The position numbers were made by a program, and so were the translations under genes. The notes below the pieces were generated by a model. The model was not told the origin of the DNA. It was given only the letters and a program-made list of their open reading frames with translations, and searched no databases. This document shows positions 1 through 64,000 of a DNA stretch of 64,000 nt, piece after piece (within the stretch, counting starts at the first letter, position 1; every line of letters starts with the position of its first letter). The stretch spans positions 2,232,001 to 2,296,000 of the forward strand of contig NZ_CP083582.1 in the NCBI RefSeq assembly GCF_020091585.1. The letters run 5' to 3'. Source of the DNA: Kovacikia minuta CCNUW1 (GTDB lineage Bacteria; Cyanobacteriota; Cyanobacteriia; Leptolyngbyales; Leptolyngbyaceae).

Positions 1-2
1 AA

Positions 3-1097
3 CAAAGCTTTGATCCAAAACACTTAGAGCAAACCGATACCATCCGGATTCTGATTGCCACAGACGTTTTGGCAGAGGGGATTAACCTACACCGTGCGAA
101 TGTGGTGGTTAACTATGACCTGCCCTGGAACCCCACACGGGTATTGCAGCGGGTGGGACGGGTAAATCGGGTCGGTACGGTGCATGAGCAGGTTTATATT
201 TTTAACTGCTTCCCAACGGCACAGTCGGAAGCTCAACTGGGGTTGGAAGAGAATATCATTGCTAAGCTTCAAGCCTTCCACGACACCTTAGGGGAAGATG
301 CGAAGTACCTGAGTGATGAGGAAGAGGTCACAACCCATGAGTTATTTGGCGATCGCCTCTATCGCACATTAAATCAGCGAGAAAGCTACGATCGCGAACC
401 AGAAGCTGATGAACGGTCAGAGTTGGAATATTTGCAATTGTTGCGCCAGATCCGCGATCGCCAGCCGGATCTGTTTGACAAAATCAAAAAGTTACCCCGC
501 AAAGCACGTACCGCCCAGCGATGGAACGGGTCACCCCAGTTGGAACAGGATCAGGTATTGACCTTCTTTCGGCAGGGAGCCTTAAAGAAATTTTTCCGAT
601 CGGATGGAACAGCCGCTCAAGAATTAGACTTCTTTCAAGCCGTTGATTGGTTGGAGTGCGAACCCGACACGCCGAAGCACCCCATTCCTAAACGCTACTA
701 CGATCTGCTGCAACAGAATAAAGATGCTTTTCTATCCCTGAATGACACCGCAGACGTGGCACCTGCAATCAGTCGGGGTGGCAGTAGCTATGACACATTT
801 GTGATTCAGTGTTTGAAAGCTAAGGAAATTCGCAAGTTTCAAGGTTTTACCGACGAAGACGAGGATTTTCTAAAAGCGGTGCGTCTTGCCTTTGAGGAGG
901 GTAAAATTCCGAAGCAAACGGCTAAAAAAGTGCAACAGACCCTGAAGCCGATCGCGGGAGATCCTCTAAAGCTCCTGAGTGCGCTAAAGAAGACGGTGCC
1001 CATGAATCTACTGGTGGAATCAGAACCGCAAATGGTTCACCAGTGGGGCAGCAGTCGAGAGGTGGTGCTGTCGGAATTTTTTTATCCAAATCTTTGA
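3..1097 (+). CDS. Superfamily 2 (SNF2-like) helicase, C-terminal part, 5' end outside window
   Basis: The reading frame is open from the window edge, so only the C-terminal portion is present. Helicase motif V (ATDVLAEGINL) lies at about 54-86 and motif VI (QRVGRVNRVG) at about 147-176; together they identify the second RecA-like domain of a superfamily 2 ATPase. The remaining roughly 280 residues are a charged tail that I do not recognise. The helicase stops 30 bp before an Eco57I-type methylase on the same strand, and an AAA ATPase follows, which points to a restriction or anti-phage role such as DNA translocation (inference from context). Helicase plus methylase pairs occur in DISARM and in type I/III-like systems, but the subtype cannot be assigned here. 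Confidence 0.85.
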   Translation, partial: QSFDPKHLEQTDTIRILIATDVLAEGINLHRANVVVNYDLPWNPTRVLQRVGRVNRVGTVHEQVYIFNCFPTAQSEAQLGLEENIIAKLQAFHDTLGEDAKYLSDEEEVTTHELFGDRLYRTLNQRESYDREPEADERSELEYLQLLRQIRDRQPDLFDKIKKLPRKARTAQRWNGSPQLEQDQVLTFFRQGALKKFFRSDGTAAQELDFFQAVDWLECEPDTPKHPIPKRYYDLLQQNKDAFLSLNDTADVAPAISRGGSSYDTFVIQCLKAKEIRKFQGFTDEDEDFLKAVRLAFEEGKIPKQTAKKVQQTLKPIAGDPLKLLSALKKTVPMNLLVESEPQMVHQWGSSREVVLSEFFYPNL

Positions 1098-3047
1098 TTG
1101 GTGTGGGTCATAGGGAGGGATTAAGCAATGGAGAAGTCGATCGCCATTAAATTGCTGAGTGATACCTTGCAAAAGCCCTTTGATGAGGCACAGTTTCGGC
1201 AATTTGCCCGCAATCTGGTTAATGACCTGGATGAATCAAAGGCATTTCAAGCCCAAGGTAACTATATTAAGGATGCCTACAAGCATCAGGTGCGGCAGTA
1301 TAAGCGCATTGGGCAGTATGTCGATCCCGACGAAAACACTATTGATGTCTTAGTGGTGCGGTTGCAGCGGACTACGTCCCTGGATCGGGCACGCACCATG
1401 CAGCGCAACTTTATTGCCCAATACCTGCAAGATCGCGATCAAAAAGAGGCGGCGTTGGTTGCCTACACCACCGATGGATCACCCGATTGGCGATTTTCGC
1501 TTGTCCGGTTAGACTATCGCCTGGAAGTTCAGGCAGATGGCAGTTATAAGCCCAGGAAAGAGGTTACAGCAGCACGACGATCGTCCTTTCTGGTGGGGCA
1601 AACGGAACCGAATCACACGGCGCAGCAGCAGTTATTGCCGCTGTTATTGAACGATCGCCAGAATCCCACGCTGGATGAATTAGAAGCGGCGTTCAATATT
1701 GAGTCGGTCACGAAGGAATTTTTTGAGCGATACAAAAGTCTGTTTCTCCAGGTGCGGGATGAGGTCGAAACCCTACTTCAGACTGATCCGGTCATCGCTA
1801 CTGACTTTACTCAGAAACAGATTGATCCTGCCAATTTTGCCAAAAAGCTGTTGGGGCAAATCGTCTTTCTGTATTTTCTGCAAAAGAAAGGCTGGTTGGG
1901 GGTGGAGCCGGGGCACCCCTGGGGCAGTGGGGCTAAGGATTTTCTGCGGCGCTTGTTTGATAGGGAAAATGTGCAGTATGACAACTTCTTTAACGATGTG
2001 CTGGAGCCATTGTTTTATCACGCTTTAGCCGTCGATCTCGGCAGCGAAGCCCTGTATGAATTACCCGGATGTCAGCAGCCCTGCAAGATCCCGTTTTTGA
2101 ATGGGGGCTTGTTTGAACCGATCGGTGGTTATGACTGGCAGACCACGAATGTTTTAATTGCCAACGACACGATTCAAAAAGTTCTGGATACCTTTGACCT
2201 GTATAACTTCACGGTGCGGGAAGATGAGCCGCTGGATAAGGAAGTGGCGGTCGATCCGGAGATGTTGGGGAAGGTGTTTGAGAATTTGCTGGAGGTGAAA
2301 GATCGCAAATCCAAGGGTGCCTTCTACACACCCCGCGAGATTGTGCATTATATGTGCCAGGAAAGTTTGATTAACTATCTGGACACAACCATCAATCGGC
2401 AGTCTGTAGAGATCGTATCGCCTCAAGCCCAGCAGACCAGCCTGTTTAACACGCCAACATCAGGTCAAATTCCTCTCACCCAAGAAGAATATTGTGAGCA
2501 GGTGCCCCGTGGGGATCTGGAACGGTTGATTCGGCTGGGGGAGCGGGCGATCGAGAATGATGCCGTGGTGGTGCAAAAGGGTACAGAAACCTCAACCTAT
2601 CAGTTTCAGGTGCCAGAGTCGGTGCGAACCTACGCAACGGAGATTGATCGGGCATTGGCAGAGATCAAAATCTGCGATCCGGCGATCGGTTCTGGGGCGT
2701 TTCCGGTGGGGATGATGCAGGAGATCGTTAAGGTGCGGGGAGTACTGACGACCTATTTGCCCGATGAGGGCAGATCCGCCTATGCTTTCAAACGCCATGC
2801 CATCCAGTCCTCAATCTACGGTGTGGACATTGACCCCGGTGCGGTGGATATTGCCAAATTGCGGCTGTGGCTGTCGCTGGTAGTGGATGAGGAAGACTAC
2901 ACCCGCATCAAACCGTTGCCCAACCTGGATTACAAAATTGTTTGTGGCAACTCGTTGCTGGGGGTTGATCAGCGAGGAGAGGTGAAACAATATCAAGGCA
3001 ATGTGCTGAATTATCAGCAATTAGAGCAGCTTGATCAATTAATCCCT

Positions 3048-3575
3048 GGCGGGTCAATTCCTCGCCGCTCTGCGGCGTAAAATGCAGGGATGAGCGAGTA
3101 CATCCACAAAAGACATAACGTTACAGTTTTGCTTTATCACTTAGTGTTTCCAGCGAAGTATCGACGGGCTGTGTTCGACGAACAGGTGGATGCAGTCTTG
3201 CGAGAAGTGTGTCTAGAAATTGAGAAGCGTTACGAGATCAAGTTTATGGAGATTGGGGTGGACAAAGACCATGTGCATTTTTTGGTCCAGTCGGTGCCAA
3301 CCTACAGCGTGACTAAACTGGTGACGATAATCAAGAGCTTGACAGCGCGCGAAGTGTTCAAACGCTGCCCTCAAGTGAAACAGCAGTTATGGGGTGGAGA
3401 GTTTTGGAGTGACGGTTATTTTGCGAGTACGGTGGGCAAACACGGAGATGAAGGCATGATTGCGAAATACGTCAAAAACCAGGGCAATGACTATCTCCAA
3501 TTACACAGAGATGAGCAACTTGCTCTTTTTTGATTCTGATACCCCGTCCGCTTGCGGCGGGGTAGTTCATTGCTC
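3048..3575 (+). mobile_element. IS200/IS605-family insertion (tnpA only)
   Basis: The element contains a single Y1 transposase gene and no tnpB, which is IS200-like. Its ends carry subterminal hairpins instead of inverted repeats. The left hairpin is CGCCGC-TCT-GCGGCG at 3063-3077. The right hairpin at 3540-3564 pairs TACCCCG with CGGGGTA and CCGC with GCGG, with a bulged T. No target duplication is visible, as expected for this family. The exact tips are uncertain by about 10 bp. It interrupts the methylase gene. Confidence 0.85.
3090..3533 (+). CDS. tnpA: IS200-type Y1 transposase TnpA
   Basis: A 147-residue protein of normal size for TnpA. It has the HUH metal-binding motif (DHVHFLV, about residues 59-65) and the catalytic tyrosine in IAKYVKNQG (about residue 127). 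These enzymes move single-stranded DNA by recognising the subterminal hairpins seen on either side. The frame is intact and all catalytic residues are present, so the element could still be active. The ATG at 3090 lies just after the left-end hairpin and has no clear ribosome binding site. Confidence 0.93.
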   Translation: MSEYIHKRHNVTVLLYHLVFPAKYRRAVFDEQVDAVLREVCLEIEKRYEIKFMEIGVDKDHVHFLVQSVPTYSVTKLVTIIKSLTAREVFKRCPQVKQQLWGGEFWSDGYFASTVGKHGDEGMIAKYVKNQGNDYLQLHRDEQLALF

Positions 3576-5591
3576 GTTTTTTTTGATGAAACCAATTCTG
3601 AACGTAAAACGCAGTTAAATCGGGAAATAAAATCTCTGATTCAAACCTTGACAGGTCGTGCTGACACCTTTGATTTTCGGATTTATTTTAGTGAAGTGTT
3701 CCGGAAAAATCATGGGTTTGATGTGGTGATTGGCAATCCGCCCTACGTGCGACAGGAACAGATTAAACACCTGAAAGACCAGCTTGAAAAGCGATACGAA
3801 TGCTATACAGGCACCGCCGATCTGTATATCTTTTTCTATGAACGAGGGCTGAATTTGCTGCGGGAACACGGTGTTTTAACCTACATTTCCTCAAACAAAT
3901 GGTTCCGAGCCGCCTATGGCAAAAAGTTACGCCAATTCATCACCCGTGAAACCCAACTCCAGCAAATTATTGACTTTGGTGATGCTCCTGTCTTTGCGGC
4001 CATTGCCTATCCCACCATTGTCATTACCCAGAAAGGTAAGCCCGAAACCCAAACCTTCCACGCCTTGAACTGGGAAATGGGGCAATCCATCAGCCAATTT
4101 GAAACCGTGGTGCAATCCCAATCCTTTACCATGCCCCAACAGGTACTCACCGCCGAGGGCTGGCAGTTTGCCGACACCACCGCCCTGAACCTGCTGGAAA
4201 AACTCCGCCAAGCCGGAACACCACTGGGTGAGTATGTGCAGAATCGGTTTTATTACGGGATTAAAACAGGTTTCAATGAAGCGTTTGTGGTGGATCGCCC
4301 CACCCGCGATCGCCTGATTGCCGAACATCCTTCCTCTGCCGAAGTCCTTAAACCCTTCCTGCGCGGACGCGATGTAAAACGGTGGTCTGTAGACTATGCT
4401 GATTTATATCTGATTAAAATTGAATCTTCAGAGAATAAGCAACATCCTTGGACTGGTAAAGCTAAGTCAGAAGCTGAACAAGTTTTTGCTCAAACCTATC
4501 CTGCAATTCATAATCGCTTTTCTCAAGCTGAATTAAGAGAAACATTAATTAAAAGATCCGATCAGGGTAGATTTTTCTGGGAACTTCGCTCTTGTGTCTA
4601 CTGGCAAGAGTTTGAGCGATCGAAGATTATTTATCCAGATATTTATGAACATCAAAGTTTTGCCGTTGATATTAATAATTTTTTCTCTGGAAATACTTGT
4701 TATTTTATCCCTACAAATGAGTTATGGCTGTGCGGATTATTAAATTCTAAAATTATTGAGTGGTTTTATAGGAATATTTCCAATAGTGTTCGGGGCGGTT
4801 ATTTAAGAGCATTCAGCAACTATATAAAGCAAATCCCCATTCCCCCAGCCTCCGATCGCGATAAGGCAGAAATTCAAGCCTTAGTTGGCTATGTTCTTTA
4901 TCTCACCGCACAGCTCAAAGATATTCCCAGTTATGGTGAAAACCTAATGACAGTTGCCGATGACAAACTGATGCTGAGCTACTTTGAGCAAATCATTGAT
5001 GCGGTTGTGATGGAGCTATATTTGCCCAATGAACTTCACACTCATGATAAATATTTCATGCGTCATCTACTGCAAGAAAATTTGCCTAGCTTAGATAAAA
5101 TTAAAAATGATAAAATGCCAACCCTCCGATCAATTTTTCAACGTTTATTTGATCGGGAACATCCGATTAGAGAGGGAATTTTTTTCTTGGATAGTGTTCC
5201 TATTGTGCGAACCATCCGAGGGCTGAAACGAGAATCACCAAAATCTCACTCAAACATTTCCGAGCCTTCTATGCAGAGCATGAGATCGACTTAGGGAAAA
5301 AAGGTCGAAACCTACTGATTTATGGAGAAAATGGCAGCGGCAAGTCCTCCTTACTCAAAGCGATCGAACTATTTATCGACTCCCATGTGTAAAATATTGC
5401 TTTTGCTACCCACCGCAATTTTTTTGCTAATGAATCAGATGGTGGCTATATTAAGATTTCGATGCGCTCTAGCCCGCAAGATCCTGAAATAACCTATGAG
5501 TGGTCAGATACCACACGCGAAACCCATGCTTCTGTAATTCTGGATGCATCAAAAACAAGGGGTAGTTTAGATTATAAATCACTACTAGAAA

Positions 5592-6678
5592 CGCCAATTC
5601 AAATCTGAAGTGCACCACCTCTAGAAGCTTCCCCTAGAGGGACTCAAAAGGGTAACCTGGCATTTATCACAACAACAGGAAACCCTAATGAGCTATACGC
5701 AGCTTAGCGCAGATGAGCGCCTGGAACTCTATCGATTGAGACAAAGGGGTGATTTGTCCCTGCGGGCAATTGCCATTCGAATGGGACGTTCCCACAGCAC
5801 CATTTCTCGTGAACTCAAACGCAACCAAAGCTCAGAGCAGATCTATCTACCGGACTTGGCTCAAGCTCAGCAGCACGTTCGTCGGCAGCAGTCCAAGCAA
5901 CCGTTTGTGGGCATCTCTGAGGGTTGTTTGGCGAGGGTGAAAGCGCAACTTCGGCAGTACCATAGCCCGCAACAGATTGCCGGTTCACTCAAGCTCAAAG
6001 GACTGGAGTGGGTGAGCCATGAGACCATCTATCAGATGATTTATCACAACTATGCCGATATGGGTGCCTATCGTGGCTATTTACGGCACTCTCACATCCG
6101 ACGGCAGCATCGGAGCGCCAAGCGACAGAAACGAGGATTGATTCCCAATCGAGTTGGGATTGAACACAGACCTGTGATTGCAGAACAAAAGAGTGAAATT
6201 GGGCATTGGGAAGGCGATACGATCGTCGGGGGTAATCATTTGGGAGCGATTGCGACGCATGTAGACAAAGCCTCAAAGTTTCTGGTTGCACGAGTGATGA
6301 AAGACCGAACAGCAGGGGAGATGAACCGTGTCAGTATTGCAGCGTTTGAGTCGATTCCAAAAGAGCGACGTAAGACGATGACGTTTGATAATGGCAAGGA
6401 GTTTAGCAAGCATGAGCAACTAACAGCGAGGTTGGGAGTGCAATGTTATTTTGCCAATCCATATCATTCTTGGGAACGTGGGTTGAATGAGCATACGAAT
6501 GGATTGATTCGACAGTTTTTCCCAAAAGGAACGAATTTTAGAATCGTCAAGCAAGATGAAGTCGATCAAGTAGTTGAATTGATTAATCATCGACCGAGAC
6601 AATCGTTAGGTTATCGAACTCCTCATGAGGTATTCTGGGGTCAGTCAGGTGATGGTGCACTTCAGATTTGAATTGGCG
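5592..6678 (+). mobile_element. IS30-family insertion sequence
   Basis: The element is about 1.09 kb. The same 26-bp sequence is found in inverted orientation at both ends (5592-5617 and 6653-6678), with no mismatch and core AATTCAAATCTGAAGTGC. It surrounds one DDE transposase gene. The perfect repeats and intact transposase suggest recent arrival. The outermost bases may be part of a short target duplication that I cannot separate from the repeat. It interrupts the AAA ATPase gene. Confidence 0.9.
5688..6671 (+). CDS. IS30-family DDE transposase
   Basis: A 327-residue protein of normal family length. An N-terminal helix-turn-helix (residues about 5-50, with RAIAIRMGRSHSTISRE) is followed by the rve-like catalytic core. 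The DDE triad is visible as GHWEGDTIVG, MTFDNGKEF and ERGLNEHTNGLIR. The stop codon lies inside the right inverted repeat region, which is common in this family. The frame is intact. Confidence 0.95.
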   Translation: MSYTQLSADERLELYRLRQRGDLSLRAIAIRMGRSHSTISRELKRNQSSEQIYLPDLAQAQQHVRRQQSKQPFVGISEGCLARVKAQLRQYHSPQQIAGSLKLKGLEWVSHETIYQMIYHNYADMGAYRGYLRHSHIRRQHRSAKRQKRGLIPNRVGIEHRPVIAEQKSEIGHWEGDTIVGGNHLGAIATHVDKASKFLVARVMKDRTAGEMNRVSIAAFESIPKERRKTMTFDNGKEFSKHEQLTARLGVQCYFANPYHSWERGLNEHTNGLIRQFFPKGTNFRIVKQDEVDQVVELINHRPRQSLGYRTPHEVFWGQSGDGALQI

Positions 6679-7759
6679 AAATTTACTTTCTCCATCCTAA
6701 AGATTGCGAAATCAATTTATTTAACCTGCTGATTAATACTATTCTCAGCAACAGCATTAATACCCTAACTAATCAACGCTTTAGTGAAGAATGGTCAGAA
6801 ATTAAACAATATATTCCTCGCAGCTCAAGGCATACTCGCAAGGTTCAAGAACTCGAAGCAAGACTTGATGATTTCAATGTAGGGTTGAGCAGTATCTTAC
6901 ATCAACTGAAAGCTGAAGCCTCCGATATTCTTAACTGCTTTGAGTATCCAATCATCCTTGATTTTACCTTTCAAGGCGTTATTCTCGATCTTGAAAATAA
7001 GTGCTTAAGCGGCAATGAAATCATTTTGCGCGTTGAATTCCGAAACACCCATTTTCAATTAGCCCATCAATTTCTGAATGAAGCTAAACTCTCAGCAATT
7101 TCTCTTTCTATTTACTTAGCTGCTTTGCGAGTTAACCCTAGCAGTGACTTAAAAGTTTTGGTGCTTGATGATGTATTAATTGGGCTAGATATGTCTAATC
7201 GCCTTCCTGTGATTGACATCATAAAAGCTAGATTTAGTGACTATCAAACCTTTGTCATGACCTACGACAAGGAATGGTATGAAATCCTCAAGCGAAACTT
7301 TAGCAATTGGAAAACCATTGAACTTTATGCAGGACATGGGATGGATTATGAAATACCAATTCTAGTTGAGAATCAGAAATACCTAGAGAAAGCTAAAGGT
7401 TATTTGCAAGCCAATGATTACAAAGCAGCAGCTATTTACCTGCGGACAGCTTTTGAAGTAAAAATCAAATGGTTCTGCGAAAAAGAGAATATTCCTATTA
7501 AGTATCGTGAGAAGCCCAAAGACCTAACAACCAATGATTTTTGGGAGCCAATTAAAAACGCTAGAAACTCAGATAATACTCCTAAATATATTGATGCAGC
7601 ATTAGCCTTCGATGTCGAGTTGTACCGCAGCTTTATCATGAATCCTCTTAGTCATGCTCAACTTGCGACCGCCCCCCGGCAGGAAATTCAAAACGCGATC
7701 GATACCGTGGAGAGGCTTGAAAATGTTCTTGATCAGCTTGTTATAGGGGGGCAATAAGC

Positions 7760-7936
7760 ATGACCTTAACTTCTGGATTAACTTTTGAGGTAGACAAAGC
7801 CCGCATCGAAACCCTCGTCCAGCGGTGCCTCACCGGCCAGGGGAAAGCCGCCCACGAAGCCGAAATTGATGCGATCGTTGCCCGTCTCTACAGCCTCACC
7901 GATGCAGAATTGCAGATCATTCGAGGTGAGCCATGA
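7760..7936 (+). CDS. Small protein, possible antitoxin partner of the PIN protein
   Basis: A 58-residue protein starting at ATG 7760 and overlapping the PIN gene by four bases (ATGA), so the two are probably translated together. The C-terminal half (AEIDAIVARLYSLTDAELQII) resembles the tail seen at the end of many Eco57I-type methylases; this is my impression and not a search result. No DNA-binding motif is evident. Position before a PIN gene suggests an antitoxin (inference). It is also possible that it is a leftover of the upstream restriction locus. Confidence 0.6.
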   Translation: MTLTSGLTFEVDKARIETLVQRCLTGQGKAAHEAEIDAIVARLYSLTDAELQIIRGEP

Positions 7937-8415
7937 CCCAGCCCTATGTCATTTATGCTGATGTCTGTTGCCTCAACCGCCCACTAGATGATTTGCAACA
8001 ATCTAGGGTCAAACTGGAAGCTGAAGCCATGCTGTCTATCCTCCAAAGATGCGAAGATCGAGAGTGGTCACTACTCAGCAGTGATGCCATTCGGTTTGAA
8101 ATCGCCAGAAACACCGATTCATCGAAACAGGAACAGCTAGAAGCCATCTTATCCATTGCTCAAACCCACCTTTCCTCCACTCCAGAAATTGAAGCTCATG
8201 CTCAGGAGTTGATGCAGCTAGGATTTAAGTTCTATGATGCCTTGCATCTGGCATTTGCCCAATCAGCGTCCGTCGATATTTTCCTGACCACCGACGATCG
8301 CCTGCTGCGAAAAGCCAAGCAGTATCCTGAAATAGTGACTATCCCGGTTGAAAATCCAGTCGTTTGGTTAATGAAACTATTACAAGAGGAAAACACAAAC
8401 CATGAAACAAGCTGA
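7933..8415 (+). CDS. PIN-domain ribonuclease (VapC-like toxin)
   Basis: A 160-residue protein. The four acidic residues of a PIN nuclease can be placed: Asp in YADVCCLNRP (about residue 10), Glu in FEIAR (about 56), Asp in YDALHLAFA (about 98) and Asp in TTDDRLL (about 117). PIN toxins cut RNA and are usually held inactive by a small co-transcribed antitoxin. Here two candidate partners flank it, with a 4-bp overlap upstream and a 14-bp overlap downstream, so the three genes form one tightly packed unit. The frame is complete. Confidence 0.85.
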   Translation: MTQPYVIYADVCCLNRPLDDLQQSRVKLEAEAMLSILQRCEDREWSLLSSDAIRFEIARNTDSSKQEQLEAILSIAQTHLSSTPEIEAHAQELMQLGFKFYDALHLAFAQSASVDIFLTTDDRLLRKAKQYPEIVTIPVENPVVWLMKLLQEENTNHETS

Positions 8416-8608
8416 AATTAGAAAAAATGGCTACAAAGCCCTGATTGATTCGCTCGGAGTCGTTGGTATGTTGCGCTTTCTTCAGCAACTCGAAATTGGC
8501 AGCGGTGATTACACTCTGGAGCGGCATCAAGCCAGCGAACCCACCCTCGAAGAATTTCGACAGTTTGCCAATACAGTCTCTACGCCTAAATCTACTCCAT
8601 CTGCATGA
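8402..8608 (+). CDS. Small cyanobacterial protein linked to PIN gene
   Basis: A 68-residue protein with the pattern MKQAEIRKNGYKALIDSLG, an R-F-L-Q-Q segment and GSGDYTLERH. Small proteins of this kind are often found beside PIN genes in cyanobacteria (from memory). It overlaps the end of the PIN gene by 14 bp and so is probably co-translated. It may be the cognate antitoxin; no DNA-binding motif is visible. Confidence 0.65.
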   Translation: MKQAEIRKNGYKALIDSLGVVGMLRFLQQLEIGSGDYTLERHQASEPTLEEFRQFANTVSTPKSTPSA

Positions 8609-8762
8609 CCAGAAAATTGCCAAGCTTAACTCGGCTTGACAGGAAGTTGTAGCGATCGCGGTTGTAGGTTGTCCAAGAGAGCTGTCTAACAACCGCATGC
8701 ACCGGAACGGTAAGGCGATCGGTTGAATTGCAAAGCTTATCTATACCCGGTGAGCGCAAACA

Positions 8763-10980
8763 TTAGCGGTGGGCATGTACAAATGCGATCGCCCCTTCCC
8801 ACTTCACGGTTTGATTCAGGAGTCGATTAAACCCTTTGTGAACTTTAGTTATTTCAGTTTCAGAAAGCACTTTCCCCAAATGGGTGGCGTAGGTTGGTTG
8901 AGTGTCCGTTGCAGGGGCGAACCAGCGATTCAGCAGTGCTGGGGTAATCAACAGTTCAGTCGAGGTTGGTTCAACGTGAATTTCTGGGGTTAATCCGGTG
9001 GCTTCAAACACGGGTTTGAAGATCTTCAATATCCCAGTTCACCATCGGTTCAGCCGCCTGGTGATAAATCATTTCCTCCGCCTGAACCAGTTTTTGATAA
9101 AGCCGAGAACTCAGCCAGGTTGGGTCAAGCAACCGATATAACCGTTGGGCATGGCGGGGAATGGTTTCTGCCAGGGTAATTGCCCCATTGGGGTGCAGCC
9201 AGGTGACCAGAGAACGAATGACCCCAGCTTTGTCTGCTTCACGGGTCAGCGCGTTGCGTCCAACAATGTGGTCAAATCGGATCTCAGGGGTTTGTGCCTT
9301 CAGGGTCGCGGGCAGGTGTACCAGTGAGGTAGAGAGGATGATGGGTCGGGATAATTCGGCTAAAGCAGTTGCCTGTTCGGTTAACGCTGCCGCATCCGTT
9401 GCGGTGTAAACACAGGCATAGACCCCTCCTTCCGGCACCTGGCGGAGCGCTTCCCAGGTCAGCAGCCCACTGCCCGCATTCAAATCCAGAACAAGGTGGT
9501 GACGTTGGGGATGGGCGATCGCAAACAGACGATCTCGCAGGGTTCCCAACCGTTCACCCGCCTGTCCGATCGTCCGTTGCAGCCAGCGTTCCTGGGCAGA
9601 GTCGAGCGTGCCAAAGGTAAGGATCTCTGGCATCGCAACCCCTACGCCTTCGACCAGGGCTGCCAGTTGCGCCTCCCGGCGGCGGGTAACCTGGGTGCGA
9701 ATTTCCGCTTCGTACCCCTGATCGGAGGGTTGGTAAAACACCTGCCCTTGCAGACGACTGGGAAGATACTGCTGAGCCACCCAATGATCTCGGTAGGCAT
9801 GGGGATAGAGATAACCTGCACCATGACCAAATCCTTTCTTGTCCCGGTTGGCGTCTTTTAAGGCTGTGGGAACGTCTGCCTCCCGCTCCTGCTCGATCGC
9901 AGATAGGGCGTCAAAGAAGCCCATGACACTGTTAGATTTGGGCGCAGTTGCCAGGTAAAGGGTCGCGTGTGCCAGGGGATACCGCCCTTCTGGCATGCCC
10001 ACCCGATCAAAGGCTTGGGCGCAAGCATTGACCACCACCACCGCATTGGGGTCGGCCATGCCCACATCCTCACCTGCCAGAATCACCAGACGGCGAAAAA
10101 TAAAGCGGGGATCTTCCCCGGCATAAACCATGCGGGCGAGCCAGTAGAGCGCGGCATCTGGGTCAGAACCGCGTATGCTCTTGATGAAGGCGCTAATCGT
10201 GTCGAAGTGGGCATCCCCTTCTTTGTCATACAGAACTGCCCGTCGCTGAATCGATTCTTCCGCAACCGCCAATGTAATGGGAAGCACTCCCTGTTTATCG
10301 GGGGGCGTTGTCTCTACTGCCAGTTCCAATGCGTTGAGCAAGGCTCTGGCATCTCCGTTGGCAACATTGACCAGATGATCGAGGGCGGCGCTGTCCAGTT
10401 GCACCTTGAGGGTGCCATAGCCGCGATCGCTATCTTCCAACGCCTGTTGGACAACTTTCCGCAAATCCGTTTCATCCAGAGGTTTGAGTTGAAAAATACG
10501 CGATCGGGAAACCAGCGCCTGATTCACCTCAAAGTAGGGATTTTCGGTGGTGGCTCCAATCAAAATCACGGTGCCATTTTCTACCCAGGGTAACAATGCA
10601 TCCTGCTGGGCTTTGTTGAACCGATGCACCTCATCCACAAACAGAATCGTGCGTTGGTTGTACATCCCTCGTTTTTCCTGGGCAGTGGCGATCGCCGTTC
10701 GAATTTCCTTCACCCCTGCTAAAACTGCATTAATCGCAATAAAATGCGCCTGGGTCGTATTCGCAATAATTCGTGCTAGCGTAGTTTTGCCCGTTCCTGG
10801 CGGACCGTAAAAAATGAGTGATGATAGCTGATCGGCTTGAATTGCCCGCCGGAGTAATCTTCCTGGGCCAATAATTGCATCCTGGCCAACAAACTCATCC
10901 AGCGTCCGGGGGCGCAGTCGTGCCGCCAATGGTGCTTCGGCTTCAGTAATTGCCTGACGGTGCTGATCAAATAAATCCAT
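8763..10980 (-). pseudogene. rarA: RarA/MgsA-type AAA ATPase fused to methyltransferase-like domain, frameshifted near the 3' end
   Basis: RarA acts at stalled replication forks. The ATPase half has Walker A (GPPGTGKTT), Walker B (ILFVDEVHRF) and sensor 1 (GATTENP) and is followed by the clamp-loader-like helical region. After about residue 430 there is a second half with a SAM-binding-like motif (LVLDLNAGSGLL), as in other cyanobacterial members. The frame ends at 9004 after IEDLQTRV, while the expected tail (PVFEATGLTPEI onward) continues in another frame from about 9020 to 8763. One extra base in the AAACCC run near 9017 explains this. The start chosen is the ATG giving MDLFDQ at 10980; a longer frame upstream is translated simple repeat. 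The lesion removes about 85 residues, so a shortened protein may still work. Confidence 0.85.
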
Positions 10981-11099
10981 TGACTGGGGATTGGGGGTTG
11001 GGGATTGGAACATTAACCCCACTTTTTACCTCTACTTTGCATAATAGATAGACCGTGGGAAAAAGCGAATTTCTTTTGCATTGAGTTCAGCGATCGATT

Positions 11100-11741
11100 A
11101 TGAAACAGGTTGAAAGAAAGTCCAATTGCAACTGTCCGAATTTCCAATTTTTTGAAACAGGCGGAGCTTTAAATCCGGTTCATTTCAGTGCGATTCGTTT
11201 ATGGTTGGTAGGGCAGAGGCAATTGATCAGTCTAATTGTTTTGGAATTGCTTTTGATCAGTTGTTCTCCTCCGGTTCCAGCCGCTGCTCCCGATCGAATC
11301 ACTGCTCCCCCAGCATCTAATTCCCATTCCTCGTCCGCTCAAGTACAGGCAAATTCAGCTCAGGTGTTACCCATTTCAAGTCAAGTCAAGATAGCCAATC
11401 AGGTGATTCAGTTAGAGGTTGCCCGAACACCAGAGCAGCAGGCGATGGGGTTGATGTACCGAACTGAGCTACCCGACGATCGCGGCATGCTTTTTCCCTT
11501 TAACCCACCCCGTCCGGTTGGCTTCTGGATGAAGAATTGCAACATCAGCCTGGATATGATTTTTCTGCGGGAGGGCAAGGTGCTAGCGATTGCAAGTAAT
11601 GCCCCACCCTGCAAAGCTGACCCCTGCCCCATCTATAACTCCAATGGAGTTGTGGATCAGGTGATTGAGCTACGAGGTGGCAGAGCAGCCGAACTAGGGG
11701 TAAAAGTGGGTGACCAACTAAAAATTTACATAGATTCTTGA
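11100..11741 (+). CDS. DUF192 family lipoprotein
   Basis: The mature part (residues about 95-213) matches DUF192: RTPEQQAMGLMYR, then GFWMKNCNISLDMIFL. A hydrophobic stretch ending in LLISC (about residue 56) looks like a lipobox, so the protein is probably a lipid-anchored periplasmic or outer-membrane protein. About 30 residues before the signal peptide look out of place, and the true start may be an internal TTG. The linker between lipobox and domain is rich in Ser, Ala and Pro. The function of DUF192 is not established. A hairpin terminator follows at 11796. Confidence 0.8.
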   Translation: MKQVERKSNCNCPNFQFFETGGALNPVHFSAIRLWLVGQRQLISLIVLELLLISCSPPVPAAAPDRITAPPASNSHSSSAQVQANSAQVLPISSQVKIANQVIQLEVARTPEQQAMGLMYRTELPDDRGMLFPFNPPRPVGFWMKNCNISLDMIFLREGKVLAIASNAPPCKADPCPIYNSNGVVDQVIELRGGRAAELGVKVGDQLKIYIDS

Positions 11742-12285
11742 ACCTCTTTATTTTTTCTGTACATAGATACGGTAGATCTTTCGAGAGGTAGAGTTTAGGA
11801 GCTTAAAACTCCTTTATTCTTAACCCAAGTTCTTAGCGATGGATGCGGGCAATTGTTTGAGAGTTGACCAAAGGAAATTCTCAGACATCCTTAAGGATTA
11901 TCCGCTAGGCTATCTAGCGGGTGAGAGATTCGTCCTCAGGATGGGTGTGAGGTAGTAGGAATCAGGTTGGGTGATGCAACAGCAAAACCCTGGACTAGAG
12001 GATAAAGGATTTGCAGGCTGGACAGGCTTCCTGGAGTGATCAGTTTTCGCTCCTAAGTGAAAAAACCGAACTCCTTGTGGGGATAGGCTGGTTTGTCTGT
12101 ACATTTGCAGATGCAACCGTCTACCTGAGCCTGCTTTATTAGGCGTAAGCCCATGCGGAACAGACAGTTCTGGCGTTGTTGTTATCTGGCACAGGCAGAT
12201 AGACAGATGCTTGACTGACCACTACCGTTTATCTTTTGCTAGTCCACGCTACACAATGGTGTCTTATCGGGGAGGTGAGCAATTC
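11742..12285 (+). other. Intergenic region with several hairpins, no gene recognised
   Basis: No protein-like frame is seen. The region contains the terminator at 11796, a 12-base palindrome ATCCTTAAGGAT near 11888-11899, a perfect 7-bp stem CCGCTAG/CTAGCGG with loop GCTAT at 11902-11920, and a further CCTCA/TGAGG pairing after it. The density of stems is compatible with a non-coding RNA, but I do not recognise a known family. Confidence 0.4.
11796..11820 (+). terminator. Probable intrinsic terminator after DUF192 gene
   Basis: Stem AGGAG/CTCCT with loop CTTAAAA is followed by a T-rich tract, 55 bp after the stop codon. The stem is short, so confidence is moderate. Confidence 0.5.
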
Positions 12286-12477
12286 ATGGCACCTGCAATG
12301 TACTCTCGGTTCATCCGCTTTCTACAAGAAGATTTGGCGCTCTCATCTTCGTCGATTGCGATCGCCCTTCGTCATCTGGAACAGGACCCCGGTCCCCTAC
12401 CCATGATTCTTTGGCAGTATGGGCTAATTACGATTGAGCAATTGGAGCAAATCTATGACTGGCTTGAATCAGCCTGA
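12286..12477 (+). CDS. DUF2949 family protein
   Basis: A 63-residue cyanobacterial protein. The core FIRFLQEDLALSSSSIAIAL, then PLPMILWQYGLI and LEQIYDWLE matches DUF2949, whose role is unknown. The ATG at 12286 is chosen because GGGGAGGTGAG, a strong ribosome binding site, lies just before it; longer frames that start upstream lack one. A 13-bp terminator hairpin follows at 12593. Confidence 0.8.
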   Translation: MAPAMYSRFIRFLQEDLALSSSSIAIALRHLEQDPGPLPMILWQYGLITIEQLEQIYDWLESA

Positions 12478-12592
12478 ATAAGATGGAACGAATTGTTCAT
12501 AGGGGGATGAATCGATGGAAATCATCATATTCCGGAGCTGGTTTAAGGCTGCAATAGGTTCCCTGGAAAGTACTGAATTCAATCAATTAATT

Positions 12593-12628
12593 AACAAGAG
12601 AGCGGCACTCGACCCGCTCTCTTGTTTT
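12593..12628. terminator. Strong terminator between convergent genes
   Basis: A perfect 13-bp stem (AACAAGAGAGCGG paired with CCGCTCTCTTGTT) with an 8-base loop CACTCGAC is followed by TTTT on the plus strand. On the minus strand it is followed by an AT-rich tract, and the minus-strand stop codon of the CNNM/CorC-type gene overlaps its edge. It probably serves both directions. Confidence 0.85.
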
Positions 12629-13964
12629 ATGAAACGATGGGGCGAACTAAAACTTTGTCGATGCGATTCTCATCCATATCCACCACTTCAATGGACAACC
12701 TATCCCATTCAAACGACTCAGCAACAACCGGGATGTGACCCAACTGGCTTAATACAAATCCACCAAGCGTCTGGTATTCAATGCCCTCTTCCCCTGGTAA
12801 ATCTCGAATCTCAAACAGATCTTTGAAATCCTCGACCGACAACATACCATCCAGGAGCCAGGAACCATCGCTACACTGAATGGCTCGGGGTTCTTCTGGT
12901 TCATTGCCTGTGCGAATATCGCCAACGATCGCTTCCAGGATGTCATTCAGTGTCACTAATCCCTGAATTGCGCCGTACTCATCTACGATCGCTGCCGTAT
13001 GATTACCAGTGCTTTTAAATTGTTCCAGGGCAATAATTGTGCGTGTGCTTTCTGGAATATACAGGGGGGGGCTGAGCAGTTTGGACAGGCTTGCCATCGT
13101 TAGTGCCCCATCAAGACTGGCACTCAAAAATTGTTTAGCTGTAATAAACCCCAATAGGTCATCGATACTGCCCCGGCATACGGGAAAGTGGGAATGGACA
13201 CTATTGGTCACAATCCTTTGAAGGGATGGGATGGGGTCTTCAATATCCAACCAAACCACTTCGCGACGGGGTGTCATAAAGGCACTGATGCGCCGCTCGT
13301 TCAAGTCGAGAATTCGCTCTACCACATCTTCTTCAACTTCGCCAAGCAGTCCTGCCTGACGACTGGCAGAAACCAATAAACGAATTTCTTCAGGGGAGTG
13401 AATCAGTTCTTCGCTGCCTCCTGCCTCAAGTCCCAATAACCGCAAAACCCGATTGCCCAGGCTGTTTAAAAATTGGACAACCGGACGGAAGATGGCGAGA
13501 TACAGCTCCAGCAATTGCACCACAAACAGGGCAGTTCCTTCGGGACGCTGCAACGCCAAACTTTTAGGAGCAAGTTCTCCTAAAACGATATGTAATGACG
13601 TAATGATACTGAAGGCGATCGCAACGGACAGCGTGTGGGAACCGACGGAAGCCAGCCTTTCTGGTAAGAAGGTGTGTAGCAGGGGTTCAATCAGGGCTGC
13701 GATCGCAGGCTCCCCCAACCACCCCAACCCCAGGGAAGACATGGTGATACCCAACTGGGTGGCTGCCAGATAAGCATCCAGATGCTGCACGGCCCGGTGC
13801 AGATTTTTAGCGCGGGGGTGTCCCTCTTCTAACAGTTGCTCAATTCGACTGCGGCGTATGGCAACTAGAGCAAACTCAGCCGCAACAAAAAAGCCGTTGG
13901 CTAGCACTAATACCACGACTGCAAACAGCCTGATCAAAATTTGCAGGATGTCTGAGTTCGACAT
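12627..13964 (-). CDS. CNNM/CorC-type (hemolysin-like) membrane protein
   Basis: A 445-residue protein with the standard order of this family. An N-terminal CNNM (DUF21) transmembrane domain (residues about 1-190, starting with LANGFFVAAEFALVAIRRSR) is followed by paired CBS domains (about 215-340, with FMTPRREVVWLD and IVDEYGAIQGLVTLNDILE) and a C-terminal CorC/HlyC domain. These proteins are linked to divalent-cation (Mg/Co) homeostasis; the hemolysin name is historical. Complete, with a shared terminator at its end. Confidence 0.92.
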   Translation of the reverse strand: MSNSDILQILIRLFAVVVLVLANGFFVAAEFALVAIRRSRIEQLLEEGHPRAKNLHRAVQHLDAYLAATQLGITMSSLGLGWLGEPAIAALIEPLLHTFLPERLASVGSHTLSVAIAFSIITSLHIVLGELAPKSLALQRPEGTALFVVQLLELYLAIFRPVVQFLNSLGNRVLRLLGLEAGGSEELIHSPEEIRLLVSASRQAGLLGEVEEDVVERILDLNERRISAFMTPRREVVWLDIEDPIPSLQRIVTNSVHSHFPVCRGSIDDLLGFITAKQFLSASLDGALTMASLSKLLSPPLYIPESTRTIIALEQFKSTGNHTAAIVDEYGAIQGLVTLNDILEAIVGDIRTGNEPEEPRAIQCSDGSWLLDGMLSVEDFKDLFEIRDLPGEEGIEYQTLGGFVLSQLGHIPVVAESFEWDRLSIEVVDMDENRIDKVLVRPIVS

Positions 13965-13998
13965 TGCTCTCAGGTGAGATTCAAGGAAATTGAACCGA

Positions 13999-14043
13999 AA
14001 GGCGCAGAGTCGGCAGAGAAATTTCTCTGCGTCCCTGCGCCTT
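13999..14043. repeat. Nested palindrome (foldback)
   Basis: An 18-base perfect palindrome GCAGAGAAATTTCTCTGC (14013-14030) is bracketed by AAGGCGCAG (13999-14007) and CTGCGCCTT (14035-14043). The whole unit can fold into one long hairpin. It lies just upstream of the CNNM/CorC gene and is a typical interspersed cyanobacterial repeat. Confidence 0.75.
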
Positions 14044-14216
14044 CAGGATGAATTGACCTATTCTATCAAGTAACAGACTATCCCTCTTACCTCTTACGAA
14101 TTAGCTAGGATTTACGCACATCTCGAAGGTTTAACCCCAAATGGTGTGTCCCCCATTGACGCTTAAACCTCCAAGGTTCTGGTCGAAGGCGTGAGGTCTG
14201 CTGCCTCAGAACCCAA

Positions 14217-15371
14217 CTACGAATTTGCAATCACCTTCGCGGCGGCGGCAATACCTGCCCCCGGTGTAAAACTTTCATACCCTAATTCTTGTAGGGTGGC
14301 TTCTAGGGCAGCGATCGCCGTCAGGATATCGCGATCGCTGACAAAGCCCAGGTGCCCAATTCGGAAGATTTTGCCCTTGAGGTGATCCTGTCCACCTGCC
14401 AGCGCAATATCAAATCGTTTTTTCATGATGGAACGAATCTGCTCGGCATCCACCCGGTCGGGGGCAACGGCTGTAATGGCGGGGCTACCTGCACCATCGG
14501 GGGCAAACAGGGGCAAGCCCAGTGCCTTAATGGCAGCACGCGTCGAATGGGTCAAGCGTTGGTGGCGGGCAAAAATACTCTCCAGTCCTTCTGCTTTCAT
14601 CATCCGCAGGGCAGCCTGGAGTGCGAAGAACAGGTTAACAGGTGGCGTAAAAGGCGTAGTGTTTTTCGCCCCATCTTTTTTATATTTGCCCAGGTCCAGA
14701 TAAAAACGGGGCAGTTTGGCAGTCGCGTAGGCTTCCCATGCCCTGGGACCGACAGCAACGAACCCCAAACCAGGGGGGATCATGTAACCTTTCTGGGAAC
14801 CGGAAGCAACCACATCCAGCCCCCATTCGTCTACTGGAATGTTGTAGGCGCTCATGCTGGTGACTGTATCAACAATAATCAAGGCTTCACCGTGCGCTTT
14901 CACGTGGCGGTTGATGGTTTCCAGGTCATTCAACACACCCGTCGAGGTTTCGCTGTGGGTCATAATCACAGCTTTGATGGTTTTGTCCGTATCGGCTTCC
15001 AGTTTGGCGCGAAACTGCTCCGGATCAAGGGGTTGCCCCCACTCTGCCGTAATGGTGTCTACCTGAAGTCCATAGGCTTTGCTGACCTGTGCCCAGCGAT
15101 CGCCAAATTTGCCGTTACTCCCGACCAGGACGCGATCACCAGGGCTGAGAAAGTTAATAATTCCTGCCTCCACGGCTCCCGTCCCACTGACTGTGAGGAT
15201 CAGGACATCATTCTGAGTTTGGTGCAGCCACTTCAGGTTTTGGGTCACCTCTTCCATGATTTTGGAAAAGTCACCCGTGCGGTGCCCAATGGGATGTTTT
15301 GCCATCGCCAAGAGCACCTGCTCTGGGACGGGTGTCGGACCCGGAATCATCAGCATCAGCTTATCGTCCAT
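14217..15371 (-). CDS. Class V aminotransferase (alanine-glyoxylate aminotransferase type)
   Basis: A PLP enzyme of about 384 residues. The N-terminal IPGPTPVP motif and the PLP lysine in ASGSQKGYMIPPGLGF (about residue 190) are characteristic of the serine/alanine-glyoxylate aminotransferase group. Cyanobacterial members were formerly annotated as soluble hydrogenase subunit; a role in glyoxylate/photorespiratory metabolism is likely but not shown here. The ATG at 15371 (MDDKLMLMIPGP) is preferred; a frame starting at 15443 adds 24 unlikely residues. Complete. Confidence 0.9.
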   Translation of the reverse strand: MDDKLMLMIPGPTPVPEQVLLAMAKHPIGHRTGDFSKIMEEVTQNLKWLHQTQNDVLILTVSGTGAVEAGIINFLSPGDRVLVGSNGKFGDRWAQVSKAYGLQVDTITAEWGQPLDPEQFRAKLEADTDKTIKAVIMTHSETSTGVLNDLETINRHVKAHGEALIIVDTVTSMSAYNIPVDEWGLDVVASGSQKGYMIPPGLGFVAVGPRAWEAYATAKLPRFYLDLGKYKKDGAKNTTPFTPPVNLFFALQAALRMMKAEGLESIFARHQRLTHSTRAAIKALGLPLFAPDGAGSPAITAVAPDRVDAEQIRSIMKKRFDIALAGGQDHLKGKIFRIGHLGFVSDRDILTAIAALEATLQELGYESFTPGAGIAAAAKVIANS

Positions 15372-15509
15372 TAATCTGCCCCATTTGAAATACTTTGCCT
15401 GCTCCAGGATTACATAATTCAGAAACGATCGCCGATCAAACAACTGGTTATTTAATCTTTACGTCAAGCAAACATGAAAACCCCCGTCCCCATCCCTCCG
15501 CGCCCATCT

Positions 15510-16811
15510 CTAGGGTTGGCGCGCTTTGTAGTTACGGCGGCGCATGAGAAACTCTGGCAGATCGACCTTGGTTTCACGGTTCAAGCGGGTTGAATTGAGT
15601 AAAGCGGGGCTGGCAGGCTCAGGCATTGCTGCGGTGGCTGCCTCCAATGCAGCCAGAGCCGCAGCCAATTCTGGAGGAGGTTCGGGTAACGTCTGGGCCA
15701 CCACATCTTTTAATTTAAGAACCTGGGTCTGAGCTGTAAAATAGCGATCTTTCCAATGCTGGACAGCGGTTTCGTATTCACTTGCCTGCTGGGCTTGCCT
15801 GAGGACTTGCTCTTGCATCTCAGCGGTTTGTTTTTCCAGGTCAGTAATGCGCGTTTGCTGGCAATCTCGCGCTTCTTCAAGCTCCTGACAGGCCCGTTGA
15901 AGCATTGCCTGGGTCGTCAGTTGGCGGGCAATTTCGGTCTCCAGGTCTGCAACCTTGGTTTGGGCGATCGTCAAAGCCTGCTCATCGGAGGGGTTGGATT
16001 TGCCTGGAGGCGGGGTGGGATTGGGGGGGCGCTCATCGATCAGCGCTTGCTGCTTTTGCAAGGTTTGGTGCGACTGTTGGAGTTCCTGCTCCAGCCGCGC
16101 AAGGGTCGTGTGACGATCGTCTAAATCCTGAATCAGTTCGTTGGTGTGGGTCTGGGTCTGGTCTAACCGAACACTCAAGTCGTCTGCCCGCGTCTGGGTG
16201 GAGAGTAATTGCCCTTCTAGTTCCTGAATGCGCTGTTGCTGGGTATCAAAGGCAGCTTGAAAATCGACGAGTTGCTTTTCCAGGGAAGCCTGATAGATCT
16301 GAACTTCTGACCGATCCTGGCTGAGCTGACTCCGCAGTTGCTCCAACTCTGCCTGTTGGGTTTGAGTCAGGGCTTCCATCGTCGCTAACAATTCTTGCAG
16401 GGCACGATCCCGCTCCTGCGTTTCACTCAGTTGAGTCTCCAGGGTTTGTTGCTGTTCTGCCAGTTGCCGCTTTAACCGGATGATCGCCTGCTGTTGAATA
16501 TTAGAAATTTCTTCTGTAGAAGCTAATTGAGTCTCCAGAAATTGCTGGTCAATCACCCGTAACCGCATTTCATTGAGGGAACCGAGGGATTGGTCCAGCG
16601 CTTGTTCTAGCTGCTGAATGCGTTCCATTTGACCCTGTGCCAGCGATCGCGCCTGCATTAGCTCAGATAGCAAAGCTGCCTGCTCCTGCTCCCAAAGCTG
16701 GCGTTGCTCCTCCAGTTCGACCGTTGCCTGTTGCTTGAGGGCATCAATCATCGCTTGTGTCTCCGGATCTGGGTCATCGGTATCCGAGGTCGGGCATTGA
16801 AGCACCCTCAC
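15510..16811 (-). CDS. Long coiled-coil protein, function unknown
   Basis: A 433-residue protein, Gln- and Glu-rich, with heptad-like patterning over about residues 20-390, so it is almost wholly coiled coil. There is a proline-rich break (PPNPTPPPGK) at about residue 265. The last segment is a basic tail (DLPEFLMRRRNYKARQP). No signal peptide or membrane segment is seen, so it is probably cytoplasmic and structural. I do not recognise the family beyond that. Confidence 0.8.
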   Translation of the reverse strand: MRVLQCPTSDTDDPDPETQAMIDALKQQATVELEEQRQLWEQEQAALLSELMQARSLAQGQMERIQQLEQALDQSLGSLNEMRLRVIDQQFLETQLASTEEISNIQQQAIIRLKRQLAEQQQTLETQLSETQERDRALQELLATMEALTQTQQAELEQLRSQLSQDRSEVQIYQASLEKQLVDFQAAFDTQQQRIQELEGQLLSTQTRADDLSVRLDQTQTHTNELIQDLDDRHTTLARLEQELQQSHQTLQKQQALIDERPPNPTPPPGKSNPSDEQALTIAQTKVADLETEIARQLTTQAMLQRACQELEEARDCQQTRITDLEKQTAEMQEQVLRQAQQASEYETAVQHWKDRYFTAQTQVLKLKDVVAQTLPEPPPELAAALAALEAATAAMPEPASPALLNSTRLNRETKVDLPEFLMRRRNYKARQP

Positions 16812-17154
16812 TGGAGCTTAGACGATAGACCTGACTTTGGACTTTCGGTTGCTTCAACCCATCAGCAGAGGGGGGTAAACCCCTACTTTTTTGATAGTCC
16901 AGAGTCGATAGCCTACAGCCCAACCTCCCAAATTGAGTGCGGGATTGATCTAGATTAGTAGACCGCGTAGCAATTTGCCGATATTGTAAATTAACTCTAC
17001 CGAAAACGTTCCGGAAAATTTTTGTCGAACGGAATTAGGGGATAGGTGCCAGCTATCAGGGGGGCAAGGAGAGGTCGCGAGAGACGAACCCTTATCTCTT
17101 ATCCCTTATTCCCCCTTCCCTATTCTAAGCTTTCCCTCCTCCTCCCTGGTGCAT
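16812..17154. other. Intergenic region
   Basis: No protein-like frame. A GGGG-TAAA-CCCC hairpin followed by TTTTTT lies near 16870-16895 on the plus strand and looks like a terminator, although no plus-strand gene ends there. Pyrimidine-rich heptamer-like sequence (CTTATCCCTTATTCCCCCTTCCC) spans about 17090-17125. Confidence 0.5.
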
Positions 17155-17934
17155 TTACGCCAATCCCAGCCGCGGATCGGTACGGAGAACGCCATCTTCC
17201 AGGTAGGTCACCTGGTCTGCCACATCAATCAGGCGAGGATCATGGGTGACGATGAGGACGGTGCGATTAGATTCTTTGGCAAGCTGGCGTAGCAGTTCAA
17301 TCACCGCGTGTCCATTATGCGAGTCGAGGGAAGCGGTGGGTTCATCTGCCATGATCAGTTCAGGATTACCCGCCAGGGCACGGGCGATCGCCACCCGTTG
17401 CTTTTGCCCACCCGACAAATCTTTCGGGAGTTGATTGGCTTTTTCGACTAAGTTGACCCGTTCCAAAAGTTCCAGCGCCTGCTGGTGAGCCACATTTCCC
17501 CGAACTCCCTTGACCTTAAGTGCAACTTCCACATTTTCGGCTGCGGTCAAGGCGGGAAACAAATTAAACCCCTGAAAGATGAAGCCAATATGCTCTAGCC
17601 GAAAGTGAGCCAGGCGATCGCGAGACATTGCGGTAATTTCTTGCCCCAGCAACCGGACGTTTCCTTCAGTTGGCGTCAAAATCCCAGCCAGGATTGATAA
17701 TAGGGTCGTCTTGCCCGAACCTGAAGGACCCATTAGCAGTTGAATGTCTCCCTGATCAATTTCCAGATCTACCCCCTTTAAAACAGGGTACAGTTCTGAA
17801 CCAGAGCGGTACGCCATCTTTACATTCCTTGCTACCACCGCTGTCTGATCAATTCTTCTCAGAATGATTGGAGGTGAGACATCCTGATCTTGCTCTTTCA
17901 CATAGCTCACAACATTAGTTTTGGAAGCAGTCAT
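17155..17934 (-). CDS. MacB/DevA-type ABC transporter ATP-binding protein
   Basis: A 259-residue ATPase with Walker A GPSGSGKTT, Q-loop (FIFQGFNLF), signature LSGGQKQR, Walker B (LIMADEPTASLDS) and H-loop (IVTHD). The length and sequence fit the MacB/LolD/DevA class, which powers FtsX-type permeases that work on envelope lipids or export. The permease gene lies 275 bp upstream on the same strand; no membrane-fusion gene is next to them. The first about 35 residues are outside the domain, so a later start is possible. Confidence 0.92.
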   Translation of the reverse strand: MTASKTNVVSYVKEQDQDVSPPIILRRIDQTAVVARNVKMAYRSGSELYPVLKGVDLEIDQGDIQLLMGPSGSGKTTLLSILAGILTPTEGNVRLLGQEITAMSRDRLAHFRLEHIGFIFQGFNLFPALTAAENVEVALKVKGVRGNVAHQQALELLERVNLVEKANQLPKDLSGGQKQRVAIARALAGNPELIMADEPTASLDSHNGHAVIELLRQLAKESNRTVLIVTHDPRLIDVADQVTYLEDGVLRTDPRLGLA

Positions 17935-18209
17935 TCTTTTAAGGTCTTTGGATTCATAACGTAGGGTGAAGTGAGTGAGGAGAGAACATCAATGAAGTTT
18001 AACCAGTAAGGTCTAATTAAACTTTAACTAAGCATAAAAGCAAATGGATATCAGAAATCGGCAAAGATTTTTACTGGAGCAGCGGACACGGCTGAAACAC
18101 TATTTACATATCGTAACAGGTGGTTTGTGGATTGCCATCCTTCCCAGCGGAAACCAACGTTTGGAAAAACTAACCACCCCAAGAACCGATCGCGATACTC
18201 CCAGGGAGT

Positions 18210-19457
18210 TCAGGCTTTGAACACAATTGCCGGATCAATGTGAGTCACCTTCTGAATGGCGAACAGAGCGGAACCAACACACATAAACACAGTAATACCA
18301 AAAACCCCGAAAGCGGTAGCAGGTGTAATTAAAATCATGATTCCTTTGGCTGCCATCGTCCAGGTTCCCAGACCTACGCAGAGTGCCATACTTGGCAGGT
18401 ATCCCAGCACTGCCATCCACAATGCCTGTTCCGTAATCACGCGATAGATGACCCAATCGGACGCCCCCATCGCTTTTAAGGTGCCAAATTCCTTCAGGTG
18501 GTCTGAAACTGATGAGTAGAGGATCTGACTGACGACGACCATGCCGACCACAAATCCAACAGCGGCTCCCAACCCCAGTATAAATCCGACCCCCGTTCGC
18601 TCTCGCCAGTAGGTGCTGGTGCGTTCAGCCATCTCTGCCTTAGTGTGGACAAAGGTGCCAGGAATGGCGCTTTCCAATCGTTGCTTAAGAGCTTGAGTAT
18701 CTTGTCCAACTGCTGCCTTAATCAGAACATAACTAATTGGATCTGCCAGGTTGAGCTTTCTGGGCGGTGCAGGAGGCTTTTTGGTAGCTGATTTGGGGGT
18801 GGATTTAAACTCATTGGTACATTCCAGATTCCCCGTCTGAATCTTGCAGTTTACCTGGGGAGATAGCCCCCCAAATAAGTAGGCATTGGCGGTCTCCAGG
18901 GATGCAAAAAGGTAGGCACTGGAAGTCATGGATTGGGTATCACGGGTTGTACCAACAAATTTCGCGGGTAAAGAAGAAACTTCGCCCGTATCCCCGATTT
19001 GATTTAGCCCCAGTTCCCTGGTATTTGATTCGTCCACCATGATTGTGTAGGGTTGGCTCAGGTCGCCCAGTTTACCCTGGGGCAGTTTCCAGTTAGCAAA
19101 CAATTGCCCATCGGGGTTGAACGCATAGATCCGAACACCATCGATTCGCCCATTTGGACCCCGCCAACGCACCCCCTGGATAGAGAGGGCCTCTGCCCGA
19201 TCGACCCCTTGAACCTGGCGTGCCTGCTTCAGTGCTTCGACGGTCAGGGATGTGGTCAACTCCAGATACTCCATTGATTGGTCAGCAACCCAGAGGTCAG
19301 CCGTGGATTGTTCGATCAGAAGAACCGTGGAGCGGGTGAAGCCATCCAGGATGCCTTTCTGAATAGTAATCAGGCTGACAGCAAACATGATGCCAGCCTG
19401 AGCCACCAGGAAGCGTGGGATGTCTTCAAACAGATTTTTGCGGGCAATGGAGGGCAT
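18210..19457 (-). CDS. FtsX/MacB-like ABC transporter permease (DevC type)
   Basis: A 415-residue permease: one N-terminal membrane helix (about 12-35), a large periplasmic domain (about 40-285) and three C-terminal helices (about 290-400) that carry the FtsX fold, including FGTLKAMGASDW. Works with the ATPase encoded downstream. A Pro/Lys-rich stretch in the periplasmic part (STPKSATKKPPAPP) is unusual. The sequence directly upstream of its ATG is a 13-copy heptamer array, with no ribosome binding site visible. Confidence 0.88.
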   Translation of the reverse strand: MPSIARKNLFEDIPRFLVAQAGIMFAVSLITIQKGILDGFTRSTVLLIEQSTADLWVADQSMEYLELTTSLTVEALKQARQVQGVDRAEALSIQGVRWRGPNGRIDGVRIYAFNPDGQLFANWKLPQGKLGDLSQPYTIMVDESNTRELGLNQIGDTGEVSSLPAKFVGTTRDTQSMTSSAYLFASLETANAYLFGGLSPQVNCKIQTGNLECTNEFKSTPKSATKKPPAPPRKLNLADPISYVLIKAAVGQDTQALKQRLESAIPGTFVHTKAEMAERTSTYWRERTGVGFILGLGAAVGFVVGMVVVSQILYSSVSDHLKEFGTLKAMGASDWVIYRVITEQALWMAVLGYLPSMALCVGLGTWTMAAKGIMILITPATAFGVFGITVFMCVGSALFAIQKVTHIDPAIVFKA

Positions 19458-19471
19458 GTTGAAGGGGGCAG

Positions 19472-19565
19472 GGGTGTGGGGTGTGGGGTGTGGGGTATGG
19501 GGTATGGGGTGTGGGGTGTGGGGTGTGGGGTGTGGGGTATGGGGTGTGGGGTGTGGGGTGTGGGG
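19472..19565 (+). repeat. Heptamer array (GGGTGTG)n
   Basis: About 13 tandem copies of GGGTGTG, some with A replacing G (GGGTATG). It occupies the 5' leader of the minus-strand permease gene. The 7-bp unit matches the short tandemly repeated repetitive (STRR) class described from cyanobacteria. Confidence 0.95.
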
Positions 19566-19676
19566 GTAGAATTTAGGAGCCAGAATCCAGAATTCAGGAG
19601 AGGCTCTTCGCTTTGACCCCTGACTCCTGGTTCCTGACTCCTGGCTCCTGGGCGAGAAAGTTAACTGCCTTCAGGG

Positions 19677-21083
19677 TTAACGAACTGCGCTGCTGAAATT
19701 GGGCGAAGTGGTCAGGTAGGAGGGCAGCGATTGGCGCAGGCGATCGCCATACAGCGCCAGCGCATTTCCACCGAGTAACCGTTCCAGGTATTCCCGATCG
19801 TAATCCATTACGGTTGCGGCATCGCGAACACAGCCTTTGAGCACCCCATCCCAGTGTCCATAGTCACCGGAGAAGCAGGCAACCTGCTTTCCTATCTCAC
19901 CCATGCCGACGGGCAAATAGGTTGGACCAGGATCATCAGATTCAAAGGAGACAAAAATTTGCCCCCGATCGAAATATTCCATGGGATCACGGTGGCGCAG
20001 ATCGTAATGTTCGTACAGACTGACATCATCAATTTTTGCCGGGTCTTTTTCCGCATTCCAGAGCAGGTCAAACAGGTTCTTTGCCTGGCTGATGACGTTG
20101 GTATTGGCGTGAGTACCCCGTTCCTGAATCATCAGTTTGGTAAATTCCATCAGAGATGGACGGTAGGGGGTTTTGGGGTCAAAATCGCGAATTCGCTTTT
20201 CCCAATGCTCATGCATGGCGTGGGCAAGGTCGGGAAGCCAGCCGCACCCGCCTTCCAGAAAGCCCACGCGGAGCGTTGGAAACTGCTCAAACGCACCATC
20301 AAAGACCATGCGCGACAGTGCCAACTGTTGCTGGTTACGCTGCACAAAGATATGGCTCAGGACAAAGGTTTCCATGTGGTCCGAAAGCCCGCCTACCATG
20401 TAGCTACCAGGGCTACCATGAATTCCCAGGGCAATATTGAGGTCTACGGCTGCCTGAAGAATGGGGCGAAAGTCAGGATGGCTAATCACCTTGCAAGTCC
20501 GCACTTCGGGAAAAGCCTCAGGTGCTTTGGGATGGGGAACGGGTAGGTTGGGGGGAACTGCGACGCCAATCATGCCCAGTTCATTCACACAACGATGCAT
20601 TTCTTTAACGGCTTCTTCCACGTCTTGCAGGGGAAGAACACCAATGGGCTTAAGGCGATTGTCGTAGCCCCGGCAGTCGTCTGCCATGTAATTATTCCAG
20701 GCACGACAGAGGGCAACTGCCAGGTCTTTATCTAGAATGCTGGGGAAAATTAGATTTAATGTGCCATAAATTACATGCACATCAATCCCTTCCTGGTCCA
20801 TATGTTCAATCCGTTTCTGATTGAACATTGCACCCATTGTGGTGTCGGGATGAAGTCCGCGAAATACACCAATACCTAAGCCCCGTGGGCGGGGAAATGT
20901 TTGTACCAGGTCATTCTTACCCGTAGCCGGGTTAAAGTCCAAAATCCTTGCCCGCTGGTCGCCCAGATTATCCACAATCAAGCCAACCCGATCGCGGTAT
21001 TGTGGCTCAACGTAATCTCGAAACACCAGAGGATTCTCTAGCTTGTGGGCATCTGCATCAATGACAGCTAAACCTTCGTACAT
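19677..21083 (-). CDS. Amidohydrolase-superfamily metal-dependent hydrolase (Amidohydro_2)
   Basis: A 468-residue TIM-barrel protein. The first metal ligands are in IDADAHKLE (residues about 8-16); a later His is in LGIHGSPG (about 225) and the final Asp in CFSGDYGHWDG (about 408). The end RLLGGNALALYG is typical of the family. Related proteins decarboxylate or hydrolyse aromatic or fatty substrates; the substrate here is unknown. GGAG lies 6 bases before ATG 21083. It is part of a minus-strand cluster with an Mpo1-like gene and a fatty-acid hydroxylase, which suggests lipid chemistry. Confidence 0.85.
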   Translation of the reverse strand: MYEGLAVIDADAHKLENPLVFRDYVEPQYRDRVGLIVDNLGDQRARILDFNPATGKNDLVQTFPRPRGLGIGVFRGLHPDTTMGAMFNQKRIEHMDQEGIDVHVIYGTLNLIFPSILDKDLAVALCRAWNNYMADDCRGYDNRLKPIGVLPLQDVEEAVKEMHRCVNELGMIGVAVPPNLPVPHPKAPEAFPEVRTCKVISHPDFRPILQAAVDLNIALGIHGSPGSYMVGGLSDHMETFVLSHIFVQRNQQQLALSRMVFDGAFEQFPTLRVGFLEGGCGWLPDLAHAMHEHWEKRIRDFDPKTPYRPSLMEFTKLMIQERGTHANTNVISQAKNLFDLLWNAEKDPAKIDDVSLYEHYDLRHRDPMEYFDRGQIFVSFESDDPGPTYLPVGMGEIGKQVACFSGDYGHWDGVLKGCVRDAATVMDYDREYLERLLGGNALALYGDRLRQSLPSYLTTSPNFSSAVR

Positions 21084-21099
21084 GCTTTCTCCAAGAAGG

Positions 21100-21295
21100 G
21101 GGTGTGGGGTATAGGGCGTGGGGTTAGGAGCTAGGGGTTAGGAGCTAGGGGTTAGGGGAGGCGTATGAGTTTTGAAGGATGAATTTTTGAGCTTAAAGAA
21201 CTAGCAGCATTTCTTTAACACTCAATTCGTAACTCTTAATTCTCAATTCTCAATTCCCCTGGCTCCTAGTCCCTAGTTCCTAGCCCCTACTCCCG
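21100..21295. repeat. Composite foldback repeat between two genes
   Basis: A purine arm with repeated GGGTTAGGAGCTAGG units (about 21118-21160) is followed by an AT-rich core (GAGTTTTGAAGGATGAATTT and CTTAATTCTCAATTC) and a pyrimidine arm with the complementary CTCCTAGTCCCTAGTTCC units (about 21258-21295). The arms can pair. The right arm overlaps the end of the Mpo1-like gene. Confidence 0.8.
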
Positions 21296-21602
21296 ATTTG
21301 CGAGTGAAGTAGTCTAAAACCTGGCGCAAACCAAACCAGTGGTCGAACGACCAGGATAGTGATGCCAGGATAGTGATGCCGGGATACTTGACAAAGGCAG
21401 GCTCATTTTTCTCAAAAAAAGCGTGTCCACCCAGTGCAAAGACCTGGGTCAACACCAGACAGAGAAGCGTTAGCCGCCAGTCAAAGAACAGTAAAATGAC
21501 CGCAGCGATCGCCAGCAAATTCGTCAAATGGTGCAAAACTTGATTAACAGGATTGCGGTGAGATGCGATGAAATGGGCTTTCGCCTCTTGGAAGTAGCTC
21601 AC
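21273..21602 (-). CDS. Mpo1-like (DUF962) small membrane protein
   Basis: A 109-residue protein with HRNPVNQVLHHLTN near the N terminus and GGHAFFEKNEPA in the middle, the pattern of the Mpo1/DUF962 family (yeast Mpo1 is a dioxygenase acting on 2-hydroxy fatty acids). Two hydrophobic segments lie at about 28-60. The GTG start at 21602 has a strong AAGGAGGAG site in front of it. The last residues (KSGVGARN) are encoded by repeat sequence, so the original C terminus may have been altered. Confidence 0.8.
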   Translation of the reverse strand: MSYFQEAKAHFIASHRNPVNQVLHHLTNLLAIAAVILLFFDWRLTLLCLVLTQVFALGGHAFFEKNEPAFVKYPGITILASLSWSFDHWFGLRQVLDYFTRKSGVGARN

Positions 21603-21777
21603 AGCTCCTCCTTAGTTAATTTTTGAAACGATTGCTAGGAACAATACCATAGGGAGCTTATGAAACAACAGGAGAGAATCAAAAGTCTTTGGGATTGGGT
21701 AGGAAGGAAAGGCTAAAGGATAAGGGCTAAAGGCTAAAAGATTGTGCGATTGTTTTATCCTCTAGCCTTTTGCCTTC

Positions 21778-22282
21778 CTAGCGCCATTTCAGTTCTAAAT
21801 ATCCCCGCTCCGGTTGGTTCAATTCCTGCTCGGTTAACCATTCGACGGGTTTGTAGGTACGAAAGATGTGATCCCACCAGTCCACTCCTAAGCCAAAGTT
21901 GTGATACCACATATTGTGCTTGTGATGGACGTAGTGGACAGGCATGGTCATCCAGAAGCACTTGGTGGGGTTGTCGTGCTGAAGCTGATGGGCGTAGGAC
22001 GAAAAGGCGGCATAGGTTACCCCTCCTAAAGTCCAACCAATGCCAGCCTCCAGGGAGTAGAAAAACATGGGCACCATGATGATGAAGGTACCTTTGATGT
22101 AATCCAAAAACTCCCACAGCACCCCTTGCCCCTCGTTCTTCCGATGGTGGTCTCGGTGGCGTTGCCCAAGCCGGAGCGAGGCATGCATCAAACGGTGTAC
22201 CCAATATTCCACCAAACTTGCCAGCACAAAGGCAAGCACAAAACAGCATTCCTGCGATCGTCAGTCTCATTACAACCGGCAT
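21778..22282 (-). pseudogene. Fatty-acid hydroxylase/sterol desaturase family protein, frameshifted near the N terminus
   Basis: The His clusters of the di-iron membrane hydroxylases are all present: HRLMH, HRDHH and HYVHHKHNMWYH. They lie in a frame that begins only at a GTG at 22239. The natural start seems to be the ATG at 22282 (MPVVMRLTIAG), which follows an excellent AAAGGAGG site but is in another frame. Removing one T from the TTTT run near 22245 joins the two into a smooth N terminus. A sequence error is possible. It lies 175 bp upstream of an Mpo1-like gene on the same strand; both families act on fatty acyl chains. Confidence 0.78.
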
Positions 22283-22752
22283 CTTTTCCTCCTTTCTCAC
22301 AAACTCCCACACAGGAAAGAGATTAGCGAATATTCTGAAACTTTTCTATAGGCAGGGGGCAGGGAGTTCAGCGGGAATTGAGTGTGAGAAGAGTTTTAAG
22401 TTTTGAGTTTTAAGTTGAAAGTGTGGAGCAGGCTTCAGCCTTGATCCTTCATCCTTGAGCCTTTCCCTATTCCTACCCGCGCCTGCTTTTGTAAGGAAAA
22501 GTTAAGTGTTATGATGCACACCAAGCAAAGCACGGGCGATCGGTTAAAAAATGAACTATTTATTGCAGAGGTCGCTGGACGATTTTAGGCAACTGGGCAC
22601 AGATGCCATGATCAGATCGTCTACTGAACCCGTAGGTAGATAGTGACTACTGGGATTTTGTCAGTCTAGATAGCAAATAGCCTGCTAGGCAAATATACTG
22701 TTGAGCGTGAGGCAATCGGCTATCTAAGAAAAAAAGGTGAGAGGAGTTAATT
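22283..22752. other. Intergenic region with composite heptamer repeat
   Basis: About 22345-22480 holds a composite repeat: GGCAGGGGGCAGGGAG, then GTTTTAAGTTTTGAGTTTTAAG, then a pyrimidine arm (CTTGATCCTTCATCCTTGAGCC). The remaining 270 bp form the leader of the downstream synthase gene and show nothing else I can name. GAGGAG before the GTG at 22753 is the ribosome binding site. Confidence 0.6.
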
Positions 22753-24030
22753 GTGCAAGTTGTTAAGGAGTACGTCCAGCGCTGGTACGAAAGTGGACTC
22801 GACCCAGATGATTACATCTGCCATCGAAAGCAGGGTAATCTGGTCGAGATAGAGGAAGTCTCAACTGGCAGGCATCTTGTTGTGCTTACGTTCTGCACGA
22901 ATGATGTGCTGGGGCTAACCCAGGAAGAGCCTGTTAAGGAAGCTGCAATCAATGCCATCCTGCAATATGGAACGTCCAATAGTTCCTGCTCGGTTCTGAG
23001 TGGTCGGATTGATTTGCATCGTCAGCTTGAAGACGAAATTTCAGCTTTTAAGCACTTGCCTCACACGCAACTATTCATTAACGCGTGGATGGCAATGCAG
23101 GCATTAATGGATGCCTTTTGCCATCTGGCGATTCCGGTGCCAGGGTTTCAGAATACACGGGAAACGTTGATTCTGACAGATGTCCTGAATCACGGGTGTA
23201 TTGTTTCAGCGGTTGCCAATGCGGGCACTCGTTCTGGGAAACTGTTTGGTCATAGCCCCAGAGTCAGGGTAAGGGCATATCGTCATTGTGATGTCGAAGA
23301 TTTGGCGCGCAAGCTCCAGCGGTATGCTCGTCCTGACGATCGCATCATGGTGATCTCAGATGCGGTTTTTTCGATGGATGGTGACATTGCTCCTTTGCCA
23401 GACATGATTGATGTCATGAGCCATTATGAAGGCAGCGTTCTGGTTATGGATGAGGCCCACGCCAGCGGGGCAATTGGGGAAACCGGGCGGGGGATTTATG
23501 AGTATTTCAATCTGTTGCCGCAGCAGGCGATCGAGCGGGGGGTGGTGCCGCTGATTATGACCACCTTTTCTAAGTTTGCGGCTTCGGCGGGGGCTGCCAT
23601 TAGTACCCACGTAGCAGAATTGAAACCCTTACTGAACGTTTCTCCGACATCGATCGGCACCATTTCTCTCGCACCTCCGATGACAGCCGCTGCCCTGGAG
23701 AGTATCCGGATTGTGCGTCGATTCCCAGAGCGGGTTAAACGCTTACAGGAGAATACCCGCTATCTGCGATCGCGGTTGGCTGCCCATGATTTCCTACCGA
23801 TCGGGGAAACCAATGTCATTCCGGTGATTCTACCACCGGAAATTAATCCCAAACTGTACGCGAGAGAACTGCTGGAGTACGGCATTTGGGTGTCACCGAT
23901 CTGGTTTATTGCCAAACCCCGGATTCGCATCACAGTCAATGCCCTCCATACGAAAGAGGAAATGGATAGACTGGTCGCAGCGATGGTAAAGGCACGGGAT
24001 CTGATCTATAAACCCACCATCAGCGCTTAA
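22753..24030 (+). CDS. Alpha-oxoamine synthase family PLP enzyme
   Basis: A 425-residue fold-type I PLP enzyme of the group that includes 8-amino-7-oxononanoate synthase, glycine C-acetyltransferase and serine palmitoyltransferase. Signs are YGTSNSSCSVLSG, the PLP-ring Asp and His in MDEAHASGAIG (about residues 232-242) and the Schiff-base Lys in TTFSKFAASAG (about 272). These enzymes join an amino acid to an acyl thioester. The sequence departs from typical BioF (for example DEAHASG instead of DEAHSTG), so a biotin role is not implied. The GTG start has GAGGAG seven bases upstream. A secreted protein gene follows after 2 bp. Confidence 0.85.
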   Translation: MQVVKEYVQRWYESGLDPDDYICHRKQGNLVEIEEVSTGRHLVVLTFCTNDVLGLTQEEPVKEAAINAILQYGTSNSSCSVLSGRIDLHRQLEDEISAFKHLPHTQLFINAWMAMQALMDAFCHLAIPVPGFQNTRETLILTDVLNHGCIVSAVANAGTRSGKLFGHSPRVRVRAYRHCDVEDLARKLQRYARPDDRIMVISDAVFSMDGDIAPLPDMIDVMSHYEGSVLVMDEAHASGAIGETGRGIYEYFNLLPQQAIERGVVPLIMTTFSKFAASAGAAISTHVAELKPLLNVSPTSIGTISLAPPMTAAALESIRIVRRFPERVKRLQENTRYLRSRLAAHDFLPIGETNVIPVILPPEINPKLYARELLEYGIWVSPIWFIAKPRIRITVNALHTKEEMDRLVAAMVKARDLIYKPTISA

Positions 24031-24032
24031 AG

Positions 24033-24404
24033 ATGACCTTCCATCAATGGGTTGGGTTGCAAGTAAAGAAACAGGTATGGTTGCTGACTTTAGCAACCAT
24101 ACTTCATCTGTTGATGATTCCCTTTGTAGCTATTCAGGTCAGGGCACAAACCCCTAACAGCAAGACTCCTGATCCTCCCCAACAACCCCTCAGACCAGCG
24201 GCTAACCCGTGGCAACCGGATGATTTTCAAAGAGCGATGGTTTTGGGAACCACCATGCCCAACGAGATGCCCATGCCTGTCGTTCCTTTAGGATCTCCGC
24301 AGGGAATCGATAACACGCTACCTGCGATCGAAGAAATTCCCCCCCTATTCAAGAAACCACTACCGATTATTAGTCCAGCTAAGCCCCCTGCGACCAAGCC
24401 CTAA
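24033..24404 (+). CDS. Secreted proline-rich protein, unknown
   Basis: A 123-residue protein with an N-terminal signal peptide (hydrophobic residues about 15-36, likely cleaved after VRA) followed by a low-complexity Pro-rich mature part (for example DPPQQPLRP and a PIISPAKPPATKP tail). It begins 2 bp after the oxoamine synthase stop, so the pair is probably one transcript. No domain is recognised. Confidence 0.65.
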   Translation: MTFHQWVGLQVKKQVWLLTLATILHLLMIPFVAIQVRAQTPNSKTPDPPQQPLRPAANPWQPDDFQRAMVLGTTMPNEMPMPVVPLGSPQGIDNTLPAIEEIPPLFKKPLPIISPAKPPATKP

Positions 24405-24409
24405 AGGGT

Positions 24410-24738
24410 GTGGGGTGTGGGGTGTGGGGTGTGGAAAAGAGTTTTGAGTTTTGAGTTTTGAGTTGAAACTGAAGCGGGAGAGGTGAGGGGGTGAGGGGGT
24501 AATAGGGTGAGGAAATGAGGAGTGAGGAGTGAGGGAATACTTTTCATCCCTCATCCCTCATCCCACTTTTTTATCCCTCATCCCTCATCCCTCATCCCTC
24601 ATCCTTCATCCCCCATCCCTCATCCTTCATCCCCCATCCCTCATCCCTCATCCCACTTTTTTATCCCTCATCCCTCATCCCTCATCCCTCATCCCTCATC
24701 CCACTTTTTTATCCTTTATCCTTCCCCATCCCTCCCTT
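24410..24738. repeat. Large composite heptamer repeat
   Basis: It has three modules: (GGGTGTG)n at 24408-24433, (AGTTTTG)n at about 24440-24462, then purine-rich sequence (GAGGGGGTGAGG, AGGAGTGAGG), and a long pyrimidine arm with many copies of CATCCCT at 24541-24735. The pyrimidine arm has higher-order structure: the block CATCCCACTTTTTTATCC occurs three times. Frames that cross it encode only translated repeats (IPHPSS). Confidence 0.9.
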
Positions 24739-25113
24739 CTAGTTCCATCCAAGTGCTTCACTAATTTGCTCAGCCAGTTTCAGGGGACGGAATGGTTTTG
24801 CAAAGATGGCAGCGATATCTAAATCGGCAAAACTGTCCTGATCCGACTGCTGAACCTTAGCAGTGACTAAGATCACTGGGATTTGTTGGGTTGCCGGGTC
24901 TGCCTTCAATTTCTGTAGGGTTGATCGCCCATCCATATCGGGCATCATCATGTCTAACAGAATGGCATCAGGCTGATGGTCAGTTGCCATACTCAATGCC
25001 TCCTGCCCTGAACAGGCTGTCAGGACACTCCAGCCAGCTCCCATTTCTAATCCCAGTTGGGCGATCGCACGGACATCTTCCTCATCATCAACAATCAGGA
25101 TCTGTCTGCTCAT
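24739..25113 (-). CDS. Single-domain response regulator (CheY-like)
   Basis: The product is about 124 residues and consists of one receiver domain: acidic pocket in ILIVDDEED, phosphoacceptor Asp in ILLDMMMPDMDG (about residue 53), Thr in ILVTAKV, and Lys in IFAKPFRP. No output domain. The start at 25113 (MSRQILIV) is chosen over 25164 because the receiver begins there. The repeat-rich sequence of the preceding entry comes directly after its stop. Confidence 0.9.
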   Translation of the reverse strand: MSRQILIVDDEEDVRAIAQLGLEMGAGWSVLTACSGQEALSMATDHQPDAILLDMMMPDMDGRSTLQKLKADPATQQIPVILVTAKVQQSDQDSFADLDIAAIFAKPFRPLKLAEQISEALGWN

Positions 25114-25205
25114 TCTGCGGCTCCGCACGTATGATAAAAATTTGCAAATTACTTTAACACCCAATCGGGAAGAAGTAGGGAAGAAAGAAATAGGGGTTAG
25201 GTGTC

Positions 25206-25563
25206 AGAGGATGCTTGAAAAGGTATGGACTGTAAGATGCAACACTCAGAGATCCCCCCTAACCCCCCTTAAAAAGCTACCGTGTACACACAAGTCGGAA
25301 ATCTGTGAACACAAGTCCTGAAACCCTTGCTCTGCCTCAACTTTGGAAATTGGCTGAAATCTCAATAATCTCGGCTTATTGAGAACCGGCAACGAGAAAT
25401 CAAGGTTGTGGAGGATCAGGTTTTCGGAAAACGAATCAGCGATCGACTTGTGTGTACACCGTAGCCTTAAAAAGGGGAAACAGGCTTAAAGTCCCCCTGA
25501 TTAAGGGGGACTTAGGGGGATCGCATCTTTGCTACCGACAATAGGACTTTTCAAACACCCTCT
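25206..25563 (+). repeat. Older MITE, copy 1, hosting a 190-bp nested element
   Basis: The ends are imperfect inverted repeats (AGAGGATGCTTGAAAAGG at 25206 and the complement of AGAGGGTGTTTGAAAAGT ending at 25563). Internally it has the GATCCCCC and GGGGGATC blocks and the CTTAAAAAGG centre common in cyanobacterial interspersed repeats. Without the nested element it is about 168 bp. A second copy in the opposite orientation is at 40283-40646. Confidence 0.85.
25276..25465 (+). mobile_element. 190-bp non-autonomous element with 22-bp terminal inverted repeats, copy 1
   Basis: The left end (25276-25297) and the complement of the right end (25444-25465) are the same except for one base; the shared core is GTGTACACACAAGTCG. 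About 10 bp of flanking sequence (CCTTAAAAAG) occur on both sides and look like a target duplication. No reading frame of note. Identical by eye over all 190 bp to 40384-40573. Confidence 0.85.
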
Positions 25564-25616
25564 CAAGTGGTAGGTGGTAGGCAATTGTGACAGGTTAAGG
25601 AGAAAGCGCTTTTGTC

Positions 25617-25693
25617 CTAATTCCTAATTCCTAATTCCTAATTCCTAATTCCTAATTCCTAATTCCTAATTCCTAATTCCTAATTCCTAATTC
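25617..25693 (+). repeat. Heptamer array (CTAATTC)11
   Basis: Eleven perfect tandem copies of CTAATTC directly downstream of the minus-strand hybrid kinase gene (its stop is at 25705). Confidence 0.97.
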
Positions 25694-25704
25694 TTCTCCA
25701 CTCC

Positions 25705-27342
25705 CTACTCGTAAATCGGGAGTGTCACGTAAAAAGTGCTTCCTTGCCCCAGGGTACTTTCGACCCAGATTCTGCCGTCGTGTTGTTCCACAATATTGCG
25801 GCAGATGGCAAGCCCCAGTCCGGTTCCTCCCTTCTTGCGGGAATCGGAGGCATCCACCTGCTGAAACCGCTCAAAGATTGTTTGTAGTTTGTCAGCGGGA
25901 ATGCCACGTCCCTGGTCTTTGACAGTGATCGAAAGGGTGTGTGGTGTGGGGTGTGTGGTGTGGGGTGGGGAAGAATGGTGAATGGATTCTGAAGACTGAG
26001 AATTTTGAATTTTGAATTTTGAATTTTGAATTAAATTCTCCCCCTCTTCTTCCCCTTCTGGCTTCTGGCTTCTGGCTTCTGGCTTCTGGCTCCTAACTTC
26101 TGCCCTCAACCAGACTTTGCTGCCCGGCTCCGAGAACTTGATGGCATTACTGAGCAGATTGGTCAAGGTTTGCAGGAGGCGATCGGGGTCTGCCCAGAGT
26201 TCCACATCGAGGGGGTGAGTAAGAAGTTGAACCTGCGCCTGATCTGCCATTGCTTGCATTGCTTCGGTTGCCTCGGTTAGCAAACTGGCAGCATTACATT
26301 TTGTCATCTGCATGGTGATTCTGCCTGACTTCATCCGCTCCAGGTCAAGAATGTCATTGATCAGACGAATCAGACGTTCCGTATTTGTAATGGCGATGCT
26401 TAAAACTTTTTGCCCCTGTTCCGTCAGACTGCCTAATTTTCCTGCGATGAGAAGATCGAGTGCGCCCATGAGGGAAGTGAGGGGAGTGCGTAGCTCGTGG
26501 CTGACCAGGGAAATAAATTCATTCTCCAACCGTTTGCGCTCTGTAATGTCGTTGATGGTATTTAACAGGCACTGAACTCCATCCAACTCGATCTGTTCAA
26601 TGGCAAGCAAAACCACTTTTAGTTCACCGGATTTGGTCCGAAATTCGCATTCCTGGTTGTAGAGGGAACCCGTCTCTAGCAACTGTTGGATTGCCTGGTT
26701 ATAAGTTTCCTGGGCGATTCCTAGCCTCAAGTCGGCAGCGGTATGCCCAATTACCTCAGATAGGGGGTAACCACTCATCTTCAAGAAGGACGGATTCACT
26801 TCTACAAATTGTCCTTCCGGGAAGGTGGTAATGGCGATCGGACTGGGGCTGGAACGGAAGGCTTTGGCAAACTTTTCCTCGGCTTGCTGGCGATCTCGGA
26901 TCTCCTGTTGCAACCGGGCATTTTGGGCTTGCAACTGCTTTTGCAATCTGCAAATGGTCAGGTGGCTGTCAATTCGGGCTAAAACTTCTTGTACCTGAAA
27001 GGGTTTGGTGATGTAGTCTACCCCTCCCACGGCAAAGGCTTTGACCTTATCCAATACATCCTCCAGCGCGCTGATAAAAATCACCGGGATGTCGTGGGTG
27101 CGATCGTCCGCCTTGAGCTGCTGGCAGACCTCATAACCGTTCATCTGGGGCATGTTGACATCTAACAGAATCAGGTCGGGGGGGGCTGCCTGGGCACCCC
27201 GTAATCCGGTTGCACCTTTGGTGACACTGCGCACTTTATAGCCTTGCTGCGTCAACATGGTAGACAAAAGGTTCAGGTTGTCCGGCGTATCGTCAATCAC
27301 CAAAATGTCTGCTTTCGGTGCATCGGCTAACTGGCTATCCAT
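25705..27342 (-). CDS. Receiver-PAS-histidine kinase with a repeat-derived insert in the ATPase domain
   Basis: A 545-residue protein. An N-terminal receiver (residues about 12-130; Asp in LILLDVNMPQMNG) is followed by a short coiled coil, a PAS domain (about 165-280), HisKA with the phospho-His in LVSHELRTPL, and HATPase_c with N box (NLLSNAIKFSEPG), G1 (DQGRGIP) and G2 (GGTGLGLAI). Between the N box and G1, 53 residues encoded at 25936-26094 are translated heptamer repeats (SQKPEAR, QNSKFKIQNS, THPTPHT). The insert keeps the frame. The start at 27342 has AAGGA upstream. Whether the kinase folds with the insert is open; the site lies on a loop between beta strands. Confidence 0.88.
   Translation of the reverse strand: MDSQLADAPKADILVIDDTPDNLNLLSTMLTQQGYKVRSVTKGATGLRGAQAAPPDLILLDVNMPQMNGYEVCQQLKADDRTHDIPVIFISALEDVLDKVKAFAVGGVDYITKPFQVQEVLARIDSHLTICRLQKQLQAQNARLQQEIRDRQQAEEKFAKAFRSSPSPIAITTFPEGQFVEVNPSFLKMSGYPLSEVIGHTAADLRLGIAQETYNQAIQQLLETGSLYNQECEFRTKSGELKVVLLAIEQIELDGVQCLLNTINDITERKRLENEFISLVSHELRTPLTSLMGALDLLIAGKLGSLTEQGQKVLSIAITNTERLIRLINDILDLERMKSGRITMQMTKCNAASLLTEATEAMQAMADQAQVQLLTHPLDVELWADPDRLLQTLTNLLSNAIKFSEPGSKVWLRAEVRSQKPEARSQKPEGEEEGENLIQNSKFKIQNSQSSESIHHSSPPHTTHPTPHTLSITVKDQGRGIPADKLQTIFERFQQVDASDSRKKGGTGLGLAICRNIVEQHDGRIWVESTLGQGSTFYVTLPIYE
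25936..26094 (-). repeat. Composite heptamer repeat inside the kinase coding sequence
   Basis: On the plus strand the modules are a GTGTGG-rich array, (AATTTTG)4, and (TTCTGGC)5. They are the same module types, in the same order, as in intergenic composite repeats. Length 159 bp = 53 codons, so the reading frame is kept. Confidence 0.9.
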
Positions 27343-27691
27343 AGGTTCCTTTCCGGTTTCCCCGATCAGTGATAATTGGCTGGTTGACGGACAAATCTTT
27401 CCCCCCATCCCTAAATCCCTTCTCCCCCAACGGGCGAAGGGGCTTCAAACAAAATCGTGGAGTCGCAAGCTCCTCTCCCAGAGCGAGAGAGGGGTTGGGG
27501 TGAGAGCGGCCTGAGTTTTGTCAGTCAATCAGGCTAATGGGTCAAAGGTAATCGGTAATGGCAATTGTAATCAATTCCCCACCGACCCCTCATCAGGTTT
27601 TTCTGTCTCCCCAGGCTTGGCTGAATTTTCAGCCCCTTAATGGAAGGTGAGGTTGTTACAATATTCATGCTCAGGCACTTGCAAAGGATTT
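27343..27691. other. Intergenic region with interspersed foldback repeat
   Basis: About 27402-27512 contains CCCCATCCCTAAATCCCTTC near one end and GAGAGAGGGGTTGGGGTGAG near the other, which are partly complementary. It is a common type of interspersed bacterial repeat. The rest is the divergent leader between the kinase and the DCC gene. Confidence 0.6.
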
Positions 27692-28174
27692 ATGCCAAAG
27701 ACCGATCAGGAAACCCTCGAAATTCAGTCGCCAGCAATCCCTTCTTCGCCCTCCTGGCAGATTAAACTGCTCTACGACGGTCAGTGTCCGTTATGTTTAC
27801 GAGAGGTCAATTTTTTGCGAAAACGGGACGCAGGGCGAGGTCTGGTAGCATTTGTAGATATCGCAGACGATAGTTATAGCGCTGCTGCCCATGGGGGAGT
27901 AGACTTTGAAACCGCAATGGGGCGCATCCACGCGGTACTTCCCGATGGCACCGTGATCAAAAATGTCGAAGTTTTCCGCCGAGTTTACGAAATCCTGGGA
28001 ATTGGCTGGATCTATGCAATCACCAAGCTGCCCATTGTCGGTTCCCTGGCGGATTGGCTCTACGAAATTTGGGCAGACAGGCGGCTATCCCTGACAGGAC
28101 GCCCTGATCTGGCAACCATCGCCGCCGATCGCCAGCAACGACTTGCCTGCGAACAGGAACGCTGCCGACTCTAA
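27692..28174 (+). CDS. DCC family (DUF393) thiol-disulfide oxidoreductase-like protein
   Basis: A 160-residue protein with the family signature DGQCPLC (about residue 31) and a downstream DIADDSYS segment. The CxxC pair (C-P-L-C) suggests thioredoxin-like redox chemistry, but the function of the family is not established. The ATG at 27692 has AAAGGA four bases upstream. A GTG 45 bases earlier would add an unlikely Cys-containing extension. Confidence 0.85.
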   Translation: MPKTDQETLEIQSPAIPSSPSWQIKLLYDGQCPLCLREVNFLRKRDAGRGLVAFVDIADDSYSAAAHGGVDFETAMGRIHAVLPDGTVIKNVEVFRRVYEILGIGWIYAITKLPIVGSLADWLYEIWADRRLSLTGRPDLATIAADRQQRLACEQERCRL

Positions 28175-28278
28175 AGACTCCCTATTCCTGGTCCCCAAAA
28201 GTTCAGCTTAAACTGTTAACAATAGGGGTAGTTTCTTATGTTGATTCTCAATCTGTAGTTGTTAGAGAGGGTCGAGGA

Positions 28279-29643
28279 TTGAGTGATCAAGCGATCGTAG
28301 CGCAAGCCTGGGATTTACTCGAAAAATCCATTATTTACTACCGGGATCGCCCCGTTGGCACCATTGCTGCCTGTGATCCTGACAGTGCAGCCCTGAATTA
28401 TGATCAGTGCTTCATTCGAGACTTTATTTCGGCAGGGTTGCTGTTTCTGATCAAGGGCAGGGATGATATTGTACGCAATTTTCTGGAAGAAACCTTAAAA
28501 TTGCAGCCCAAGACGGGGCAACTCGACTGCTCGAAACCCAGCCGGGGGCTAATGCCAGCCAGCTTTAAAATTGTCTCTGTCGCAGGCAGAGAGTACTTAA
28601 AAGCTGACTTTGGCGACCATGCGATCGGTCGAGTCGCACCCGCCGATGCCTGCCTCTGGTGGGTGATTCTGCTGCGTGCCTATGTGGTTTCCACCCAGGA
28701 TATGGCTCTGGCGCATCGGGAGGATTTTCAAGAAGGCATGCGGGTGATTCTGGAGTTATGCCTGGTTACCCGATTTGATATGTATCCGATGGTGCTGGTT
28801 CCCGATGCAGCCAGTATGATCGATCGGCGCATGGGGCTATATGGGCATCCCTTAGATATTCAATCCCTGTTTTATGCTGCGCTTCGCATCAGCCTGAAAC
28901 TGCTCATTCCCAACCAGAAAAATGAATACATTATCCAGGCAGTCCACAACCGTTTGGGACCATTGCTGCGGCAACTGCGAGAAAATTACTGGTTAGATCC
29001 GGATCGGTTGAACATTATTTATCGCTATCAGGTGGAGGAATACGGAGAAGAGGCACTCAACCAGTTCAATATCTATTCAGACTCGATTCCGTTTTATCGC
29101 CTGGCGAAATGGCTACCACCCGCAGGGGGTTATCTGGCGGGTAATTTGGGTCCCTCCCAGTTGGACTGTCGCTTCTTTGCGATTGGAAACTTGATGGCGA
29201 TTATTTCTTCCCTTGCAGATGAACAACAGTCCCACAAGATTCTGAATTTGATTGAGCTGCGTTGGAATAATCTAATTGGGGATATGCCAATGAAGCTGTG
29301 CTTTCCAGCGTTGGAGGATGCGGATTGGCGAATTGTTACAGGGGCAGATCCCAAAAACCGCCCCTGGTCTTATCACAATGGTGGCAGTTGGCCCGTCTTG
29401 CTGTGGATGTTGACCGCTGCTGCTCGTAAGATGCAGCGGACTGAACTTGCCCACCACGCGATCGCGATCGCAGAACGACGCCTAATTCAGGATCAGTGGC
29501 CCGAATACTACGATGGCCCCGACGGTCGTTTAATTGGTAAGGAAGCTCGCCGCTATCAAACCTGGACGGCTTCTGGTTACTTGCTGGCAAAAGAATTGAT
29601 TGCCAACCCTGACCATTTGAAACTGGTAATTGATGATGATTAG
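28279..29643 (+). CDS. invA: GH100 neutral/alkaline invertase
   Basis: A 454-residue enzyme of normal family length that splits sucrose to glucose and fructose in the cytoplasm. Motifs of the alpha/alpha toroid fold are visible: NYDQCFIRDF (about residue 34, general acid Asp region), CLWWVILLRAY, and SYHNGGSWP with QWPEYYDG near the C terminus, where the family's catalytic Glu lies. The start is TTG 28279, preceded by GAGGG. No signal peptide. It stands alone on its strand. Confidence 0.93.
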   Translation: MSDQAIVAQAWDLLEKSIIYYRDRPVGTIAACDPDSAALNYDQCFIRDFISAGLLFLIKGRDDIVRNFLEETLKLQPKTGQLDCSKPSRGLMPASFKIVSVAGREYLKADFGDHAIGRVAPADACLWWVILLRAYVVSTQDMALAHREDFQEGMRVILELCLVTRFDMYPMVLVPDAASMIDRRMGLYGHPLDIQSLFYAALRISLKLLIPNQKNEYIIQAVHNRLGPLLRQLRENYWLDPDRLNIIYRYQVEEYGEEALNQFNIYSDSIPFYRLAKWLPPAGGYLAGNLGPSQLDCRFFAIGNLMAIISSLADEQQSHKILNLIELRWNNLIGDMPMKLCFPALEDADWRIVTGADPKNRPWSYHNGGSWPVLLWMLTAAARKMQRTELAHHAIAIAERRLIQDQWPEYYDGPDGRLIGKEARRYQTWTASGYLLAKELIANPDHLKLVIDDD

Positions 29644-29745
29644 GAATAGGAGTCAGGAGTCAGGAGTCAGGAGTAGGAGTCAGGAGTTGTGTCCCCTGGC
29701 TTTCTTCCCTAACACCTGATACCTGGCACCTGCCACCTTCTATCG
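29643..29745. repeat. Heptamer/octamer foldback after invertase gene
   Basis: (AGGAGTC)n with a few spacer variants at about 29648-29690 is followed by pyrimidine units CACCTGATACCTGGCACCTGCC. It lies between convergent genes. Confidence 0.8.
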
Positions 29746-29756
29746 GATTGTTGGAA

Positions 29757-30101
29757 TTAACGGAAGACGATTGGTTCGTCTAAATCTTTGCAGAAGTTGA
29801 ATTGGGCAGGTTCGCTTTCCTCTCCATCACTGAATTCTGCTTTGATCCACTGGGTACAGCTTTCGCTATTGGTTGATTGGGCCCAAACCATTTTCTCCGT
29901 TGCTCCGGGGGCAACTCCGGCACCGATCTCAAAATATCCCCATTTCTCCTGGTCTTCAGATACCAGCAATTTTTGGATATTGGCACGGGAATCATTTTTG
30001 ACCCAAAAATACCATTGTTCTGCGGAGGCTGGGGTTGCTTTTACTGCCAGGCTCAAAGTTGCGATCGCCGTTGCCAGGAGGAGTTTACGATTAAGTTTCA
30101 T
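29757..30101 (-). CDS. Small secreted protein, unknown
   Basis: A 114-residue protein with a clear signal peptide (MKLNRKLLLATAIATLSLA, cleavage after PASA), then a short mature domain with two Cys (SCTQW and FNFCKD) that could form a disulfide. The start at 30101 is chosen because the signal peptide begins there. I do not recognise the family. Confidence 0.72.
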   Translation of the reverse strand: MKLNRKLLLATAIATLSLAVKATPASAEQWYFWVKNDSRANIQKLLVSEDQEKWGYFEIGAGVAPGATEKMVWAQSTNSESCTQWIKAEFSDGEESEPAQFNFCKDLDEPIVFR

Positions 30102-30186
30102 GGGTTTCTTGTAGAAGTGATGGAAGCAGTGGAACCGATGCGAGGGTGTAACCCGATACTTATCAATACCCACTTTCCTATCTCTG

Positions 30187-31146
30187 CTAACGTCCCCTGG
30201 CTAACTCCCGAATCACCTGATCTGCCGATCGGGGTTCCCAACCCAGTTCTCGCCGTGCTTTACTGCCATCAACGCGGACGCAGCGATCGTACACATAATG
30301 AACCCGTTCCCGGCTCAGCGGGGTTTGCCAGGAAAACAGCCGACCGATCGGATCGAGCAGATTGCCGACCATCCGGACGAGAAACTCTGGGGCTTCCGCT
30401 GGAGCGGGAATCCCGGATTCTTGACTAAAAATTTCAAACATTTCGCGGGTGGTCATGTCCCCGGCTGAGATGATGTAATGTTCTCCCGGTTTTCCCCGCT
30501 CAGCCGCCAGGATCATCGCATTTGCCAGGTCATCCACATGCACAATCCCAGTCACCCGGCTGCCACCTGCCCATAGTTTCAATCTGCCTTTGAGAAATTG
30601 GTTGAGTACGGGAGCAAAGTGGGGGTCATCCGCCCCAAAAATTCCAGAAGGAAGCACACTGGTGACGGCAAATCCCTGGGCTGCTGCCTGATCAACAAGC
30701 TGTTGGGCTTCATATTTGGTGCGGTCATAGGCTGATGAAAAGCTTTTCTGAGTCCGCTGGTAGGTTTCGTCGATGGTTTTCCCCTGGGTATCGCCAAAGA
30801 TTCCGATCGTGCTGCAATAAACCATTTTGGAAACACCTGCTGCCTGGGCAGTTTCCAACACGGCACGGGTTCCTGCGACATTCACCCGTTCCATTTCGGC
30901 AGCATTGACCAGTCCCAGTTCCACATAGGCAGCAACATGGAAAACGGTATCAACTCCAGTCATGGCAGTTTTGAGGGCGGTGCGATCGCAGATATCTCCA
31001 TTCACCAGTTGCACGGTGCAATTTTTCAATCGTGACAGGTTACTCGATCGCCGCACTAGTCCGACCACCTCATTCCCTCTCTGTTCCAGTGCCTTAACCA
31101 GGTGAGAGGCTGTGAATCCATTGGCTCCGGTGACAAGTGCTTTCAT
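30187..31146 (-). CDS. NAD-dependent epimerase/dehydratase (extended SDR)
   Basis: A 319-residue protein. The N-terminal nucleotide-binding motif is TGANGFTASHL (third Gly replaced by Ala) and the catalytic pair is Y-D-R-T-K (about residue 142). CSTIGIFG and HVDDLANAM are usual for extended SDRs of the dihydroflavonol reductase/HpnA type. The substrate cannot be told. It lies in a minus-strand run with methyltransferases, but gaps of more than 100 bp argue against a tight operon. Confidence 0.88.
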   Translation of the reverse strand: MKALVTGANGFTASHLVKALEQRGNEVVGLVRRSSNLSRLKNCTVQLVNGDICDRTALKTAMTGVDTVFHVAAYVELGLVNAAEMERVNVAGTRAVLETAQAAGVSKMVYCSTIGIFGDTQGKTIDETYQRTQKSFSSAYDRTKYEAQQLVDQAAAQGFAVTSVLPSGIFGADDPHFAPVLNQFLKGRLKLWAGGSRVTGIVHVDDLANAMILAAERGKPGEHYIISAGDMTTREMFEIFSQESGIPAPAEAPEFLVRMVGNLLDPIGRLFSWQTPLSRERVHYVYDRCVRVDGSKARRELGWEPRSADQVIRELARGR

Positions 31147-31303
31147 GGGGAAGGTATAGCAGTAAGGATGAAGGATGAAGCATGAGGGATGAGGTCAAAG
31201 GCATGACTAACAAGCTGCTTGGGTTCGCTAATTGTCCTAGCGTACCTGGTGTTGCTGCGATATAGGTGCCGATATGTGGGTGCTGATTGCATCAAACATC
31301 CTC

Positions 31304-32134
31304 TCATATCACTGGCTTTTTCCCACTGACAATGAAGGCTGTAAAAGAACTAAAAAATTCCTGGGACTGGTCTCGTTGGTTCAGTTCTTCTAGCCACTCC
31401 TGGGCTTCCTGTGGGCTTACAATTCCTATTTCTTTAGCCTGGTGAGCAGTTTGAGCCAGATCAAAAACTTGATCAGCTAACTCAAATTGGGTGATCACCA
31501 GTGTTTCAGGGCTAACCTGAATATTTATCAAACCAGCCTGGTGAAAGTTCCTTCGCAGGCTACGTCCAACCCAGGGGGCGGGAAAGCTGTCGCACCAGAA
31601 GTTGAGAAGTTTACGGGTAATTGGGTGATTTTCCGAATCGATCGTAAACGTTTCCCAATCGGGTTCCATTGCTACAAGATAACCACCGGGATGAAGTACT
31701 CGCACCATTTCCCCGATCGCCCGTTCCGGATTGGCAATATGTTGCAAGGTGCGATCCACCCTGGCGCCATCAAAGGTGTCGTCTGCAAATGGCAAATCGT
31801 GTGCGTCTGCACAGACAAACTCAATGGGTAAATTCAAATTCTTTGCGTTGGCAATTGCCTGATCCAACATTGCCTGACTGCGATCAACTGCAATCACTTT
31901 GCCTGTATTCCCAACCCATTTTGCCAGGGCGATCGCATCCTCTCCCGTACCGCAGCCGACTTCTAGAACAGTTGCCCCTTCAACCAATTGCAGGAGATCA
32001 AATGTTTTTTGTTTGTAATATTTGTAGAACGCTAACGACTGCTGTAACTTGAGGCACTGAACAAATTTTTGAATGGCATTTGTGTGATCAACATCCTTAA
32101 AGCCACTTGCAAAATATGACATGTTTCTCCGCAT
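31304..32134 (-). CDS. Class I SAM-dependent methyltransferase
   Basis: A 276-residue enzyme. Motif I is LEVGCGTGED (about residue 57), motif II Asp is in VIAVDRSQAM, and the post-motif is DLPFADDTFDGARVDRTLQHI. It resembles small-molecule methyltransferases of the UbiE/arsenite type (Methyltransf_11/25). An inner ATG at 32122 has GGAG upstream and may be the true start. It is next to the channel-like fusion gene (50 bp). Confidence 0.88.
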   Translation of the reverse strand: MRRNMSYFASGFKDVDHTNAIQKFVQCLKLQQSLAFYKYYKQKTFDLLQLVEGATVLEVGCGTGEDAIALAKWVGNTGKVIAVDRSQAMLDQAIANAKNLNLPIEFVCADAHDLPFADDTFDGARVDRTLQHIANPERAIGEMVRVLHPGGYLVAMEPDWETFTIDSENHPITRKLLNFWCDSFPAPWVGRSLRRNFHQAGLINIQVSPETLVITQFELADQVFDLAQTAHQAKEIGIVSPQEAQEWLEELNQRDQSQEFFSSFTAFIVSGKKPVI

Positions 32135-32184
32135 AAACTGACTGGGTTAGTTGCGAACGATCTTTGAGCAGTCAACAATCGATT

Positions 32185-33405
32185 TTACGGTTGCCACTCT
32201 TTGAATTGCATGTGTTCAGGTCGTCCTTCTGAGTAGTTAATTTGTTCAATTTTGGCAGTGGGAATGAGCAATAGGATAGTTAGAACCAGCAGGGCTGGGC
32301 TGAGCCATCTGCCCCAATGAGCAATACGGCGATGTTTGTGATGGCGGGGGCGAAGGTAGAAGTACACCATTGTGATGATCACAATCAACAAAATATTCAC
32401 GTAAAGACTGAGAAAAGCAAGATCCATCAGCGTCAGATAGGGCACAGCGGGTTGCATGGAGCGGGTGGCAAGGTTAAAGGCGATCGCAGCAAAAAGCGCG
32501 GCTCCACCAAAGCCGGAGGCAGGGCTAGCTTCTTCCCAGAAAAGACCTACATACGCCAGCAGCCAGATCAGCAACATGGGAAAAACAATTCGCAGCAGTC
32601 CTGGAGCTAAATCTCGTCTGATTCGAAACACAAAGCTATAAATGGTCGTTTCGGCAAAGGGCAACTGCAAAGATCGATCGGGGGGGAGAAGGTTTAATTC
32701 CTCTGGTAGTTTTAATTGTTGGGTTGCAAAACCCGTTCCCATAATGCTCCAACCGCTCAGTTTGTCGGGAATCAGCTCATCTAGGGTGACGCGCTCTGGT
32801 TGGCTGACAAACCGAACATTCCCACAGGACACTTTTGGACACACTATTCGGATTGCCAGAAAATGGGCATCGACCGGAAAGGCTTCGTATCGGCTGTATG
32901 CCTTAAATTCCCCTTCATAAAGCATTGCATGAAACCGCTGTCCCGATGGTTGCTGATTCGATTGGGTCCAGACGGGAACTTTAATGACCGGATCGCCGAT
33001 CGCATTGGTAAATTTAACGCGGTCAGGTGACCAATTCTGCCCTGGTTGGGGCTTCCAACTAAACCAGATGATGAAATTCGCATGGAATTTATCGGGACTG
33101 GAATCACTCAACCGCAATTCTCGCAACTGGACTCCCGTCTGTACAGACAAGGGGGTTGCAACAGATTGGGCGGTTACCGGAGGGGCGATCGCAGTCCACC
33201 CCAGGGATAGACAGCAAAGCCAGGAAACCCGCGAGACCCGCTTAATGTTTGCCCCTGCGGCGGCAAGCGTTTGAGCGATTACAGCCCCAATTCCCTTAGA
33301 GCCACCCGTTATCAGTGCCCGTTTACCGAGAAGGTAAGGGTCGGGATAAGCAGGCAATGCCGAATCGGTTTGGGGGGCAATGGGAAAAGGGGGATTCATC
33401 GTCAT
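32185..33405 (-). CDS. Fusion: N-terminal SDR fragment joined to a pentameric ligand-gated ion channel-like protein
   Basis: Residues 1-54 are the start of a short-chain dehydrogenase, with the cofactor motif LITGGSKGIGAVIAQTLAAA; the rest of that enzyme is missing. Residues about 55-80 are a typical signal peptide (RVSWLCCLSLGWTAIAP, then VTAQS). They are followed by a beta-rich extracellular domain (about 85-265) and four membrane helices. Helix M1 begins RRDLAPGLLRIVFPMLLIW, M2-M3 follow with FAAIAFNLATRS, and M4 is at the C terminus after a basic loop (RPRHHKHRR). This is the layout of prokaryotic Cys-loop-type channels such as GLIC. The fusion point is near 33243. The channel has no own ATG at that point, so translation depends on the SDR start or on a non-standard codon. 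Confidence 0.8.
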   Translation of the reverse strand: MTMNPPFPIAPQTDSALPAYPDPYLLGKRALITGGSKGIGAVIAQTLAAAGANIKRVSRVSWLCCLSLGWTAIAPPVTAQSVATPLSVQTGVQLRELRLSDSSPDKFHANFIIWFSWKPQPGQNWSPDRVKFTNAIGDPVIKVPVWTQSNQQPSGQRFHAMLYEGEFKAYSRYEAFPVDAHFLAIRIVCPKVSCGNVRFVSQPERVTLDELIPDKLSGWSIMGTGFATQQLKLPEELNLLPPDRSLQLPFAETTIYSFVFRIRRDLAPGLLRIVFPMLLIWLLAYVGLFWEEASPASGFGGAALFAAIAFNLATRSMQPAVPYLTLMDLAFLSLYVNILLIVIITMVYFYLRPRHHKHRRIAHWGRWLSPALLVLTILLLIPTAKIEQINYSEGRPEHMQFKEWQP

Positions 33406-33414
33406 GGCTCATTG

Positions 33415-34302
33415 TTATGCATTGATTGCCCAAACTTGACCCATCAGCGGCATCCGGAAAAGAACGGTTGGATTATCGCTCAGTTGTTTGAAAGCTCCAA
33501 AGAGTTGATCAAATTCAGCCTGAGTGATCAAATTTTCCTGGACAAATGCTGGGGCAAGTTGGGCCAGGGAAAGTTCGATTAAACGTTTGCTTTCACCCTG
33601 GGAAGCCGAAGGAATGTGAAAGTTAACGGTTATCTGGGACAATCCTAATTCTGGAAACAGCTGGAACAGGTACGACCCTAAACGGTAGTGCTGGTTTCGC
33701 AAATCCGACAGGGCAAGATTCAGCTCTCTCATGCGGGTGAAAACTTCTGATTCAGGTTCGTCCATCATGAAGGAAAGATCCATTTCTTCACAAACAAGTT
33801 TGCCTCCTGGTTTGAGCAGGGCTTTTAATTGGCGCAATGCGGCGATCGGGTGGGTCAGATGCATCAGAACTAACCGACAATAAACCAGATCAAAGCTGTG
33901 CAAAGGCAGTCCCGGATTGTAGATATCTCCCACCTGGAACGTAACATTGGTTAGACCCGTTTCATTCGTTAAGATAAGAGCTTGTTCAATTTGGGCGGAA
34001 CTTGCATCCAATCCAATCACTGAACCCATGTCTCCAACTTGTTGGGCAAGCCAGCGAGTAATGTTGCCAGTACCGCAACCCACATCTACAACCTGCATAC
34101 CTTCATCCAGACCTGCTTCCAACAGCAAGCGCTCAGTTTCATGACCATAGAGTTGGTTGAGAATGTTCAACCGTTTGACTTCGATCGCGCCAATTGCCAA
34201 CGCATAACCAGAAGTATTAGAAGCAGGTTCTTTAACCGTTAGGTTTTGAGTTTGAAATCTATTTGCATCGAATGGTTGTTGAGTAATTACTGTAGCGTTC
34301 AT
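33415..34302 (-). CDS. Class I SAM-dependent methyltransferase
   Basis: A 295-residue enzyme with motif I VVDVGCGTGN (about residue 64), VIGLDASSAQ and LVYCRLVLMHLTHP. It is similar in plan to the methyltransferase on the other side of the fusion gene but is clearly a different protein. ATG 34302 is preceded by AAGGAG at ideal spacing. It ends 10 bp before the fusion gene, so the two are probably co-transcribed. Confidence 0.88.
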   Translation of the reverse strand: MNATVITQQPFDANRFQTQNLTVKEPASNTSGYALAIGAIEVKRLNILNQLYGHETERLLLEAGLDEGMQVVDVGCGTGNITRWLAQQVGDMGSVIGLDASSAQIEQALILTNETGLTNVTFQVGDIYNPGLPLHSFDLVYCRLVLMHLTHPIAALRQLKALLKPGGKLVCEEMDLSFMMDEPESEVFTRMRELNLALSDLRNQHYRLGSYLFQLFPELGLSQITVNFHIPSASQGESKRLIELSLAQLAPAFVQENLITQAEFDQLFGAFKQLSDNPTVLFRMPLMGQVWAINA

Positions 34303-34599
34303 GATTGACTCCTTCAGATCCAATCCTTTATTTGAACTAACTTCAGTGTCTTGTTTTGGAGGAGTTCTGCGGGTGAAGACGGATCACTTAAAGGTGAAGT
34401 TAGGGAAAAGTTTGGGACGATCGCAGAGCCAAAAGCCAGAAGCCAGGAACCAGAAGGGTTGTATAGCAGATGTCAGGTGTTAGCTGACAGGTGTCACGGG
34501 GGAAAACAACCCGTGTCAGAGGGTTTCCAGCGACATAGAATATCCTAACTTTTATGGCTATGGCAATATTTCTGATTCCTGGCTTGTATGGCTTGCTTC

Positions 34600-35235
34600 T
34601 CACCTTAACGATCGCTGCCGTTGCCCCAGATGGAGCGAAATCCTATACCGCTGTTGCTCAGGTGTAATTGCACAGTCGGCGATCGGTTGGTCGGGGGGGC
34701 ACTTCACTTCAGAAGCAGGCTCCCACTCTGCCTGCACGATCGCCAAATTATTCGATCGGCGATAGGCTGTCGCCATTCCCGTCGGTCCCCCCGCGGCGTA
34801 GGATGGATCTTCCCCCCAGCCTAATTCTGTAAATAGAGCACCAATCTCCTGGATCACAGTTGCAGGCGAAGTAAAGTTCCGACCTGTGCCCGTTGCCCTT
34901 AACACGCATCCAGTGCCGCTCTTTTGATGAATCCCATCCTGAAAAGCTCCAATGGCGAAGCTCACCCTCACCTTTAGCTTTTGAGCAAGCAGTTTTTGCA
35001 AGCCCTGGCATTGGGTTTTGGGCAGCGGGATAAAATCTGACCGATTTAATAAAGGGGTTGCCTGGGGACGTGGACCGGGTTCATGTGGCGAATTGGCGAG
35101 AGGATTTGCTGAACAGGGGGTAGCCAGAACGACCAACCCCAAAATGATTAAAGGAACTTGCCAATCTCGAACCACAGCATCTTTCTCCTGGCGATCGCCC
35201 ATACCCTTTATCCAATTTTTCCATGCTTTGATCAT
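34600..35235 (-). CDS. Exported protein of unknown function
   Basis: A 211-residue protein. Hydrophobic residues about 26-44 (WQVPLIILGLVVLATPCSA) form a signal peptide or lipoprotein signal, with a long charged N terminus before it; the ATG at 35202 is an alternative start. The mature part contains four Cys (TQC, GTGC, KCPP, DCAI) that could form two disulfides. No family recognised. Confidence 0.65.
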   Translation of the reverse strand: MIKAWKNWIKGMGDRQEKDAVVRDWQVPLIILGLVVLATPCSANPLANSPHEPGPRPQATPLLNRSDFIPLPKTQCQGLQKLLAQKLKVRVSFAIGAFQDGIHQKSGTGCVLRATGTGRNFTSPATVIQEIGALFTELGWGEDPSYAAGGPTGMATAYRRSNNLAIVQAEWEPASEVKCPPDQPIADCAITPEQQRYRISLHLGQRQRSLR

Positions 35236-35332
35236 TCAATGACTGAAGTGGGTGGAGAACTGAAGTGTGACCATCAGAGATTTACCGATTCACGCTTAAA
35301 TAGGGAAGGTTCTTTAGCAATCGACAGCCCGC

Positions 35333-37000
35333 GTGACTGACTCCAAAAAAACTACCCGTTCCCTGATGGGAATTGCCGGAATTGTGGCGATCGCCACGCT
35401 GATCAGCAAACTCTTTGGCTTGGTGCGGCAACAGGCGATCGCGGCTGCCTTTGGGGTGGGTCCTGCCTTTGGGGCTTACAACTTTGCCTATGTGATTCCC
35501 GGCTTTCTGCTGATTCTACTGGGCGGAATTAACGGTCCGTTTCATAGCGCGATCGTCAGTGTGCTGGCAAAGCGCAAACGGGAAGACGTTGCTCCCATTG
35601 TCGAAACCATCACGACGCTGGTAGTCAGCATTTTGTTGTTGATCAGCGTCGGGTTGGTCATTTTTGCTGAACCTCTGATGCATGTGGTTGCTCCTGGTTT
35701 GTTTATCTCGGCTCAGGAAGCCCAAACCCAGGGAATCGACCCGGCAACCTTTCAAACCTTGCAGCAAACCAGAGACATCGCCATCCAGCAGTTTAAAATT
35801 ATGGCTCCCATGGCGGTGCTGGCAGGGCTGATTGGCATTGGATTTGGCACCCTCAATGCTGCTGATCAGTACTGGTTGCCCTCCATTAGTCCGTTGTTTT
35901 CCAGCGTCACGATGTTGATCGGGTTGGGAGGACTGGCGTTTTACCTGGGCGACAAGATACAGTTGCCCCAATATGCCGTACTGGGAGGAGCCGTTTTAGC
36001 CTGGGCAACGGTGGCGGGCGCTATTTTGCAATGGTTAGTGCAGCTTCCTGTGCAGTGGCGATCGGGGTTGGGTACCCTGCGTCCCCGGTTCAACTTCCGG
36101 CAACCAGAGGTGCGGGAAGTGATCAACATTATGGGGCCTGCCACCTTCTCCTCCGGCATGATGCAAATCAATGTCTGGACCGATCTGTTTTTTGCCTCCT
36201 TCATTCCCAATGCGGCGGCAGCGGTTTCCGCCATGGGCTATGCCGGGCTGCTCGTGCAAACCCCCCTGGGAATTCTGTCGAATGTCATTCTGGTGCCATT
36301 AATGCCCATCTTTGCCAGATTGGCTGACCCCGAAAACTGGGCAGAACTGAAGCAGCGGATTCGTCAGGGGCTACTCATGACGGCAATCACGATGATGCCC
36401 CTGAGCGCTTTGATGATTGCCCTGGCAGTTCCCATCTCCAGGGTGGTTTATGAACGCTATGCCTTTAAGGTCGAAGACTCCTACCTGACGGCAGCAGTGT
36501 TGGTCGCCTACTCCGTGGGCATGTTTGTCTACCTGGGGCGGGATGTGTTGGTGCGGGTGTTCTATGGGTTGGGGGATGGGGATACCCCGTTCCGAATCAG
36601 CATCATTAATATCTTTTTGAATGCTGTCCTGGATTTTCTGTTCGTCAAACCCCTGGGCGCGCCCGGTCTGGTACTGGCAACCGTTTGTGTCAACCTGTTC
36701 TCCATGATCATGCTGTTGTGGATTTTGAACCGTAGGCTAAACGGTCTCCCTTTGCGGGAATGGGGAATGCCAACCCTGGGGCTTGCTGTGGGCAGTGCGA
36801 TCGCAGGTCTTGCCTGTTGGGGAACTCTGTTGGGAACTCAACACCTGCTGGGCACCGAAGGCTTGCTGATCCAGCTAATTCAAATTCTGATCTCTGGCTC
36901 GGTTGGGTTGATCCTCTTCGCCCTCTTTGCTACTCGTCTCAGGCTACCAGAAGTCGATCTGCTGGTGAACCGATTGAAGCAACGCTTTCTTAGGAGGTAG
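35333..37000 (+). CDS. murJ: Lipid II flippase MurJ/MviN
   Basis: A 555-residue polytopic protein with about 14 hydrophobic segments. The N terminus (LISKLFGLVRQQAIAAAFGVG) carries the conserved Arg-containing first helix of the MOP-superfamily flippases, and ARLADPENWAELKQRIRQG is typical of MurJ. It moves lipid-linked peptidoglycan precursors across the inner membrane. GTG 35333 is the longest start; ATG at residue 12 is an alternative. Complete. Confidence 0.93.
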   Translation: MTDSKKTTRSLMGIAGIVAIATLISKLFGLVRQQAIAAAFGVGPAFGAYNFAYVIPGFLLILLGGINGPFHSAIVSVLAKRKREDVAPIVETITTLVVSILLLISVGLVIFAEPLMHVVAPGLFISAQEAQTQGIDPATFQTLQQTRDIAIQQFKIMAPMAVLAGLIGIGFGTLNAADQYWLPSISPLFSSVTMLIGLGGLAFYLGDKIQLPQYAVLGGAVLAWATVAGAILQWLVQLPVQWRSGLGTLRPRFNFRQPEVREVINIMGPATFSSGMMQINVWTDLFFASFIPNAAAAVSAMGYAGLLVQTPLGILSNVILVPLMPIFARLADPENWAELKQRIRQGLLMTAITMMPLSALMIALAVPISRVVYERYAFKVEDSYLTAAVLVAYSVGMFVYLGRDVLVRVFYGLGDGDTPFRISIINIFLNAVLDFLFVKPLGAPGLVLATVCVNLFSMIMLLWILNRRLNGLPLREWGMPTLGLAVGSAIAGLACWGTLLGTQHLLGTEGLLIQLIQILISGSVGLILFALFATRLRLPEVDLLVNRLKQRFLRR

Positions 37001-37004
37001 GTTC

Positions 37005-37136
37005 AGGTGGTAGGTGGTGGGTGTCAGGTGGTAGGTGTCAGTTATCGGGTTGCTACTGGTCACTGTCCACTCATTCCCCATTTCCTCCATCCCTCTCTAT
37101 CTTCCCTGACACCTACCACCTACCACCTGACACCTT
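37005..37136. repeat. Foldback heptamer repeat between convergent genes
   Basis: The left arm repeats GGTGGTAGGTGTCAGG-type units (37010-37045), and the right arm is its complement (CACCTACCACCTACCACC at about 37108-37134). The arms flank an unrelated 60-bp loop. The position between murJ and a minus-strand gene suggests that the hairpin could act as a two-way terminator (inference). Confidence 0.85.
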
Positions 37137-37445
37137 CTACAGTTTCCGCTGAAATTCCTCCAGCAGATCCATCAGGCTTACCTGGCATTGCATCGGAAGC
37201 AGGTCTGACAGTGGCACTTCACGTTTGCCCCCTCCTAATTTGATGGGAATGCTTTGAAGCACTTTTAGCACTTCGTCCTCTGTGAGGGATTTGGAGGTCA
37301 GCATGGGATAGAGCCGCTCCGCCAGAACCGTGTGGAGATGAGCATCGGATAGGTAAAGATGCCACTTTGCGACATCAATATAGACGTTTTCACCGATCTC
37401 AGCAGCCAGGGATTCGATCGCTTCACTGGAACTAATATTTGCCAT
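37137..37445 (-). CDS. DUF3181 family protein
   Basis: A 102-residue protein with EIGENVYIDVAKWHLYLSDA (about 16-35), typical of this cyanobacterial family of unknown function. The start at 37445 (MANISS) is preferred over the one three codons upstream. A 2TM gene lies 19 bp upstream on the same strand, so they are probably co-transcribed. Confidence 0.82.
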   Translation of the reverse strand: MANISSSEAIESLAAEIGENVYIDVAKWHLYLSDAHLHTVLAERLYPMLTSKSLTEDEVLKVLQSIPIKLGGGKREVPLSDLLPMQCQVSLMDLLEEFQRKL

Positions 37446-37463
37446 TGGAATCACCCCTTTTTG

Positions 37464-37802
37464 TCATTTGGCTGATTTCGTCGTTTTTTTCTGATTTGTA
37501 GGTTGAAACCCGATGCCCGCTTCAGTGGTGGAACTGGAAGCAGGAGGGTTGTATTTGGCGATCGCAAAGATAAAAACTGCGTGGGCAACTAGAAATCCTG
37601 CCCAAACTGCCGTAAATCCAGGTGTCCAGGGTGGCCCCCCAGGAACTCCCAGATCTGATTTGTCCCCCAAAACCCGGAAAAACCAAAGCCCAGAATTAAC
37701 AACCGCAAAAATCGCCACATGCAGGGCAAAATTCATCCGGTCATCTAAGCGGCGGTAGTCAGGATCATTGCGATCGGGTTTACGCGGCCAGCGTGGAGGC
37801 AT
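37464..37802 (-). CDS. Small 2TM membrane protein
   Basis: A 112-residue protein: a charged N terminus (RWPRKPDRNDPDYRRLDDR), two hydrophobic segments (about 24-44 and 66-84) separated by a Gly/Pro-rich loop, and a basic tail. Cyanobacterial 2TM-domain proteins look like this. Function unknown. Same strand as the DUF3181 gene. Confidence 0.75.
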   Translation of the reverse strand: MPPRWPRKPDRNDPDYRRLDDRMNFALHVAIFAVVNSGLWFFRVLGDKSDLGVPGGPPWTPGFTAVWAGFLVAHAVFIFAIAKYNPPASSSTTEAGIGFQPTNQKKTTKSAK

Positions 37803-37993
37803 AAGTTAACCGTTAATAAATGAATTGTTCTACCTCTACGTTATCGGATTGTGCCAGAGTACGGACAGTAAACTACTGATTTGCCCGATCTGAAGAATTA
37901 GTTAAGTTGCGCTAAAGATAGGACTCGGCACGATAATAACTAGGGTTAGAATGCAGACAGAATTGACTCATCTCCTCCCACCTGCTTAAGTTT

Positions 37994-38512
37994 GTGAAGA
38001 TCTCACGATTCCTGCGAACCGCTAACCTAAAGCGTCGCCAGACCCATCTAGCTGTTGTCGTACTTGCCAATGAAGCCGCTGCCTTCCAGGCTTATCGGTT
38101 GCTTCATTACCACGGGATTTCGCCAGAACACCTGGCAATTGTCGGTGAAGGATACAGCAGCCCCGATCGGGTTGGGCTAATGCAACCCTCCCAAATTGCT
38201 GGGCGTAAAGCCCGTAGTTATGCCATTGTGTCCTCAATTGTTGGCTCCGTTGTCTGCACGGTGATTCTTCTGTTTGGAAAAATTGAACCAAACGTCGTCT
38301 TAGTCGCTGTTTTGGCAACCGGAATCATCAGTGGAATTTGTGGTGGCGCAATGGGCGCTTTGTTCGGCTTCCTGGGCGAAGGGAGTACCGCCAGTATTTA
38401 TCGTCATCACCTTAACCAGGGACGTTATCTTTTGATGATGGAAGGGTCAGAACAACTGATTCGCTGGGGCCAGGAGGTATTGAGCCACTATTCTGCACCC
38501 AGTCCGCATTAG
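37994..38512 (+). CDS. Membrane protein of unknown function
   Basis: A 172-residue protein. The N-terminal part is soluble with an alpha/beta look (HLAVVVLANEAAAFQAYRLL), two membrane helices follow (about 75-95 and 100-130, the second Gly-rich with GIISGICGGAMGALFGFLG), and a soluble tail. The pattern recalls general-stress membrane proteins of the YflT/DUF1269 kind, but assignment is not secure. GTG start. Confidence 0.7.
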   Translation: MKISRFLRTANLKRRQTHLAVVVLANEAAAFQAYRLLHYHGISPEHLAIVGEGYSSPDRVGLMQPSQIAGRKARSYAIVSSIVGSVVCTVILLFGKIEPNVVLVAVLATGIISGICGGAMGALFGFLGEGSTASIYRHHLNQGRYLLMMEGSEQLIRWGQEVLSHYSAPSPH

Positions 38513-38833
38513 AAAGGTGTCAGGTGTCAGGTGTCGGGAAAGGATAAAAAGTAAAAGGCAGAGGCCAAAAGATACGGAGACACGAAGATACGGGGATCTA
38601 AGAAATTTAATTCAAAATTTCTCCTCAATCCGTTCTCCTTTACCTTCCCCATCTCCCCTATCTTCTGCCTCCTGCCCTCTGCCTTCTCCCCCTGATTTCC
38701 TATGGCACTAGCAGATCCTCCGTAGAGTTATTAAGATGGGATGGGTTGCACAAAATTTCAACAATTGGTTCGATCGCTTGTATCGGTTCAGTTCTTTTGA
38801 AAGTGACAAAATATCCTATCAGGGAGGGTTTCT
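38513..38833. repeat. Composite heptamer repeat and leader
   Basis: (GGTGTCA)3 at 38515-38538 is followed by AAAAGGCAGAGGCC, an AATTCAAAATTT core near 38606-38620, and a pyrimidine arm CTTCTGCCTCCTGCCCTCTGCC near 38662-38686. It shows the same module order as the other composite repeats. The last 110 bp are the leader of the next gene, with GGAGG five bases before its GTG. Confidence 0.8.
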
Positions 38834-39112
38834 GTGGCGGATAGTGCAGACAAAAATAAAGAGCAGTTTCTTTATCCCATTGGGCGTTACCGGGGTGAGT
38901 ACACTCCAGAACATGTGATCTTTAATGCCAACTTGCAAGAATTTGCCCAGCGGATTTCCCTCGTCTGCGGACTGGAAACGGGCGGAAAAATTACTCCCCA
39001 GGAAGCTTACACAGAAATTAAGCAATTGTGGAAGCAGTTGAAAGATTCAAAGCAAAACCTGTTAGATCAGGCAAATCGTCCCAAACCCGAACTACCCGAA
39101 GATGACGCCTGA
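38834..39112 (+). CDS. Small conserved cyanobacterial protein
   Basis: A 92-residue soluble protein with YPIGRYRGEYTPEHVIFNAN followed by a helical, charged C terminus. The GTG start is supported by a GGAGG site. The role is unknown; similar short proteins occur in many cyanobacteria (from memory). Its stop codon directly abuts the stop of the convergent CHAD gene. Confidence 0.72.
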   Translation: MADSADKNKEQFLYPIGRYRGEYTPEHVIFNANLQEFAQRISLVCGLETGGKITPQEAYTEIKQLWKQLKDSKQNLLDQANRPKPELPEDDA

Positions 39113-40111
39113 TCAGTTCTTAATTGCTTCATCAGTTTCGGCGGTTTGCTTCGCCTGAGCTGCGGGTGTAACTTCTAGCAGCATTTGATGCAGGTGATTG
39201 CGAAAATCTGGATCGAGGTATTTCTGTCGAATGGGCTGCCATTCAGCCATCATCTCCTGCTCAGCCTGCTGAATCATTTGTTGTAGGTCAGGAATTTTAG
39301 TACGTTTTGGCATAACGTCTGCCAGCAATTCCAACAAAAACTGCCCATCATGGACTTTGCCTAACAAGTCCTGAATCGTTTTAATGTCTCCAATCCAGTC
39401 CTGAAAGTCTTTGCCATAAAAGGACTTGAAAAACTCTGCCTGATAGCGGGCGTGCTTACAGGTTTTCCGCAAATCATGCAGAATTTCATTCTCCTCCTCG
39501 GAAATGGAGTCTACTTCCACCAGCCAACCGGGATGGAGCAATAACTCTGAGAGTAAGGGGCTGAGTAAATCGGGAAGCACTGACCGAAGGGGCAATTGTG
39601 CCAAAGCACTGTAGTCGGGGTCATCTAGCCAGGTTTCATAGGCAGCTTTCAAATTCCGATAGCGGGATCCAGTCAGGGTATCTTCGACTCCAGCAAAGGC
39701 TTTGCGGCGCTCTCGCTTCAACGTAGAAAGGGCTTCATCCAATACGTGCTGATCTAACTCCTTTAGATTGGGACGGTAGTCATTTTTGAGCGCCGCCATC
39801 TGCACGTCCAAATCCCGCAATTGCCCCAATACTTTTGCTACGGAACTAATTCGCTTTTCCTGTGCTGAGGGTGGGAGTTTAACAACCTGACCAAATACCT
39901 GAAGGGCGGTTCGCAGTCTGCGTGTTGCAACCCGCATGTGGTGCAGATGTTCGGGATCTTTGTCGGCTAAGACTTTTTTTTCCTGTTTGACGATCGCCCG
40001 TTGTTGCTCATGAATGACAGCATACGCGTAATCGCCTAAAGTTAAGTCTGAATGGGAAGAGTGGAGAATGGAGGGTGCAGATACTTGCTCCTCCCTACTT
40101 ACGGTTTTCAT
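39113..40111 (-). CDS. CHAD domain protein
   Basis: A 332-residue, helix-rich protein. The CHAD features are HLHHMRVATRRLRTALQVF (about residues 55-73) and LHDLRKTCKHARYQAEFF (about 212-229): rows of conserved His, Arg and Lys that bind polyphosphate in characterised members. No CYTH domain is attached. Complete. It converges with the small plus-strand gene, with no room for a terminator between the stops. Confidence 0.9.
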   Translation of the reverse strand: MKTVSREEQVSAPSILHSSHSDLTLGDYAYAVIHEQQRAIVKQEKKVLADKDPEHLHHMRVATRRLRTALQVFGQVVKLPPSAQEKRISSVAKVLGQLRDLDVQMAALKNDYRPNLKELDQHVLDEALSTLKRERRKAFAGVEDTLTGSRYRNLKAAYETWLDDPDYSALAQLPLRSVLPDLLSPLLSELLLHPGWLVEVDSISEEENEILHDLRKTCKHARYQAEFFKSFYGKDFQDWIGDIKTIQDLLGKVHDGQFLLELLADVMPKRTKIPDLQQMIQQAEQEMMAEWQPIRQKYLDPDFRNHLHQMLLEVTPAAQAKQTAETDEAIKN

Positions 40112-40282
40112 ATAGGTGAGAATTAATAGGCACGCGGCCCAAATTTTGACAGCTTCTTAATGGATAAATAGGGGGAGGGCAAATCAATTTAGCAAAATTT
40201 GCCACGGTAATTGCGCCAACAAGAGCTTGTTATTTTAACCCAAACTTTACTAAAAATTCATCCTTTCTTTAAATTGAACCTG
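40112..40282. other. Promoter region upstream of CHAD gene
   Basis: This AT-rich stretch holds no gene. It lies between the CHAD start and the MITE copy 2; I see no distinct regulatory motif. Confidence 0.4.
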
Positions 40283-40646
40283 AGAGGGTGTTTGAAAAAT
40301 CCTACTGTCGGTAGCAAAGATGCGATCCCCCTAAGTTCCCTTTAATCAAGAGGACTTTAAGCCCGTTTCCCCCCCTTTTTAAGGCTACCGTGTACACACA
40401 AGTCGGAAATCTGTGAACACAAGTCCTGAAACCCTTGCTCTGCCTCAACTTTGGAAATTGGCTGAAATCTCAATAATCTCGGCTTATTGAGAACCGGCAA
40501 CGAGAAATCAAGGTTGTGGAGGATCAGGTTTTCGGAAAACGAATCAGCGATCGACTTGTGTGTACACCGTAGCCCTTTTTAAGGGGGGTTAAGGGAGGAT
40601 CTCTGAGTGTTGCATCTTACAGTCCATACCTTTTCAAACATCCTCT
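40283..40646 (-). repeat. Older MITE, copy 2 (opposite orientation to copy 1), hosting the nested element
   Basis: The ends match copy 1 in reverse order: it starts AGAGGGTGTTTGAAAAAT and ends with the complement of the AAAAGGTATGGACTGTAAG arm. The outer sequence has diverged from copy 1 at several places. It abuts the stop codon of the UDP-GlcNAc epimerase gene. Confidence 0.85.
40384..40573 (+). mobile_element. 190-bp non-autonomous element, copy 2
   Basis: Same length and, by eye, the same sequence as 25276-25465, and the same orientation relative to the window although the surrounding MITE is inverted. The flanks show a duplicated CCCTTTTTAAGG, the complement of the duplicated target at copy 1. 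Confidence 0.85.
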
Positions 40647-41779
40647 TACAGTGAAGACGAGTCCTTTTGTCGTAAATAATTTTCCACAATCTTTAGGATA
40701 CGATCGCTGGCATGCCCATCTCCAAAGGGGTTGACTGCGGTTGCCATTTCTTCATAGGCGATCGCATTACTCAACAATTCAGCGGTGGTTGAAAGGATGC
40801 GATCGGGGTTCGTGCCAATCAGTTTGGCAGTGCCCGCCATCACGGCTTCCGGTCGCTCCGTTGTTTCCCGTAACACCAGCACGGGTTTACCCAGGCTGGG
40901 CGCTTCTTCCTGCAACCCACCCGAATCCGTCAGCAACAAATAACAGCGCTGAATTGCACCCACCAGGTCCGTATAGTCCAGCGGTTCGGTCAAAAAAGCC
41001 CTGGGATGCTGACCCAGAACCGCTTTCAACGGTTCCCGCACCGTCGGATTTCGATGTAACGGTAACAGTAGTGCTGTGTCGGGAAATTTATCTAGAACCC
41101 GCAAAAATCCTTCAGCAATGTTTTCTAGCGGTTCACCCCAGTTTTCCCGCCGGTGGACAGTTGCTAGGATGACCCGATAATTATTCCAGTCCAGATTGGG
41201 GATGGCGCAAACGGGATTGCGGGCTGCAACTGCCAGCAAAGCATCAATCACCGTATTGCCCGTTTGATGAATTTCGCCCAAAACACCGGAATTCTGCAAA
41301 TGCTGCACCGAGAGGTCCGTTGGTGCAAAATGCAGTTGGGTCAGTTGAGAAATCAACCGCCGATTGGCTTCTTCAGGGTAGGGATTGTACAGGTCATCCG
41401 TCCGTAGACCCGCTTCCACATGCCCCACGGGAATTTTTTGGTAGAAGGCTGCCAGGGTTGCCGCAAACGCAGTGGTTGTATCTCCCTGCACCAACACTAA
41501 ATGGGGTTGCAGTGTTTGAAACAATTCCTCCAGTCCCCGCAGGCTCCAGCAGGTGATGTCAGTCAGGGTTTGGTTCGGCTGCATAATCGCCAGATCCCGA
41601 TCGGCTGCCAGGTCAAACAGTTGCATCACCTGATCCACCATCTCCCGATGTTGCCCGGTTAACACAACCTGTGTATCAAAAACTGGCGAAGCCTTGAATT
41701 TCTGAATCACCGGAGCCAGTTTAATGGCTTCCGGTCGGGTGCCCAGAATGATACTGACCGGGATGGGGCGCTGCTGCAT
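40646..41779 (-). CDS. wecB: UDP-N-acetylglucosamine 2-epimerase, non-hydrolysing
   Basis: A 377-residue enzyme that makes UDP-ManNAc for surface polysaccharides. Family motifs are visible: GTRPEAIKLAPV at the N terminus, GHVEAGLRT (about residue 100), TVHRRENWGEP (about 214) and LTDSGGLQEEAPSLGKPVLVLR (about 290-311). Length is normal. The stop codon lies exactly at the edge of a MITE, so the last few residues (KDSSSL) may differ from the ancestral end. Confidence 0.94.
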   Translation of the reverse strand: MQQRPIPVSIILGTRPEAIKLAPVIQKFKASPVFDTQVVLTGQHREMVDQVMQLFDLAADRDLAIMQPNQTLTDITCWSLRGLEELFQTLQPHLVLVQGDTTTAFAATLAAFYQKIPVGHVEAGLRTDDLYNPYPEEANRRLISQLTQLHFAPTDLSVQHLQNSGVLGEIHQTGNTVIDALLAVAARNPVCAIPNLDWNNYRVILATVHRRENWGEPLENIAEGFLRVLDKFPDTALLLPLHRNPTVREPLKAVLGQHPRAFLTEPLDYTDLVGAIQRCYLLLTDSGGLQEEAPSLGKPVLVLRETTERPEAVMAGTAKLIGTNPDRILSTTAELLSNAIAYEEMATAVNPFGDGHASDRILKIVENYLRQKDSSSL

Positions 41780-41924
41780 TAGATGAACGGGAGTAACGAA
41801 AAGAAAATCTTTCCCATGTTAACAGGAGCTAGGGGCTAGGGGTTAGGAGCTAGGGGCTAGGAGGGAATAGGTGGTAGGTGTCAGAGTTACCAACAACCAA
41901 CAGCCAATGACTAATGACTAATGA

Positions 41925-41949
41925 CAAAAAAACCCGGTCATTGCCGGGT
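41925..41949 (-). terminator. Intrinsic terminator of the minus-strand membrane protein gene
   Basis: Read on the minus strand: stem ACCCGG/CCGGGT with a six-base loop, followed by seven T. It lies 27 bp after the stop codon at 41976. Confidence 0.88.
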
Positions 41950-41975
41950 CATTTTATTAAAAAGGGGCAGTAAGG

Positions 41976-42350
41976 TTATCGTCTGATTTCACAAGTCAAC
42001 GGACAGGAAGCATAAACAGATGTATGGCGTGGATCATCATCACCGTGTAGCCAGCGAAGCCAACTGACTTCTTGAGGATGCACACCTTTAAGGGTGAGGG
42101 CAGCTGCCCCCAACATCACCGCCAAAAGATTTAATCCAATAATCGAACCTGCAACCACTAAAACAGCGCTAACAGGCATAACAGATTGTAAAACAACCGC
42201 CAGTAAAGAACCGATCGTAACCATGAGAATAACCAGGGGGAAACCTATCACTAGCAAGCAAACCGCCAATGTGAAGACCCAAATTAAAAAGCTTTTGAGC
42301 ATCAACAGGTAATAGAATTTCCTAAAGCTCTGGCTCTGAGATAATGCCAT
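41976..42350 (-). CDS. Small membrane protein, unknown
   Basis: A 124-residue protein with a polar N terminus, two or three hydrophobic segments (about 16-40, 45-65, 66-90) and a C-terminal tail with two Cys (ASCPLTCEIRR). The start at 42350 is chosen because GGAGG lies seven bases upstream. Good terminator downstream. No family recognised. Confidence 0.68.
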   Translation of the reverse strand: MALSQSQSFRKFYYLLMLKSFLIWVFTLAVCLLVIGFPLVILMVTIGSLLAVVLQSVMPVSAVLVVAGSIIGLNLLAVMLGAAALTLKGVHPQEVSWLRWLHGDDDPRHTSVYASCPLTCEIRR

Positions 42351-42963
42351 GCCACTGCCTCCGATGTAGTAAATAATTGAGTTAAACAGAATGCTTTCTA
42401 GCGATCCCCGCATACGGGATCGGGATGATTTCACAGTATAGAGAAACCTTTTAGAGAAGGTGAGCCTTTGTTGGATAAATTTACAGTCTTTGTTGAAAAT
42501 GCCTGTCTTTCAAACAATCATCATAGAGTTTGATTGCAACACATTGTTAATAGTTTAAGCATGCGATTTGCTGTGAAAGCCCTGCCAAAAGGGGATTTCA
42601 AATTGCAGCTCAAGCCACAATCATTCTTCTGTTTTTACAAGCTGTAACACGAAGTTCGTATCATTTTGTACCTACTTCTTTTCATGAATTTCTGACAGAT
42701 TGCCTGAGATTCTTATCAGACGTGCCTTCCTTAAAAGCAGTAATTGCTCAAAAAGAGGTTAATTGCTGAATCCTGAGCAAACTGGATTTATATCTAAATA
42801 TGAAGAGCAGGCAATTATAAATTAAGGTTGAGGGTGGAGAAACAAAAGAAAATTCACAGAAAGCAAGTATAGACGGGGGCTGAGGTAAAATTTCAGCCAT
42901 TCTGGTTTCTGGTTAAATTTTCCAGCCTCCACCGGGAAAACCCTGATTGGCAGGGTACTTTAC
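42351..42963. other. Long intergenic region
   Basis: About 610 bp with low GC and no convincing reading frame. It contains the terminator of the GNAT gene at its right end and the promoter region of the membrane protein at its left. I see no tRNA, repeat array or named regulatory motif. Confidence 0.5.
42936..42956 (-). terminator. Probable terminator of GNAT gene
   Basis: On the minus strand: stem ACCCTG/CAGGGT with loop CCAAT, followed by TTTT-CCC. It is close to the stop codon at 42964. Confidence 0.65.
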
Positions 42964-43620
42964 CTATGTTAAGTTTTTGATCATGCGGTGAATTCCACCT
43001 GCGCGAGTCATCTGCTCAAATCGCGCTGTAGTTTTACTGCAAGCAACCTGATAGTTCATCTGCTCCAGGAGAGATTTAGCAGGAGCATTATTGTAAGTAA
43101 CATCTAAACAGATTACTGAACACTTACAGGAACGGGCATGGGTTTCTGCCTGTTGGAGCAAATACTGACCTAATCCTCTCCTGCGAAATTCTGGCAGAAT
43201 ACTGAGTCCTAGAATGTAGTACTCGTGTGGAGCGACATCCTGTTTAATGCGGGTCAGATCTGCCAGATTAACAAGGATCTTGGGGAGTTTACGCAGGGGC
43301 AGGAGGCGAGCCATGACCAATTGCACTTTTTCGTCTGCCTGACGCTTGACCTGCCCAGGATAGCTGACCAGCAACCCCGCTGATTGGGCAGAAACCTCAA
43401 TTACCTGTGTATATTCGTAACTAAAGGCGTGCTGGGGTTGGATAAAAGCTTGTCTGAGGATTTCTTTGGCTTGTTCCGAAGGGGAAGCAAAGACGTAGCT
43501 AAACAGGGCAGGACCCGTAGCAAACAGTAAAGGCGCTGCCCAGTCAACATCTGCGGCGATCGCCGGACGCATAGTGACGGTCTGGGCGGAGGTGAGGTCG
43601 GGGGCTGAGTGAAAACTCAT
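42964..43620 (-). CDS. GNAT-family N-acetyltransferase
   Basis: A 218-residue protein. Acetyl-CoA motif A is GLSILPEFRRRGLGQYLLQQAE (about residues 139-160), followed by VTYNNAPAKSLLEQMNYQVA. The N-terminal region (FATGPALFSYVFASP) is seen in a group of bacterial GNATs of unknown substrate. Complete. Confidence 0.85.
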   Translation of the reverse strand: MSFHSAPDLTSAQTVTMRPAIAADVDWAAPLLFATGPALFSYVFASPSEQAKEILRQAFIQPQHAFSYEYTQVIEVSAQSAGLLVSYPGQVKRQADEKVQLVMARLLPLRKLPKILVNLADLTRIKQDVAPHEYYILGLSILPEFRRRGLGQYLLQQAETHARSCKCSVICLDVTYNNAPAKSLLEQMNYQVACSKTTARFEQMTRAGGIHRMIKNLT

Positions 43621-43806
43621 AAAGCTCGGCGATGGAGGACAATTTCGTATTAAGTCTAGAGGGTTTTGCCCAATTATTGCTGTTCAATACATTAATGGGG
43701 ATGTCAAATAGAAGGAGGGAGCCAATATTTCTTTGCTAGAAAGCATTCTTAGAAAGAGTACCAGGTCAACCCATCAAACGTTTGTGACAGAGCGAGTAAG
43801 TGAATT

Positions 43807-44520
43807 GTGATGTTGCCAAATTACACGGTTCGGGAAAGCCGCCGAGCAAAGCATGTTTCTCTCAAAATTTCTGTGGCAGGCAGTCTAGAAATTATTGTTC
43901 CCCCAGGTTTTGACCAGAAACACATTCCTGAGATTTTGCAGCGCAAACAGCCCTGGATTAAGCGGATTACGGAGCAAATGCGCCATCAGCAAGCGCTTGC
44001 TGGGGTAGAAACGTCAGAGAAGCTACCAAACCAGATCGACCTGCGGGCGATCGCCGAAACCTGGCAGGTTGAATACCGTACAACCCAACTTCCCGGTATT
44101 CGAATTACTGAACAGCCCAGCTTTAAGCTCATCCTATCTGGAGATACCGCCAACCAGGATACCTGTAAATTGGCTTTGCAGCGCTGGACGACCCGCAAAG
44201 CACGGGTACACCTGATTCCCTGGCTCAAGAGTGTCAGTAAAGAATTTGACCTCCCCTTTGAACAAACCCTGATTCGGAAGCAAAAAACCCGTTGGGGAAG
44301 CTGTTCGAGTGCCAAAACCATCAGCATTAATTGCAAACTTCTGTTTCTTCCCGATTCTCTGGTGCGCTACGTTTTCATTCACGAACTCTGCCACACCATC
44401 CACTTAAACCATTCTTCCCGCTTCTGGAATTTAGTGGGTAACTACGAACCCCACTATCAGCAGCTCGACGACAGCCTGCGAGATGCCCGCTGCTACGTAC
44501 CCCTCTGGATGGAAGAGTGA
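43807..44520 (+). CDS. YgjP/M48-like metal-dependent protease (DUF45)
   Basis: A 237-residue protein with the zinc motif HELCHTIHLNHSSRFW (about residues 198-213; HExxH variant HELCH plus a downstream His) and the preceding KTRWGSCSSAKTISIN, both hallmarks of the YgjP/WLM group. Probably a cytoplasmic zinc peptidase; the substrate is unknown. The start is GTG 43807 or the adjacent ATG 43810. Confidence 0.9.
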   Translation: MMLPNYTVRESRRAKHVSLKISVAGSLEIIVPPGFDQKHIPEILQRKQPWIKRITEQMRHQQALAGVETSEKLPNQIDLRAIAETWQVEYRTTQLPGIRITEQPSFKLILSGDTANQDTCKLALQRWTTRKARVHLIPWLKSVSKEFDLPFEQTLIRKQKTRWGSCSSAKTISINCKLLFLPDSLVRYVFIHELCHTIHLNHSSRFWNLVGNYEPHYQQLDDSLRDARCYVPLWMEE

Positions 44521-44645
44521 GAGCAAAGGATAAGGGATGAGGACTGAAGGATGAATCAGTAAAGAGAAATAGAACAGTGCTTTTGCTAAATCCTTTTTAT
44601 CCTTTATCCCTTATCCTTTATCCCTTATCCTTTATCCTTCTTCCC
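44520..44645. repeat. Heptamer repeat abutting a start codon
   Basis: A purine arm (AAAGGATAAGGGATGAGGAC) near 44525 is followed, after a short AT spacer, by pyrimidine units of CTTTATC and CTTATCC from about 44590 to 44642. The array ends three bases before the next ATG. Confidence 0.88.
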
Positions 44646-45218
44646 ATGTCTTCCTGGCGATCGTCCCTTGCCCGTGCCCTGCATCGCAACCGTTCTCTGC
44701 CCAATTCCCGCTATTTACAGCTGGCAACGGTGCGGGCTGACGGTCGTCCTGCAAACCGGACTGTGGTGTTTCGAGGGTTTCTAGAAGCGACAGAGCAGCT
44801 TAAATTCGTCACCGATGCCCGCAGTGAGAAAGTTGATCAGATGTGCCATTCTCCCTGGGCAGAAGTCTGCTGGTACTTTCCCAAGACTCGCGAACAGTTT
44901 CGTATTTCAGGATCACTCATCCTGGTTGAAGCAACCTGCGAAGATACAGCCCTACAAAAAGCAAGGAATATTTTATGGCAGGAGCTTTCTGATGCAGCCC
45001 GTTCCCAATTTACCTGGGCAGATCCCGGCAAGCCAAGGGCTGGGGTGGAGGGATTTAATCAATCACCTCCCGATGGAGTTGTCCCTTTACCCCACTTCTG
45101 CCTGCTGCTGCTGCAACCCGACCGGGTAGATCATCTGGAACTGCGGGGCAATCCTCAGAACCGCTGGATTTACGCAAAAACCGACCAAACCTGGTCAGTT
45201 CAGGAAGTGAATCCATAG
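44646..45218 (+). CDS. PPOX-type FMN flavoprotein (pyridoxamine 5'-phosphate oxidase family)
   Basis: A 190-residue protein. FMN-binding elements: LQLATVRADGRPANRTVVFRGF (about residues 24-45), TDARSEKVDQM (about 55) and a C-terminal RW-type ending (NPQNRWIYAKTDQTW). It is similar to the cyanobacterial PPOX proteins that resemble PdxH but have an uncertain substrate. The start at 44646 is where homology begins; the frame upstream is translated heptamer repeat. There is no ribosome binding site because the repeat takes its place. Confidence 0.85.
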   Translation: MSSWRSSLARALHRNRSLPNSRYLQLATVRADGRPANRTVVFRGFLEATEQLKFVTDARSEKVDQMCHSPWAEVCWYFPKTREQFRISGSLILVEATCEDTALQKARNILWQELSDAARSQFTWADPGKPRAGVEGFNQSPPDGVVPLPHFCLLLLQPDRVDHLELRGNPQNRWIYAKTDQTWSVQEVNP

Positions 45219-45273
45219 TTATGCTGCTGATTTTGTCTGTTAGGATGCACTTGAGAATTTTTTGTTGGAGACG

Positions 45274-45717
45274 ATGGCTTACATTCCTGATGATGCAAAG
45301 TGGTATATTGCCGAAATCGTTATGGAATGCCAAGTTGAAGGTAATTCACGTAATGTTGTCCATACCAATATTGTTTTAGTTCGCGCAGATTCCCCAGAAG
45401 AGGCTTTTGAAAAAGCAGAGGAACTTGGTCGTGGTGGAGAAGATCGTTACCTTAATACCAGTGATCAGGAAGTGACCTTCCAGTATCGAGGTTTACGAGA
45501 ATTGAACGTGATTCACGATGAGCTAGAACATGGTGCCGAGTTAATGTACGAAGAGGAGATTGGAGTTCAAGAGGATGAGTTGAAGGCAATGATCTCATTG
45601 AAGTCTGATTTGGCAGTGTTCCGGGATTCCCAGCCGCGAGCTTCGGATTACCCTAACTATAGCTCGAAGGAAATTATGGAGCAGGTGAATCAGAGGATGC
45701 GAGGTGAAAAGTCATGA
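45274..45717 (+). CDS. DUF4288 domain protein
   Basis: A 147-residue acidic protein. WYIAEIVMECQVEGNSRNVV with HTNIVLVRADSPEEAFEKA is the DUF4288 signature (unknown function). The ATG at 45274 is preferred; a TTG at 45262 is possible. It is followed after 126 bp by an Rpn-type nuclease gene on the same strand. Confidence 0.82.
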   Translation: MAYIPDDAKWYIAEIVMECQVEGNSRNVVHTNIVLVRADSPEEAFEKAEELGRGGEDRYLNTSDQEVTFQYRGLRELNVIHDELEHGAELMYEEEIGVQEDELKAMISLKSDLAVFRDSQPRASDYPNYSSKEIMEQVNQRMRGEKS

Positions 45718-45843
45718 CAGTTCTTATGCTGCGCGCTGCTCCGCAGATACCGCAAGGGTCGCACCGCAACAATCAGTCATCAAAATTCAGACTTTCTCAG
45801 AGCTAAATTGATCGCGGAGGGCGTACAATCCTGACTATTTCTC

Positions 45844-46614
45844 ATGTTTGATGATACCTGCCGATTCCTTGCCGAACACTTCTCCGCTGACTTTGCCAGT
45901 TGGCTGTTGGGAGAACCTGTCACAATGACAGAACTCAAACCCTCCGAACTTTCTCTTGATCCGATTCGCACGGATGTGCTCATTTTGCTGCAATCGGCTG
46001 CCGCATTTTTGCATCTGGAGTTCCAAACCTTGCCCAAGGCGAAGGTTCCATTCCGAATGCTAGATTATCGGGTTCGTGGGTATCGCAAAGACCCAACCAA
46101 ACCGATGCGGCAAGTCGTGATTTACCTGAAGCAAACTACATCAGAGCGAGTGTATCAGACCAGCTTTGAGATGGAAAACACGCGCCATGAGTTTGAAGTG
46201 GTACGGATCTGGGAGCAACCTGCCTCGCTCTTTCTGCAATATCCAGGGCTGATTCCCTTTGCGGCTCTTGGTCAAAGCGCAGATGCAGAGGAAACATTGC
46301 GGCAAGCGGCTCAACGGATTGACCAGATCGCAGACTCTGAGGCGCAAGCGAATCTGATCGCAGCATCAGGGATTTTAGCTGGGCTAAAATTAGAAGATGA
46401 GGTCGTTTATCGCATTCTACGGAGAGACATCATGCAGGAATCCACCGTTTATCGTTCAATTCAAAGAGAAGCTGAGCAAGAAAAGACACGGGCGATCGCA
46501 CTCAATCTTCTGCGAGAAGGTGTATCGATCGAAACCATAGTTCGTAGCACTGGTTTATTGATCGAAGAACTCCAACAACTTCAGCAACAACTCAACGGCT
46601 CCGCACAAAGCTGA
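45844..46614 (+). CDS. Rpn-family recombination-promoting nuclease/putative transposase
   Basis: A 256-residue protein of the PD-(D/E)xK group common in cyanobacteria. The nuclease core lies at the N terminus: RTDVLILLQS followed by LHLEFQTLPKAK (D...ExQ pattern). The C-terminal half is helical (AAQRIDQIADSEAQANLI) and ends with IALNLLREGVSIETIVRSTGL, a helix-turn-helix-like module repeated in this family. Rpn proteins promote RecA-independent recombination in characterised cases. Complete. Confidence 0.85.
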   Translation: MFDDTCRFLAEHFSADFASWLLGEPVTMTELKPSELSLDPIRTDVLILLQSAAAFLHLEFQTLPKAKVPFRMLDYRVRGYRKDPTKPMRQVVIYLKQTTSERVYQTSFEMENTRHEFEVVRIWEQPASLFLQYPGLIPFAALGQSADAEETLRQAAQRIDQIADSEAQANLIAASGILAGLKLEDEVVYRILRRDIMQESTVYRSIQREAEQEKTRAIALNLLREGVSIETIVRSTGLLIEELQQLQQQLNGSAQS

Positions 46615-46768
46615 GATTGATCGATGTACGGAGAGTTGATTGTAAAAAATGGCACAACAACTCGGTTGGAGCGGACAGCTGGAAGTCTTTCGTCTATTGC
46701 TGTGGTCGATTTGCTGCCGCTCAATCGGAACGTTAAATGGCACTGAAATAAGCAAGAATTGAGTGCCT

Positions 46769-46799
46769 AGATCCGGATTCTCGAAGAATCCGGGGATCT
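46769..46799. terminator. Hairpin between convergent genes
   Basis: Stem CGGATTCT/AGAATCCG with loop CGA, extended by AGATC/GGATCT. There is no long T tract, but the position between the convergent Rpn and kinase genes suggests a terminator. Confidence 0.55.
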
Positions 46800-46812
46800 G
46801 AAGTTTCATCCG

Positions 46813-49800
46813 TCAGTGCCATTCATCGTTTTTCAAGAACGTTTGCACTTCGTTGAGGGATTTTGCCAGCGAGAGGAGGAGGTCTGCCGCACCGTCTAGC
46901 TGTTGCTGGCGGGCTTGTTGCTCCAGCCGATCGGCGTTGGCTTGCAGGGTTTTTAGTCCGACATTCGCGCTTGCCCCTTTGATGTGGTGGGCTGCCTGTT
47001 CTAGTTTGCGACAATTTTGTTGGGCGATCGCCCCCGCAACTTCTAACAGGTAAGTCTGGGTATCGGCGACAAACGACTGGAGCAATTCGATCTCAAATTC
47101 CTCGCTGCCATCGGAAAGCTGATGGAGTTGATTCCAGTCAATTTCCAGGTTGGGCAGGACGCAAGAACGGGGTGAACGAACAACCGCTTTTGGGGATTGG
47201 GTTGGGTGTTTAGAGGGTTGGTGGCGATCGGGCAACTCAAGAGCCATTTTCTCCCTGGTTGCCAGCAAGATCGCTCCCCAGTCTGCTAGCTTGGCAGCTA
47301 GGTTCTCCTTAGAGGTTGGCTTGCTCAAATAATCATCCATACCCGCCTCAATGCACCGCTCCCGATCTTCCTGCATTGCATTTGCGGTCAGGGCAATAAT
47401 GATAGTGTGCTGGTTGTCCCCTTCCAGGGAACGAATTTCACGGGCGGTGTCATACCCATCCATAACAGGCATTTGGCAATCCATTAGAACCAGATCGTAG
47501 GAGATTTGAGCCATCATTTGCAGGGCTTCCTGCCCATTCGCTGCCACATCAGCCTTGTAACCCAAATTTTCTAGTTGTTTTAGAGTCACTTTTTGATTGA
47601 CTACATTATCTTCTGCTAAAAGAATTTTTAATTTGGGTGCAGTCGAAGGGGGGGGGAAGGATGGTTGGGGTGCGAGTAAATCTTGAGCGATGGGAAGCGT
47701 TGGGGCAGGTAGTAGGGTGTTAATAATACAGTCCAGCAGGCGCGATTGCTTCACCGGTTTGACCAGGTAGGCAGAAAATCCTAGCTTCAATACCCTTCTA
47801 GCGCTACCCCGGTGGTTGAGGGATGTCATCATGATCAGGTGGGTGTTAGACAGCAGGGGGTCAGATAAAATCTGACTGCCCAACATTTCTCCATCTACCT
47901 CTGGCATCTGCATGTCTAGAATCACCAGTTTGTAAGGGGTTTCGGCGATCGCCTGCTGGCGTAGCAACTGTAGAGCAGTTGTGGCATTTTCGGCTTCATC
48001 AACCTGCATCCCCCAGGAGGAAGCCTGGTAGCGCAGGATTTTGCGGTTGGTGGCATTGTCATCAACAACGAGTAGCCTGACATGGCTGAGGGCAGCAACC
48101 AGAGACAGTAATTGAGGTTCCGTAGAAGTGCTGGGAGCTTGCTTATCAAGGGTGAGCGTAAACCAGAAGCGGGAGCCTTGCCCTTCTACACTTTCAACCC
48201 CAATTTCCCCTTGCATCAGTTCCACCAGTTGTTTGGAAATTGCCAGCCCCAAACCTGTGCCACCATAGCGACGGGTGGTAGAGGCGTCGATCTGGGAAAA
48301 GGGTTTGAACAATTTTTCCAGCGCGCCTGGGGGGATACCCATGCCCGTATCGCTGATTGAGAAGTTAACGGTTGCAGTGGTGGGGGTTTCTGACTTAAGC
48401 GCCGCCTGGATGACCACTTCGCCCGTGCTGGTGAACTTGATGGCATTGCTAACCAGGTTAATCAGAATTTGCCGCAGGCGGCTGACATCTCCCCGAAGTT
48501 GGGTGGGCAGATTTCGATAGACCAATGTTGCCAATTCCAAGCCTTTAGTATGGGCTGCCGGAGCCAGCAGGTCGGCAACTTCTTCAATGCAGGCGTTCAG
48601 GTTGAAATCGAGGGTTTCCAGATCCATCTCCCCGGCTTCCAGTTTGGAAAAGTCCAAAATTTGGTTAATCAGGGTGAGCAGAGTTTCGCCACTCGTGTGA
48701 ATGGTTTGCACAAAGTCCCGTTGTTCTGGGCTGAGGTCAGTGTCCATCAGCAACCCGGTCATTCCTAAGACTGCATTCATGGGGGTGCGGATTTCGTGGC
48801 TCATGGTTGCCAGAAACACACTCTTCATCTGCGAGGCTTGTTCCGCTTCACTGCGTGCCTGTTCTAAGGCAACGTTATGCTGGGTCAATAGCTGTCGCTG
48901 TTGGGTTTCCCGTTCTAGCAAATGGGCTTGGGCGATCGCAATCCCAACCTGATCTGCCAATTGAACCAGGAAGTCGATTTCAAACGATCGCCAATGCCTT
49001 GGTCCTGAACACTGGTGAGCAATCAGCAGCCCCCAAAGTGCGGGTCTACCGGTGGCAACCCGTCCCTGGATAATCGGAACGATCAAATTAGCTTTGACCT
49101 GGAATTGGGCCAGCATTGCCCGATGGCAGGGAGTCAGGTTCGCCTGATCAATATGGTCGATCGCCTGGGTTTTGCCACGGTAGTAATGTTGCCAGCGTCC
49201 TTCCTGAAAACAATTGTCCTGAATCACAGCACCTAAGGTAGGCTCCCAGCCAGTCTCCACCGATTCCACCACTACAGTGCCCTGCCAGTCTGGTTCGAAG
49301 CGGTAAATGATGACCCGATCTGCCTCAAGAAATTGGCGCACTTCTGCAACGGTAGTGTTGAGAATTTCATCCAGGTTGAGGGATTGGCGAATTCGGAGGG
49401 CGATCGCGGTCAACAGGTAAGCCCGATGATTTTGGCTGTTTAATTCTTCCTCCGCCAGTCGGCGCTGGGTCAAATCCCGAATGATCACCAACACCTCATC
49501 TTCTCCACTGACGACAATGCGGGCTTCCTCGTGGCGAATTTGATCATGAAGCTGAAGTTCGTACTCGTGAAACTGGGTTTCGCCAGTTTGCAATGCCCGT
49601 TCAATGTAGTAAGCACGCTGCTGAGCAAATTCCAGCGGCAGTCCCTCAGCCTGGTTCTTGCCAATGAGTCCTTCTGCGGGCAAAAGGGTCTCAAAATCTT
49701 TAGCAGGCTTCACATCTAAATAAGTGCCATCTCGGCTAATCCGCAACATCAGATCTGGAATGGCATTGACGAGGGCACGATGTCTGAACTCGCTTTTTTG

Positions 49801-50743
49801 CAACGCTTCTTCAACTCGTTTGCGTTTGCTGATATCCCCAAAGGTACAGATTACCTGGCGAACACTGCCATCGGGTGCGAATTGAGGGTCAGCATTAACC
49901 AATAGCCAGACCAAATCCCTGAATTTGGGACGATGGACCCCCATCACCACGTTATGAACCGACTGACGGGTGGCGATCGCCTGTGGCACGGGATGGGTAT
50001 CCCCTGGAAAGGGGGAACCATCTTCGTGGATGATGCACCAGTCTGGGTCAAGGGACGTTTTGCCCAACAACTGGGTTTCCTCCAGTCCCAGAAGATCCAG
50101 GGCAGCCTGATTACACAGCAAAATTTCAGTTTCCGGTCCCTGCAAAACTACCCCCACCTGAAGTTTTTGGATCAGGTCATGGAGCGTTTCCTGACTGGTT
50201 TGTAAAGCTTCCTCGGTTTGATGGAACTCTAATTTAGCGCCTACCAAGGCTTTTAAGTTGCGTCGTAGTTCTAGTTGGCTGACAATCTGGCGGCTCAGGT
50301 TTTGTAGGGCTTCCACCTGGCGTGTCGTCAGCGATCGGGGGTACCCAGTCCGCCACAAAGAGGGTTCCAATGGTCTGCCCGCCTGAAACCAGCAGGGGCA
50401 CATGGGCAAAAAACCGCAGTTGGGGGGTACCGATGACAGCAGGGTTAAGGGCAAAGCGTTGGTCGGTGTGGGTATCCGCAACCACCAGGGGGCTGCTGTG
50501 CAAAAGGCATTCAGAACACAACGGGGCACAGTGCAGGGCATCCTCCATCTCTAACCCTGCCCCAGCCTGAATGTGTAATCGATCGTCGTTCAAAAGCCAG
50601 ACTAGGGCGATCGGTGTATCACTAACGACGATCGCGAGTTGCACAAGATCATCAAGAAAATCCCTTACCCCACCGTCTAAAGTCCGATACTGGCAAGTTT
50701 CATCTTTTCCGTTGGAAGGATGGTCAGGCAGTGGCAACTTCAT
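46813..50743 (-). pseudogene. Giant multi-sensor hybrid histidine kinase, frameshifted after the first GAF domain
   Basis: Domain order: GAF (50743 to about 50330), frameshift, PAS, PAS, phytochrome-type GAF ([13 protein letters not shown]), HisKA ([12 protein letters not shown]), HATPase_c ([18 protein letters not shown]), receiver 1 ([13 protein letters not shown]), receiver 2 ([13 protein letters not shown]) and HPt ([13 protein letters not shown]). The N-terminal GAF reaches TLFVADWVP and continues in another frame as [17 protein letters not shown]; a single extra C in the CCCCC run near 50340 accounts for this. The kinase part remains one open frame of about 1160 residues downstream. If the lesion is real, kinase translation would need an internal start. 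A sequencing error cannot be excluded. Confidence 0.85.
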
Positions 50744-50808
50744 AGAAAATCTAGCATATCCGACTCGAACGCACAGACGCGCATTTAATTCTTCTGAGTG
50801 TGCCCTGA

Positions 50809-50964
50809 TCAATCACCCAAACACCAGGAGAGTAGCGCAACAGCTGCTCCCAGTAGAAGCCAATTTGGTAGATCTACAAAGTTAAACAGGGAAGACAGCA
50901 GGAGTACCGTCCCAGTTACTCCGTAGGTAATTGCTATTAGAATAGCCAGAATTGCTAAAGACAT
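50809..50964 (-). CDS. Small membrane protein (about 51 residues)
   Basis: MSLAILAILIAITYGVTGTV begins a two-helix protein that ends in NWLLLGAAVALLSWCLGD. The start at 50964 is chosen because the upstream extension is translated repeat-like sequence. The hydrophobic pattern and lack of low complexity make it a plausible gene, but there is no ribosome binding site and no recognised family. Confidence 0.5.
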   Translation of the reverse strand: MSLAILAILIAITYGVTGTVLLLSSLFNFVDLPNWLLLGAAVALLSWCLGD

Positions 50965-51593
50965 TATGTAAAGTGGGTTGCTTTGTAAGAAGGCAGAGGG
51001 CAGAAGGGGAAGCCAGGTGTGGAGTTTCAGGGGGCGGGTGTGAGGGGGCACTAACCAGTGATCAACACCCAAGGATCAATCCCTATTTATTCCTGACTTC
51101 TGGCTCCTGGCTCTTGACCAACAATCAACGACTAATGCCCCCATTCATAACTCATAATTTATAACCCATCATTTATACAGCCAGTTTCATTTGGATTAAC
51201 CACACCCCATACCCCACACCCCACTTCACAAGACTGGGGCTTACTGATCTGAAAACCGCTGTAATTTTCCTCCCCACCCCACTTCCATCAAAACCTTGCT
51301 ATCACAAAATAGTCAATGTAACGATAGAGCGATCCTATTTGGATTGTGAGAAAGGATGTCATCGGAATCCTTTCTCGCAAAGCCTCTCCATCTCACAAGT
51401 GATTGAGGACTGCTATAGTCCAATTAGGATTGAGTTTGAGACAGAAGGAATTGACTCAAGAAATTTGGCAATCTTCAATCTTATTCAGAGTAGAAAATTT
51501 GGGCTGGATTGTTACTGATTTTAGGGTCGTCATTCAGTTTTAAGCGGTTTCTGGCAACATTGCTTCAGGGTGGATGCTTTACAGGAGAGTCGT
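50965..51593. other. Intergenic region with degenerate repeats
   Basis: It contains short heptamer stretches (GAAGGCAGAGGGCAGAAGG near 50987; CACACCCCATACCCCACACC near 51201) and otherwise nothing gene-like. The last part is the leader of the exported protein gene, with GGAGAG just before the ATG at 51594. Confidence 0.5.
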
Positions 51594-52092
51594 ATGCGAT
51601 GGGTTCCAAAGGTGGAATGGACAACGTGTTTGAAGGGGGGAAATTGGACGCTTTTAGCTTTGGTTTTAGCCATAAGCCCCGCTTTTGGGGAAACTTCTAA
51701 TTTTGGTTCACTCACACTCAATGCAGACAAGGCGATCGGTTCTCTCAGCGGCACCACTGGAGGCTCTACGTCACTTCCGGAGATCGTCAGCAGTAGTGAT
51801 CTTCACAACAATCCCTGTCTAGGATTTGGTGATCCAACCACCAGATCACATTTTAATCCTGCAACAAAGTTTTCCGAAGCTAAAGCTTCAGGTTAACAGC
51901 AGCAACTCCGATACAACCCTGGTCGTACAGGGAGCCGATGGCAGTGTTCGTTGTGGAGACAATCTTGGCTCCAGAAAGGACGCAAGCATGGTTGAAACCG
52001 ATTGGGCAGCTGGAACCTACAAAGTCTGGGTTGGCACCATCAATCCCGGTGTCCGGCGAAACTATACATTGACTGTGAGGCAGATGAAGTGA
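51594..52092 (+). pseudogene. Exported cyanobacterial protein, frameshifted
   Basis: The first frame encodes a signal peptide (LLALVLAISPAFGETS) and reaches CLGFGDP. The expected continuation (PDHILILQQSFPKLKLQV, then GTYKVWVGTINPG) is in a second frame that overlaps it from about 51826 to 52092. One extra C in AACCACC near 51840 explains the shift. The intact protein would be about 165 residues and periplasmic, of unknown function. Confidence 0.72.
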
Positions 52093-52164
52093 AGGTAGGG
52101 GGTAGCTCACCCCTCACCCTCCACGCGTTAAGATAATCAATGGTGAATTCTGCGAGAGAACCCT

Positions 52165-52971
52165 GTGCTATCTTCCTTGATTGCTGATTTTCGCATCATC
52201 TTTGAGCGTGACCCGGCTGCGCGTAGTTGGCTGGAAGTGCTGTTCTGCTATCCCGGCCTACAAGCACTTGTGTCTCACCGTTTCGCCCACTGGCTGTATC
52301 GTCTGGGTATTCCATTTCTTCCCCGATTGCTATCCCACATTGCCCGCTTCCTGACAGGGATCGAAATTCATCCAGGGGCGACGATCGGCCAGGGAGTTTT
52401 CATCGATCATGGGATGGGTGTTGTGATTGGTGAGACGGCGATCGTGGGCGACTATGTGCTGATCTACCAGGGTGTGACGCTAGGAGGCACAGGTAAGGAA
52501 AGCGGCAAGCGCCATCCCACATTAGGTGAGAATGTGGTTGTGGGAGCAGGTGCCAAGGTTTTAGGAAATATCTTGATTGGCAACAATGTCCGAATTGGGG
52601 CTGGTTCGGTTGTGCTGCGAGACGTACCGTCGGATTGTACAGTGGTTGGTATTCCCGGTCGGATTGTTTACCGTTCTGGTGAACGGGTTGACCCCCTAGA
52701 GCACGGCAGACTGCCGGACTCTGAAGCTCAAGTCATTCGGGCATTGGTAGACCGGATAGAGTCGCTGGAACAGGAACTTAAAATTCTTCAGACACGGCAT
52801 TCTCTTCAGGAATCCTTTTCACGGTTACCTGTTGCAGTTGAAGTCTCCTGTTCTGAAAATCCAACTTCACTTGACTCAACCAGTTCTGAACTTCAGACAA
52901 CTGACCACTCTCGCCTCTGTCGCATTCGCGATCGGGTGATCGAAGAGTTCCTGGATGGTTCAGGAATTTAG
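52165..52971 (+). CDS. cysE: Serine O-acetyltransferase
   Basis: A 268-residue enzyme making O-acetylserine for cysteine synthesis. The left-handed beta-helix is visible as hexapeptide repeats ([36 protein letters not shown]) with catalytic His and Asp in FIDHG and the CysE signature [16 protein letters not shown]. The C-terminal extension after about residue 185 is longer than in short CysE forms and partly coiled coil. GTG start. Confidence 0.94.
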
Positions 52972-53024
52972 AAGAGGACAGCATTCTGGATTCTGGCTCC
53001 TGAATTCTGGCTTCTATTTTCTAC

Positions 53025-53459
53025 TCAGGAGTCTGGCTCTGGGTAATGCTTTACAATTAGCAGACAATTACGATTGTCTGAGGTTCGGGTATAGCTGAGT
53101 GAGTCTGCAATTCGCTGCATTAACTTTAGCCCCCGCCCCCCTTCTGCATCACTATCCATTTCCTGGGGTAAGCTATCCAGCTTTTGCCGCAGGTTAAATG
53201 GTTCTCCCTGATCCCAGATTCTAATTTCCAGGCACGCGCTCAATACGGTTACTTCAATATCAATGGGTAACTCAAGCGGTTGCCCCTGGTGAGCATGACG
53301 GACTGCATTGGTAAATCCTTCCGCAAGGGCAAGCTGACATTGAAGCCAGGTTTGATAAGAAAGAGGAGGACCGTTAAACTGGTCAAACCACGAAAGAACT
53401 TCAGTCAGGGCATTAAGGTCTGTATTAACTTGAAGATAGGCTCTATGGATTGGCTGCAA
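53025..53459 (-). CDS. RsbW-like anti-sigma serine kinase/ATP-binding protein
   Basis: A 144-residue HATPase_c_2 protein. The N box is LALAEGFTNAVRHAHQGQP and the G1-like motif is IRIWDQGEPFNL, followed by EGGRGLKLMQRIAD. These proteins bind or phosphorylate anti-anti-sigma factors in partner-switching systems. It is divergently arranged with a receiver/RsbU-type phosphatase gene 54 bp away, so the pair probably shares a regulatory region and pathway. TTG start. Confidence 0.88.
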   Translation of the reverse strand: MQPIHRAYLQVNTDLNALTEVLSWFDQFNGPPLSYQTWLQCQLALAEGFTNAVRHAHQGQPLELPIDIEVTVLSACLEIRIWDQGEPFNLRQKLDSLPQEMDSDAEGGRGLKLMQRIADSLSYTRTSDNRNCLLIVKHYPEPDS

Positions 53460-53513
53460 CGGTGAAAAATTCCTTATTGAGAACCTGGAAACCAGTATAT
53501 TCGTTTCTGCGCT

Positions 53514-54653
53514 ATGCCCAAAATCCTAGTTATTGACGACGATCCGGCTATCCAGATAGTTCTCAAAAAACTGCTGAACGCACAGGGACACGAGGTGACG
53601 ATCGCCAGCAATGGGGTTGAGGGCGTCAAAAAAGCGAAGGAACTCCAACCTGCCGTAATTATCTGCGACTGGATGATGCCCCAGATGGATGGCCTGGAGG
53701 TCTGTCGCCGGATTAAAGCCGACCCAGAGTTGGCTATCTCATTTTTTATTCTGCTCACTTCTCGCGTCACAATTCAAGATCGTGTTTATGGGCTGGACAA
53801 TGGTGCGGATGATTTTCTTTGTAAGCCGGTTGAATTGGATGAATTGAGAGCCAGGGTGAAGGCAGGCTTAAGGCTGCACCAGGTGAACCAGGATTTGCAA
53901 GCCCAAAAACAGATGTTGGAGACGGAATTAAGTGAAGCAGCGGAGTATGTCCGATCGCTCCTGCCTTTGCCCCTGAACGGCAGAATTAGTATCGATTCCC
54001 GGTTTATTCCCTCGCGCCAATTGGGGGGAGACTGTTTCGACTACTACTGGCTTGACCCCGACTACCTGGCAATCTATTAGCTCGATGTTTCGGGACACGG
54101 TTTGGGAGCCGCACTGCCCTCGATCTCGGTGCTGAATTTGCTGCGATCGCAATCAATGGATGGGGTTAATTTCTATCAACCCAGCCTCGTGTTGCGGGCA
54201 CTCAACGAAGCCTTCCAGATGGATCACCAGAACGATAAGTTTTTTACCATCTGGTATGGGGTTTATAACCAGGTAAAGCGCAGCCTGATTTACTCCAGCG
54301 CTGGGCACCCGCCTGCCATTCTGCTTTCCAAATCAGCCCAGGGCGAAGTTCAAGCGAAACAGTTGAGAACCTCCAGCATGCCGATCGGAATGTTGCCCGA
54401 CACCCGGTTTGTCAATCAGCATTGTGAAATTGCCGCTTCCAGCACACTCTATGTTTTCAGTGATGGCATTTACGAAATCATTCAACCCGACGGCAACGTC
54501 TGGGGGTTAGAGGCATTCATTGAATTACTCCTCAACGACAGGAAAAAAATCGATCGCCTCGGACTGGACTACATCCTGGATTACATAAAAACCTACAATC
54601 CAAAAGACGCATTGGATGATGATTTGTCTCTTCTGCGAGTCAGTTTTACTTAA
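53514..54653 (+). pseudogene. Receiver-PP2C (RsbU/SpoIIE-type) phosphatase with an in-frame TAG
   Basis: An N-terminal receiver (residues about 1-120; Asp in VIICDWMMPQMDG) is followed by a short coiled coil and the phosphatase core. The first acidic motif is SRQLGGDCFDYYW. The frame stops at TAG 54078-54080, and the same frame continues directly with LDVSGHGLGAALPS, the second metal-binding motif, up to 54653 (SAGHPPAI, FSDGIYE, DDDLSLL). Reading through would give about 379 residues, a normal length. The nonsense codon separates the catalytic Asp residues, so no active phosphatase is expected unless the codon is suppressed. Confidence 0.9.
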
Positions 54654-55089
54654 GGTACTGCGGAGCAATTCCTAATTCGTAGCGTACCGCTAGTGAGGGC
54701 AGAGGGCAGAAGGTAGAGGATAGAAGGAGAACTTTGGTTCCTTTTTATCCTCTACACCAAACGAAATCATGATGAGGCGATCGGACAAATCATTGCCTTC
54801 TGCCTTCTCTCTCTACCCTTATGCCTTAACCGGAATCTTATACCGATTTAAATGAACTTCTGGGCAAATGCGAACAATCGTAGGGGCGGGTTTTGTTAGA
54901 TTGTTGGTTTAGATGAATAGGTACTGACTAAACCCGCCCCTACAGGCATCTGCCCTATTCTCAATTTAATTTGGTACTAATACTGTAGCCACGTAAGTTA
55001 TTTAGACTTTTGTGTAAATCGGCAGTTGGATAGGGGCAATCCCAGAGGATTGTGGGTAGGCTAGAGAATATCCCTCACCATTAAAGCTC
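54654..55089. other. Intergenic region with heptamer foldback and a MITE
   Basis: A foldback (GAGGGCAGAAGGTAGAGG near 54697 against CCTTCTGCCTTCTC near 54797) is followed by the MITE at 54840. The last 100 bp hold nothing I can name. Confidence 0.6.
54840..54977. repeat. Palindromic MITE with GTAGGGGCGGGTTT cores
   Basis: The inner arms GTAGGGGCGGGTTT (54880-54893) and AAACCCGCCCCTAC (54930-54943) are perfectly complementary. The outer 40 bp on each side are also complementary but imperfect. Size about 138 bp, no coding capacity. Confidence 0.8.
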
Positions 55090-55371
55090 ATGGACGCAGC
55101 CCCAGTTCCGTTTGACAAACTCCACTATTTTTTTAGAAAAGCCGACTATGCTCGCTGGCATCGCCAGGAAAGCAAACGCCACATTCTGAGATCGCAGCTA
55201 GGCTTTGGCGATACCCCTCCCTCCCGTCCCAAACCCTGTGCTGGCTGTTCCAACTATCACGGGCTGGCATACGGCTACAGTCGGGAAACCAGAACAACGT
55301 TAATTTGTGGGTTCCATCCCTACGGTTGGCAGAGCGAAGGAGGCTGCCCAGACTGGAATAGCGAAAGTTAG
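55090..55371 (+). CDS. Small cysteine-rich conserved protein
   Basis: A 93-residue protein. The C-terminal half has a CAGC pair followed by LICGFHPYGW and GGCPDW, which could hold a zinc ion or a disulfide. The N-terminal half is basic (RKADYARWHRQESKRH). It looks like a small cyanobacterial protein family of unknown function; family name not recalled. Confidence 0.65.
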   Translation: MDAAPVPFDKLHYFFRKADYARWHRQESKRHILRSQLGFGDTPPSRPKPCAGCSNYHGLAYGYSRETRTTLICGFHPYGWQSEGGCPDWNSES

Positions 55372-55523
55372 CATGGATGATGGCAAGCCTCAGTTTACAT
55401 TTTGATTGGTTACAGGCAAACAGTTTCCTTTTTATTTCTACTTTTTAATCTCTCCATCCTGTTCTGCTGGCATTTACATAAAGGCGTTAGGCTAGAGTCC
55501 GTATTGCGCTGGCAGGGATTCAG

Positions 55524-57496
55524 TTGGCTCGTCTACCGTCACGATTATTCTCCCACCAAAAACGCCCGCGTCTTCCCTCCATTTTTCGCTGGTCAACGAA
55601 AGTGCAGGAAGATCCCTCGGTCCATCCGCTTCAGCGGTTACTTAAATATGCACACCGCTATTACCCGCGAATTGGTTGGGCGATCGCTTGCTCCATTCTC
55701 AACAAAATTTTTGACCTGGCTCCCTCCTTTTTAATTGGAATCGCTGTAGATGTCGTGGTGCAACGCCAGAACTCTTTGCTTTCCCATTGGGGAGTGAAGG
55801 ATTTGTTCCTACAATTGGTGATTTTGTCTGCCCTGACCTTTGTTATTTGGGGTCTAGAGTCTGCCTTTCAATATGCCTACGATCGCCTCTGGCGCAATCT
55901 GGCACAGAATATTCAACATGACCTGCGCCTGGATACCTATAGCCACCTGCAAGAATTAGAACTGGCATACTTTGAAGAACGCAGCACCGGGGCATTGTTG
56001 TCAATTCTGAATGATGACATCAACCAGCTAGAACGCTTTCTGGATGGAGGCGCGAATAATATTCTTCAGGTGGCAACCACGGTTGTAATTATCAGTACCG
56101 TGTTTTTTATTCTGGCTCCCAACGTCGCCTGGATGGCAATGCTGCCGATGCCCTTCATCGTCTGGGGTTCGATCGCCTTTCAACGCCAACTTGCCCCTCG
56201 TTATGCCGATGTGCGAGAAAAAGTTGGGTTGCTGAATAGCCGATTATCCAATAATTTGAGTGGCATTACCACGATCAAAAGCTTCACGACTGAGGATTAC
56301 GAAAGAGAACGGGTGACACTAGAGAGTGAAGCCTACCGTCGCAGCAACAGCCGAGCGATCGCCCTCAGTGCCGCATTTATTCCCCTGATTCGAATTGTCA
56401 TTCTGGTTGGCTTTCTATCAACCCTGCTATATGGCGGAATGGAGGCGATCGCAGGCAGGCTGTCCGTGGGTAGCTATAGCGTACTGGTGTTTCTGACCCA
56501 ATCCCTGCTCTGGCCCCTGACCCGCTTAGGCGAAACGTTTGACCTTTACCAACGGGCAATGGCATCCACCAATCGGGTTATGAACCTGTTGGAGACGCCG
56601 ATCGAGATCCATTCGGGACATCGGGAATTAGGCAATTGGGAAACGGCTAGGCAGACGGCAGAAGGCAGAGGGCAGAAGGTTTCAACTCAAAATTCAAAAC
56701 TCAAAATTCAAAATCCTCATCCCTCACACCCCACACCCCACGCCCCACACCCCCTTCAGGCGATATCCAACTCCGCAACGTTACCTTCGCTTACCACAAC
56801 CGCCCACCTGTGATTGAACATCTCTCACTGCATATTCCAGCAGGCAAGACGACGGCGATCGTCGGTTCCACCGGGTCGGGAAAAAGCACGTTGGTAAAGC
56901 TCTTGTTGCGGTTGTACGAAATCCAGTCTGGGACGATTCTGCTGGATGAAATTGACATTCGAGAGTTAAAACTGCGGGATTTACGGCGGGCGATCGGTTG
57001 GGTTAGCCAGGATGTATTTCTGTTTCATGGAACTGTTGCTGAAAACATTGCCTATGGAAGTTTTGATGCCACCTTCGATGAAATTGTTGCTGCGGCTGAA
57101 ATTGCTGAAGCTCAGGAATTTATCGAACAGTTACCCCAGGGATACGACACGATCGTCGGTGAGCGTGGACAAAAGCTATCCGGCGGACAGCGGCAAAGAC
57201 TGGCAATTGCCCGTGCGATCCTCAAAAATCCACCCATTCTGATTCTGGATGAAGCCACCTCAGCCGTCGATAACGAAACCGAAGCTGCAATTCAGCGATC
57301 GCTAGAACGCATTACCATCGGCAGAACCACCATTGCGATCGCCCATCGCCTTTCCACTGTCCGCAATGCCGATTGCATCTACGTCATGGAACGTGGCAAG
57401 CTGGTCGAACACGGACATCACAAAGAACTCCTGGAGCAACAGGGCATTTATGCCAGTCTTTGGCAGGTTCAAACGGGTGTAAAAGGAAACGAGTGA
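55524..57496 (+). pseudogene. ABC exporter (fused TMD-NBD half-transporter) split by a repeat insertion
   Basis: The membrane domain (six helices, about 55620-56600, ending in [12 protein letters not shown]) and the ATPase domain (Walker [10 protein letters not shown], signature LSGGQRQR, Walker [13 protein letters not shown]) belong to one exporter of the MsbA/lipid A-exporter type. A composite heptamer repeat at about 56645-56757 sits in the linker. It shifts the frame: the first frame runs on into [10 protein letters not shown] and stops at 56813, while the true ATPase start ([18 protein letters not shown]) is in another frame. The open ATPase frame from GTG 56810 overlaps that stop by four bases (GTGA), so a two-subunit version by coupled translation is conceivable, though about 17 residues of the ATPase N-terminal strand would be lost. 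Confidence 0.88.
56645..56757 (+). repeat. Composite heptamer repeat inside the ABC exporter gene
   Basis: Modules in order: GGCAGAAGGCAGAGGGCAGA, then AACTCAAAATTCAAAACTC, then CATCCCTCACACCCCACACC. These are the module types found between genes elsewhere in the window. Confidence 0.9.
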
Positions 57497-57499
57497 GGA

Positions 57500-57624
57500 G
57501 TGAAGAGTGGGAAAGATGGAGGAGATTAGGGAGATAGGGAAGAAACCCCATTCCCCACTCCCCATTTCAGACCTCAAAACTCTTAATTCTCAATTCCTAA
57601 TTCAATTCTTAATTCTTAATTCCC
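57500..57624. repeat. Foldback and TTAATTC-type array abutting a start codon
   Basis: Purine arm (GGGAGATAGGGAAG) and pyrimidine arm (CATTCCCCACTCCCC) are followed by CTTAATTCTCAATTCCTAA-type units up to the ATG at 57625. No ribosome binding site is visible. Confidence 0.8.
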
Positions 57625-58644
57625 ATGCCTCTTCCCTCCTCCGCCTACCTCCCATTCACTGCTGATATGTCTATCTGCCGGATTCTTAACGGCATGTGGC
57701 AAGTTTCTGGTGCCCACGGTTCAATTAGCCCGAAAACTGCCATTCAGAGCATGTTTCAGTACGTGGATGCAGGCTTCACGACCTGGGATCTGGCAGACCA
57801 CTATGGACCTGCGGAAGACTTCATTGGCGAATTCCGACGACAACTGGCAGCAACGCGTGGAAGAGAAGCGCTATCAGGCATCCAGGCATTCACTAAATGG
57901 GTGCCCCGTCCTGGCAAAATGACTCGTCAGATCGTCGAAGACAATATCAACATTTCCCTCCGCCGAATGGGTGTGGAAACACTGGATTTGATGCAGTTCC
58001 ATTGGTGGGAGTATCAGGACTCTGGCTATCTGGATGCGCTCAAATACATGACAGAACTTCAGCAGGAGGGCAAAATCCGCTACCTGGCATTGACTAACTT
58101 TGACACTGAACATCTGGAAATTATCCTGAAACAGGGCATTCCAATCGTGTCAAACCAGGTGCAATATTCCCTCATCGATCGCCGTCCCGCAGTCCAGATG
58201 GCGCAATTCTGCCAGGCAAATCACATTCAGCTGTTTGCCTACGGCTCCCTCTGTGGTGGGTTGCTTTCAGAAAAATACCTGGGTGTGCGAGAACCGGGAC
58301 GGTACGACCTCCAAACTGCTTCCTTGCGGAAGTATAAGCAGATGGTTGATGCCTGGGGCGGCTGGAGTTTGTTGCAAGAGTTGCTTGGGGTTTTGCAAAC
58401 GATCGCCCAAAAACACCAGGTCAGCATCGCCAATGTGGCTGTTCGTTATGTGCTGGAGCGCCCTGCTGTGGGTGGGGCGATCGTTGGTGCTCGGCTTGGC
58501 ATCTCCCACCATCTCGAAGACAATGGCAGGGTGTTTGAATTTTCCCTTGATGCAGAGGATGATGCTCAAATCGAGGCAGTTGTCAGTCGATCGCAAAATC
58601 TGTACCAACTTATCGGAGACTGTGGAGATGAGTATCGACGGTAA
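57625..58644 (+). CDS. Aldo/keto reductase
   Basis: A 339-residue (beta/alpha)8 NADPH-dependent oxidoreductase. The tetrad can be placed: Asp and Tyr in DLADHYG (about residues 55-61), Lys in AFTKW (about 92) and His in MQFHWWEY (about 125). The C-terminal end (GAIVGARLGISHHLEDN) is the usual cofactor-binding segment. Substrate unknown. A heptamer array sits directly in front of the start. Confidence 0.9.
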   Translation: MPLPSSAYLPFTADMSICRILNGMWQVSGAHGSISPKTAIQSMFQYVDAGFTTWDLADHYGPAEDFIGEFRRQLAATRGREALSGIQAFTKWVPRPGKMTRQIVEDNINISLRRMGVETLDLMQFHWWEYQDSGYLDALKYMTELQQEGKIRYLALTNFDTEHLEIILKQGIPIVSNQVQYSLIDRRPAVQMAQFCQANHIQLFAYGSLCGGLLSEKYLGVREPGRYDLQTASLRKYKQMVDAWGGWSLLQELLGVLQTIAQKHQVSIANVAVRYVLERPAVGGAIVGARLGISHHLEDNGRVFEFSLDAEDDAQIEAVVSRSQNLYQLIGDCGDEYRR

Positions 58645-58671
58645 CGAGATTTGCTATGATAAAGAGTCTGC

Positions 58672-58743
58672 GGGTGACTAGCGCAACGGTAGCGCATCGG
58701 ACTCTTAATCCGCTGGTTCTGGGTTCGAATCCCAGGTCACCCA
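58672..58743 (+). tRNA. tRNA-Lys (anticodon CTT)
   Basis: A 72-base cloverleaf. The acceptor stem GGGTGAC/GTCACCC is perfect with discriminator A. The D arm lies at GCGCAACGGTAGCGC, the anticodon loop is CTCTTAA (anticodon CTT) and the T arm is TGGGTTCGAATCCCA. CCA is not encoded as such. A T-rich tract follows. Confidence 0.93.
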
Positions 58744-58761
58744 TTTTTTAGGTTGCGTATA

Positions 58762-58802
58762 TAATCCCTGTAATCCAGTAAAAATCAGGATTACAGGGAT
58801 TA
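58762..58802. repeat. 15-bp perfect hairpin after tRNA-Lys
   Basis: TAATCCCTGTAATCC pairs with GGATTACAGGGATTA across an 11-base loop. AAAATTTTT follows. It could be a terminator or part of the recombination site. Two near-identical direct repeats (CATCCCTAATACTCC and CATCCCTAATACCCC) follow at about 58818-58853. Confidence 0.75.
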
Positions 58803-58881
58803 AAAATTTTTGTGAATCATCCCTAATACTCCCTAACCATCCCTAATACCCCACTATTTTTTAGGCTTCATTTTAGGCACG

Positions 58882-59965
58882 ATGCTAGAAGGACGGATAT
58901 CACAGACCAATGGAAGGCTACGAGCTGCGCGTGTGGGTGTCACTGTGGAAGAGAAAGGAAATCGGCTCTATCTCCGTGCCACTTTCCCCCCTCGACCTGG
59001 CAGCGAAAAAACTGAACCTTATCAGCAGCGGTTAGCGCTGGGTTTTCACGCTAATCCCTCAGGATTGAAACTGGCAGAGACAGAAGCCAGAAAAATAGGG
59101 GCTTTACTGGACTGTGGGGAATTTAAATGGGACCCGTATGTAAAAAATCACGTACAGGCGAACACGGTCGCTGACTGGTGGAACAAATTCGAGGCTGACT
59201 ACTTCACCCGTCGCCAACGCACACCCAAAAGTGAGACGACCTGGAGAAAGGACTATCAGCAAGTCTTTTCTGCACTGCCACCAGATGAGCCGCTAACGGT
59301 GCAACTCCTGATGACTGCCATCACTGCCACAAAGCCCGATACAAAGACGCGTCAGCGGTTTGTTATGGTTTGCAGTAGTTTGGCTCGGTTCGCTGAGTTA
59401 GAGGCAAACTTCAAGGGGCTGAGGGGGAATTACTCATCCAAGAGTGTCAGCCCTCGTGACCTTCCAGAGGATCGGGTGATTGCTGATTGGAGAGAGAAAA
59501 TTCCCAATCCCCTCTGGCAAAGAGCCTATGGGTTGATGGCAACCTATGGGCTAAGACCCCATGAGGTGTTTCATCTGGACGTTCTCTAAAATGCCGGTAC
59601 TGGTGGTTTTGGATGACACCAAGACCGGCTATCACAGGGTTTACCCTTTCTACCTAGAGTGGGTTGAGCAGTGGGAGCTGAAGGGTGAGTTACCAGTGGT
59701 GACCGGGAAGGATAACTCAGCATTAGGGAATCGGGTTACGAGTGCTTTCAAACGGTACAAAATCCCCTTTGTCCCCTACGATTTGCGACATGCCTGGGCA
59801 GTGAGGAATATCGCCTTCCACATGCCTACCACCCTATCAGCCAGGATGATGGCTCACTCAGTAGAGGTTCACGAAAAGGTTTACCAGAGATGGATCACAG
59901 AGGATTTTGAGGCTCAAGTGGTTGAACGATTGATGCAGGGCGATCGTCCCCAATCTCCATCATAG
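58882..59965 (+). pseudogene. Tyrosine recombinase/integrase, frameshifted
   Basis: It lies 138 bp after tRNA-Lys. The N-terminal part has a DNA-binding region and a SAM-like core-binding domain. The catalytic domain begins with the first Arg in YGLRPHEVFHLD (near 59550-59580). The frame then stops (DVL), and the second frame from about 59585 carries the Lys in DTKTGYHR, the HxxR-region box DLRHAWAVR and the His/Tyr box MAHSVEVHEKVYQRW. All catalytic residues therefore exist but in two frames; one extra base near 59582 (GACGTTC) accounts for it. The combined protein would be about 350 residues, normal for an integrase. It is probably now inactive, which would fix the island in place. Confidence 0.85.
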
Positions 59966-60304
59966 TGGGCAAAGAATAACCTAAATTGCTATCCAGGTAA
60001 ATGCTGAATAAATAGCTAACTGAGGGTATTATTCAGCACAATTGATGGATAAGTACCTGAACCTCTAGCGATCCAGGTTCTGGCGCACCTTCAGGATGAA
60101 CGTAACTGTTAATCATTTAGCGACAATTGGCAGTTCAAAGTGTTGATTAGTTTAAGTTACTTAGTAGACCGCCAAACACCGAGGTCTCTCTTTTACAGGC
60201 AATCACAAATGAAAGATTAAGATGTACCCCGAACAATAGTTGAACATCCATCTCATTCACTGCCAGCTAGTTATACTTAGAAAAACATACTAAGCCTAAG
60301 TAAC
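59966..60304. other. Intergenic region inside the putative island
   Basis: A 10-bp inverted repeat TGCTGAATAA/TTATTCAGCA (60002-60011 and 60029-60038) follows the integrase and may end its transcript. A TATACT sequence near 60272 could be the -10 box of the DUF262 gene, but I see no -35 at proper distance. No gene. Confidence 0.45.
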
Positions 60305-61492
60305 ATGGAAAATATTGAAGAAAAAGTAGCCTTGCTCGAAAAAGCAGTCTCAGATGAGAGAAGAAGACTTTCATCAGATAGGCTTGACATTTCTTTTGGT
60401 GAATTGATCAACTTATACAAAAATGAGGAATTAATAATTAGACCAGAATACCAAAGACTGTTCCGATGGACGGAAGCACAAAAAACTGCACTTATAGAAT
60501 CTATTCTACTCTCGATTCCAATTCCTCCAATATTTGTAGCTGAGGATAAAAGAGGTGTATGGGAGTTAGTCGATGGATTGCAACGTGTTTCTACTTTCAT
60601 AAGTTTCTTCGGTGAACTAAAAGGTAATGGATGGGAGATCGAGCGACAAGAACAGGATGGTAGCTTGTCAGTCGAAAATGGAGAAGAAATTGAAGAGGAA
60701 AATGGAGAAGAAATTGAAGAGGAAAATGGAGAAGAAATTGAAGAGGGAAAAACTATAAATAAATGGACTTTGCAAGAAGGAGGATTAGTTAAAAGCTTAG
60801 AAGGCTTTAATGTTGACAGCCTTCCAGGAAATCTAAAAATAAATCTAAAAAGAGCTGTTTGTAGAGTTGAGATTTTGAGGGGGGAAAGCAGTACCTCTAT
60901 GAAGTATGAGTTGTTCAAACGACTCAACTCTGGAGGATCTAAATTAACTCCTCAGGAAATAAGAAATGCAATTTATCGAGGGGTAGATCCTAGGCTAAAT
61001 GAGCTTCTGCTAAAAATTAGTCAAAGTGTTATTTTCAGAGCTCTTACCCAATTAAGCCGTGGCAAACTTAATGAATTATATGATCAAGAACTAGTTCTTA
61101 GGTTTTTTGCTTTCTACCAAAATGCTCAAAATGTTAATGAAAATATGGAGAAATTCCTGAATAATTTTATGGAGGAAACTGTTCAAAATACTGGATTTAA
61201 ATACGATGATTATGAATCTCTCATTATGAGAGCTTTGGATTTGGTTTACCAAATAGGAGATATCAAGATATTTAGAAACGAGAGAAACTTATTTGTTCCA
61301 GCTTATTTTGAAGGTATATTAATTGGGGCCGCCCAAAATATAGATAGATATGCTGAAGATGTCGAACTTTTGAAATCAAAGATAACAAACTTAAAAGGTG
61401 ATAGAGATTTCAAGAGATACTCCGGAACCGCCTCTAATAGTAGAAGTCGGATTAGAAAACGTCTCGAAAGAGTGAATGAAATTTTTCAGTAA
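60305..61492 (+). CDS. DUF262 (ParB-like/GmrSD-type) protein
   Basis: A 395-residue protein. The DUF262 hallmarks are RPEYQRLFRWTEAQKTALI (about residues 46-64), the ParB-like DGLQR motif (about 95, variant of DGQQR) and FKRLNSGGSKLTPQEIRN (about 203-220). In GmrSD-type enzymes this fold hydrolyses nucleotides to drive cutting of modified DNA; here no HNH nuclease is fused. Between the two motifs lies a three-fold repeat of the octapeptide ENGEEIEE. Much more AT-rich than neighbouring genes, which suggests transfer. A HEPN gene follows after 17 bp. Confidence 0.85.
   Translation: MENIEEKVALLEKAVSDERRRLSSDRLDISFGELINLYKNEELIIRPEYQRLFRWTEAQKTALIESILLSIPIPPIFVAEDKRGVWELVDGLQRVSTFISFFGELKGNGWEIERQEQDGSLSVENGEEIEEENGEEIEEENGEEIEEGKTINKWTLQEGGLVKSLEGFNVDSLPGNLKINLKRAVCRVEILRGESSTSMKYELFKRLNSGGSKLTPQEIRNAIYRGVDPRLNELLLKISQSVIFRALTQLSRGKLNELYDQELVLRFFAFYQNAQNVNENMEKFLNNFMEETVQNTGFKYDDYESLIMRALDLVYQIGDIKIFRNERNLFVPAYFEGILIGAAQNIDRYAEDVELLKSKITNLKGDRDFKRYSGTASNSRSRIRKRLERVNEIFQ
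60674..60745 (+). repeat. Three copies of a 24-bp coding repeat
   Basis: Three exact copies of a 24-bp unit beginning GAAAATGGAGAAG, each encoding ENGEEIEE. The repeat length is a multiple of 3, so changes in copy number would keep the frame. Confidence 0.95.
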
Positions 61493-61509
61493 TAAACCTA
61501 GCAATCGCT

Positions 61510-62193
61510 ATGCATGATTTTGATGTTGCATTGCAAGAGATTATTGATGAAAGAGTAACTGTTCTTTTTGAGATTGAGAGAGCAATTTTTACGAGAAGAT
61601 ACTCTTTATCTTCAAGGCATCAAGACATTTTCTCAACTCAATCAATATCAATGATTTATTCCATATGGGAAAGCTTTATCCAAAAATCTTTTAATCTCTA
61701 TATTGATGAACTTAATAAAGTCAGCATGGATTTACATGATTTTTGCGATGAAATAATTATTTATTATATGGAAAACTCTTTTCAACAGTTCAAAGAATAT
61801 CCCGGAAATGACAATAAAAAGGTGAGGTTTTTTACTTCACTCAAAGCCTTTCATACTAATAGTATATGTCTTATCCCAAGAGTTGTTAATACTGAGAGTA
61901 ATGTTGGCTTCAATGTCTTGAACAGGCTGCTCAAGAACTTTGCACTTGAAAAGTTTCCAGAACACTGGAAAAATTATGCGTATCCAAACCCTAATTTAAG
62001 AGAGTCCTTGGAGCTATTTCTACGGTTACGCAATGCTGTAGCTCATGGAGGTGATTTAGCCTCAGAGGAGAAGATTGATCAGAAAGTCTATGACAGATTT
62101 AAGAAGTTGGTGACAGATTTGATGTACGAAATTCGCTTAAAGATGTTGTATGGTCTTGAATATAAGACATTCTTAAAGCCTAGAGGATTGTAA
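61510..62193 (+). CDS. HEPN-domain protein of the MAE_28990/MAE_18760 type (putative RNase)
   Basis: A 227-residue helical protein. Near its C terminus is RLRNAVAHGGDL, the Rx4-6H catalytic motif of HEPN ribonucleases. The N-terminal part (ISMIYSIWESFIQKSF) fits the MAE_28990 group, described as linked to DUF262-type genes in comparative work on HEPN proteins. AT-rich like the DUF262 gene and separated from it by 17 bp, so the two are likely one operon and one defence or toxin-like module (inference). Confidence 0.78.
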   Translation: MHDFDVALQEIIDERVTVLFEIERAIFTRRYSLSSRHQDIFSTQSISMIYSIWESFIQKSFNLYIDELNKVSMDLHDFCDEIIIYYMENSFQQFKEYPGNDNKKVRFFTSLKAFHTNSICLIPRVVNTESNVGFNVLNRLLKNFALEKFPEHWKNYAYPNPNLRESLELFLRLRNAVAHGGDLASEEKIDQKVYDRFKKLVTDLMYEIRLKMLYGLEYKTFLKPRGL

Positions 62194-62430
62194 CAAATGA
62201 TGAGTAGTCGATTCGGAATACTGTTAGTTATAAGCAGGAGCACAGAAAGCAACGGGGTCTAACAATATGCCTTGAAGTAGTCTGCCGAAAGCTACGGATG
62301 CTGAGTTTGAAGTTGTTAGCAACCGCTTAAGCGAACTGTTAAATTTTCTCTATGTAAATATTCTTAGTAAGTGGATTCAAATTTCCTTTGGGAAGCGTCA
62401 CTTCCTTTGGGATAGTGTCCTAACAAAATT
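62194..62430. other. Intergenic region between convergent genes
   Basis: No gene, no clear terminator. A short duplicated phrase (TTCCTTTGGGA at about 62390 and 62411) is the only pattern seen. Confidence 0.4.
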
Positions 62431-62646
62431 TTATCCTCTCAGTTCAGGTGGAATTTCTAACGCTTGCTCACAGCGTTTTAGATGCCAACGATAGGTAGCT
62501 CTCGCCGCTTGGGGACGGGCAATGTTTCGCCAGTGCTGCCCCTGCTTCAGCAGTCCCTCATCTCGCAATTTCCAAAGGTGCTTGTCGCTGATTCCCAACC
62601 GCTGGCAGACTACAGCGGTCGCAACCCAATCGCTTTTAGCCATCAC
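62431..62646 (-). CDS. Small helix-turn-helix protein (excisionase-like)
   Basis: A 71-residue basic protein. VCQRLGISDKHLWKLRDEGLL looks like the winged-helix/MerR-type N terminus of an excisionase or phage-type regulator. It overlaps the stop of the ATPase gene upstream by four bases, so the two are translationally coupled. Its place in an island with an integrase fits a directionality factor or replication accessory role (inference). Confidence 0.65.
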   Translation of the reverse strand: MMAKSDWVATAVVCQRLGISDKHLWKLRDEGLLKQGQHWRNIARPQAARATYRWHLKRCEQALEIPPELRG

Positions 62647-64000
62647 TCCACCCTCCGGATATCGGAATTGGCGGCCAACCGCTTACTCTTCCGTACTCGA
62701 ACCCAGTGGCAAGGTTCCTCTCGCCCAGTGAGCAGGGAGGGGTAGGGACCAAGGGCAGTTTTTATGTAGCTCCCTCTTTCCCACCCTCGATCGCTGAAGA
62801 CTGTAATCACTTCATCTTTCTCGAAGGAGGTGTGAACCTCTACCTTCTCCGTCTTGCGATCGCTTGAGCGATCGTCATTCTCAATAACGCCCTCACGATC
62901 ACTTAAGTGATCGCGACAAGTGATCGCACTCTCCGTCTTTCCCTCACTAGGTTTGAGTGCCAAGTGATCGAAGTGATCGCCCAAATTGCCGTTTGCATTA
63001 GTGAAATTTCCGGAGTTTTGACGATCACTTCGATCACTTGGCATCAAAGCACTGCCCTGTATAGCATTGAGTGCGATCACTTCCTGCCGATCACTTCGAT
63101 CACTTGGATCACATGAAGAAGTGTTAACAGATTCTAATTCCCTATTGCTACCAGCGAAGTAAAACCATGCTCTTTCACCTTTCGGTCTCACTCGTCGGAT
63201 CAGTCCTTTTGCCCATAGCTCATAACAAGCTTTTCTGGCTGAGTGTTTGGCAATGCCCAAATATTCTGAGATTTCCTGTGTTGACCAACGCCGCTCACGC
63301 TGGTCATCCTCATAGAGCCACAGCCTGATCCTGTCTTCATGGGTAGCGGCGATTTCTGAGGCTTGCCCATCGTCGCCCATGTCCTCACCCAGGTAGGTGA
63401 AGCTGAAATCATCATCATCAAACTGGAATTTGTAGCGCCCTGGCGGTCGCCCTAACCGTGTCTTCTGTACCCTCATCAAACGGTCTGAGGGAGACTGCCC
63501 TAAGCTCATCCCCCAAACTTCTGACACTGAGTTGTAAATTGCCCTGGTTCCTCGGCTCCCTCCCTCGGCATTGCTGTGGTGGATGATGATCACCACACAC
63601 CCGTATTTGTTGGCGATCGCTGCCAGCTCCAGCAGGGGACGGGCATATTCGGTATCGTTCTCTGAAAAGATGCTGTTCCGGTTGATGGTTGTAAGCGAAT
63701 CGACAATCACCAGACTGGGGCGATCGCCCTCGATATGCTTCTCTAACCTGCTCAGTCCTTCGACCTGCCAATCGCTGAGAATCTTCAGCGGTGCATCGTC
63801 TCGAATGCCCCGAATATCAATCCGCTCGTTCGTCACGATCGTTGGTTCATCAGTTTGCACCAATAAAACTTTGCCGTGTTTCACTGGGTAACCATTCCAG
63901 GGCTTCCCATAGAGAACGCATTCCATTAATTGATAGGCAAACAGGGTCTTACCTACTCCGCCGTCGGCATGCAGCAGGAGGGTCGTGGATTCGGGTATCC
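62643..64000 (-). CDS. RepA/RecA-like AAA_25 ATPase, 5' end outside window
   Basis: The frame is open to the window end; the ATG at 63926 is internal because Walker A (DGGVGKTLFAYQL) is encoded upstream of it at about 63930-63970. Walker B is SLVIVDSLTT and the next conserved box is VIIIHHSNAEGGSRGTRA, which together fit the hexameric RepA/DnaB-like ATPases of plasmids and integrated elements. After about residue 195 comes a winged-helix-like segment (ISEYLGIAKHSARKACYEL). A low-complexity region rich in SDR, SDRSDRQ and similar follows, encoded by the octamer repeats listed separately. Likely role: replication or mobilisation helicase of the island (inference). Confidence 0.82.
   Translation of the reverse strand, partial: IPESTTLLLHADGGVGKTLFAYQLMECVLYGKPWNGYPVKHGKVLLVQTDEPTIVTNERIDIRGIRDDAPLKILSDWQVEGLSRLEKHIEGDRPSLVIVDSLTTINRNSIFSENDTEYARPLLELAAIANKYGCVVIIIHHSNAEGGSRGTRAIYNSVSEVWGMSLGQSPSDRLMRVQKTRLGRPPGRYKFQFDDDDFSFTYLGEDMGDDGQASEIAATHEDRIRLWLYEDDQRERRWSTQEISEYLGIAKHSARKACYELWAKGLIRRVRPKGERAWFYFAGSNRELESVNTSSCDPSDRSDRQEVIALNAIQGSALMPSDRSDRQNSGNFTNANGNLGDHFDHLALKPSEGKTESAITCRDHLSDREGVIENDDRSSDRKTEKVEVHTSFEKDEVITVFSDRGWERGSYIKTALGPYPSLLTGREEPCHWVRVRKSKRLAANSDIRRVE
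62897..63105. repeat. Ten copies of octamer AAGTGATC/GATCACTT (iteron-like)
   Basis: Copies at 62897, 62905, 62918, 62962, 62971 (the first as complement, forming a 16-base palindrome with the second), then 63023, 63032, 63075, 63089 and 63098 as GATCACTT. The left cluster is mostly direct AAGTGATC and the right cluster is all GATCACTT, so the whole is a large interrupted inverted repeat. All lie in the coding sequence of the RepA-like ATPase. Confidence 0.85.

Follow-up and report, generated by a model that had tools for sequence, protein, structure and literature searches.

A pentameric ligand-gated ion channel homologue behind P450 and SDR gene debris in Kovacikia minuta, most likely left by deletions as an operon decayed

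The stretch of DNA analysed here, called the window, comprises 64,000 nucleotides of the genome of Kovacikia minuta CCNUW1 (NZ_CP083582.1, positions 2,232,001 to 2,296,000). On its minus strand lies an ORF of 406 codons (32185-33405), which is open throughout and gives a protein of 406 aa. Three parts can be told apart in it. The first is the start of a P450 gene (33334-33405, residues 1-24, 79% DNA identity to the locus L039 described below), joined in frame to the second, the start of a short-chain dehydrogenase (SDR) gene whose rest appears to be deleted (33244-33333, residues 25-54, recognised by PF00106 and by alignments with SDR loci). The third is a signal-peptide-like stretch followed by the body of a pentameric ligand-gated ion channel (pLGIC) homologue (32185-33243, residues 55-406 plus stop, recognised by matches to GLIC), with a ligand-binding domain, the Pro-loop FPVD, the helices M1-M4 and a tail of about 25 residues. 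Upstream, a SAM-methyltransferase gene (33415-34323, minus strand; Pfam Methyltransf_31, E 2.3e-27) has its stop only 9 bp before the ORF, a spacing that fits an operon. Downstream, another SAM-methyltransferase gene (31304-32134; Pfam Methyltransf_25, E 2.2e-26) begins 50 bp after the ORF on the same strand, and from this position it is probably an operon member. The two SAM-methyltransferases are related to each other, and together with further minus-strand neighbours in the window at 30187-35235, among them an NAD-dependent epimerase/3-beta-HSD-like gene (30187-31146), they possibly make up one tailoring operon; the ORF at 34600-35235 has no Pfam match at E 1.

The original prediction took residues 1-54 for a truncated SDR. 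This holds for residues 25-54, which carry the SDR cofactor motif TGxxxGxG as TGGSKGIG (residues 33-40) and show 44-68% identity over 27-31 aa to the SDR proteins of 16 loci, two of which are the same gene. Residues 1-24, however, match the first codons of the P450 gene in the second copy of the operon, L039 (window 33333-33436 against L039 7287-7390, 104 bp, 79%, E 9e-19), so that the supposed SDR fragment reads as nearly half P450. This DNA match spans the 3' end of the upstream methyltransferase, and the last methyltransferase codons also stand before the P450 gene in L039. The ORF is composed of codons for M and T, then P450 codons 1-22, which read MNPPFPIAPQTDSALPAYPDPY from the second ATG (33399), then SDR codons, and then the channel. 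PF00106 matches residues 1-54 with E 1e-4 and 22.3 bits over profile positions 1-27 (at most 1-30) of 195. The score falls below the Pfam cut-off of 26.6 bits, as is expected because only a fragment of the SDR is present. The whole Rossmann domain with the YxxxK catalytic motif is absent from the ORF, and the SDR piece is not an enzyme; likewise, only the first 22 residues of the P450 are there, and the P450 fold and haem-ligand cysteine are absent. The ORF has two joins, one at about 33333 (P450/SDR) and one at about 33243 (SDR/channel). Only the join at 33243 had been predicted, and it is there as read in a contig of 7.3 Mb. The exact position of the second breakpoint cannot be fixed, because CAAACATT by eye resembles both sides.

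Is the body of the ORF really a pLGIC? GLIC, the proton-gated channel of Gloeobacter violaceus (Glr4197), aligns over most of it, with the best E of 2.9e-8 for a mutant entry (residues 22-321 of 352) and 1.7e-7 for the wild type 3eam (residues 28-321 of 352). The homology runs across the ligand-binding domain and M1-M4, which identifies the body as the pLGIC homologue that had been predicted. In a 12-row alignment of the body with 11 relatives from other genomes, 13 columns are invariant, including the P and D of the Pro-loop (FPVD at 122-125 of the 352-aa body, with P123 and D125 invariant in 12/12 rows). The profile built from the 12 rows, of which the window body itself is one, matches the body with 285 bits over positions 54-363 of 365. 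The ORF is the only full-length match to this profile in the genome, and the second match is the channel fragment of L039. At E 1 the window protein has no match to a Pfam channel model (it stays below the cut-offs of Neur_chan_LBD and Neur_chan_memb), which indicates that the window channel is divergent. These models miss other members too: among six relatives, L006 and L008 pass both, L044 passes the ligand-binding model only, and L042, L045 and L004 pass neither.

The AlphaFold2 model, made with two sequences only, has a pLDDT of 43 and a pTM of 0.32, and shows a leader helix, strands and four long helices. The order of its elements would be that of a pLGIC, which is supporting evidence only, the model being too poor alone. 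With this low-confidence model as a Foldseek query, all 50 matches listed out of 877 are chains of the pLGIC superfamily (prob 0.89-1.00, TM about 0.2). As for the four helices that had been predicted, homology and the model give four, while hydropathy alone gives three strong ones in the body. The sequence evidence as a whole identifies the channel as a true, divergent pLGIC, a new member of a known family.

The likeness to GLIC extends to the Pro-loop (F/Y)PxD and to M1-M4 in the same order. GLIC stands in the 12-row alignment as L011, a locus from a genome of the same class that was matched to the PDB chain by eye, and it shares 22% identity with the window channel. There are also differences: the window channel has a shorter stretch in the ligand-binding domain, and it bears the C-terminal tail and a leader of foreign codons. 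The pore helix M2 is unusual. With prime numbers assigned by hand on the alignment block, it has S at -2' where GLIC has E, A at 0' in place of N, and F at 9' in place of I. A 2016 survey (PMC4795631) gives R or K at 0' in 79% and F at 9' in 13%. We also counted departures from well-conserved columns of the alignment. The body departs at 3 of 18 columns under the strictest conservation cut-off (0 to 4 in the other 11 rows), at 7 of 29 under the middle one (0 to 6) and at 14 of 40 under the loosest (2 to 15), and at all three it departs more often than most of the other 11 rows. Such departures, together with the unusual M2, would also fit a decaying gene.

Fusions of a type I periplasmic binding protein (PBP-I) with a pLGIC belong to the same superfamily, with 22-26% identity to the window channel. 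Eight loci from eight genomes (L004, L007, L009, L012, L041, L046, L055, L057) hold ORFs of 751-794 codons with a PBP-I domain at the N-terminus and, by similarity to the window body, a pLGIC at the C-terminus, a kind described by Tasneem et al. 2004 (PMC549065). Their N-terminal part is a periplasmic binding protein (Peripla_BP_6), whereas the leader of the window channel is 54 residues of gene debris. Another ORF, of 1255 codons and cut at the start of its locus (L005 1-3765, plus strand, G044:C193), begins with a PBP-I domain (PF13458, E 5e-39). Its pLGIC stretch is recognised by the window body in phmmer (E 1e-11) but by no Pfam channel model, and M4 is followed by an extracellular solute-binding domain (PF01547, E 8e-33). 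It may represent a channel with binding-protein domains at both ends, both of which would be periplasmic if the usual topology holds.

Where does the leader of the window channel come from? A second, separately decayed copy of the operon is found in the same genome and on the same contig (L039, G000:C1:850000-864000). Its gene order is methyltransferase end, P450, SDR start and channel start. Window 33245-33037 matches L039 8753-8976 with 77% DNA identity (E 3e-44). The P450 start in L039 reads MNPLFPIDPETDPALPGHPDPYPIYHQL and opens a frame of 180 codons. Pfam gives no match to this frame at 0.01; by tblastn it matches P450 loci of other genomes in 6 of 6 cases, once from residue 1, and then in 2 of 2. 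After a frameshift comes a second frame, of 259 codons and overlapping the first, which is P450 by PF00067 (E 3.8e-28), so the P450 body is present in L039 but split over two frames. The P450 stop overlaps an ATG (ATGA). Between this stop and the channel there is a DNA remnant of the SDR gene, which aligns to the SDR start of the window with a score of 36, the best of 2000 mononucleotide shuffles being 25. The stretch VTPTAPLLEITLETWD between the remnant and the channel was considered as the middle of the SDR and is not claimed as such, blastp against SDR proteins giving E of 0.02 or higher. The damage in L039 differs from that in the window, as it consists of the P450 frameshift, an SDR that is almost completely lost, and a channel that stops short at a dispersed element. 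The element at which this second channel copy ends (L039 8994-9140, G000:C1:858993-859139) has inverted arms of 33 nt that are 82% complementary. With 40 of 100 candidates scored, the genome shows at least 43 matches to it, its own copy counted, and the majority are short.

Since a second copy of the operon decayed separately in the same genome, the apparent SDR-channel fusion is best read as a scar. And since that copy keeps the order of P450, SDR start and channel start, the scar would be one of deletions across three genes. We consider it highly likely that at least two deletions in an operon of the order methyltransferase, P450, SDR, pLGIC and methyltransferase left the ORF as their scar; this likelihood belongs to the scar and not to a working channel. 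The most likely reading is thus that deletions scarred a decaying operon and that no purpose-built fusion protein arose; the fusion is most likely incidental, and it does not represent a new type of protein. Deletions between operon neighbours that fuse genes in frame are of an ordinary general kind. The present case resembles these in having neighbouring genes on the same strand, a deletion and a single frame, and differs in involving three genes and in having a second decayed operon copy that reveals the source. Note that the ancestral order from the methyltransferase end to the channel start is taken from L039, and the downstream methyltransferase from the window only; because no genome with an intact operon was found, this order rests on one decayed copy. 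A deletion that removed the rest of the SDR gene and the channel's own start had been predicted. Both losses are supported, but that account is incomplete, as at least one further deletion took most of the P450.

The deletion scar gives the following scenario. The P450 and the SDR would each have lost almost their whole length to deletions, and the channel its start codon; the deletions either left one frame by chance or were kept because one frame remained. The mRNA would start before the methyltransferase, and ribosomes would start at a P450 ATG, at 33399 or 33405. The first 57 or so residues might then serve as an over-long n-region of the channel signal peptide, cleaved near VTA-Q, and the remaining body could form a homopentameric plasma-membrane channel.

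When did the deletions take place? The codons that can be compared between the window and L039 are few. The 62 in the first part of the channel show 18 synonymous changes and 12 non-synonymous ones (dS 0.63, dN/dS 0.14, bootstrap 0.05-0.31), a test that covers 62 of the 352 channel codons with the other 290 outside it. The P450 starts differ by 7 synonymous and 7 non-synonymous changes over 22 codons (dS 0.72, dN/dS 0.21, no bootstrap). For the first part of the channel, most of the divergence between the copies took place under purifying selection; the same holds, more weakly, for the P450 start. The similar dS of the two parts fits one divergence of the whole operon, before both copies decayed. 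As the P450 start is now useless as a P450, its low dN/dS indicates that most of the divergence took place while both copies were intact. This puts the deletions late, and they are probably recent. It also follows that conservation of the leader, whose low dN/dS comes from an earlier intact P450, does not count in favour of a selected fusion, and there is no sign of selection on the leader.

There is a further question, whether a working channel is still made from this scar or the channel is already dead. We regard the chances as about even. The in-frame start candidates near the front of the ORF are the P450 ATGs and a TTG at codon 17, and the next one is at codon 86, past the signal-like stretch. 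With no in-frame ATG, GTG or TTG between codons 17 and 86, a channel with its signal peptide conventionally needs the P450 start; an exported channel would thus depend on a foreign start, or on a rare start such as the ATT at 33244-33246. The channel had been thought to rely on SDR expression signals. This has to be revised, because the front of the ORF is a P450 start plus an SDR start, which makes the methyltransferase-P450 operon the source of the expression signals. Scanning the region for promoters gave 5 promoter-like sites against 2.5 (sd 1.5) in shuffles, a count from which nothing is drawn, and the sites include two overlapping ones upstream of the methyltransferase.

If the channel is dead, the leader would abolish translation or export, and the frame would be open because the deletions are recent. 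We hold this to be a serious possibility, though somewhat short of an even chance. Neither copy retains an intact P450 or SDR, and in L039 the channel was cut at the dispersed repeat; the unusual M2 and the departures from conserved columns agree with decay, and so do 54 foreign residues placed before a signal core, WLCCLSLGWTAIA, that is only moderately hydrophobic. Against decay, the 352 channel codons contain no stop or frameshift. The coding score is positive only in the annotated frame of six, and at 0.167 per codon for the leader and 0.197 for the channel it lies within the range of other genes (0.097-0.442 for the 28 training ORFs of the window). Two random deletions would keep the frame about one time in 9, which argues weakly in the same direction.

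Three other explanations survive less well. The channel might initiate by itself from the ATT at 33244-33246, which would make the leader irrelevant. GGGG is seen five bases before this ATT, and a start here would give a signal peptide of normal length; but ATT start codons are very rare and nothing else speaks for this one, so we think it distinctly unlikely. An assembly artefact at 33243, at 33333 or at both is very improbable. The genome (8.56 Mb, 3 contigs, completeness 100) has an estimated contamination of 4.11%, which leaves some room for it, but the joined parts adjoin in the same order elsewhere on the same contig, which a random mis-join would not give, and both joins lie inside that 7.3 Mb contig with no N at either. 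Most improbable of all is a selected new protein in which the P450/SDR leader is functional, for example as a regulatory or anchoring N-terminus, since beyond the single open frame from P450 start to channel end it meets an SDR piece of 30 residues without the rest of the fold, a low dN/dS that the intact P450 already explains, and a 400-bp leader region with a DNA match in 1 of 58 genomes, its own (up to 11 candidates scored in most genomes).

Is the operon seen in other genomes? Channel-type matches outside the own genome show 19-32% identity in the samples of relatives, order and phylum. A search of genome contigs with the single protein gave 23 pattern stretches and no channel relative, the alignment-based search gave 45 stretches with one relative (Synechococcus sp. 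UW140, 22%), and a search of plasmids gave no channel relative. The methyltransferase was found at E 1e-45 in 1 of 386 genomes, its own (6 candidates scored per listed genome), and relatives at 42-47% occur on Nostoc and Calothrix plasmids. Scoring in the larger genome samples covered only part of the first-look candidates; absence from them is therefore soft evidence, most of all in the case of the methyltransferase. Around 8 P450 loci outside the own genome (6 of 14 and 2 of 9), the methyltransferase, P450, SDR and channel are never side by side. In L080 a methyltransferase match, a weak one (E 9e-4), lies about 4 kb from the P450; in L082 one stretch resembles a methyltransferase and another an SDR, both about 7-8 kb from the P450; and L100 has an SDR homologue about 3.5 kb downstream on the same strand. 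For four plasmid methyltransferase loci the gene tables, which are incomplete, annotate neither a P450 nor an SDR nearby, and the P450 and SDR pieces gave no tblastn match in them. The neighbourhoods of 20 channel relatives out of 33 (245,880 bases) were searched by tblastn at 1e-5 for the P450, SDR and methyltransferase, and no homologue turned up; the same queries matched 20 of 20 loci chosen for holding such genes. The operon link is known here from this genome alone, in two copies. The literature searched, with most subscription journals outside its scope, gave no report of a pLGIC in a P450 gene cluster or of such a fusion.

What could a channel do in such an operon? The 2016 survey (PMC4795631) gives no known biological role for pLGICs of unicellular organisms. 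One conjecture is that the genome once had two copies of an operon for tailoring a small molecule (methyltransferase, P450, SDR, channel, methyltransferase), in which the pLGIC was a receptor for the operon product or its export or resistance partner, with the channel frame still intact after the P450 and SDR were lost. We consider it unlikely as it stands. The locus adds a divergent pLGIC with an unusual pore to the family, and through two operon copies it ties a pLGIC to P450 and SDR enzymes. It also serves as a warning that what looks like a domain fusion may be the remains of adjacent genes; here, it was a second copy in the same genome that gave the answer.
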